Counted from the stretch's first letter, positions 1-33,329 are shown. The stretch is DNA of 33,329 nucleotides from Candidatus Zixiibacteriota bacterium (GCA_021159005.1 JAGGSN010000118.1:1-33329); one strand, 5' to 3'. Program-made: numbers and translations. The notes: generated from the sequence alone by a model not told the origin.

Positions 1-296
1 ATATAAATGGTATCGGGCGCAAAAGGATGTATTGCAATAACGCGCATGCAAGAGAATATATTTCCGTTATCAAGGTGGTTCCAGCTTTCGCCGCCATTCG
101 TTGTCTTATAAATGCCGTTTTCAACTGTGCCTATATATATGATTTGATTATCGAAAGGATGAATGGCTATTGTTTTAACGCTTGAGCCATAAGGACCGTT
201 TGTCGACCAACTGTTTTCATCGGAATAACCATTTGTAAATAATATTCCGATAAACAAGGTGACCAACAGCCAATTTCTTATGATTTCTTTTTTCAT
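1..296 (-). CDS. Secreted BNR/YCF48-like beta-propeller protein, 5' part only
   Basis: About 98 codons are readable from an ATG at 296 leftward before the window ends, so the C-terminal part is missing. The first ~25 residues (MKKEIIRNWLLVTLFIGILF...) form a signal peptide: Lys/Arg start, then a hydrophobic core. After it come two copies of a propeller-blade pattern, 'TIAIHPFDNQIIYIGT' with 'GIYKTTNGGESW' and then 'VIAIHPFAPDTIY'. The Asn-Gly-Gly-Glu-Ser-Trp turn and the IAIHP strand are typical of sortilin/YCF48-like BNR blades in exported FCB-group proteins. These often carry a T9SS sorting domain at the far end, which cannot be checked here. The Shine-Dalgarno is weak (GGGATT about 8 nt upstream). 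Likely cell-surface or secreted; the ligand is unknown. Confidence 0.75.
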   Translation of the reverse strand, partial: MKKEIIRNWLLVTLFIGILFTNGYSDENSWSTNGPYGSSVKTIAIHPFDNQIIYIGTVENGIYKTTNGGESWNHLDNGNIFSCMRVIAIHPFAPDTIY

Positions 297-398
297 ATAA
301 CAACAATCCCAGCCTTTTACCCAAGATAAATTATAAGCACTTGATTACGCTCAATCCTCAGGTGATAATATCTTTAGCAATTATTCTATTGTAATAGT

Positions 399-427
399 AA
401 TAAAGCAAATCAATGTGGAAATGTCAA
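399..427 (-). promoter_or_regulatory. Possible sigma70 promoter of the propeller gene
   Basis: On the minus strand, a perfect TTGACA (427-422) is followed after 17 nt by TTTATT (404-399, four of six matches). The leader to the ATG at 296 would be about 95 nt. A TATAAT also occurs nearer the gene (335-330) but has no -35 at a proper distance. Pattern only; moderate to weak. Confidence 0.3.
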
Positions 428-470
428 GAGAATTTTGATCAGATTGCAGTCAATTGAATGTCGAGCAGAA

Positions 471-570
471 GTTGGTGCACGAGGACGTACACCAACCACA
501 ATGAGGAATCTGTCAGAAGCAACTTCTGACAGCACGTTTTAAAAGAGGGCGTATGCAATACGCCCCTACG
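471..570. repeat. Composite intergenic hairpin cassette (families B, C, A)
   Basis: Three short inverted repeats lie in a row in the spacer between the propeller gene and gcvPB. B (471-498) has GTTGGTG and CACCAAC arms. C (510-532) has perfect 10-bp arms CTGTCAGAAG/CTTCTGACAG around CAA. A (545-570) has GGGCGTAT/ATACGCCC arms around GCA, followed by CCTACG. The same modules recur at 6871-7046, 10935-11072 and 33234-33312. None is followed by a T-run on the minus strand, so they do not look like ordinary terminators. The rest of 297-595 shows no gene. Confidence 0.85.
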
Positions 571-595
571 TACAATTCAATGTTAGTGAAAATTC

Positions 596-2050
596 CTACC
601 AGCAGACATCGAGGTTTCTTGCCGCTAATGCTTCATTGAGACGGCCAACCGGCGTTGTCGAGGGAGCCGATTTGACTATCTCCGGATTCTCCCTCGCCTC
701 TTTGGCAATCCGCTTCATCACCTCGATAAAATAATCCAGCGATTGCCGGCTTTCGGTTTCGGTAGGCTCTATCATCATCGCCTCATGAACGATAAGCGGG
801 AAATAAACTGTCGGAGCATGCATGCCAAAATCGAGAATTCTCTTGGCGATATCATAAGTTTTGACGCCGTGCTTAAGCTGTTTGTCGCCGGAAAGGACAA
901 ACTCGTGCATGCTTTCGGTATTAAACGGCAGGATGTAATCATCCTTAAGATTCTCTCGCAAATAATTGGCATTGATAATAGCCGCCTCGGCTGTTTGCCT
1001 TAATCCCTCAGCGCCGAGTTTACGAATATATGTATATGCGCGGATTGCCACAGCCGTGTTGCCATAAAAGCCATGCACGCGTCCTATGGTGTCCGGGCGA
1101 TTATTATCAAGGTAATAAGATAAGCCGCCCTTTTTATCAGTTTTTCTGCTGATAACCGGTGCTGGCATAAATGGCTCTAAACGCGACTTAATACCAAGCG
1201 CGCCGCCGCCGGGGCCGCCGCCGCCATGAGGAGCGCTGAAAGTTTTATGCATATTAAAATGGACTATATCGAAATCCATATCGCCGGGACGCACCAATCC
1301 CAGTAAAGCGTTCAGATTGGCGCCATCCATATAGAGCAATCCGCCGCAATCATGCACAACAGCGGCTATTTTTTCGATTTCAGTCTCAAATAAGCCAAGC
1401 GTGTTGGGATTGGTCAGCATAAAACCAGCTGTATCACGGTCGCAGACTGCGGCTAATTTGTCAACATCCACTAATCCCTTATCATTCGATGGCGCTTTGA
1501 TAACATTAAAGCCTGCCAGCATTACAGATGCCGGATTGGTGCCATGAGCGGAATCGGGAATAATGATATTCTTTCGAGAGTCTTTATTTTTCTCATGATA
1601 TGCCCGCATCATCAAAAGAGCGGTAAATTCGCCATGAGCGCCCGCCGCCGGCTGAAGAGTTACGCTATCCATTCCGGAAATAGCCGCTAATAGATTCTTC
1701 AGTTCATACAACAGTTCAAGCTCGCCCTGCACATTATCAACCGGACATAAGGGGTGAGCCGAAGTAAAGCCCGGCAGATTAGCGGTTAGCTCATTGACAC
1801 GGGGATTATATTTCATAGTGCATGAACCAAGCGGATACATACCTTTATCTATATGATGGTTTTTAATCGAAAGCGCCGTAAAATGACGGACAACTTCCGG
1901 TTCGGACAGCTCAGGCAAATTTGGCGCCTCCTCGCGAAGAATCGAAAGCGGCAAGATTGATTCAGGCCCTTTATAATTATCCGGAAGTTCCGGCAGCGAG
2001 AAGCCGGTTCTGCCCGTAGTTGACATCTCTGCTAATAGTTTATCCGACAA
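596..2050 (-). CDS. gcvPB: Glycine dehydrogenase (decarboxylating) subunit 2, GcvPB
   Basis: PLP-binding half of the split glycine cleavage P protein, which decarboxylates glycine and passes the aminomethyl group to lipoyl-GcvH. At 484 aa it has normal length. The PLP lysine is K269 in HFNMHKTFSAPHGGGGPG; upstream are the typical KGMYPLGSCTMKYNPR (~69-84), QPAAGAHGE (133-141) and the SAHGTNPAS stretch (~168-175). The start is TTG at 2050; AAGGAAGGG lies upstream inside the end of the preceding gene, three bases before it, so translation is probably coupled. ATG at codon 9 is the alternative but has a poorer ribosome site. It is last in the operon, separated from its partner gcvPA by two unrelated small genes, an uncommon arrangement. 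Confidence 0.96.
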   Translation of the reverse strand: MSDKLLAEMSTTGRTGFSLPELPDNYKGPESILPLSILREEAPNLPELSEPEVVRHFTALSIKNHHIDKGMYPLGSCTMKYNPRVNELTANLPGFTSAHPLCPVDNVQGELELLYELKNLLAAISGMDSVTLQPAAGAHGEFTALLMMRAYHEKNKDSRKNIIIPDSAHGTNPASVMLAGFNVIKAPSNDKGLVDVDKLAAVCDRDTAGFMLTNPNTLGLFETEIEKIAAVVHDCGGLLYMDGANLNALLGLVRPGDMDFDIVHFNMHKTFSAPHGGGGPGGGALGIKSRLEPFMPAPVISRKTDKKGGLSYYLDNNRPDTIGRVHGFYGNTAVAIRAYTYIRKLGAEGLRQTAEAAIINANYLRENLKDDYILPFNTESMHEFVLSGDKQLKHGVKTYDIAKRILDFGMHAPTVYFPLIVHEAMMIEPTETESRQSLDYFIEVMKRIAKEARENPEIVKSAPSTTPVGRLNEALAARNLDVCW

Positions 2051-2053
2051 TGT

Positions 2054-2914
2054 TTATATCCCTTCCTTGAGAACTTTTTGAAGCTCTTCTATTCTATTGG
2101 CAACCCATTCAGCATACTTGCCGTTCGGGTAATCATATAAGTATTTTTCAAAAAGCTCCATCGCTTTTTTATCATCACCCTTCTTTTTATAGCAGTATGG
2201 GATTCTTCGTATAGCATCCTCAATTTTATCGGAATCGGGGAAGCGGCTAATAAAATCATTATAACTTTCAATCGCTTTAGAATATTCCTTTTTCTCGGCA
2301 TATATTCCGGCAATTTCAAGCGTTGCGTTTTCAACGTTAAAATTGTCCTCAGGGCTTAGCCTGACAACATGGGAATAATATTCTATTGCCAAATCCCAGT
2401 CTGAACGATTACGGTATTTTTCAGCCACAATCAGATGGTACTCGATTTTATCGGGTTCATCAGCCAGACGGACGAGGTAATCCTCAAGCGTTTCGCTGCC
2501 CTGAAGGTAGAGTTGGATTTCATTGAAAAAATCACAGGGCGGATAATATCCCACCAGACGATCAACCTCAGCACCATTTGACAGAAATAATATTATTGTC
2601 GGGTAAAACGACACGCCAAAATTCTTAGCCAAAAGCGAGTCTTTTTCGACATTTATTTTAACGAACACCATATCTAAGGACATCTTGATAACGATACTAT
2701 TAGTATAGGTAGAATCATCAAGCATTTTGCTCCAGGGGCAGTTTTTAGTATAAAATTCAACGACCATCGGCTGCTTATTTTTTGAAGCGATTTCTTTAGC
2801 CGCTGTAAAATTATTTATAAACTCGATTTTTTCCGGCGCTTTACGCGGTGAATCGCAGGCAAAAAACATTATCCCGGCAAGAACTATATATACCGCAAGT
2901 TTAATTATTTTCAT
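2054..2914 (-). CDS. Thioredoxin-fold lipoprotein-like protein with C-terminal TPRs
   Basis: About 286 aa. The N-terminus is a signal or anchor (MKIIKLAVYIVLAGIMFFAC); the Cys at position 20 in a near-lipobox (FFAC) could be lipidated, though Phe at -3 is atypical. A thioredoxin-like domain spans roughly 30-145. Its active site reads CPWS (59-62), so only the first Cys of the CxxC is kept, and the cis-Pro region is SFYPTIILF. TPR-like helical repeats follow from ~150 to the end (motifs such as WDLAIEYYSHVVRLSPED and DKKAMELFEKYLYDYPNG). I chose ATG 2914, with GAGAGG just upstream, over the TTG four codons earlier. It overlaps the preceding gene by 14 nt. Probably a periplasmic or membrane-attached monothiol redox or scaffold protein; its link to glycine cleavage is unknown. 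Confidence 0.8.
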   Translation of the reverse strand: MKIIKLAVYIVLAGIMFFACDSPRKAPEKIEFINNFTAAKEIASKNKQPMVVEFYTKNCPWSKMLDDSTYTNSIVIKMSLDMVFVKINVEKDSLLAKNFGVSFYPTIILFLSNGAEVDRLVGYYPPCDFFNEIQLYLQGSETLEDYLVRLADEPDKIEYHLIVAEKYRNRSDWDLAIEYYSHVVRLSPEDNFNVENATLEIAGIYAEKKEYSKAIESYNDFISRFPDSDKIEDAIRRIPYCYKKKGDDKKAMELFEKYLYDYPNGKYAEWVANRIEELQKVLKEGI

Positions 2915-3263
2915 CAGGCCTCTCAAAATCAGGTATTATTGTTTCGGCGATTTCAACTGCTTTTTTTAAAGCTGATTCGGGAACGAAAATTTTTATGCCT
3001 TTCATCACTCTGTCTAAAGGCATATAGCCAGAAAATGTTCCCATACGCGATTTAGCAAGACAGGGTATGTTCTTTTCTTTTAACGCTTCTTCCAGCATTC
3101 CGGCGCTAACTATATCGTTAGTCTGGCAGAGCAAAACTATTTTACTGTCAAAGTTGTAATCTTCCTTTTTATCTGGCGGCTTTTCGATTAGTTCGCAATC
3201 ACAATCAGAGCATCTGGTATTCCCCAAAGGATATTCCGCGCCGCATTTAGGACAATATAGCAT
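2901..3263 (-). CDS. Zinc-ribbon plus DUF2007 small protein
   Basis: About 120 aa. The N-terminus holds a zinc ribbon with two cysteine knuckles (CPKC at 4-7, CSDC ~18-21, with an extra Cys just after). After a charged linker comes a DUF2007-like domain (about 38-112; 'IVLLCQTNDIVSAGMLEEALKEKNIPC' region, split here only for description), a ferredoxin-like fold annotated as a putative signal-transducing protein in other genomes. The ATG at 3263 overlaps the gcvPA stop codon (TGATG); AAAGG lies 7 nt before it. A GTG one codon earlier is also possible. Soluble and cytoplasmic by sequence. Function is not established for the family; the position suggests only co-transcription with gcv genes. Confidence 0.8.
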   Translation of the reverse strand: MLYCPKCGAEYPLGNTRCSDCDCELIEKPPDKKEDYNFDSKIVLLCQTNDIVSAGMLEEALKEKNIPCLAKSRMGTFSGYMPLDRVMKGIKIFVPESALKKAVEIAETIIPDFERPDENN

Positions 3264-4597
3264 CACTTCACCTTTGATAAGCGAAATACAAGTTCATCAA
3301 TTTGCTTAAATGTAATTTTTTCAGTTGCAGCAATCATCAGGCAACCTTTCAAACCTATTTTATAGCTGTTTAAGTCAAGTCCGGCGAGTATATTATATTT
3401 GCCGAGGTTCTTAATAATTTTCTTGGGTTGTATAGGAGTCTGAACAACGAATTCTTTGAAGAAAGGCGCGGCAAATTGGAGTTTGAATCCCGGCAATTCA
3501 CCTATTTTCTCAGCGGCGTAATGAGCGTTTATCAGGCATAATTCGGCAGTCCTTTTTATGCCCGCCTTGCCTGTAACAGCCATATAAATAGCCGAAGCCA
3601 AAGCGCACAATTGCTGATTTGTGCAAATATTAGAGGTGGCTTTTTCGCGTCTTATATGTTGTTCTCGTGTTTGAAGGGTTAACACATAGCCTGTTTTGCC
3701 GTTAGCATCGGTAGTTTTTGCAACCAGCCGTCCCGGCATTTTGCGGATAAGTTCCTTCCTGACGGAGAATAACCCAAGATAAGGTCCGCCATAAGACAGC
3801 GGTAGGCCAAGCGGTTGTCCTTCCGCGACAGCGATATCTGCGCCCAATTCGGCAGGCGATTTTAAAATCCCCAGCGAGATTGGATCATAGGATTCAATCA
3901 GCAAAGCTCCGCAGTTTTTAATATCACTGGCAGCCTCATCGATATTTTCAATCAAGCCAAGGAAATTAGGGTTTTGGACAACAAAGGCGGCGGTATTATC
4001 GCTAAGTTTATTGCGCAGGAATTCATAATCAACGAGACCCTCGGCAAAGGGAATAGTAATCAGCTTAATATCTGTTCCCGTCAGATATGTTTTTACAGTT
4101 TCAATATAATTGGGATTAACAGTGGCGGCTACCAACGTTTCTTTTCGTCCGGTATGCCTGGCCGCTAACAGAATAGCCTCGGCTAATGCGCTGGCGCCGT
4201 CATACATTGAGGCGTTAGTTACCGGCAGGCCGGTCAAATTGCTGACCATAGACTGAAATTCATATATTGCCTGGAGAGTTCCCTGAGCAGCCTCTGGTTG
4301 GTACGGTGTATATGCAGTTAAAAACTCCGAGCGCGATATCAAGCTGTTTATAATTGCCGGCACATAGTGGTCGTAGGCGCCGGCGCCGGCGAATACGGAT
4401 AGATATCGTTTGTTTTTTTCGGACAGTTCGGTTAAGTGATTGATGAGTTCATATTCAGAAAGCGGTTTTGGAATGTTAAGATTATGATTATATCTTATCG
4501 ATGCCGGTATATTTTTTATTAAATCCTCGAAACTTGAAAAACCGATGCTTTTAAGCATCTGGTCAAGTTCGGTCTGTGTATTAGGTATGTAACTCAT
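3263..4597 (-). CDS. gcvPA: Glycine dehydrogenase (decarboxylating) subunit 1, GcvPA
   Basis: Partner of GcvPB in the heterotetrameric P protein. About 444 aa, normal for the family. Family motifs are visible: YIPNT at the N-terminus, FAGAGAYDHYVPAII (~69-83), TAYTPYQPEAAQGTLQ (~94-109), EGQPLGLPLSYGGPYLG (~260-276) and TREQHIRREKATSNICTNQQ (~311-330). This subunit has the same fold as GcvPB but not the PLP lysine site, as expected. The ATG at 4597 overlaps the gcvH stop (TGATG), so coupled translation is likely; a TTG one codon earlier is the alternative. No truncation or frameshift seen. Confidence 0.96.
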   Translation of the reverse strand: MSYIPNTQTELDQMLKSIGFSSFEDLIKNIPASIRYNHNLNIPKPLSEYELINHLTELSEKNKRYLSVFAGAGAYDHYVPAIINSLISRSEFLTAYTPYQPEAAQGTLQAIYEFQSMVSNLTGLPVTNASMYDGASALAEAILLAARHTGRKETLVAATVNPNYIETVKTYLTGTDIKLITIPFAEGLVDYEFLRNKLSDNTAAFVVQNPNFLGLIENIDEAASDIKNCGALLIESYDPISLGILKSPAELGADIAVAEGQPLGLPLSYGGPYLGLFSVRKELIRKMPGRLVAKTTDANGKTGYVLTLQTREQHIRREKATSNICTNQQLCALASAIYMAVTGKAGIKRTAELCLINAHYAAEKIGELPGFKLQFAAPFFKEFVVQTPIQPKKIIKNLGKYNILAGLDLNSYKIGLKGCLMIAATEKITFKQIDELVFRLSKVK

Positions 4598-4977
4598 CAA
4601 CTCTGTCCAATAAACTCCTTATAGGCCGCAGCATCAAGAAGTTGGTTGAGTTCGTCTTTGTTTTCAACCTTAACTTTTATCATCCAGCCATCGCCATACG
4701 GATCAGAATTCGCAATACCGGCGTCGTTTTCGAGCAAATCATTGACTTCTGTAACTTCACCGGTCAATGGCGCAAACAAATCTGATACAGCCTTAACAGC
4801 TTCAATCGTGCCGAAAGGCTGCATAAATTCGATTTTACTGCCGACACTCGGCAATTCTACGAAAACAACATCGCCAAGTTCGCCCTGGGCATAATCAGTA
4901 ATGCCGACAGCAGCAATATCTCCATCAAGCTTAATCCATTCATGTTCCTTGGTATATAATAAATCCTCGGGTATCAA
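4597..4977 (-). CDS. gcvH: Glycine cleavage system H protein
   Basis: 126 aa lipoyl carrier that shuttles the aminomethyl group between P, T and L proteins. The sequence opens with the family signature [14 protein letters not shown] and contains the lipoylation site EAVKAVSD, with K62 as the modified lysine, then the usual [12 protein letters not shown]. The start is TTG at 4977, supported by a strong AGGAGGT four bases upstream and by exact agreement with the usual H-protein N-terminus. TTG overlaps the accC stop in a TTGA junction. No gcvT, lpd or lipoate gene lies nearby. Unusually it follows accC directly, where accB (BCCP, the biotin carrier) would be expected. Confidence 0.96.
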
Positions 4978-6356
4978 ATTACCTCCTCGCCTTTGGATGT
5001 TTCCTTTTTTGGGGAACCATTTATAAATTTATCCACATAAGAAGTATCGTAATTTCCAAAAATGAAAATCTTATCTTCAAAAATATCCTTATAGAAATCA
5101 ATCGGTGTAGGAATTCCCTCGATAATAAACTCATCGAGAGCGCGTCTCATTCTAAGCATCGCCTCGGTTCTGTCTTTGCCGTGGACTATAAGCTTGGCTA
5201 TCAACGAATCATAGAATGGCGGCATATCATAGCCGGCATAAGCGTGAGTATCGACTCTGACTCCCAAGCCGCCGGGCGTATGAAATGTTCTGATATTGCC
5301 GGGCACAGGCATAAAATTACGGGAGGTATTCTCGGCATTTATACGGCATTCTATAGCATGGCCGGAGAATTTAACATCTTCTTGAGTATAAGACAGCCGG
5401 TTGCCAGCGGCAATGCTAATCTGTTCCTTAATCAGGTCGATATTAGTAACCGCTTCAGTAATAGTATGCTCTACCTGTATCCTGGTATTTACTTCCATGA
5501 AATAGAAGTTTTTATCGCTATCGACAAGGAATTCGACAGTGCCGGCGCTTGTGTAGCCCGCTTCCTTTACTCCTTTAATAGCCGCTATACACATTTTATT
5601 ACGCAATTCATCAGTAATAGCAATTGAGGGCGACTCCTCAATCAGTTTTTGATGACGCCGTTGAATAGTGCAGTCGCGGTCGCCAAGATGAATTACATTG
5701 CCATATTTATCCGCCATTATCTGTATTTCCACATGGCGCGGGTTGCTGATAAATTTTTCGATATAAACATCCGGGTTGCCAAAAGCAATATTTGCCTCAG
5801 CGCGAGCCATTTCAAGCGCATTTTTTAATTCATCAGGCTTGGTAACCATCCGCATTCCGCGTCCCCCGCCGCCCGCCGAGGCTTTGATTATAATGGGATA
5901 ATTTATCGTTTTAACTATCTCAACAGCTTCATTGTAGTCATTAATTACGCCATCCGAACCGGGAACTACTGGCACACCGGCACTCTCCATAGTTTTTTTA
6001 GCTAATGCTTTATTGCCAAGAAGCTGGATTACCTCCGGCGAGGGACCAATAAATGTTAGGTTGCACGACTGGCAAACTTCAGCGAAATCGGCGTTTTCGG
6101 CTAAAAAGCCGTAGCCGGGATGAATAGCATCGGCGTTTGTAACCTCAGCCGCCGCAATAACCCTTTTGGCATCGAGATAACTCTCTGTCGGCGAGCTGGG
6201 ACCGATACAGACATCTTCATCCGCAAAACGCACGTGCAGTGAATCGCTGTCTGCCTCCGAGTAAACAGCCACCGTTCGGATACCAAGCTCCTTGCAGGTC
6301 CTGATTATTCTAAGGGCAATCTCACCGCGGTTTGCGATGAGAATTTTTTCAAACAT
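4974..6356 (-). CDS. accC: Biotin carboxylase subunit (acetyl-/propionyl-CoA carboxylase type)
   Basis: 460 aa ATP-grasp enzyme that carboxylates biotin on a carrier protein with ATP and bicarbonate. N-terminal biotin carboxylase domain from [23 protein letters not shown]-grasp loop [13 protein letters not shown] (~158-170); catalytic [15 protein letters not shown] (~292-306) and [12 protein letters not shown] (~333-344). ATG at 6356 with AGGAG six bases upstream. It is first in the operon. No BCCP or carboxyltransferase gene is in the window, so the carrier must be encoded elsewhere. Domain content alone does not tell acetyl-CoA from propionyl-CoA or pyruvate carboxylase subunit A use. Confidence 0.94.
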
Positions 6357-6421
6357 TTTTCGCTCCTGTTATTAACGCCGGATTGACGATTAAACAACCT
6401 CACATGTTTTCAGGGCTGTAA

Positions 6422-6449
6422 TATATATCAATTGAATCCATCCTGTCAA
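6422..6449 (-). promoter_or_regulatory. Sigma70-type promoter of the accC-gcv operon
   Basis: On the minus strand, a perfect TTGACA (6449-6444) is followed by TATATA (6427-6422, 16-nt spacer) or TATATT (6425-6420, 18-nt spacer). Transcription would begin near 6413-6415, giving a leader of about 58 nt before the accC ATG. That is too short for a glycine riboswitch, and none was seen. Confidence 0.6.
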
Positions 6450-6559
6450 TGTTTTGTATAAATAAGCGGCAGTTTGGCGTGATTTTTATGTTGGCGCTTT
6501 TAGGACATATATCAGCTATAAATTTCGGATTTTCTGTAAGGTTTTACGGTGAAGAGGTG

Positions 6560-6583
6560 TCCGACTCAGGCGGATTGACCTGC
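6560..6583. repeat. Family D hairpin repeat
   Basis: TCCGACTCAGGCGGATTGAC followed by CTGC. A close match to the copies at 6970-6993 and 26821-26843, built on the palindrome CCGCCTCAGGCGG (here with one base changed). Intergenic, no gene overlap. Confidence 0.75.
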
Positions 6584-6594
6584 ACGCAGCACAA

Positions 6595-6735
6595 TTAATA
6601 CATATAGTTATAATGTCGGGTTTTTCCCCGCCGCGGCGGGTCAGAACCCGACCTACCATACTGAATTTTCCGAGTATTCCAATAATATGAAACAGCTTTA
6701 GCTACCTCATCATTGATATTTTCAATTACTTCCAT
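6595..6735 (-). pseudogene. Relic of a PaeR7I/XhoI-like restriction endonuclease start
   Basis: An ATG at 6735 has a good ribosome site (AAGAGG, 6 nt upstream) and opens a 46-codon frame. Its first 25 residues contain NDEVAKAVSYYWNTRKIQ, which resembles the N-terminal helix of PaeR7I/XhoI-type endonucleases (aromatic-W-x-T/G-R-x-x-Q). After Gln25 the frame runs straight into repeat E (6613-6657), reads Gly-Arg-Ser-Gly-Ser-Asp-Pro-Pro-Arg-Arg and ends at TAA 6595-6597. Nothing on the far side of the repeat looks like the rest of an enzyme. I read it as a gene start cut off by a repeat insertion or deletion. The family call rests on a short stretch from memory; the truncation is seen directly. 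Confidence 0.45.
6613..6657. repeat. Family E hairpin repeat, copy 1
   Basis: Outer arms GTCGGGTT/AACCCGAC enclose an inner palindrome CCCGCCGCGGCGGG and end in CTACC. Related copies lie at 16643-16682 and 16745-16783. This copy is the point where the restriction-enzyme relic stops resembling its family. Confidence 0.85.
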
Positions 6736-6870
6736 TAAAAACCTCTTGCGACTGATATTGACAGAAATGTGTATCGGTTTTCGACTAACGAAATAAATCC
6801 TATTCCCTATTTCTATCCTGCTAAATATATAGTAGTTTTTGCCCGCTTGGTCAATGATATAATTACCCGG

Positions 6871-7084
6871 TTGTCAGAAGTAACTTCTGACAACACCGGA
6901 ATAGCAAAACAAATACGGTATGAAATCTAACGCGGCGGAATGCCATCGCCGTAATAGTCAAAACCGCAAATCCGCCTCAGGCGGATTGACCTACTATGCT
7001 GGCAACACCGAATTAATGTTGGTTCACGGGGACGTACACCAACCACGAAGCGCTGCATCCCCTCAGGATGTCGTCCTCCTGAGG
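6871..7084. repeat. Repeat cluster (families C, D, B and a related palindrome)
   Basis: C at 6871-6893 (TTGTCAGAAG/CTTCTGACAA around TAA), D at 6970-6993, B at 7018-7046 (GTTGGTT ... ACCAACC) and a palindrome at 7061-7084 with arms CCTCAGGA/TCCTGAGG. They fill the spacer between the accC promoter and the ABC-transporter promoter. No protein-coding gene is supported in 6736-7173. Confidence 0.8.
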
Positions 7085-7137
7085 CGGACTCCATCTTGAG
7101 GGATAAAACGCCAATCACACCAACAGCACGCTTTACA

Positions 7138-7166
7138 TTGACTATCGCGCCCAAATAGCATATACT
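7138..7166 (+). promoter_or_regulatory. Promoter for a leaderless ABC-transporter transcript
   Basis: TTGACT (7138-7143), a 17-nt spacer and TATACT (7161-7166). The expected transcription start, seven bases after the -10 box, is 7173, next to the ATG at 7174. No Shine-Dalgarno is present before that ATG. Together this suggests a leaderless or near-leaderless mRNA. Confidence 0.55.
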
Positions 7167-7173
7167 CAAAACC

Positions 7174-7914
7174 ATGATAAAAGCACATGAATTGAAAAAG
7201 ATATTCACCGATAAAAAGCGCGGTGAAATTGTCGCAGTCAATAAAGTCTCTTTCGAAGTGCATCCCGGCGAGATATTCGGACTTTTAGGGCTAAACGGCG
7301 CGGGTAAAACCACTACTCTGCGGCTTCTTGCGGGGCTTTTGAGGCCAAATTCCGGCACTTGCTATATCTGCAATATTAATGTAGCTGCCGAGCCTGAGAA
7401 AGCTAAAGCGCGGTTAGGTTTTCTTACCGGCACAACCGGACTGTATGGCCGTCTGACAGCCGCCGAGATGATTAAATATTTCGGCAGGCTCTACGGGCTT
7501 GATGAAAACAGTGTCAAGAAGCGGGCGAATGAGCTTATGGAAATACTGAGCATGACCGAATTTGCCAACACTCGTTGTGATAAGCTGTCATCGGGAACCA
7601 AGCAGAAAGTGTCAATCGCCAGAACAATGATACATGACCCGGATGTGATTATCCTCGATGAGCCTACTGCCGGTTTGGATGTTATCTCCAGCCGGGCGGT
7701 TATCGAGTTTGTCAGTACGGAAAAGGCGCGCTCTAAAACGATTATATTTTCAACTCATATCATGCATGAGGCGGAAAAGCTTTGCGACCGCATCGGGATT
7801 ATAGATAAAGGCAGAATAGCGGCAGTGGGAACACCATCCGAATTGAAAGCGGCAACAGCCTGTGTCGATATGGATGACGCCTTTGTGAAACTTGTTGGAA
7901 ACACTTATGAATAA
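7174..7914 (+). CDS. ABC transporter ATP-binding protein, NatA/ABC-2 exporter type
   Basis: 246 aa ATPase that powers export through the membrane partner encoded next. Walker A GLNGAGKTT (39-47), signature LSSGTKQ (138-144), Walker B VIILDEP (158-164) with AGLD D-loop, and the switch His in STHIMHEAE (~190). The sequence is closest in style to NatA and other ABC-2 drug or Na+ exporter ATPases; the substrate cannot be told. No ribosome binding site precedes the ATG, and the promoter geometry puts the RNA start at the ATG. The 3' end overlaps the permease gene by 8 nt. Confidence 0.93.
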   Translation: MIKAHELKKIFTDKKRGEIVAVNKVSFEVHPGEIFGLLGLNGAGKTTTLRLLAGLLRPNSGTCYICNINVAAEPEKAKARLGFLTGTTGLYGRLTAAEMIKYFGRLYGLDENSVKKRANELMEILSMTEFANTRCDKLSSGTKQKVSIARTMIHDPDVIILDEPTAGLDVISSRAVIEFVSTEKARSKTIIFSTHIMHEAEKLCDRIGIIDKGRIAAVGTPSELKAATACVDMDDAFVKLVGNTYE

Positions 7915-9091
7915 TATCAAGATTATCTATAAAAAAGAGCTTTTGGATACCATCAGAGACAAGCGCACAATTATATCGATGATCATTGTGCCGATTTTAT
8001 TATTTCCCCTGCTGACTTTAGGCTTTTCCTCGTTTGCGGCTAGTATGGTGAAAAAATCGACAGAGGAAACTCATAAAGTAACGGTAATCGGTAAAAACTT
8101 TGCGCCGGAGCTTTACGCCATTATCGACAGCTCATCGAAAGTCGAGATAGTCGAGGTTGATTCGATAGAACAAGCTATCAACGATAAGATAATCAGGGCG
8201 GCGCTGGTCATACCGGAGGATTTTGCCGAGAACACTGAGGCGATGGATTCGGCATCCCTGACAATTGTTTACAACGGGACAGAGTCAAAGTCTGATTTTG
8301 CCGCCGCTAAGCTTCGCGATTTTGCCCGTGAATACCGCACCAATATTGTAGATAAGCGGCTTGCGGAATACAAGATAGACCCGCAAATTATTAAGCCATT
8401 CCTGATAATGAATAACAATATCGGCGAGGAAAAAATGGGCGCTTTTATGCTTTCGATGTTTCTGCCGTATGTAATTATAATGCTGAGCATGATAGGCGCT
8501 ATGTATACCGCGATAGATTTAACCGCCGGCGAAAAAGAGCGCGGCACGCTGGAAACAATCTTAGTCAGCCCTATTCCTCGCTGGCAATTGGCGACTGGCA
8601 AGTTTTTAACTATTCTGACAACTTCGCTTGTCTCGACAATTTTAGCGATATCAAGCATGTCTGCAACTATGTCATTTGGCATCATGTCTGCCGGTCCTAT
8701 GGCTGAAAATGTCGGGTTTGATATTACTTTTCAGATGATATTCGTTATCCTGCTTATGATGCTGCCAGCCGCCTGCCTGTTTTCGGCATTGTTGATGTCG
8801 ATTGCGATTTTCGCTAAAAGTTTCAAGGAGGCGCAAAGCTACACATCTCCTTTGATGATTATTGTTATCCTGCCATCGTTAGTGTCATTTATTCCAGGCA
8901 TCGAATTGAATTTACAATTGGCGTTTGTGCCTATAGTTAATATCTGTCTTGTAATCAAGGAATCGCTGATAGGCACTATTGAATGGCTGCATGTGTTTAT
9001 TGTATTCTTTTCGACATCAATATATGCGGCATTTGCTATATTTATAACTCACCGTATGTTTGAGAAAGAAAGCGTTATATTCAGGTCATGA
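7907..9091 (+). CDS. ABC-2 type transporter permease, NatB-like
   Basis: About 394 aa from ATG 7907 (TTG codons at 7892 and 7895 are less likely starts). One N-terminal membrane helix (RTIISMIIVPILLFPLLTL) is followed by a large outside loop of about 130 residues with a DUF3526/NatB-like fold pattern (VTVIGKNFAPELY, DKIIRAALVIPEDF). A cluster of five or six helices follows from ~170 on, including the ABC-2 signature EKERGTLETILVSPIPRWQLATGK split over residues ~207-230. It partners the ATPase just upstream. The exported substrate is unknown; Na+, antibiotic or lipid are all possible for this family. Confidence 0.9.
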   Translation: MNNIKIIYKKELLDTIRDKRTIISMIIVPILLFPLLTLGFSSFAASMVKKSTEETHKVTVIGKNFAPELYAIIDSSSKVEIVEVDSIEQAINDKIIRAALVIPEDFAENTEAMDSASLTIVYNGTESKSDFAAAKLRDFAREYRTNIVDKRLAEYKIDPQIIKPFLIMNNNIGEEKMGAFMLSMFLPYVIIMLSMIGAMYTAIDLTAGEKERGTLETILVSPIPRWQLATGKFLTILTTSLVSTILAISSMSATMSFGIMSAGPMAENVGFDITFQMIFVILLMMLPAACLFSALLMSIAIFAKSFKEAQSYTSPLMIIVILPSLVSFIPGIELNLQLAFVPIVNICLVIKESLIGTIEWLHVFIVFFSTSIYAAFAIFITHRMFEKESVIFRS

Positions 9092-10881
9092 GTGAAAATT
9101 TACCGGAACATGATAAACAGCCGATTGACTCCTCGCTAAATAATGCCGGCAAACGGTCGGTGGAACATCTGCTTATAGAAGCATCGCATATCCTTAATCA
9201 TAATCTTGAACTGGAAGCTTTGCTGAAAAATATCCTGAATATTTTAGCTGAATATCTTGATGCTGAAGCCTCCGCAATTTTCATTGAAGGCACTGAAAAT
9301 AAAAAGCCCGAGCTTTATATATATACATGTATTGAAAACACAGTCTCCCAATTGGATTCAGCCGCTATTGATAAAGGTGCTTTTTCTATGGTAATAGACA
9401 AGAAAACACCTTTGATAATCAATAAGTTATCTCCAACCGAGCATCTAAAAGAGATGGTGGACCGCAAGCTTAATATTTCTACACATAATCTTATGGCAGC
9501 TCCTATCATTCGCGAAGAGACATTTATAGGAGTCATCGAGGTATTTAATAAAAAAGAGGGGCATGATTTCAACACAAACGATCTGGAAATAATGGATGCC
9601 CTTGGCGAGCAGATAGCCTTAGCCATTACAAACGCAAAACTCATCAGCCGGGCGCAAAGAAAATCGGCAGAAGCACGCAGTCTCTATGAGGTGGGCAAGC
9701 TGATGTCGGGAGCTCTTGAGCTAAAAAACCTTCTTGAACTGATTGTCTATCAAGTCAGCCATCTGGTAAGTGTTGATGTGGCTACTATATATATTGTTGA
9801 TGAGGACGGCTCAATCAATGAAATAGTTTCTCAAGGCGTACCGGAGGAGTTTAAACCCAAGCTGTCACTAAAAATAGGTCAGGGGATTTGCGGCTGGGTC
9901 GCCAAGACCGGGCAATCACTGGTACTAAACGATGTCTCAAAAAACAAGCAGTATATCCAGATGCGACCTGAAACTAAAAGCGAGATTGCCGTACCGCTTA
10001 TATCAAGAGATAAAGTGATCGGGATATTCAATGTTGAATCAGACCTGCTTAACGCCTATACCGACTCCGACCTTAATCTTTTGGAAACATTCGCCAGTCA
10101 GGCGGCTGTTTCTATCGAGCGAGCGATATTGTATGAGCAGGCTATGGAGCAAAAAGCGCTTGAGGAGAAACTTGCGATTGCCAGACGCATCCAGCAAACT
10201 TTCCTACCTGAGAAAGACCCGGTAATACGCGGCTTTGATATTGCCGGTGTAAATATCCCCTCGGAGGCGGTTGGCGGCGATTATTATGATTTCATTGATA
10301 TTGTCAAAAACCAGATAGGCATCGCAATTGGCGATGTTTCCGGTAAGGGCATCGGCGCAGCGCTGATTATGGCGGCGTTCAGAGCCTCGCTTATAGCCGA
10401 AATAAGAAACAACTATGCTATCAGAACGATATTTGCCAAAGTAAATTCATTGCTGTATGAATCGATTGAACGGGAAAATTATGTTACTGCCGTTTATGGT
10501 GTTCTTGATTCTAAGAACAGGGTTTTTACGTTCTCCAATGCCGGCCATAATCCGCCGTTATTATTCAAATCGGATGGGAAAATAATCGAACTTACCGAAG
10601 GCGGACTGGCTATCGGCATGTTTGGAAACTCGGTTTATGAAGAACGGCCTGTTTATATCAACAACGGCGATATGCTTTTGTTTTATACTGACGGTGTTAC
10701 CGAAGCGCAAAATTACAATGATGAGGAATTCGGAACAGACCGGTTGAAAAATATAATTATAGAATCGAAAGACGAAAGCTCTCGGGCTATAATTAATAAG
10801 GTTGTGGAGGCGGTGCAAAAATATAAATCGGCATCGAATCAGCTTGATGACCTTACTATGATATTGTTGAAATGTCAGTAG
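9088..10881 (+). CDS. GAF-GAF-SpoIIE/PP2C serine phosphatase (RsbU-like)
   Basis: 597 aa, cytoplasmic. Two GAF sensory domains occupy roughly 40-190 and 200-350, each starting with a long helix (HLLIEASHILNHNLELEALL; ARSLYEVGKLMSGALELKNL). A linker helix with the AIARRIQQTFLPE motif (~362-374) then leads to a PP2C SpoIIE domain. Its metal-binding motifs are GGDYYDF (~394), GIAIGDVSGKGIGAAL (~410-425), SNAGHNPPL (~484), LLFYTDGVTEA (~530) and DDLTMILL near the end. Such proteins dephosphorylate anti-sigma-factor antagonists in partner-switching pathways. No STAS or HPK partner is nearby. The start ATG overlaps the permease stop (ATGA), with CAGG before it, so it is in the ABC-transporter operon. 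Confidence 0.93.
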   Translation: MSENLPEHDKQPIDSSLNNAGKRSVEHLLIEASHILNHNLELEALLKNILNILAEYLDAEASAIFIEGTENKKPELYIYTCIENTVSQLDSAAIDKGAFSMVIDKKTPLIINKLSPTEHLKEMVDRKLNISTHNLMAAPIIREETFIGVIEVFNKKEGHDFNTNDLEIMDALGEQIALAITNAKLISRAQRKSAEARSLYEVGKLMSGALELKNLLELIVYQVSHLVSVDVATIYIVDEDGSINEIVSQGVPEEFKPKLSLKIGQGICGWVAKTGQSLVLNDVSKNKQYIQMRPETKSEIAVPLISRDKVIGIFNVESDLLNAYTDSDLNLLETFASQAAVSIERAILYEQAMEQKALEEKLAIARRIQQTFLPEKDPVIRGFDIAGVNIPSEAVGGDYYDFIDIVKNQIGIAIGDVSGKGIGAALIMAAFRASLIAEIRNNYAIRTIFAKVNSLLYESIERENYVTAVYGVLDSKNRVFTFSNAGHNPPLLFKSDGKIIELTEGGLAIGMFGNSVYEERPVYINNGDMLLFYTDGVTEAQNYNDEEFGTDRLKNIIIESKDESSRAIINKVVEAVQKYKSASNQLDDLTMILLKCQ

Positions 10882-10934
10882 GATAGGTTAGCTTGCATAG
10901 TTTACAAACCATAACATTTACTCTTCTGTCATAA

Positions 10935-11072
10935 CTGTCGGAAGTTACTTTCGGCAGCATAAAAATAGTTGGTACACGAAGACATACACCAGCCGCGAAA
11001 TACACTCCCGGATTTTGAGTTGAGGTTTATTATAGCAAACAAAGAGGGCGTATGCAATACGCCCCTACGCGC
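10935..11072. repeat. Composite hairpin cassette (families C, B, A)
   Basis: C at 10935-10957 (CTGTCGGAAG/CTTTCGGCAG), B at 10968-10996 and A at 11044-11072 (GAGGGCGTATGCAATACGCC then CCTACGCGC). The same three modules appear in different order at 471-570. A D-like fragment (CTGAGGCGGATGCCCCT) follows near 11133. They occupy most of the 330-nt spacer 10882-11211 between the convergent phosphatase and T6SS operons. No gene or clear terminator was seen there. Confidence 0.85.
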
Positions 11073-11211
11073 AGTGAGTATATTATTTTAATACTTGAGT
11101 TATTGCTTTGCCAACAACCTAAGAGCGTATCTGTCTGAGGCGGATGCCCCTTAGCGCTGGTGTATATCAAGCGCAGGTTTATTGTAAAAATATTAACTGT
11201 AAAATCTGGGA

Positions 11212-12048
11212 TTATTTTGTAAAAGGCAGAGGCTCGCTTAGCGTTTTTATAACGCGTCCGAATTTTTCTCGTTTCAAATTGTCAAATATAGCTCTCAGAT
11301 AATCCCCAATTTCTTTTTGCCTATCCCCTATCATGTCGAATTTTATTTTTAGCGGATCATCCGGGATGCTGGACCTTCTGTAATAACAGCCTATGCTATA
11401 ATCAAGATTTTTTTTAAAAGCGAAAGTTGTCATAGCAATCTTTGACTTTATCTCAAGAGGCAGCAGCTTTAACAGATAGTAAATTATTTCCTCGGCAGTG
11501 CGGACATGGTTGTTCGATATATAATATATCTCCCCGCCCGAAAGTATTGTGTGAAGATATTCAAACATCGAATCATAATATACCCGCGGTATTTCAGACA
11601 GATCTGACGGCGGTATGGAACTCTTATCGAGAAATATGGTCTGGCAATTGCTTTTCCTTGTCCAGGCAGTCAGGAATGTTCCCTGCGATTCTAGCATGAA
11701 AGGATTGAACTCCAGATACCTGTAATCATCCTCGGATAGTATCAGCGCATGCCTGACAAGAGCGCCCTCTCTGCCAATCTGGTCTTTTCCAGAATTAATG
11801 ACCTTAACTACGGCTATTAGTTTTTTATTATTTGCTGATTTGTTTTTAAGCGGAAACTGGTTTAATGATCTTTTAAATTTCAGATTACGGCAATCGCCCC
11901 AGCTATTGCAAAATTCTACAATCTCCTGCTGGGCTTCGGGTGAAATACCCGATGTTTTACCGACTACCTGCTGACCTCTACGGCTGTACGAAAAGGCTCC
12001 GTAAACCATGTTCTCTATGATTATGTTTTTAGAAACGTTAAAACTCAA
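11212..12048 (-). CDS. GAP1-N-like GTPase-associated protein at the TagF position
   Basis: 278 aa, soluble, no signal or membrane helix. The N-terminal pattern VYGAFSYSRRGQQVVGKTSG, then IVEFCNSWGD, resembles the GAP1-N domain (GTPase-associated protein 1) found beside GTPases in predicted conflict or GTPase-associated systems. Recognition is from memory and is tentative. The gene overlaps the upstream GTPase gene by 4 nt (TTGA), arguing for coupled synthesis and a shared complex. In classical T6SS operons TagF sits here, after tssM, but no TagF signature is visible. The TTG start at 12048 gives 278 aa; an ATG at 12009, just before VYG and with GAGAAC upstream, is a real alternative. Last gene of the operon. 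Confidence 0.55.
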   Translation of the reverse strand: MSFNVSKNIIIENMVYGAFSYSRRGQQVVGKTSGISPEAQQEIVEFCNSWGDCRNLKFKRSLNQFPLKNKSANNKKLIAVVKVINSGKDQIGREGALVRHALILSEDDYRYLEFNPFMLESQGTFLTAWTRKSNCQTIFLDKSSIPPSDLSEIPRVYYDSMFEYLHTILSGGEIYYISNNHVRTAEEIIYYLLKLLPLEIKSKIAMTTFAFKKNLDYSIGCYYRRSSIPDDPLKIKFDMIGDRQKEIGDYLRAIFDNLKREKFGRVIKTLSEPLPFTK

Positions 12049-14096
12049 TCAAGCTTATCCTTGAAGAGAGAATAAAATTCCGACAACTCGAATTTAAACC
12101 GGATATCAACACCCTCGCGGGCAAAAGGTATTTGTTCGCCATCCATACTCAAGATGAAATAACCCGGCTTGAAACTGTAGCTTTCCCTGTTTACATCGCC
12201 CTGATACAAAATAATGGCGACATTTTCATCACCAGCAACAGGCACGCGGATAGTCTTATCGTTATCTAAATCATCGATAAAACCCTGAGGAAATCCGGGA
12301 GCATTATCAAACGAAACAGTATAGCCATGCTCGCCGCCCGAAGCGCCGGTAACAGTAAAAGGAATTTTAATACCGCGCTGAATCCTCGAAACACCGTTTA
12401 TGTATTTTTGTATCTTGTTAGAATATCTTTTCATCTTAGGGTTATCCGGATTATCATCAAGAGTTTTCTTAAACTCGAGAAGCTTGGCCGGAAAACGATC
12501 GGGAGTATCGCCCAGCAGATAATCGAAATCCTGACGAGCCAAATTGTCATAGAATTCTTTTCTCAGCTTCTTGTACTCATTGACTAATCCCTGGGTTTGA
12601 GATACTTCCGCTACAGAAGGCGCTCTTTTAATCCCTTCGCGCTTTTCAGCGATTTTGGCTTTTGTTCTATCTTTATCTCCGGCGTTATTTAAGGAATCTG
12701 CCAAGCTGTCGGCTAAATTAAGGTCGGCTTCTATTTCGCTCAGAGAGGCGTTATACTTGGCTGTATCAGCACCTAAGGTTGATAGTGTCTGAATCTTGCC
12801 GTCTAAGGACGAAAGAATTTGACTTATCCTGCGGTTTAATTCGCTTTTTGCTTGGGATGAACCTCTGTTTAAATAAAGTTTGGATTGCTCCAGAGCTATT
12901 TCACTGAACTCGCTGAAAAAGTTTCTCACTATGAATAGATTGCTGTATCTTTTATAGGCGTTTCCCGTGCTCCTGTTTATAACTGAAGCTGTGCCTGTAT
13001 ACTGGCTGATTTCTCTGAATAGAGACCTGGTTTTCACATGGTTATAGATATGACCAAAGGCGACAATATCAACGATCAATAATATTATCAGGGCTGTCCA
13101 TTTAAGGATACTTTTATAAACAATAGCCCGTCTGTAGGCGGCGATTCTGGATATCGCCCATTGCAAGGGACTGCTTATGCCAAGAGGCCGGAGGTCTTCC
13201 GGCGGCACTTTGACTTTATCGCCATCCTCGTCGGTGATAGTTTCGGGAGCATTGCCGGTGGATGATATAAAGAACACCTGATAATCGAGCGTGCGGGTGA
13301 TTAGCGGTTTGAAAAACGACTCCAAGCGATTGAGCATTTTTTCCACTTCGCCTTTCCAATCGGGTCGGCTGGTGATGTTTCGTTGTTTTAGCACGCCTCT
13401 TAAAAAGCCGGCGAAATTCATAGCCCGTATAAAACCGGCGCCTTTACCAATCAGCATAGATTGCTCGGCTGATTTAAAGCCCGGCATCTCATCCGCTTTG
13501 GATATAACGAGTCCAATCGGAATTTTCAACTTCTTCTCAACGCTCGATAACTGGTCTATTAAATCGGTAAAAGAAGCGATTCTATTTGACCGTTCGCCTT
13601 CGTTTTTAATCGCCTCCGGGTCGATAAAGAAGAATACGCATTCGCAATCTTTAAAGTATTCTACCAATTCCTGTTTGTCATCGCCGCGGCTGTCGATATA
13701 AACCAACTCACCGGAATAGTCTATGGTGTTTACCGGGACGATTTTATTTTTACCAACCCTAATCTCGAAATTTAATTTTTGTTCGCCAGTGGAAAGCGGC
13801 GGGAATCGCCTTGCAGAAATGTTTTTCCCTGTTTCAAGATCAATGCCTTTACCGCGCATCAGATTGAATTTTTCTTCCAAGATTTCTTGAGTTTCACCGA
13901 GCGCCATTATCTCGAATTTGGGGGACTTTTTGCTGAAAGCATATACTATGGTGAAAAATACGGTTTTGCCAACGCCTTTATGACCATACACGCCTATCCG
14001 GAAAATCGATTTGTCGACTTCCTTTCCTTTGCCTGCGGGAAGGTCGACTTTTTTCTTTAATTTGGCGGCACTTTTAAATATTTTTAATATACTCAT
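12045..14096 (-). CDS. Membrane-anchored GTPase, TssM-like, of the T6SS locus
   Basis: 683 aa. The N-terminal P-loop GTPase domain (~31-285) has G1 GHKGVGKT (38-45), G3 DYSGE (126-130), G4 SKAD (199-202) and a possible G5 SSTGN (278-282). A single hydrophobic helix at about 332-350 (LKWTALIILLIVDIVAFGHI) is followed by a helical, coiled-coil-rich stretch (~360-580) and a beta-rich C-terminus (~585-683). The expected topology is GTPase inside and the C-terminal half in the periplasm, as in the NTPase-to-periplasm layout of TssM. It is far shorter than TssM (~1100+ aa) and lacks the two N-terminal helices. It lies after tssK and the TssL-like gene, in the tssM position. A homolog of stand-alone DO-type GTPases is the other reading. 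Confidence 0.6.
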   Translation of the reverse strand: MSILKIFKSAAKLKKKVDLPAGKGKEVDKSIFRIGVYGHKGVGKTVFFTIVYAFSKKSPKFEIMALGETQEILEEKFNLMRGKGIDLETGKNISARRFPPLSTGEQKLNFEIRVGKNKIVPVNTIDYSGELVYIDSRGDDKQELVEYFKDCECVFFFIDPEAIKNEGERSNRIASFTDLIDQLSSVEKKLKIPIGLVISKADEMPGFKSAEQSMLIGKGAGFIRAMNFAGFLRGVLKQRNITSRPDWKGEVEKMLNRLESFFKPLITRTLDYQVFFISSTGNAPETITDEDGDKVKVPPEDLRPLGISSPLQWAISRIAAYRRAIVYKSILKWTALIILLIVDIVAFGHIYNHVKTRSLFREISQYTGTASVINRSTGNAYKRYSNLFIVRNFFSEFSEIALEQSKLYLNRGSSQAKSELNRRISQILSSLDGKIQTLSTLGADTAKYNASLSEIEADLNLADSLADSLNNAGDKDRTKAKIAEKREGIKRAPSVAEVSQTQGLVNEYKKLRKEFYDNLARQDFDYLLGDTPDRFPAKLLEFKKTLDDNPDNPKMKRYSNKIQKYINGVSRIQRGIKIPFTVTGASGGEHGYTVSFDNAPGFPQGFIDDLDNDKTIRVPVAGDENVAIILYQGDVNRESYSFKPGYFILSMDGEQIPFAREGVDIRFKFELSEFYSLFKDKLD

Positions 14097-14115
14097 ATTT
14101 TTTTCTCAAATCAGA

Positions 14116-15084
14116 CTAACGCTGTTTAACTTCTTCAATTCTCTTTTTAAACTCGACAAACTTTTTATCCTGATATTTCCCCATCACCTGAAAAACAGCG
14201 ACTAAGAATACAATCAATGCTAAAAAAGCAAAAACAAAATAAACGAAATTACCGCGGCTTTTAGTAATCACAAACAGGACATACCGGGGAGCGCGAAATA
14301 TTCCCATAACAAAACGAAAGATGGCAAAGAAAAGCTGTTTGAACCGTCCCCAGAAAGGAATCTTGGTTTTCAGATACTTCATTTCGAAAAGGATGTCGCG
14401 ATATATCGGGTTGGAATCAGCCATTTTAGCGAAAACTTTGTACTCCGAAAGCTTATATTCGGGTGATTGCTTGTCTTGCATCAACTGGTTTGAACCTTTA
14501 TTGAGATGCCGTCGCCGCAAGGCTAAAAACAGCTGCGAATGCTGAATTGTTTCCAACTTATCAAGGATTTGATACGCCGGATCTTCGAGAACATTAGGAT
14601 CATTGTTAAGGTTTTGGAGTTCGGCGATTTTTGTTAGAAAATAGAATCTCAATTCTTCACAGCGCTTTAACAAGCTGCGGTCAAGCAGATGAACTGCCAG
14701 TTCAAGTTCCAAATAATCGATATCGGATCTTTTCTTCCGCAGCTTCAGGCAAAATCTGTATGCTTCCTGGTATTGCGCCGCCATCGGTATCAGGATAGGA
14801 AACATAGTCGCCAGAAGATGCGAGGTGATGTACCGTAAATCTGTTCCGCCCTGCGGCGAGTTAAACGCCACCTTATCGAATTCGAAGAGAAGGCTGTCAT
14901 CTACGCCCTTTATTATATCAAGATTATTTTGGTCGCGCACCAATTTGAGATGCGAAAGGACGTTTTCAAAATAGTTAATGAACTCATCAACATCAAACTT
15001 GCGTCCGGTCTCGTATTCCTTAACATAATTGAATAGGATATTTATCGCTTTATGTCGTTCATATTCTGCCAATTGCCGCTCCAT
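14116..15084 (-). CDS. TssL-like C-tail-anchored membrane protein of the T6SS locus
   Basis: 322 aa. A long, mainly helical cytoplasmic part (1-250) is followed by an amphipathic stretch (~245-270, aromatic and basic) and one strong membrane helix (YFVFAFLALIVFLVAVFQVM, ~283-302), leaving a short charged tail (KRIEEVKQR). A helical cytoplasmic body with a C-terminal anchor is the architecture of TssL/DotU, and the gene follows tssK as tssL usually does. No sequence motif of DotU was recognised, so the call rests on topology and position. ATG at 15084 overlaps the tssK stop (TAATG). No ribosome site of its own is obvious, so translation is likely coupled. It probably links the baseplate to the GTPase encoded next. 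Confidence 0.5.
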   Translation of the reverse strand: MERQLAEYERHKAINILFNYVKEYETGRKFDVDEFINYFENVLSHLKLVRDQNNLDIIKGVDDSLLFEFDKVAFNSPQGGTDLRYITSHLLATMFPILIPMAAQYQEAYRFCLKLRKKRSDIDYLELELAVHLLDRSLLKRCEELRFYFLTKIAELQNLNNDPNVLEDPAYQILDKLETIQHSQLFLALRRRHLNKGSNQLMQDKQSPEYKLSEYKVFAKMADSNPIYRDILFEMKYLKTKIPFWGRFKQLFFAIFRFVMGIFRAPRYVLFVITKSRGNFVYFVFAFLALIVFLVAVFQVMGKYQDKKFVEFKKRIEEVKQR

Positions 15085-16529
15085 TAATAAATGTAAACAT
15101 TTACCATTTCCGCTTTAATATCTTTTAAATCCTGCGGGTTGAAATTCCCTCTGACATTTAAGTTTATAGTATTGATTGACGGGTCTGCCATATCATCCAT
15201 CGGTTTCAGCAAAAGATTGCCCGGCGAGCCTTCCGCATCGATATAAACAGGGTCCATCCGTCCGGGAATATTATTATCATTTAAACCAATTTTCACCATA
15301 ATATATCTATAGTCAACGCCTCCCAGCAACTCCCGATTCAGGCTGATTAACACATCCCTTGAAACCATGCTTTCAAAACCATCAATTTTGATGGTTACTC
15401 CATCCCGTTCAATGTCGCTGGCAATTTCCCTGAATGGCTGCAGGTTGTATTCCCTATTGCGATATGACAGGATTTTACCGATTTCTGTAAGCGCTCCGGC
15501 AAGCTTTCTCACCAGACCTATAAACTCCACAAAATCCGTCATAAGCAAAACAAGCTTGGAAGTTAGCTGACCTAAAGCGTGATGGTTGTATCCGGCGCTG
15601 GTAAATTCCTTGGCTCCCTCGAGGAAACGATTTAGGATTTTATCTCCTTCATACTTTTTCTTCAATGTAATTGCCGCATCCCGATATGTTGCAAGCATGG
15701 CCTCTACAGTGCCAAAAATTTGCTGATAAAACGAGATGAGATTATACGGCGGCGCAGGCAAATCAGGGTCGGGATGAACTTTAAGCTTGCCGCCCAGATT
15801 TAGCGATATGTTAGCCAGCATATCCTGGAACTGTTTGTGGTCGATACCGAATTTACCGGGCTTGTCCTGCATCACCGAGATAAATGACTGATAACCTTTA
15901 GCCGCTTCCTGCTGGGCAAGCAGCATCAAGCCGGACAAGCGGCGGCATTGCTCGGCAAGCAACGGATGAGCGCCAATTGTAGTGCATGGTGGAATAAAAT
16001 CAGCATGAAGGTCTGGCCTTTCATCCTCGAAATAGATTTCGCCTATTTTAAGGCAATCGGCGGGATCGATATTCAACAGGTTGCCGGTGATTAAATTATA
16101 TTCAAAACCGCGATACGGTTGTCTTGTTGGTTCATCATCATCAGAGGGCATCCCGACGCCTATTTTTGTATTTTTCGCCCATACATACACCGGGATTCCA
16201 TCGCTGCCGGCTGTCTGTATAGGTGAAGATACCAAATTATTTTCAAACTGCTCGTCTATTTGTATTAACTTGCCGCTTGCTGTCAATCCCATACATCTCG
16301 AAAGAACCACCACCCAATCCTGTCCGTTAAAATCAACCCTTATTTCTAAGGAGGAATCTTCATCGGCAGAAGCTGGAGTCAATCCAAAATGCTGAATGCT
16401 ATGTTTAATAGTCCAGTGGTTTAGCGATTCGAAATATCTTTCCTGGTCTATAAGATGGGATGCGTTAACCAGCATGCCATCTTCCCAATTGACAGAAAGA
16501 AACCTTTTTGATTTATTCAGATCATCCAT
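15084..16529 (-). CDS. tssK: Type VI secretion baseplate protein TssK
   Basis: 481 aa, soluble. The N-terminal region NWEDGMLVNASHLIDQERYF corresponds to the conserved W-x-x-G-hhh-x-x-x-H-hh-x-Q-x-x-Y opening of TssK, which adapts the baseplate wedge (TssFG) to the membrane complex. A helical middle (~210-370) and a C-terminal beta domain (~385-481) fit the three-domain TssK layout; the C-terminal domain normally contacts TssL/TssM. ATG at 16529 with GGTGA a few bases before it. It is separated from tssG by 248 nt of repeat-bearing sequence, the longest gap in the operon. Confidence 0.8.
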   Translation of the reverse strand: MDDLNKSKRFLSVNWEDGMLVNASHLIDQERYFESLNHWTIKHSIQHFGLTPASADEDSSLEIRVDFNGQDWVVVLSRCMGLTASGKLIQIDEQFENNLVSSPIQTAGSDGIPVYVWAKNTKIGVGMPSDDDEPTRQPYRGFEYNLITGNLLNIDPADCLKIGEIYFEDERPDLHADFIPPCTTIGAHPLLAEQCRRLSGLMLLAQQEAAKGYQSFISVMQDKPGKFGIDHKQFQDMLANISLNLGGKLKVHPDPDLPAPPYNLISFYQQIFGTVEAMLATYRDAAITLKKKYEGDKILNRFLEGAKEFTSAGYNHHALGQLTSKLVLLMTDFVEFIGLVRKLAGALTEIGKILSYRNREYNLQPFREIASDIERDGVTIKIDGFESMVSRDVLISLNRELLGGVDYRYIMVKIGLNDNNIPGRMDPVYIDAEGSPGNLLLKPMDDMADPSINTINLNVRGNFNPQDLKDIKAEMVNVYIY

Positions 16530-16604
16530 TTATTCACCATTGTTTTCAGGATTATCAATCCTCCCAATATTTGCGATTATGAAGGATAGTTTAAGTTGAA
16601 ATAT

Positions 16605-16717
16605 TTGTCAATTATTTTCATTATTTATTATTACCAGCAAAAATGTCGGGTTTCTCCCCGCTGGTCGGAACCCGACCTACAATTATGTTGTCAATTTTTT
16701 TCATTATTTATTATTAC
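16605..16717. repeat. Family E repeat copy 2 flanked by 30-bp direct repeats
   Basis: The E core is 16643-16682 (GTCGGGTT ... AACCCGAC, ending CTACAA). It sits between two direct repeats, 16605-16634 and 16688-16717, that agree at 29 of 30 positions (both begin TTGTCAATT and end TTATTATTAC). This looks like insertion of the hairpin with duplication of its target, between tssK and tssG. Confidence 0.85.
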
Positions 16718-16721
16718 TCAG

Positions 16722-16799
16722 TTTGGCGCTGTATCCCGGTAAAAATGTCGGTTTTCTCTCGCCGGTCGGAACACGACCTACAATTTGGCGCTGTATCCC
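16722..16799. repeat. Family E repeat copy 3 flanked by 16-bp direct repeats at the tssG end
   Basis: The E core is 16745-16783. On both sides lies the identical 16-mer TTTGGCGCTGTATCCC (16722-16737 and 16784-16799). The right copy is the last part of the tssG coding sequence. The left copy is a stranded duplicate beyond the present stop codon. Confidence 0.88.
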
Positions 16800-17704
16800 A
16801 GATATGCTTCACCGGGGATGAATAGAATCTCGTCGGAATCAGGCTGGATATGCACTTTATATTCCTCAGCATAACCCGGCAAGCATAACTTGATTATAGT
16901 TATAAGAAGTTGATGTTTTTTACCGCCGGGGATGATTTCTTTTATTTGTTTCATGTCTTTAACTTTAAGAGTGATAGATAATATCGGATTAGGGTTTTTA
17001 TATTGTTTGCCAAGATACATTTTTTTGCCAAGAATACAGTTGGACATCAGCCTGCTCGGCAGATTTTCGGGCAAATCTTTGGTTTGAAGATTATTAAATG
17101 AAACGCTGCATTTAAGTCCTAAAACAGATTCAATATATACTTTTAAGGCGCTTTCAGTGCCCATAAATTGATATAGCTTTGGCAAAACGAAACCGATAAT
17201 TTCCGGATTTATATGGTCGTTTTCTTTTTCCGGCAGCGACAAAAAAGAACTGAAATAGTTTATAAAATTTTCGGATAAGTATAAACCGGCATAAATATCC
17301 CTAATCCATTCCAAACGGCAAAGCATTTTTAAACAAGCGCTGTCAAATATTGAGAAGAGCATCCTTGCGCCTGTTTGACTGCTAAAGTTTTCGGCAAAGA
17401 AATCATCAATACTTGACCTTTGGCGGTTATCGGTAAAAAGATCCGGCATAAGGTCGCAGATACTCATCCTGTTGACCGCCAATATAATATTGCTTTCCGA
17501 TGATACAATTTCGCCGGGATCAGGGTATTGGTTCATGATATCACCCTTGAACCTGCTAAATTCTCCCAACGGATAAACAAAAATATCTTTATCGGGAACG
17601 CCATTTTTTCGCAAATATATATAAGCGTCTTTTAAAGATTTGGACTTAGCTTCCGGACGCGATTTAAAATCAGGCATCGCAAATGGTGTAAAAGAGTCGT
17701 TCAC
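16778..17704 (-). CDS. tssG: Type VI secretion baseplate protein TssG-like
   Basis: 308 aa, soluble. It follows tssF directly, and its middle has TssG-like features: 'ARMLFSIFDSACLKM' with RLEWIRDIYAG and LPKLYQFMGTESALKVYIES (the last resembling the conserved FRGTxxGL region of TssG wedge proteins). Overall similarity is low and the call leans on position and size. The start is GTG at 17704 in a GTGA overlap with tssF. The present TAG stop (16778-16780) lies inside an E repeat. A duplicate of the tail beyond the repeat shows that the frame once ran on as ...GYSAKLSNNK before TAA. Thus four C-terminal residues seem to have been lost. Confidence 0.65.
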   Translation of the reverse strand: MNDSFTPFAMPDFKSRPEAKSKSLKDAYIYLRKNGVPDKDIFVYPLGEFSRFKGDIMNQYPDPGEIVSSESNIILAVNRMSICDLMPDLFTDNRQRSSIDDFFAENFSSQTGARMLFSIFDSACLKMLCRLEWIRDIYAGLYLSENFINYFSSFLSLPEKENDHINPEIIGFVLPKLYQFMGTESALKVYIESVLGLKCSVSFNNLQTKDLPENLPSRLMSNCILGKKMYLGKQYKNPNPILSITLKVKDMKQIKEIIPGGKKHQLLITIIKLCLPGYAEEYKVHIQPDSDEILFIPGEAYLGYSAKL

Positions 17705-19323
17705 CTTAAAAATACCGCTTTAACAACTGTTCCCATCGGACTTCTCGCTTCCAAAAATTTTTGCAATCTTGTCAAAAACAGCTTGCTTTCCTCTGCCGGT
17801 TCAAATTTATGGCCGCCTACATTTACCTCAATGCTTACACATCTGAACACAACACCGTTTCTGATAGTTGAACCAAGTGCGGCTTTGGCCGATTTGACTC
17901 TATTGTCAAACGTGACCGTAAGGGATTCATAATCGGATGACGTTATAGCCCGATTGTGCGACCTTAATACATGAGGAAAAGCGGCTATCATATCATCGAA
18001 AGTTCTGGCATTAACCCCGCCTTTCGTAGCAGTAAGGTTAATCACGGTTTCTATTCCCGGATGGGGATTATACAGCGAATCGATATTTCCGGCGGCGATA
18101 CCATTGGCGGCTTGCCCTGCTGATGTTTTAAACTCAACCGAGAAGCGGTCGGGATCTGTTTTTCCTTCCGGCGGAATAATCAGCATCTGCAATTGGTCTT
18201 GATTGATTCTGGGCAAATATCTGCATCCGGCATCAACCTCGGCAGCGGCTCCATAAACATTAGAGTATTGACGGCCGCGGTTATCTGCGATGCTTATTAT
18301 CTCATATATTTCCTTGGCCGGAGATTGAAGCTGAAACGACATGGCTCCGGGTCCGTGATAGAAGAAGTTTTGTTTCTGAAAATGAGAGTTAATAGCCACT
18401 AAGCAATTCGTCGCCGCCAGTTCAAAGGTATTAATAAGGTCGGAAGTTATTCTCATATCGGAATCTATTTTAATCCAGTACAGCGGTTCAAAATCATCCC
18501 AGAATGTATCCTCCTGACCTGAGAATGATTGCCGCAATTCGAGCGGCGGCGCGCCGACTGCGCCCTTGGGGATATCGAAAAAACAATCGCTATATTCTTC
18601 AATATGCTCATGAGGGAAATAGTTATGACCCCAAAGCGAGATTTCCGGATTTACTTTTTTGCTTTCGATATTCTTCAAGTTTTCCCGGACTGTAAACTCG
18701 GGTTTGCTGAAAATACCGCTTTCAGTTGTAAACCTCCATCGACCCCATCTTAAAATGCCAAGCAGTTCGGGGGATGATAGTATAAACAAATCGGAGGCTG
18801 GGAATTTTATATCATCGCCATTAAGTTTGAGGGCAATGTAAACACAATCTTTTTCATCGACATTAGATTCAACGCTTGCCGTATCGAAATCGACAAGAAG
18901 ATGGTTTTTCCCCGACCATTGCGGGTCGGTCCAGAGCACATGAGCGCCGTCAGCATTTTTTGATAGAGCCGCAACCGCCTCAATCGGCAGCAATGTTTTC
19001 GATTCGGCCGGTGAAAGATAAAACGTAACGCTGGGCTTCACAGTGGTATTTGTCCAACATGCCTCTGTCGACTGGTCAATAGTAGTTTGACTTGCACCGG
19101 TTGTATATTTCAATATAGTTGATGATGGTATAGGATGCAGTAAGCCATCAAAGAATATTCGGCAAGCAAGGTCTCTGATAATTATCTCGGAGATATTGCT
19201 AATGCCGTCATTGATTTCTTTAAGGCGATTAGACATAGCCTTAAACATCATATGGATCACTGGATCCATTTGCTGGGCAGAGGTGGAGAAATCAGGCCAT
19301 ATACGGCGGGCGTCATTAAACAT
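17701..19323 (-). CDS. tssF: Type VI secretion baseplate protein TssF (gp6/BaseplateJ-like)
   Basis: 540 aa from ATG 19323. Early DPVIHMMFKAMSNRLKEIN resembles the TssF N-terminal helix. The C-terminal region FPHVLRSHNRAITSSDYESL (449-468) and the final ARSPMGTVVKAVFL match the gp6/BaseplateJ wedge pattern. TssF forms the baseplate wedge with TssG. The start is uncertain: the in-frame sequence just upstream is open and protein-like (EDLTQEEILER), and a strong GAAGGAGG precedes ATC at 19386 by six bases. The AGGAGG nearest to ATG 19323 is 14 bases away. A rare ATC/ATT start inside tssE, or a long-spaced site for the ATG, are both possible. Confidence 0.75.
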   Translation of the reverse strand: MFNDARRIWPDFSTSAQQMDPVIHMMFKAMSNRLKEINDGISNISEIIIRDLACRIFFDGLLHPIPSSTILKYTTGASQTTIDQSTEACWTNTTVKPSVTFYLSPAESKTLLPIEAVAALSKNADGAHVLWTDPQWSGKNHLLVDFDTASVESNVDEKDCVYIALKLNGDDIKFPASDLFILSSPELLGILRWGRWRFTTESGIFSKPEFTVRENLKNIESKKVNPEISLWGHNYFPHEHIEEYSDCFFDIPKGAVGAPPLELRQSFSGQEDTFWDDFEPLYWIKIDSDMRITSDLINTFELAATNCLVAINSHFQKQNFFYHGPGAMSFQLQSPAKEIYEIISIADNRGRQYSNVYGAAAEVDAGCRYLPRINQDQLQMLIIPPEGKTDPDRFSVEFKTSAGQAANGIAAGNIDSLYNPHPGIETVINLTATKGGVNARTFDDMIAAFPHVLRSHNRAITSSDYESLTVTFDNRVKSAKAALGSTIRNGVVFRCVSIEVNVGGHKFEPAEESKLFLTRLQKFLEARSPMGTVVKAVFLR

Positions 19324-19354
19324 CCGCTCGAGGATTTCCTCCTGGGTTAAATCC

Positions 19355-19774
19355 TCAACCCATTCTCCCTGGAAATGGCGCTCGATAGTAATCCTCCTTC
19401 AGAGTTTTCTCAAGTTTAAATTTCTTGCCGGTAGCGGCAAGCGTCGCATTGATTTCAATTTTTAGGGGCTTCGTGCCTGAGGCTGCCGATTTTACGCCTC
19501 CATGCACTTTAACCGAGATATTATCAAGGCGCGGTTCGCTTTGCTCTAAGGCAGCTCTGATTGTTTTTGATAAATCTTCTTTTATTGCGCCAACTTCTAC
19601 CAATACTTTGCTTGGGTCCATTTGAGCTGTGCCGAAATTTTTATCGCAAACAGATGAACCTTTAGGTGTTGATATAACGATTGAGACAATTTTTACAACT
19701 GAATCTTGAATAGACGCTGTTTTAAATCTGTCGCCATTAAACTGTAAGGGCAACTTTAAATAAATATCTTCCAT
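19355..19774 (-). CDS. tssE: Type VI secretion baseplate protein TssE (gp25-like)
   Basis: 139 aa. gp25/TssE fold, which starts sheath assembly at the baseplate. The diagnostic EPRL motif is present (ALEQSEPRLDNISVKV, ~77-92), preceded by the usual TPKGSSVCDKNFGT strand-turn (~35-48) and followed by beta strands LKIEINATLAAT. No good Shine-Dalgarno is seen before ATG 19774. The last codons carry the strong AGGAGG that may serve tssF. Confidence 0.85.
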   Translation of the reverse strand: MEDIYLKLPLQFNGDRFKTASIQDSVVKIVSIVISTPKGSSVCDKNFGTAQMDPSKVLVEVGAIKEDLSKTIRAALEQSEPRLDNISVKVHGGVKSAASGTKPLKIEINATLAATGKKFKLEKTLKEDYYRAPFPGRMG

Positions 19775-19805
19775 TTCAAGTAATACTGGCCGTTAGTTGT
19801 TATCA

Positions 19806-21653
19806 TTAATTAAGCTGTATGACAGCTCCTTTTACAACAACGTTTCCACTGGCATTTATATCCATGGCAGCTGCTGCTTTCTGGACTAATTTGCCGTTTG
19901 ATTTCATATTTAGCTCTTTACCAGCCTCGATATTAATTTTATCGGCTTTTAGCGTAAGGGCAGTTCCCGCTTCAATAGTAATCGCTTTTTTTGAAGCATC
20001 CAGCGAAATAGTGCATGACGACCCTTTGGTTTCCATGCTGATTTTTTCGCTGCCGCCTTTGCCATCTAAAACCAATTTGGCGCCATCGGTTTTAACCGCA
20101 ACCGAATATTTTTCGGCATCCTTAGAGGCATCCATAATCATCGAGCAGGAATCGCCTTTGGTTTTGATAGCAATCTGTTCGGCATCCTTGTCATCTTTGA
20201 TCATTATTTCATTGCCGGATTTGGTATATATGGCTTTTACCATATTCTCGTTGTGATAGACATCATCCTTGGGAGGCTGTGAACCCTCATAAACCGAACC
20301 CAAAATAAAAGCGTTTTCCAAATGGCGGCCGCGTATCGCAACCATCACGTTGTCGCCTAATTCGGGCATCAGCCAATTACCGTGAGAACCGTTGTCATCC
20401 GAACCCGCCTGCGGCTGACATACCCTTATAAATGGCGACTCAACATTTTCCGCCCCTTGAATATCCCAAGGGAAGCACACTTTAGCCCGGCCGAGTTTTT
20501 TACCTTCGGGGTCATCAATATCGACAACCCAAGCCTGTTCGGTTAAATGAGCCGGGAGTTGGTTTACCGTGCAGTATGGACAGGCAAGGTCGCGAGCGAC
20601 GCAATTGAATTCGCAATCATATTTGCCGTCTTTGTAGTGATGTTTAACACGGGTAAGAAGATATAAACCATCAAATCCTTCTTCGCCGCGTGATTCGGTA
20701 ACTTTTGCCTTTGGAACCCACTTTACTTTCAGACATTTCCCTGAATGCAAGCCTAAGTGTGATGTTTTGCCATTAGATTTAACAAGTTTAGCATACGACT
20801 GCTTAAGCGCTTTTTGCACTTTCTGGTCGATGTCTTGCTGGGAGATGGGATTATGAGGCATTACTATCTTTTCCTGAGATTTAGATAATTTCTCTGATTC
20901 GCCGGCGATTTTTCCCAGCGGCAAAGAAGATTGCGCAGGATTGGGACTGCTTGCCTGAAGCAAGCTTCCCTTAATGTAATCAAAGGCGCTGCTGTCAATA
21001 CTTTTTAATCTTGTAGTATCAAGTTCTACAGTAAATTTTTCGAGGTTATTTGCCTTTAATTCGATACTTTCATCGGGAAGGTCTTCAACCACATTGAAGT
21101 TAAGGCCGTCATAATATGCCCACCAGCCCTCTAAGACCGCAATATAATTAAGCATTTGATATGGAGTATCTCCATAAGCAAGCAAGCCCGGATGAGTTGT
21201 ACCGCCGGAAGCAGTAACATTGGAGTTGGGCAGATTTTCATCGGCAACAAGGCTATTAATAATATCGCCTGATGATAAATCCAGCCAGGTTCGATACATT
21301 TTATTGATATCCATCATTATAGTCGGGCTGTAGCCTTTAATAATAATATTACCAAGGCTATCCACGCTGCTTGAGAAATTAACGGCAGAAATAATTCCGA
21401 TAAATCTAACTTCATCGGCATCATCATCAGACTTATCCGCGGCAGTAAATTTAATGCTTATAGTTTTGGAAAGCCAAGCGCTGGCATTTTCCTCTAATGA
21501 GCTTCCGTAAATTTGTTCGAGTTCATGCCGGCGTCGAAGCTCAAGTGTAAATTCATGATGATTACCGAGCACCTGATGCAGATCAATAGATTCGACAACG
21601 GGGCTCGGTACATCTTTATTATCGATTTTTAATTCAACTTTAACCGATTTCAT
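19806..21653 (-). CDS. vgrG: VgrG/TssI spike protein
   Basis: 615 aa, trimeric spike tip. The gp27-like base domain (~1-340) holds RFIGIISAVNFS and SGDIINSLVADE. The gp5-like OB-fold (~372-460) reads QAWVVDIDDPEGKKLGRAKV, GNWLMPELGDNVMVAI and AFILGSVYEG. A repetitive beta-helix tail (~475-615) repeats 'KTKGDSCSMIMDASK', 'ETKGSSCTISLDASK' and 'ITIEAGTALTLKADKINIEAG'. There is no extra C-terminal effector domain. A four-cysteine cluster (C347, C351, C358, C361) sits between base and OB-fold, which is unusual and might bind metal. ATG at 21653 with GGGA about 10 nt upstream. It lies after a terminator-like hairpin, so it is probably made at lower level than Hcp. Confidence 0.93.
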   Translation of the reverse strand: MKSVKVELKIDNKDVPSPVVESIDLHQVLGNHHEFTLELRRRHELEQIYGSSLEENASAWLSKTISIKFTAADKSDDDADEVRFIGIISAVNFSSSVDSLGNIIIKGYSPTIMMDINKMYRTWLDLSSGDIINSLVADENLPNSNVTASGGTTHPGLLAYGDTPYQMLNYIAVLEGWWAYYDGLNFNVVEDLPDESIELKANNLEKFTVELDTTRLKSIDSSAFDYIKGSLLQASSPNPAQSSLPLGKIAGESEKLSKSQEKIVMPHNPISQQDIDQKVQKALKQSYAKLVKSNGKTSHLGLHSGKCLKVKWVPKAKVTESRGEEGFDGLYLLTRVKHHYKDGKYDCEFNCVARDLACPYCTVNQLPAHLTEQAWVVDIDDPEGKKLGRAKVCFPWDIQGAENVESPFIRVCQPQAGSDDNGSHGNWLMPELGDNVMVAIRGRHLENAFILGSVYEGSQPPKDDVYHNENMVKAIYTKSGNEIMIKDDKDAEQIAIKTKGDSCSMIMDASKDAEKYSVAVKTDGAKLVLDGKGGSEKISMETKGSSCTISLDASKKAITIEAGTALTLKADKINIEAGKELNMKSNGKLVQKAAAAMDINASGNVVVKGAVIQLN

Positions 21654-21670
21654 CAGCTAATCCCATACAA

Positions 21671-21704
21671 ATAAAAATCGGGCGGAAATTATAACCGCCC
21701 GATT
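21671..21704 (-). terminator. Intrinsic terminator/attenuator between hcp and vgrG
   Basis: On the minus strand, AATCGGGCGG (21704-21695) pairs perfectly over 10 bp with CCGCCCGATT (21685-21676) around a 9-nt AT-rich loop, followed by TTTATTTG. It begins 11 nt after the hcp stop and ends 18 nt before the vgrG start. As all genes continue on the same strand, it should be partial, lowering downstream expression. Confidence 0.75.
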
Positions 21705-21714
21705 CGGTTTTCAC

Positions 21715-22128
21715 CTACATGATGTCTTCCCAATTGCCGTCGAGCATGCCATCTCCAACTTCAACTTTCTGAGCGGAGATTTCAAATTCCTCAAAAATCT
21801 GGTTCGATTTACTCTGATCGAAATCAGGGTAGATTTCCTTATAGCTTGTTAGGAAACCATCGGTCCAGATTAATCTTTTCATTTCCTGACCATCTTGAGG
21901 GTTTTTGAAAACAATTTCACCGCCTTTGAAATTATCGGTGGTTGATTTGCATGCCCAGCGGAAAAGGGTGTTGGTGCCATCAGCTTCTCTGACAACTTTT
22001 ATTTTTGCCAGCCTGGCTTGATCTGAGGGTTTACCCCTTACATCTTTGGATGTATAAACTTCGTAGGTAACTGCTTTGACTTTCGGGATTCTTTCGCCCT
22101 CGATAAACAAATCGGGTGCATGAGCCAT
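21715..22128 (-). CDS. tssD: Tube protein Hcp, Bacteroidota TssD-like
   Basis: 137 aa that would form the hexameric-ring inner tube. The pattern VTYEVYTSKDVRGKPSD ... IKVV ... LFRWACKSTTDNFKGGEIVFK ... FEEFEISAQKV is that of the TssD family (PF17642-like) described in Bacteroidota T6SS subtype iii, rather than of proteobacterial Hcp. Its ribosome site is the strongest in the operon (AAGGAGGT, five bases from ATG 22128). Together with the hairpin after it, this fits the very high copy need of a tube protein. No domain fusion. Confidence 0.85.
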   Translation of the reverse strand: MAHAPDLFIEGERIPKVKAVTYEVYTSKDVRGKPSDQARLAKIKVVREADGTNTLFRWACKSTTDNFKGGEIVFKNPQDGQEMKRLIWTDGFLTSYKEIYPDFDQSKSNQIFEEFEISAQKVEVGDGMLDGNWEDIM

Positions 22129-22150
22129 AATAGACCTCCTTAAATATGGT

Positions 22151-23587
22151 TTAACTCATTTCTGTTTCTGTGAAATCGCCATCTTCCGACTGCTTGGCAG
22201 TAAGATAAACATCGAACTGCCTGACAGAAGTAAATGGGGTAATATTCAGCTTAACATCGATAATATGTTTAGCTCTTTGCTCGGGCGTTGATGTTACCGC
22301 GAGTTTGAAATCGCTGATTAATTTCCCTTTGCCAGAATTGGCGCGCACAAAGTTGAAAATATCGGTTTTTACTCTATCCAAAAGAGAATTATCTATCAGT
22401 TTAAATGTTTGCTTGTTCAGATAATGGCAGACATTTTTGGATATATAATCGGCAGTTCGTTTGGTAGCATAAACATCATACGATTCGCCTTTAAATAATG
22501 AGCAATCGCCTAAGAATCTGACTTTGGCATCCCATAGCACAGATGGAATAACGCCTTTGTTTAAAAATTCTTTGGCGCCAACCGCTCGGTCAACTTCAAA
22601 CCGCGATGCTTTCACAGAATCAGCGGAACCGTACTGGTAGCCGGCGCTGGGCTGCTGCATGCCAACCCTTTCATCCTGAGCATAAACCAAACCGGCAAGA
22701 ACGGATGACGGCGGCAGCCATAGGTCTTCCTCCTCATAGCGGTTTTTAGGTCTGCCCAGCACCCAGTTGGCAACAACCGACATATGAGCTTTTTCGGGAG
22801 TAGAGCCAGCCAAACCCTCAAGACCCGGACCGTTCATTTCATCCTGAGCTTCCTCAAAGGTTTCGTAATTTGGCAAATCCGTGAACACATGAACCTTGTT
22901 TTCCTCGCCGAGTTTGGCAAGCTTATCCATGTTTGGTATATCCTCAAGGAAACCGGGGACAACCATAATCGAATAGCAATCTGTAAGACTGAAAGCTCTG
23001 AACGGTTTTTGAACAAAGCTGGCAAGTTCGTTGAATGAATCGGAGTCGGGGTCGGTTAAATCCTCTTTGGAAACATTGGAGAAGAATACATTAACAGGGT
23101 CGCCGGATGGTGAACTGCAGGAGTAAAATTGCTGAATTCCTCTGTATGTAGTTTCAAGCTGATTGATTTCTTCATAGATAGTTGTCATATTGCTAATAAT
23201 ATTTTCTTCAAGATTCTGAGCCTCTAATATTGCCGTATTGCGAAGGTCTCCGACATCTTCCGAATTCGACAGCATTTTATGCCACATTTTGAGACGGCGA
23301 GTCATAATTTTTCTTGATGATTCAAATTGAGGTCGGGTTAAAAATTTATGCCGCTGGTCTTTCTTTTTGGGATTTAGCATAGCCAAACCAACCATCGCTT
23401 CGCCGGAAGAGGTTTTTACCTGCGGGAACAGTCCTTCTACCTTTTTTAGCGGCAATTTTACTTTTTCAAATTCGGAAACCAATTCAGTAATCCGAGCCGC
23501 GGGATCGCCAGCTGCCCCTGCCGCTTGTTGAGTTTCAGCCGCTTTATTTGATTCTTCGGCAGGCTGCATTTTTTCTTCTTCAGCCAT
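22151..23587 (-). CDS. tssC: Contractile sheath large subunit TssC (VipB)
   Basis: 478 aa. Conserved sheath region INQLETTYRGIQQFYSCSSP (~127-146) corresponds to the 'LEa-WRGL' motif, followed by VNVFFSNVSKEDL (~152-164). Later FRAFSLTDCYSIMVVPGF, AHMSVVANWVLGRP and VHVFTDLPNYETFEE fit the TssC core. The C-terminal IIDVKLNITPFTSVRQFDVYL (~443-463) is the handshake strand region of the sheath. The N-terminus is Glu/Ala/Gln rich. ATG with GGAGG seven bases upstream. Forms the sheath with TssB and is recycled by ClpV. The central cysteines are not typical, but no defect is seen. Confidence 0.93.
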   Translation of the reverse strand: MAEEEKMQPAEESNKAAETQQAAGAAGDPAARITELVSEFEKVKLPLKKVEGLFPQVKTSSGEAMVGLAMLNPKKKDQRHKFLTRPQFESSRKIMTRRLKMWHKMLSNSEDVGDLRNTAILEAQNLEENIISNMTTIYEEINQLETTYRGIQQFYSCSSPSGDPVNVFFSNVSKEDLTDPDSDSFNELASFVQKPFRAFSLTDCYSIMVVPGFLEDIPNMDKLAKLGEENKVHVFTDLPNYETFEEAQDEMNGPGLEGLAGSTPEKAHMSVVANWVLGRPKNRYEEEDLWLPPSSVLAGLVYAQDERVGMQQPSAGYQYGSADSVKASRFEVDRAVGAKEFLNKGVIPSVLWDAKVRFLGDCSLFKGESYDVYATKRTADYISKNVCHYLNKQTFKLIDNSLLDRVKTDIFNFVRANSGKGKLISDFKLAVTSTPEQRAKHIIDVKLNITPFTSVRQFDVYLTAKQSEDGDFTETEMS

Positions 23588-23626
23588 TAAATTTCCTCCA
23601 CAATATATTTAATATAAATTTCCAGT

Positions 23627-24082
23627 TTATGATTCAATTGAACCGCCAAGAAGTTCAAGGTTTTTTTCAATTAACTCTAAAAACAGTTTCTTTTTATTGG
23701 GATCGGCAAGCAGTTTTTTTAGCGCCATATTTTTATTTAGCTGTTTGGCGAAGTCGTCAAGAATATCCTTATCCATATTAGCCTCAGTGAGCGTTTCGGA
23801 TTGAGCCATGATACTCTTAGGACTAAAATCATCCATTTTCGTAAACTTCAGATTAATAGTTTCCTCGCTGCCGTCTCTTGTGTTGATACTAACTTCCTGT
23901 TCCGGCTTGAAAGTTTCAAAGACATTTTTAAGAGTTTTGCATTTTTTCGGTTCAATTTCGCTGTCTTCGTTGTTTAATTTGCCAACATACAAAGTTTTGT
24001 TGGTTGGCAATCCATCCATAGCTATGGCACCGGAATCCTGTTTGATTTCCTCTGCGCCAACATGCGGTTTATTTTGCGCCAT
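23627..24082 (-). CDS. tssB: Contractile sheath small subunit TssB (VipA)
   Basis: 151 aa. After a variable N-terminus, VSINTRDGSEETINLKFTKM runs into DDFSPKSIMAQSETL (~68-98), the TssB pattern 'L-F-x-x-x-x-D-F-x-P'. A helical C-terminus with LNKNMALKKLLADPNKKKLF follows. It pairs with TssC; two separate sheath genes plus ClpV define a T6SS rather than an extracellular injection particle. ATG at 24082 with GGAGG upstream. Confidence 0.9.
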   Translation of the reverse strand: MAQNKPHVGAEEIKQDSGAIAMDGLPTNKTLYVGKLNNEDSEIEPKKCKTLKNVFETFKPEQEVSINTRDGSEETINLKFTKMDDFSPKSIMAQSETLTEANMDKDILDDFAKQLNKNMALKKLLADPNKKKLFLELIEKNLELLGGSIES

Positions 24083-24129
24083 GTTTCCTCCAATATTTAT
24101 ATTATGCTAGCCGGTGGATTAAATTAATC

Positions 24130-26571
24130 CTAAAGGGGCATAACATCAATTGAAAATTTATTATCCTTTACTCCGATTTCGAAGCAATCGCCCGATTTCA
24201 CATCGCCTGTAATCATCTTTACTGATAACTTTGAAAGAATTTCCCTTTCTATTAATCTTTGAAGCGGTCTGGCCCCCATCTCAAAATCATAGCCCTCCTC
24301 GATAAGCTTATCTTTAGCTTCATCGGTAAGCTTCATTTCGATTTTTTTATCAGACAACAGCTTTTTAATCTCTTTTAATTGTATATCGACAATATAGGCT
24401 AATGTTTCTTTGCTTAGGGTATGAAATACTATAATTTCCTGAATTCTATTAATGAGTTCGGGTTTAAACTTTTTAAGCATCATCTCCCGGAGTTCTTCGG
24501 TTGTAAATGTTTCGCCTTTTCGGTCTTTTTCGACAATCAGAGGTCCGCCATAGTTTGAGGTCATAATTACAATAGTATTGGAAAAATCGACCGTTCTGTT
24601 TTTGCCGTCAGTAAGCCTGCCATCATCGAGAAGCTGAAGCAGGATGTTGAAAATATCGAGATGCGCCTTTTCGATTTCATCGAATAATACTACGGAGTAC
24701 GGCTGACGCATAACCGATTCGGTCAATATGCCGCCCTCCTCATAGCCGACATAACCGGGCGAGGCGCCGATGAGTTTCGAGACATTTATTTTTTCCATAT
24801 ACTCCGACATATCCATCCGGACGATGTTTTTCTCATCATCGAAGAGGAATTCGGCAATCGCTTTTGCCAACTCTGTTTTACCGGTTCCCGTAGGTCCCAA
24901 AAATATAAAAGCGCCAATTGGTCGGTTGGGTTTTTTGAGACCGGCGCGCGCCTTGCGAACCGCATCCGATACCGCCTTGATAGCATCCATCTGCCCTACT
25001 ACTCTTTCGGACAGATGTTTTTCCATCTGGAGCACTTTTTGGGCTTCATCCTCGCGCATCTTGGCTAAGGGTATACCGGTCCAGCGGGATATAGTATGGG
25101 AGACTTCATCGGAACCAACTTCTTTTTTTACAGTTGAAAGCAGCTGCAATAGCTTTTTCGATGGTTCGATTAAGTCAACATTCGCTTTCGGGTTTTCGGG
25201 CAAGGGTGTAATTTGCGAAGCTATTTCGGATTTATATTTGCAGTTTTCAAAGATTGAACTCAGGTCGTCATAATATTTTTTGAAGCCATCGCTGGCAACA
25301 TCCTCAAGTCCCTTGATAATTTTTTCAAGACGCGACTGCATATCATCCGCGAGAAGACGAAACTGCGAAGCGGCTTCATCAAGCACATCGATTGCCACCT
25401 GCGGAAGCGTTTGACCGCCGAGATACCGCTTTGACATCCGGACAGATTCGATAATGGCAGTATCAGAAATCGTTAATTTGTGGTGGTCCTCATAAAGGTT
25501 TTTTATGCCATTGATGATTTTATTAGTTTCCTCAACATTTGGAGGCTCGAGGCTGACTTTTTGGAATAGCGATGATAAGCCTTTATCTAATGAAAAATGC
25601 TTGGTGAAATCTTCCTCATTGGTGGCGGCAATAACTGCTACCTCACCCCGGCTAAGATAAGCTTTCAGCGGTCCGACCATTTCGGATGGTCCGCCAGTGG
25701 ATGATGGCTTTAGAATTTCATGGACATCATCTATTATCAAGATAGTATTTTTTGATGTATTTTTGATGCCGCTTAATACTGTTCTGAATCTTTCTTCGAG
25801 TTCGCCTTTATATTTAATGCTGGCAGTAATTTCATCGATATCGAGTTGGATGACTTTTTTATCAGCCATCGCCGGAATAACGGTGCCATCGGAAATACGC
25901 TGAACCAAACCGCGCAATAGCGCTGATTTTCCGGTGCCATCAGGACCAACAAGTATTGGGTTTGAACGATGCTTTCGGATGAGAATCTGCATTAATTCAA
26001 TAATTTTATCATCGCCCCCAATTGTGGCATCAAGCCTACCGCCATTAGCCAGCGCTGTTAAGTCGCGGCAATAGCTGTGTGTTGCAGCAACAGAGACTAT
26101 ATCCCCGCCGCCAACAGCAGTAGATTCGGTAACATCCGATATTTCACCCAGTGCCCGATATAGTTCGCCCTTACTTATATCCATTCTTTCGATTAATTCA
26201 GAGGAAATGCTTGAACTCGAATCGACCAACGATAGAAGAAGATGTTCACAGCCGATTTTTGGCGCTTTAAAATTATCTCTTTCGAGGTCGGCGTTGGCTA
26301 CGATATCCTCAATGAGCGGTGAAAGCGGCAGTTTCAATCGGGCTGTTTCCGATTTTGGAAACCCTTCCATATCCATCTCAACAATGGATTGGAGCAAAAC
26401 GCTGTTTTTATCGAGATATGATAATAGCGATTCGACTACGCCTGATTTTTTCCTGAGAACAGCTAACAGGAAATGTTCCGGCATAACTTCAGTATGTCGT
26501 TTGGAAAGCGCAATATCCTGAGCCGTAATCAATGCTTCTTTGGCATCTCTGCTGAGTTCTGAAATATTCAT
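24130..26571 (-). CDS. clpV: Sheath-disassembly AAA+ unfoldase ClpV (TssH), D1 ring degenerate
   Basis: 813 aa Clp/Hsp100 ATPase that takes apart the contracted sheath. Clp N-domain 1-145 (two repeats), D1 ~170-400, short middle region ~400-490, D2 ~495-770 with C-terminal small domain. D2 is complete: Walker A GPTGTGKT (559-566), pore loop SPGYVGYEEG, Walker B VVLFDE (627-632), arginine finger in PELINRIQ, sensor 2 GARPLQR. D1 keeps Walker A GPDGTGKS (209-216) and pore loop KYKGELEERF, but Walker B is LIIDD (D282 instead of Glu). The usual LERRF arginine-finger motif reads GLSSLF (331-336). First gene of the operon; ATG 26571 with GGA nine bases before. Confidence 0.93.
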   Translation of the reverse strand: MNISELSRDAKEALITAQDIALSKRHTEVMPEHFLLAVLRKKSGVVESLLSYLDKNSVLLQSIVEMDMEGFPKSETARLKLPLSPLIEDIVANADLERDNFKAPKIGCEHLLLSLVDSSSSISSELIERMDISKGELYRALGEISDVTESTAVGGGDIVSVAATHSYCRDLTALANGGRLDATIGGDDKIIELMQILIRKHRSNPILVGPDGTGKSALLRGLVQRISDGTVIPAMADKKVIQLDIDEITASIKYKGELEERFRTVLSGIKNTSKNTILIIDDVHEILKPSSTGGPSEMVGPLKAYLSRGEVAVIAATNEEDFTKHFSLDKGLSSLFQKVSLEPPNVEETNKIINGIKNLYEDHHKLTISDTAIIESVRMSKRYLGGQTLPQVAIDVLDEAASQFRLLADDMQSRLEKIIKGLEDVASDGFKKYYDDLSSIFENCKYKSEIASQITPLPENPKANVDLIEPSKKLLQLLSTVKKEVGSDEVSHTISRWTGIPLAKMREDEAQKVLQMEKHLSERVVGQMDAIKAVSDAVRKARAGLKKPNRPIGAFIFLGPTGTGKTELAKAIAEFLFDDEKNIVRMDMSEYMEKINVSKLIGASPGYVGYEEGGILTESVMRQPYSVVLFDEIEKAHLDIFNILLQLLDDGRLTDGKNRTVDFSNTIVIMTSNYGGPLIVEKDRKGETFTTEELREMMLKKFKPELINRIQEIIVFHTLSKETLAYIVDIQLKEIKKLLSDKKIEMKLTDEAKDKLIEEGYDFEMGARPLQRLIEREILSKLSVKMITGDVKSGDCFEIGVKDNKFSIDVMPL

Positions 26572-26680
26572 AATAGTTCCATAAGTCCGTAAGTGTTAAT
26601 CAACATAGCATTTTGACAATATCATATAATCAATATTGCTATTTCCCAATTGCGCTAAAACAATTTTTATATATTTATTA

Positions 26681-26709
26681 AGTTTACTATTTTCAGCTCT
26701 CAATGTCAA
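26681..26709 (-). promoter_or_regulatory. Candidate promoter of the T6SS operon
   Basis: On the minus strand, a perfect TTGACA (26709-26704), a 17-nt spacer and TAAACT (26686-26681, four of six matches). The leader would be about 100 nt of AT-rich sequence before clpV. It is the best sigma70-like site upstream of the 12-gene run. Confidence 0.45.
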
Positions 26710-26820
26710 TTATTTTTTTACTTTTTATATATCAAACAGTTATCGCCAATCGGGATTGAATATATTTGCTTTACTATAATGAGGGCGTATCATCGTCTGA
26801 AAATCCGCCAAGAGCGCAAG

Positions 26821-26950
26821 TCCGCCTCAGGCGGATTGACCTGCTTGGCAGACAAAGGGCGTATGCAATACGCCCCTACGCGCGGCGATTTTACAAAATT
26901 CAATATCAAAATGTGTCAGTTCATCCGCCTTAGGCAGACTACGAACGGAC
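26821..26950. repeat. Repeat cluster (families D and A)
   Basis: D at 26821-26843 (TCCGCCTCAGGCGGATTGAC then CTG), A at 26856-26884 (GGGCGTATGCAATACGCCCC then TACGCGC) and a diverged D fragment near 26930-26948 (TCCGCCTTAGGCAGACT). A partial A-like start (GAGGGCGTAT) lies at 26781. They fill the 514-nt spacer between clpV and the secreted-protein terminator; no gene seen. Confidence 0.8.
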
Positions 26951-27009
26951 ACAATATAAAGTCCGGGTTTATCAACAATCCATCGTAGTCAGAATGCCCG
27001 CGTTGTGTT

Positions 27010-27046
27010 AAAAAAAACCGGGTCATCAATGTTATTAACGACCCGG
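27010..27046 (-). terminator. Rho-independent terminator of the T9SS-tailed protein gene
   Basis: On the minus strand, CCGGGTC (27046-27040) pairs with GACCCGG (27024-27018), then eight T residues follow. It lies 40 nt after the stop codon of the gene ending at 27086, and isolates that gene from the T6SS operon downstream. Confidence 0.9.
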
Positions 27047-27085
27047 GATATTTCTAACTTCTAAACTATGTCGAAACAAAAGATA

Positions 27086-28981
27086 TTATTTTAATAACAA
27101 CATCCGTTTCGTTTCCGATTTGTCGTCCGTTTTGAGCTGATAGAAATAGACGCCGGAAGATTTTTCGGAAGCATTCCAGACAATCTGTTTTATACCAGCC
27201 GGCTGATACTCATCAATTAAAGTGGCTACTTTGCGTCCGAGAATATCGAAGACGTCGATTTTAATATTAGTTGGTTCTGTCAGGCTATACTTGATAATCG
27301 TAGAGGCGTTAAACGGATTCGGATAATTCTGCATCAAGGTAAATGCATCAGGCAAGTTATTGGTTTTATCATCAACCCAAAGCGGCGGCCCGGGAATTGT
27401 GTCATAATCGAAATAAGCTGTTCTTACATCAGATGTACCGCTATCCATTATATAAACTACGCCGAATACTCTGCCGCCAAGATCCTCATAGTTGCCGAGA
27501 TATTCAAAAGCCGGCTTATAGTAATGAGAATGTGTAGTATATGTTTCCGACGAACTCCAGGGGTTGCTATCATTCCGCCAGGTATAACGGCCGTTTAACG
27601 TATCATCGACAGTATAATTATAGGCGGCGCCAAATCCTACGCCTGAATAACCAACAATATCGGCACTTCGGGAAACATCAGTATTGCCATCAAGGTCGCC
27701 ATTGGTCCAGCTTGAACCACCATCGAAACTGGCTTGATACTGAACATGATTTACTGTGCCGGTGGAGTCATCATAGACACAGGTTATGGTATCGCCATAA
27801 GCGGCAATCGATGTATATAACGCTGAACTGACGGCGGCATCATTTTGCGAGTTGGCCCAAACACCGTCATAGTTGTCAATTTGAAGCAAGTTACCGGTAT
27901 CGATATAAGATGCCCACAGGTCGCCGGAACCGCCATCATAAGCAACGTCGAGCGCTCTATCTGCGTTGGTTACACCGGTTGCAATCTCAGTCCAGCTTGC
28001 GCAGGAGGTATCGCTGGTATAGCACAGCAGATTGCCCGAGGTAGTGATTGCCGTATAATAAATTGCGTTATCGCCATAGTTGTGGTCTGTGGCTAAGGCT
28101 ATTTCTTTGATAGAATCAGGCGAATCTACGTTGCATACCTGGATAAATGATGAGCTGTCCGGAAATTTGACAGACCCGCCGGCTTCAATGCCAAAGCGGC
28201 GAATATTTGCCACGCTTTGATCGGTTCCCCGACTGTAGCCAACATACAAAAATTCATCTAAAAGTGCGGCTCCGACAGCATTGAAAGGATAACCGGCAAC
28301 CCAATTATACACCTCAGTACTGATTATATCATCGAAAAAGTCGACTGATTCTGTTGCAGTCGAATCATACACATAATTGCCTGAAAAAAAGGAGTCTATG
28401 ACAGAAGATTTGGTATTCGTTTCCTTATAAATAGCCCAGCGGTTAACTATTCCATCGCCCTCAATGAAAAACACCGAGAAATAGTTAACCAAGACAGTCA
28501 TATCTCTATGAATAGTAATTAAGGTGTCTACCGTTTCGCTTGAATCGGTTACGGTTGTATCAATCGCAATAGTAGTATCGGTTACATCAGTGGAATCATA
28601 GTAATCTGATTTGAACAGTGAGACCATTGCAATAGAATCGCGAACGCCGACCTGCCAATCATCGGTTTCCCATCGGTATTGAGGGTTAACAACAGGCGTA
28701 CGCCAGGCATACCCGATAGCGATTTCTCTGGCATCAGTTAAACCCTCCAGCTGTGGAAACAAAGACAGAGCCTCATCGATATTGCCATTGTTCCATAGCT
28801 CGCTTATATCATGAGCCATCTGTAAAGCATAAGTATTAGCGTCTTTTTCGAGGGAAATTTCTATCAAGGCGTTGGCTCTTTCGGAAGGCGTCATTTGTTC
28901 GAGTATGTTCCAAACAGGCTGCGCCATAGCTAAAGAAACTATGCTTAAAACCATGGCAATAGTTATTACAAAATTTTTCAT
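27086..28981 (-). CDS. Secreted protein with Por/T9SS-type C-terminal sorting domain
   Basis: 631 aa. Signal peptide at 1-20 (MKNFVITIAMVLSIVSLAMA, cleavage before QPVW). A helical N-terminal segment follows (~22-90; TPSERANALIEISLEKDANT). The large beta-rich middle includes a Thr/Asp-rich strand (~130-160) and BNR-like or propeller-like strands with Tyr/Asp-rich blades (~290-520). The last 88 residues (544-631) form a T9SS type A sorting domain: MQNYPNPFNASTIIKYSL, then VFDILGRKVATL and SSGVYFYQLKTDD, ending in KRMLLLK. It should be exported through Sec and displayed or released by a T9SS-like route. ATG 28981 follows GGAGGAGAA. Function beyond surface display is not recognisable. Confidence 0.85.
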   Translation of the reverse strand: MKNFVITIAMVLSIVSLAMAQPVWNILEQMTPSERANALIEISLEKDANTYALQMAHDISELWNNGNIDEALSLFPQLEGLTDAREIAIGYAWRTPVVNPQYRWETDDWQVGVRDSIAMVSLFKSDYYDSTDVTDTTIAIDTTVTDSSETVDTLITIHRDMTVLVNYFSVFFIEGDGIVNRWAIYKETNTKSSVIDSFFSGNYVYDSTATESVDFFDDIISTEVYNWVAGYPFNAVGAALLDEFLYVGYSRGTDQSVANIRRFGIEAGGSVKFPDSSSFIQVCNVDSPDSIKEIALATDHNYGDNAIYYTAITTSGNLLCYTSDTSCASWTEIATGVTNADRALDVAYDGGSGDLWASYIDTGNLLQIDNYDGVWANSQNDAAVSSALYTSIAAYGDTITCVYDDSTGTVNHVQYQASFDGGSSWTNGDLDGNTDVSRSADIVGYSGVGFGAAYNYTVDDTLNGRYTWRNDSNPWSSSETYTTHSHYYKPAFEYLGNYEDLGGRVFGVVYIMDSGTSDVRTAYFDYDTIPGPPLWVDDKTNNLPDAFTLMQNYPNPFNASTIIKYSLTEPTNIKIDVFDILGRKVATLIDEYQPAGIKQIVWNASEKSSGVYFYQLKTDDKSETKRMLLLK

Positions 28982-29025
28982 TTCTCCTCCATTTTTATTT
29001 TCCGACCAATTTCTTACCAGCTATC

Positions 29026-29043
29026 GGGTTAAATTATTAACCC
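29026..29043. promoter_or_regulatory. Palindrome upstream of the secreted-protein gene
   Basis: GGGTTAA and TTAACCC arms (7 bp each) around a 4-nt AT spacer, about 45 nt upstream of the start codon at 28981. Its size and place would suit an operator, but no regulator is known and no promoter pair was convincing here. Confidence 0.3.
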
Positions 29044-29184
29044 CGGAACATTTTACTTGCTTTAGTAAAATTCCCGCTCAATTTAATTAATCTACGTTAT
29101 CTATGCAAGAACTTTTAATAGAATTTATTATCCTTTTAGTTCTTTTACTTTTTTTCAAACAACCTCTGCCAATATCGTCAGGAA

Positions 29185-29385
29185 ATCCGCCGCGGCGGAC
29201 TGACGACGCATAAATGGTAAACTTTAAGTTGGCGCACAAGAACATATGCCAACCACTGCAACCTTATAATATCAATACAATCAGAATGATTATTTATTCC
29301 CTGAAATATTAGGAATCAAAGTTGGCGCACGAGGACGTACGCCAACCACCTGGACCGATGTTGCCAGGAAAAGCTTCCTGATGGT
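29185..29385. repeat. Repeat cluster (D-like, two B copies, C-like)
   Basis: A D-like palindrome TCCGCCGCGGCGGA at 29186-29199, B at 29228-29256, a second B at 29321-29349 (GTTGGCGCACGAGGACGTAC then GCCAACCAC) and an imperfect C-like hairpin near 29361-29385 (CCAGGAA/TTCCTGATGG). Together with the sRNA unit downstream they account for the 606-nt gap 28982-29587. The two B copies differ by several bases and are 64 nt apart with no third copy. Confidence 0.75.
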
Positions 29386-29483
29386 ACATGAAACATTAAT
29401 TAAACGACATATTGTCATTGCTATGTCAACAATATATTAGCAATATGTTTTTCTGAAAAAAGTAAAATTTTGTAAAAAAGTTC

Positions 29484-29511
29484 TTGACAGTCTGAAATAA
29501 TTGAGTATAAT
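29484..29511 (+). promoter_or_regulatory. Near-consensus sigma70 promoter of a small RNA
   Basis: Perfect TTGACA (29484-29489), a 16-nt spacer and perfect TATAAT (29506-29511). It is the strongest promoter seen in the window. Expected start is about 29517-29520, immediately before a hairpin and T-run. No open reading frame follows. Confidence 0.75.
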
Positions 29512-29517
29512 TTACAC

Positions 29518-29589
29518 GCAGGGTGAAACATCCTCGCTAAGGTAGTTCCAGCCCCCCTCTACCTTAGCATAGTTTCACCCTCTTTTTTT
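29518..29589 (+). ncRNA. Short structured sRNA candidate with a C-rich loop
   Basis: About 70 nt from the promoter start to a T-run. The outer stem is GGGTGAAAC (29521-29529) with GTTTCACCC (29572-29580), 9 bp. The inner stem is GCTAAGGTAG (29536-29545) with CTACCTTAGC (29559-29568), 10 bp. An asymmetric internal loop (ATCCTC against ATA) separates them. The terminal loop is TTCCAGCCCCCCT (29546-29558). TC then seven T follow, forming a built-in terminator that ends at the convergent PHP gene stop codon. The unpaired CCTC and six C could pair with GGAGG-type ribosome sites, as C-rich sRNAs do in Firmicutes; that role is inference. No known RNA family was recognised. Confidence 0.65.
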
Positions 29590-30637
29590 ATGCCTGTTTT
29601 TGCATCAGCCTGACATGATTGGTAAATATCCACCCCTTTTTGTTGATATAAGCCTCTAACCTGTATAAACCCGGTTCTAATGTTCTGATAGAAAAATCTT
29701 TCCCTTTATCGGAAAAAACAATTTGGCCATTGCAAATTAGTCTAATATCAGCTCTTTGCGGCAGATACGCTTTTATTATTGTATTCTTATCCCAGTTTAA
29801 TTCATCCCCGCAAATGGCTTTACCGGATGAATTCTCAGCGATAAATTTAAAGCTCTGAGCATCACCCCATCGGTAATTCGAAATAAATGCCCGGCAATTT
29901 CTAAGCGCGTTATAGATTTCCAGCTTATATGCTTTGAAATCGCTTGATACAGATTTAGGCAGCAAAATATGAGTTCGGATTGCTTTAAACTGCACCTTGT
30001 ATGGAAACACCGTAATCCTCAATGGTCCAAGGCGGTAAGGGTAAGCGTGAACATCAATAGAACCGACACCGAGTACTTTTCTTTTAAGGTTAACCTCATC
30101 CCAGATTTTCAGTATCATATCAGTTGGAGCCTTTAAAGCCCGTCTGGGCATAAATGCCTGCTTTATCATATTCCAGCGGTTTAATAGCTCCATCCACTGT
30201 GACATATGGTTCCATATTTCAATGCCGTCATAACCATCAACTTGCCATTTAGTCCAGGGATAGCCGGGATATTTCGACAACTCGGTGCGCACTTCATCCG
30301 GATGAGCTATAATCCCAAGGCCGCCATTTTGTTTTACGAGGGGAACATACTGTTCAGCCTGCAAATTCGATGGCAGAACCTCGTTAAGTCCAAATGCCAG
30401 ATAATGATTTTTATCATCTGGATCATTAATCTCATAGCCGATTATTACAGCGGTATTGCCATAAAAACCCTCAATTCCCTGATGATAAGGCTCTAAGGTC
30501 ATGTGGTCTGAAACCATGATAAAATCAAGATTTACCTCATTGGCTATAGAGGCAATATCCTGAATGGATTTAGTGCCATCGGAAAATTTTGAATGTATAT
30601 GTATTGCGCCTACAATTTCTTTATAATTATCTGGCAT
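29588..30637 (-). CDS. PHP-domain phosphoesterase
   Basis: 349 aa. N-terminal PHP domain (about 8-215) with metal-ligand motifs HIHSKFSDGT (13-22, H-x-H), VSDHMTL (~42-48), IAHPDE (~114-119) and GSIDVHAYP (~195-203). PHP enzymes hydrolyse phosphate esters or polymerase-linked products with a metal cluster. The ~130-residue C-terminal part looks like a beta-sandwich (AFISNYRWGDAQSFKFIAE, GLYRLEAYINKKGWIFTNH), as in CehA/McbA-like secreted PHP hydrolases, though no signal peptide is present. ATG 30637 overlaps the MFS gene by 11 nt, with AAAGG upstream. Substrate unknown. Confidence 0.85.
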   Translation of the reverse strand: MPDNYKEIVGAIHIHSKFSDGTKSIQDIASIANEVNLDFIMVSDHMTLEPYHQGIEGFYGNTAVIIGYEINDPDDKNHYLAFGLNEVLPSNLQAEQYVPLVKQNGGLGIIAHPDEVRTELSKYPGYPWTKWQVDGYDGIEIWNHMSQWMELLNRWNMIKQAFMPRRALKAPTDMILKIWDEVNLKRKVLGVGSIDVHAYPYRLGPLRITVFPYKVQFKAIRTHILLPKSVSSDFKAYKLEIYNALRNCRAFISNYRWGDAQSFKFIAENSSGKAICGDELNWDKNTIIKAYLPQRADIRLICNGQIVFSDKGKDFSIRTLEPGLYRLEAYINKKGWIFTNHVRLMQKQA

Positions 30638-31838
30638 CAGGAACCTTTCTCAAAATAATCAAGCCAACAACCATCAACAGGAAAAGCGCCTCAATGGCGA
30701 ATTTATATTTTATTACGCCAAACGGCTCGGCAAAATAAATAATCAACCCCCAGATTACAGGACCGATAACCGCCGCCAGCCTGCCGGATAAGGCATATAA
30801 CCCGAAGAACTCGCCGAATCTCTCTGATTTGCCGAGCAGGTTTATCATAAGCGGCCGGTCGGATGTCCATACTCCGCCAAGACCGGTTCCGGCTATGCTT
30901 CCCCAGAAATATAATAATAGTTTATTTGCAAAAAACACAATCCCGGTTAGGGCAACAAGCCAGAGAATCACAGCCAAAATCAGCATGATTTTGGGGCCGA
31001 AACGCTGGGTTAGCAATCCCCAGACATAAGAGCCGATAATTGTGAAAAAGGTAACTACTATCAGAAAGAATGTTACCTCATCAAGACCGAAACCAGCGGC
31101 GGTGTTGTCATCAAACCCAACTGCCCGCACAAGATATACAGCCATAAACAGGATAACGGTTTCCATCGCCTCGACGATGAAGAATCTGCCTACGAAAAAT
31201 CGTAAAAGACCGGGTATTTTTGACGCTCTTTTTAATGAAATGATTAAGCCTTTGCGGTATGATTTTTCATCGGGTTTTATGGCCGTTGTTTTTTTATCCT
31301 TTACCCATATAAATATTGGCAATGAAAAAATGAAAAACAGGATGGCAGTCCAGATATACGGCGACAGCATTTTTGATGATAATATAGCTACAATAAATAA
31401 GCCGGCAACACTGCCCAGATACCCCAGCGAAACGCCTAACCCGGAGACATAGCCGGTCTTGCCGGGCGGTGCGACAGCCGGCAAAAGAGCGTTGTAAAAT
31501 GTTAGCGCCGATTGATAGCAATATACCGCCAAGCCAAAAAGAATCAGCTCTATCAGGAGTATGTTTATTTGATTCAAGCAAGCGGTAATCAAGCAGCAAG
31601 CTATGGTAAATATAATCAAGGGGATCTTTTTATTGTTGCGCTGGTCGGCAATGACTCCCAAAACAGGCATGGTTAGCGCAACTAATATCATCGCCGCCGA
31701 GCGCGATATGCCTATTTGCAGGTCGGTCCCCCCTAATGAGACAATCACCAAAACCGGAAAATAGCGGGATACAATGTTCATTGAAAATATTGTATTGGCG
31801 AAATCGTAGCTTGCCCAGCTTATTACTTTGGAATTCAT
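30627..31838 (-). CDS. MFS transporter, UMF1/Atg22-like
   Basis: 403 aa, about 12 membrane helices. It opens with KVISWASYDFANTIFSMNIV, the 'W-x-x-Y-D-x-A-N/n-x' signature of the UMF1 (Atg22/vacuole effluxer-like) branch, and has a loop ADQRNNKKIPLI between helices 2 and 3. Substrate unknown; family members export amino acids or other metabolites. ATG 31838 overlaps the upstream gene's stop (ATGA), so it is translationally coupled to the DUF2279-like gene. Co-transcription with the PHP hydrolase may mean that one supplies substrate for the other. Confidence 0.85.
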   Translation of the reverse strand: MNSKVISWASYDFANTIFSMNIVSRYFPVLVIVSLGGTDLQIGISRSAAMILVALTMPVLGVIADQRNNKKIPLIIFTIACCLITACLNQINILLIELILFGLAVYCYQSALTFYNALLPAVAPPGKTGYVSGLGVSLGYLGSVAGLFIVAILSSKMLSPYIWTAILFFIFSLPIFIWVKDKKTTAIKPDEKSYRKGLIISLKRASKIPGLLRFFVGRFFIVEAMETVILFMAVYLVRAVGFDDNTAAGFGLDEVTFFLIVVTFFTIIGSYVWGLLTQRFGPKIMLILAVILWLVALTGIVFFANKLLLYFWGSIAGTGLGGVWTSDRPLMINLLGKSERFGEFFGLYALSGRLAAVIGPVIWGLIIYFAEPFGVIKYKFAIEALFLLMVVGLIILRKVPDAR

Positions 31839-32239
31839 TTTATTACAGCCGTTAAAAGGGCGGCTCCGATTATCGACCCAAGAAAATCTACCGCTAAGTC
31901 TTTAAGCGATGAATGCTCAGCCGGTTTTGTGCTGTCGATTATCTCTTTGATGCCGCCAAGACTGAAACTTGCCGTAAAGCCAATGATTATTGCTTCGTTT
32001 TTATCTGTATCAAAATGGTTATGCATGACAAACCCGGTTCCTGCCGCAGCTGCAATAGATAAGCTAAAATGCTGGAGTTTATCCATTGCGAAAAAACTGT
32101 CGCTGTTATTTTCACCGGCAAAAGAATTTGAGCAGGCGATGATTAGTATGAGAGCGGTGAGAATTTTAGCCGTAGGGAAGTATTGCATCAGCCTAAGGCG
32201 GACGCCCCTACGCGCAATAGGACTAACTGCTTTTTTCAA
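31835..32239 (-). CDS. DUF2279/YfiM-like exported protein with repeat-derived N-terminus
   Basis: 134 aa. The core, from AMDKLQHFSLSIAAAAGTGF (51-70), with GFTASFSLGGIKEIID and DLAVDFLGSIIGAALL, matches the DUF2279/YfiM pattern (Asp-Lys-x-x-His-Phe; Gly-x-x-Lys-Glu-x-x-Asp). A membrane or signal helix at about 24-42 (AKILTALILIIACSNSFAG) precedes it. The start is TTG at 32239: GGAGG lies six bases upstream, and the promoter puts the RNA start only ~13 nt away. An ATG at 32188 would give a cleaner signal peptide but has no such site. Residues ~8-23 (Ala-Arg-Arg-Gly-Val-Arg-Leu-Arg ...) are encoded by an A/D hairpin repeat. Function unknown. Confidence 0.7.
   Translation of the reverse strand: MKKAVSPIARRGVRLRLMQYFPTAKILTALILIIACSNSFAGENNSDSFFAMDKLQHFSLSIAAAAGTGFVMHNHFDTDKNEAIIIGFTASFSLGGIKEIIDSTKPAEHSSLKDLAVDFLGSIIGAALLTAVIK
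32169..32215. repeat. Chimeric A/D hairpin repeat inside a coding sequence
   Basis: On the minus strand, GCGCGTAGGGGCGT (left half of family A, reversed), CCGCCTTAGGC (family D core), then ATGCAATACTTCCCTACGGC (the right half of A, forward, diverged). The outer arms CGTAGGG/CCCTACG are inverted. It is read in frame at the 5' end of the DUF2279-like gene. Confidence 0.7.
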
Positions 32240-32257
32240 TAAGTACCTCCATTTGTT

Positions 32258-32286
32258 ATTATACTATATATTTAAGGAAATATCAA
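32258..32286 (-). promoter_or_regulatory. Promoter of the DUF2279-MFS-PHP operon
   Basis: On the minus strand, TTGATA (32286-32281), a 17-nt spacer and perfect TATAAT (32263-32258). The start of transcription would be near 32251-32252, leaving a leader of only about 13 nt, which is just enough to hold the GGAGG (32250-32246) before the TTG start. Confidence 0.7.
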
Positions 32287-32325
32287 AACCGGAATTAATA
32301 AAATGAAGCCGTTATTTTTGTAAAA

Positions 32326-32354
32326 GTTAGCGCACACGAATGTACGACTATCAC
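32326..32354. repeat. Family B repeat, diverged copy
   Basis: GTTAGCGCACACGAATGTAC then GACTATCAC. Directly abuts the -35 element of the promoter that follows. The arms are partly eroded compared with other B copies. Confidence 0.65.
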
Positions 32355-32384
32355 TTGGATTTTATAGAATCGTGTCGATATAAT
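32355..32384 (+). promoter_or_regulatory. Candidate promoter of the small protein-protease pair
   Basis: TTGGAT (32355-32360), an 18-nt spacer and perfect TATAAT (32379-32384). The RNA start would be near 32391, so the following B repeat and long hairpin would form a ~120-nt 5' leader. Confidence 0.4.
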
Positions 32385-32392
32385 ATATGATA

Positions 32393-32466
32393 GTTGGCGC
32401 ACGGGGACGTACACCGACCACTTGAAATACGCTCTCTTGTTGCCAAGCGGAGCTTGGCAACAAGAG
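32393..32466. repeat. Family B repeat plus perfect 15-bp hairpin in the leader
   Basis: B at 32393-32421 (GTTGGCGCACGGGGACGTAC then ACCGACCAC). Then a hairpin with perfect 15-bp arms, CTCTTGTTGCCAAGC (32434-32448) and GCTTGGCAACAAGAG (32452-32466), around GGA. No T-run follows, so it is not an obvious terminator. It lies 46 nt before the GTG start of the next gene. Confidence 0.85.
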
Positions 32467-32512
32467 TGAAATCGATAAGAATTATCTGAGCGGCCATCAG
32501 CATAAGGATATA

Positions 32513-32716
32513 GTGAAGAACGAAATGACATCTAAGAAAAAGCTGATTATTAAGAATAAAAACAAACAGGCTATTATATATGCCGTTAAAGCCGGAGATG
32601 AGACTATCTGGGAGGGGCCGGATATTCACAAGAAATTCAAGGAACTTCAAAATGCGCATAACAACGAGGAGTTGTCCATAAGCTGGAAAACATTTAAGGA
32701 GTATCTGAGTGTCTAA
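32513..32716 (+). CDS. Small basic protein paired with the aspartic protease
   Basis: 67 aa, starting Lys/Asn-rich (KKKLIIKNKNKQAIIYAVKA) and then predicted alpha/beta (DETIWEGPDIHKKFKELQNA). GTG at 32513 with AAGGA four bases upstream; an ATG four codons later is the alternative. The 3' end overlaps the protease gene by 8 nt. It is in the position where small DUF5678-like proteins are often found next to clan AA proteases, but I cannot confirm the family. It may be the protease's substrate, inhibitor or adaptor. Confidence 0.65.
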   Translation: MKNEMTSKKKLIIKNKNKQAIIYAVKAGDETIWEGPDIHKKFKELQNAHNNEELSISWKTFKEYLSV

Positions 32717-33125
32717 GAAAATAATAGTGCCTTATGTTAATGAGGAATCCAATGTTTTCCGGATGATCAAAAGACCTAAATTGTCGATGTCAATATATTC
32801 CAAGCAATTTGAACAATGGATTTATGTTGAGGATGTTTTGGCAGACACCGGCGCCGATATATCAGTCCTTCCCGAAAGCATGGGGATATTGATGGTTGGC
32901 GATTACAGAAAAGGGGAAAGATTTAAAATCACAGGCCTTTTACCTCAAAATATCGCTAATATGTATATCCATAAGCTTAGTATTCGTATCGGCAGCAAGG
33001 TTTTTCGCACCCGTTTTGCCATATCTAATTCAAACGATATCCCGCCCACATTAGGTCGGGTTGGAGGATTGGATAAATTTGATATTCAATACAAACGGGG
33101 CAAAACGATGGTAATTCGGTTTTGA
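32709..33125 (+). CDS. Retropepsin-like (clan AA) aspartic protease
   Basis: 138 aa, no signal peptide or membrane helix. Catalytic motif LADTGADISVLP with D46-T47-G48, as in retropepsins and related single-domain bacterial proteases that act as dimers. The second hallmark, LGRVGGLDKFDI (~116-127), matches the hydrophobic-G-R flap-base motif. GTG start at 32709, seven bases after AAGGAG, and overlapping the small upstream gene, so the two are coupled. Target unknown. Confidence 0.82.
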   Translation: MSKKIIVPYVNEESNVFRMIKRPKLSMSIYSKQFEQWIYVEDVLADTGADISVLPESMGILMVGDYRKGERFKITGLLPQNIANMYIHKLSIRIGSKVFRTRFAISNSNDIPPTLGRVGGLDKFDIQYKRGKTMVIRF

Positions 33126-33233
33126 TTAATCTAACGACTGTCAAAAGTAACTTTTTATGCGTCAGGATGGATAACTAAATTCAGTTTTTATTGTATGCCG
33201 GTTCAACCAAACGCATCTTTAGGTCGGGGATAT

Positions 33234-33312
33234 GCTGGTGCAGCAGGACGTTCACCAGCCACTAAAACTTTCGACAGCACAAAAAAGGCGTATGCAATAC
33301 GCCCCTACGCGC
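33234..33312. repeat. Composite hairpin cassette (families B and A)
   Basis: B at 33234-33262 (GCTGGTGCAGCAGGACGTTC then ACCAGCCAC) and A at 33286-33312 (GGCGTATGCAATACGCCCCT then ACGCGC), with C-like half-sites between and before them (GACTGTCAAAAGTAACTTTT at 33133; ACTTTCGACAGC at 33267). No gene is seen from 33126 to the window end. Confidence 0.8.
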
Positions 33313-33329
33313 AACGGTAAATATCACCC

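Follow-up and report, generated by a model that had tools for sequence, protein, structure and literature searches.

A type VI secretion locus of Zixibacteria with a T6SSiii-type tail and a candidate third kind of membrane complex

Two membrane complexes of type VI secretion systems (T6SS) have been described in the literature, TssJLM and TssNQOPR. In T6SSi, TssK attaches to the baseplate through its N-terminal shoulder and to TssL and TssM through its C-terminal head (PMC6300606). In T6SSiii, which has been stated to be confined to Bacteroidota, TssK is bound by TssN (Bongiovanni 2024, PMC10781749). DO-GTPases, together with GAP1 proteins, are predicted switches of conflict systems (Kaur 2020, PMC7159879); membrane forms with extracytoplasmic beta domains have been noted among them, in a text that makes no link to T6SS (PMC7159879). 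Here we compare with these systems a T6SS operon from a Zixibacteria metagenome-assembled genome (MAG), contained in a window of 33,329 nucleotides, by which we mean the whole stretch of DNA analysed. An earlier note on this DNA proposed that the locus uses a third kind of membrane complex, and our analysis supports that proposal with a probability of roughly 0.7: the system would combine a tail and baseplate of the T6SSiii lineage with a third kind of envelope membrane complex. No earlier description of this complex was found in the open-licence literature.

Operon organization and affiliation of the tail

The whole gene series lies on the minus strand, running from 26571 to 11212, and is tightly packed. 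Its order is clpV-tssB-tssC-hcp-vgrG-tssE-tssF-tssG-tssK, followed by genes for an anchor protein (here TssLx), a membrane GTPase (GTPM) and a GAP1-N2-like protein:

24130..26571, minus strand: ClpV (TssH), sheath-recycling AAA+ ATPase, 813 aa; Pfam AAA_2, ClpB_D2-small and Clp_N
23627..24082, minus strand: TssB, sheath, 151 aa; Pfam T6SS_VipA, 1.8e-8
22151..23587, minus strand: TssC, sheath, 478 aa, of the Bacteroidota (T6SSiii) family; Pfam PF17541, 5e-60
21715..22128, minus strand: Hcp/TssD, tube, 137 aa; Pfam PF17642 (TssD), 2.3e-19
19806..21653, minus strand: VgrG/TssI, spike, 615 aa; Pfam Phage_base_V, 4e-11, and NCBIfam VgrG families
19355..19774, minus strand: TssE, gp25-like baseplate protein, 139 aa; Pfam GPW_gp25, 3.7e-9, and TIGR03357
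17701..19323, minus strand: TssF, baseplate wedge, 540 aa; TIGR02243, 2.5e-12; family HMM against T6SSiii TssF, 4e-26
16778..17704, minus strand: TssG, baseplate wedge, 308 aa; Pfam T6SS_TssG, 1.3e-6
15084..16529, minus strand: TssK, adaptor between baseplate and membrane complex, 481 aa; TIGR03353, 9e-13, and hhalign
14116..15084, minus strand: TssLx, helical body and C-terminal membrane helix, 322 aa; AlphaFold2 and TM prediction
12045..14096, minus strand: GTPM, DO-GTPase2 family, 683 aa; Pfam PF19993, 28.5 bits (cut-off 27)
11212..12048, minus strand: GAP1-N2-like protein, putative GTPM partner or regulator, 278 aa; PF20013, 5e-4, below cut-off

TssB, TssC, Hcp, VgrG, TssE, TssF, TssG, TssK and ClpV, the tail and baseplate core of a T6SS, are all encoded in this one locus, and their Pfam and NCBIfam scores, weak to good, are mutually consistent. 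PAAR, TssA and recognisable effector genes were not seen in the operon (11212-26571). At its downstream end the genes for TssK and TssLx overlap by 1 bp, TssLx and GTPM are separated by 19 bp, and GTPM overlaps the GAP1-N2-like gene by 4 bp, all in the same orientation. The earlier note described three genes of the interval 11212-16529 as we find them; it left the GAP1-N2-like gene (11212-12048) unnamed and missed a candidate partner, a co-occurring and often unlinked small secreted protein of ~175 aa that we call X180.

Two peculiarities of the core genes may be recorded. The N-terminus of TssG (16778-17704) is similar to a PASTA domain (Pfam score of 20.8 bits against a cut-off of 23.2), which is odd in a cytoplasmic baseplate protein and is possibly a chance resemblance. 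ClpV is a single ORF in the window; in many relatives it consists of two adjacent ORFs, of ~485 aa (N-terminal domain and D1) and ~366 aa (D2), for example in G013, G015, G035, G045 and G056 and in the loci L093:16037-18588 and L129:642-3196. In several genera the two ORFs share a few bases, and the arrangement looks like a genuine gene split, not a frameshift.

The tail resembles that of T6SSiii in family assignment and in sequence. TssC and TssD belong to the families PF17541 and PF17642, the latter bearing out the TssD-type Hcp, like that of Bacteroidota subtype iii, reported in the earlier note, and the sequences are nearer to those of Bacteroidota than to those of Proteobacteria. Family HMMs built for this analysis gave, for most parts of the tail and baseplate, E-values of 1e-18 to 1e-122 with T6SSiii proteins versus 1e-4 to 1e-13 with a canonical T6SSi of Zixibacteria; the ClpV family HMM reached 6e-122 with the T6SSiii ClpV of B. 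finegoldii, and that of TssB 2e-26 with T6SSiii TssB versus 4e-6 with T6SSi TssB. When plasmid records were searched with the window TssC, all 10 matches were from Bacteroidota and none from proteobacterial T6SS plasmids. In the TssC tree, the window type and T6SSiii group together, far from T6SSi (support 100/100); T6SSiii falls either beside or inside the window type, with the long T6SSi branch weakening the rooting. As judged from these sequences, tail and baseplate clearly belong with the T6SSiii lineage of Bacteroidota, and their presence in Zixibacteria extends this tail type beyond Bacteroidota.

The adaptor TssK departs from both described types at its C-terminus. It can be aligned with T6SSi TssK over residues 1-203 only (hhalign, 2e-18) and with T6SSiii TssK over residues ~1-350, and its last ~130 residues match neither. 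This unmatched part would be in keeping with a connector that has become adapted to another membrane complex.

The anchor protein and the membrane GTPase

Downstream of tssK, gene coordinates, AlphaFold2 models and TM prediction agree with what the earlier note had read: a helical, C-terminally anchored protein and then a 683-aa P-loop GTPase with one membrane helix and a C-terminal domain. In the TssLx model (pLDDT 87.7) the body is entirely helical and leads into a single long helix at the C-terminus, within which lies the only TM segment (residues 280-298); the residues flanking this segment suggest that the body is cytoplasmic. TssLx thus has the topology of TssL/DotU, in which a cytoplasmic helical domain at the N-terminus is anchored by a TM segment at the C-terminus, and the likeness is one of topology only. 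No relation to TssL was found by Pfam, where the DotU domain PF09850 is missing, by hhalign against 15 TssLs or by Foldseek, in which the TssLx model does not show the DotU fold, the best E-value is 0.3 and TssL is not among the matches. Hence the TssL-like anchor of the earlier note stands as to topology and gene position, and membership in the TssL family was rejected. Since TssLx has no detectable known relative, its proposed role rests on where its gene lies and how the protein is built.

GTPM (AlphaFold2 pLDDT 84.5) comprises a G domain (~32-300), a single TM segment (330-348), periplasmic helices (370-573) and, at the C-terminus, a beta-rich domain (576-669). The residues next to the TM segment suggest a cytoplasmic G domain. 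Its P-loop, DYxG and TKxD motifs are conserved or invariant columns of the family, so GTPM likely binds GTP. DO-GTPase2 (PF19993) is the best-matching family in 36/36 members, with the window protein above cut-off. IcmF-related_N (PF14331) is the second commonest Pfam match, distant, in 14/36 members and with a best E-value of 0.0019. The earlier note took GTPM for a compact TssM, and descent from TssM at first looked promising, because the hhalign match of the G domain to a 17-sequence TssM profile (probability 86.8%) spans 131 columns, with both the final strand and the TKxDxLxGF motif among them. However, MglA, used as a generic GTPase control, scored 78.9%, barely lower, and DO-GTPase2, represented by one Gemmataceae sequence, scored far higher (98.8%); homology to TssM was therefore downgraded, and the claim is not upheld. 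GTPM also differs from TssM/IcmF in overall build: the latter has IcmF-related_N, IcmF-related and IcmF_C domains, ~1100 aa and three TM segments, and GTPM has one TM segment and the weak PF14331 match. The canonical TssM of Zixibacteria (L117) does carry the TssM/IcmF domains. The periplasmic half of GTPM gave no significant match to TssM (P 0.13). The top 50 Foldseek matches of the GTPM model are all GTPases, which says nothing about that half, and sequence searches of PDB with TssLx or GTPM, as single sequences or alignments, returned no meaningful match.

Components of the known membrane complexes were not found. TssM (PF06744), TssL (PF09850) and TssJ (PF12790), the last being the SciN-family outer-membrane lipoprotein, have no match anywhere in the window genome. 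This agrees with the earlier note, which saw no TssJ or TssM in the locus and asked whether tssJ, tssL or tssM elsewhere in the genome might complete it. As for TssN, TssO, TssP, TssQ and TssR, also missing according to that note, TssR (PF17643) was not found above cut-off in ten genomes, its one sub-threshold match in the window genome (E 0.005) being dismissed as low-complexity sequence, and for TssN/O/P/Q the statement holds among the operon proteins. None of the five families matched members of the TssLx, GTPM or X180 families in Pfam, and hhalign of the operon membrane proteins against TssNQOPR of B. finegoldii gave no similarity.

Distribution and provenance of the GTPase module

An alignment-based search of genome contigs recovered GTPM homologues at 47 loci in public genomes. 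Most are from Zixibacteria, others from Krumholzibacteriota and Latescibacterota MAGs, and the most distant from Gemmataceae; the nearest named relatives are from Candidatus Zixiibacteriota bacteria (53% identity). One MAG labelled Ignavibacterium (L048) has a typical Zixibacteria-type locus, for which a mislabelled or contaminated MAG is more likely than gene transfer. A survey of related genomes for the same gene order, suggested by the earlier note, showed TssLx directly before GTPM in 36/47 loci, nearly always behind tssK; in one of the 36 (L079) GTPM is split in two. The order tssK-TssLx-GTPM was seen across Zixibacteria and also in MAGs of Krumholzibacteriota and Latescibacterota. The adjacency of TssLx and GTPM is well beyond chance.

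Presence of GTPM follows that of the window-type tail. Among 132 Zixibacteria genomes, 65 have GTPM and 65 have TssC of the window type; 63 have both, 65 neither, and two each have only one (Fisher 2e-32, a statistic that ignores shared ancestry). The four discordant genomes (G122, G128, G008 and G028) are 64-88% complete, so that once the survey is restricted to the 78 genomes with completeness of 90% or more and contamination of 5% or less, each set comprises 40 genomes and the two coincide. TssLx was found in 16/58 relatives, all of them TssC-positive. Canonical TssM occurs in 12 of the 132 genomes, in loci of the order tssK-tssL-tssM(~1130 aa)-tagF-tssA, and 11 of the 12 lack GTPM. The twelfth, G126, rules out strict mutual exclusion: it carries a canonical T6SSi and a window-type system as two separate, complete operons (L128, L129), each with its own membrane genes, which argues that TssLx and GTPM serve one as TssL and TssM serve the other.

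Linkage to the operon is not universal. TssLx is the last gene of the T6SS operon in G005 and G007, both single-contig genomes, and in G058; in these, GTPM is retained elsewhere on the chromosome, beside X180. X180 adjoins or is near GTPM in 35 loci; in the window genome it lies on another contig (G000:C57:28644-29153, L106), not adjacent to the T6SS. At E < 1e-30 it was found in 14/58 relatives, all T6SS-positive. Four weaker paralogues are the exception, and paralogues are present in some T6SS-negative genomes. X180 was considered as TssJ or as a member of another known family and has no Pfam match; its N-terminus is signal-like, with no lipobox cysteine visible by eye. Its position beside the unlinked GTPM and the restriction of its strong matches to T6SS-positive relatives make X180 a candidate third component of the membrane complex.

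The surroundings of X180 deserve mention. On the contig of the window genome, X180 ends an operon of secreted proteins that include a TPR protein, a 1092-aa repeat protein and a PorV-like protein. In 13-18 loci it is followed by a convergent five-gene module (L048:12834-18788) for one lipoprotein, one beta-barrel-like protein, a pair of CsgG-like proteins and a PEGA-domain Ser/Thr kinase. This module may serve the window-type T6SS as a regulator or as an accessory at the outer membrane.

The GAP1-N2-like protein occupies the gene position of TagF, to which it has no similarity. The window protein is diverged (PF20013, 20.5 bits, cut-off 24), and GAP1-N2 is the top Pfam match in all six members scanned (the window and five relatives). 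The gene lies directly downstream of GTPM in two lineages only, that of the window and a second one, with scores that stay under the Pfam cut-off; in most loci no GAP1 is found beside GTPM. A DO-GTPase2/GAP1-N2 pair without T6SS genes occurs in Gemmataceae, where it was found by both family HMMs (GTPM, 1.3e-19; GAP1-N2-like, 1.9e-14); a search of plasmid records with the Gemmataceae DO-GTPase2 gave no match. A plasmid of Haliovirga abyssi (Fusobacteriota; L144:15944-19370) encodes a 707-aa DO-GTPase-like protein with one TM segment and the layout of GTPM, followed by a 433-aa membrane protein whose C-terminal part looks similar; no T6SS gene is annotated in the vicinity. The Fusobacteriota homologue scores 98% with the GTPM family versus 0.3% with TssM. 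Given the DO-GTPase2 assignment in 36/36 members and these relatives outside T6SS, co-option into the T6SS is the simplest account, and the GTPase module, with GAP1 where present, was most likely recruited from stand-alone DO-GTPase2/GAP1-N2 systems. This bears on the suggestion of the earlier note that the locus is an evolutionary bridge between the proteobacterial T6SS and that of Bacteroidota: tail and baseplate do go with T6SSiii, but the GTPase points to a separate module that was recruited, not to an intermediate.

Alternative readings and comparison with known systems

In the arrangement that we favour, TssLx and the cytoplasmic G domain of GTPM would likely form a complex serving as the inner-membrane platform for the lineage-specific C-terminal part of TssK. 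GTPM would span the membrane once, its helical stalk and C-terminal beta domain probably lying in the periplasm in place of TssM, so that the complex would provide the channel. More speculatively, X180 might complete the periplasmic or outer side, and GTP binding and hydrolysis, aided by GAP1 where present, might gate assembly or firing of the T6SS.

The same gene order could also be read as descent, TssLx and GTPM being true TssLM homologues that diverged and were shortened, having lost the large central region along with the two TM helices at the N-terminus. The order tssK-anchor-GTPase-GAP1 parallels the canonical tssK-tssL-tssM-tagF of Zixibacteria, GTPM and TssM both end in a beta domain, and the IcmF-related_N matches and the 131-column alignment with TssM are in line with such an origin. 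We regard it as unlikely, however, in view of the high score of the MglA control, the stronger and consistent assignment to DO-GTPase2, the Fusobacteriota homologue that sides with GTPM and not with TssM, the lack of a significant TssM match in the periplasmic half and the failure of every method to match TssLx to TssL.

A different role for the GTPase would leave the true membrane complex to TssLx alone or to proteins encoded elsewhere: GTPM, with GAP1 and X180, might be a regulator or a sensory or defence module tied to the T6SS. As DO-GTPases and GAP1 are predicted switches, GTPM could be regulatory; it is encoded away from the T6SS in three genomes, and Ser/Thr kinase and CsgG-like genes adjoin 13-15 loci. 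Against this speak its near-perfect co-occurrence with TssC across the 132 genomes and its place next to the tssK region in nearly all loci. Moreover, the TM segment and long periplasmic part fit an envelope-spanning component, and the operon has no other conserved membrane protein, so that we consider a purely regulatory role quite unlikely. It is extremely improbable that the system is not anchored in the envelope at all, as a cytoplasmic or lysis-released contractile system with the membrane proteins as incidental neighbours. Certain contractile systems do lack TssJLM, and neither a TssA nor a PAAR gene was seen in the operon, but ClpV, TssK, TssG, TssF and TssD are all of T6SS type and the co-occurrence of the membrane genes is tight also where they are unlinked. 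The reading of a third membrane complex accordingly remains the one that we prefer. Its wider form, to which we give even odds, is that this complex was assembled independently in phyla of the FCB group around a DO-GTPase2 module from stand-alone GTPase/GAP1 systems and that, by extension, DO-GTPase2/GAP1-N2 proteins elsewhere may be envelope scaffolds or anchors and not abortive-infection switches.

A third anchor on a T6SSiii-type tail would imply a modular build in which tail and anchor can be exchanged, the C-terminal part of TssK being the exchangeable connector. It would also allow a natural comparison of the minimal requirements of an anchor. Relatives of the GTPase have so far only been predicted in bacterial conflict systems; here one is tied to the T6SS of a little-known phylum, and the window-type T6SS provides a concrete setting for the function of DO-GTPase2, a family known from prediction only.

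Each of the three closest systems shares a different part with the window type. As in TssJLM of T6SSi, and in IcmF/DotU of T4BSS, tssK is followed by a C-tail-anchored helical protein and then by a TM GTPase, with the same presumed job, and GTPM, like TssM, has a TM helix followed by a periplasmic helical and beta part. Unlike TssM (~1100-1200 aa), however, GTPM has 683 aa, one TM segment, no IcmF-related or IcmF_C domain and a G domain of the DO-GTPase2 family; TssLx is not DotU, and there is no TssJ lipoprotein. With T6SSiii of Bacteroidota the window type shares homologous TssB, TssC, TssD, TssE, TssF, TssG, TssK (first ~350 aa) and ClpV. It differs in having its own TssLx and GTPM instead of TssN, O, P, Q and R among the operon membrane proteins, in the extra C-terminal ~130 aa of TssK and in its occurrence in phyla outside Bacteroidota. 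With DO-GTPase2/GAP1-N2 systems it shares the family of the G domain, the membrane helix and extracytoplasmic beta domain that follow it and, in the window lineage and one other, a GAP1-N2-like gene directly downstream. By contrast with those systems, GTPM sits in a T6SS operon, and this operon encodes neither a second GTPase as its pair nor an FNIII protein nor variable effectors.
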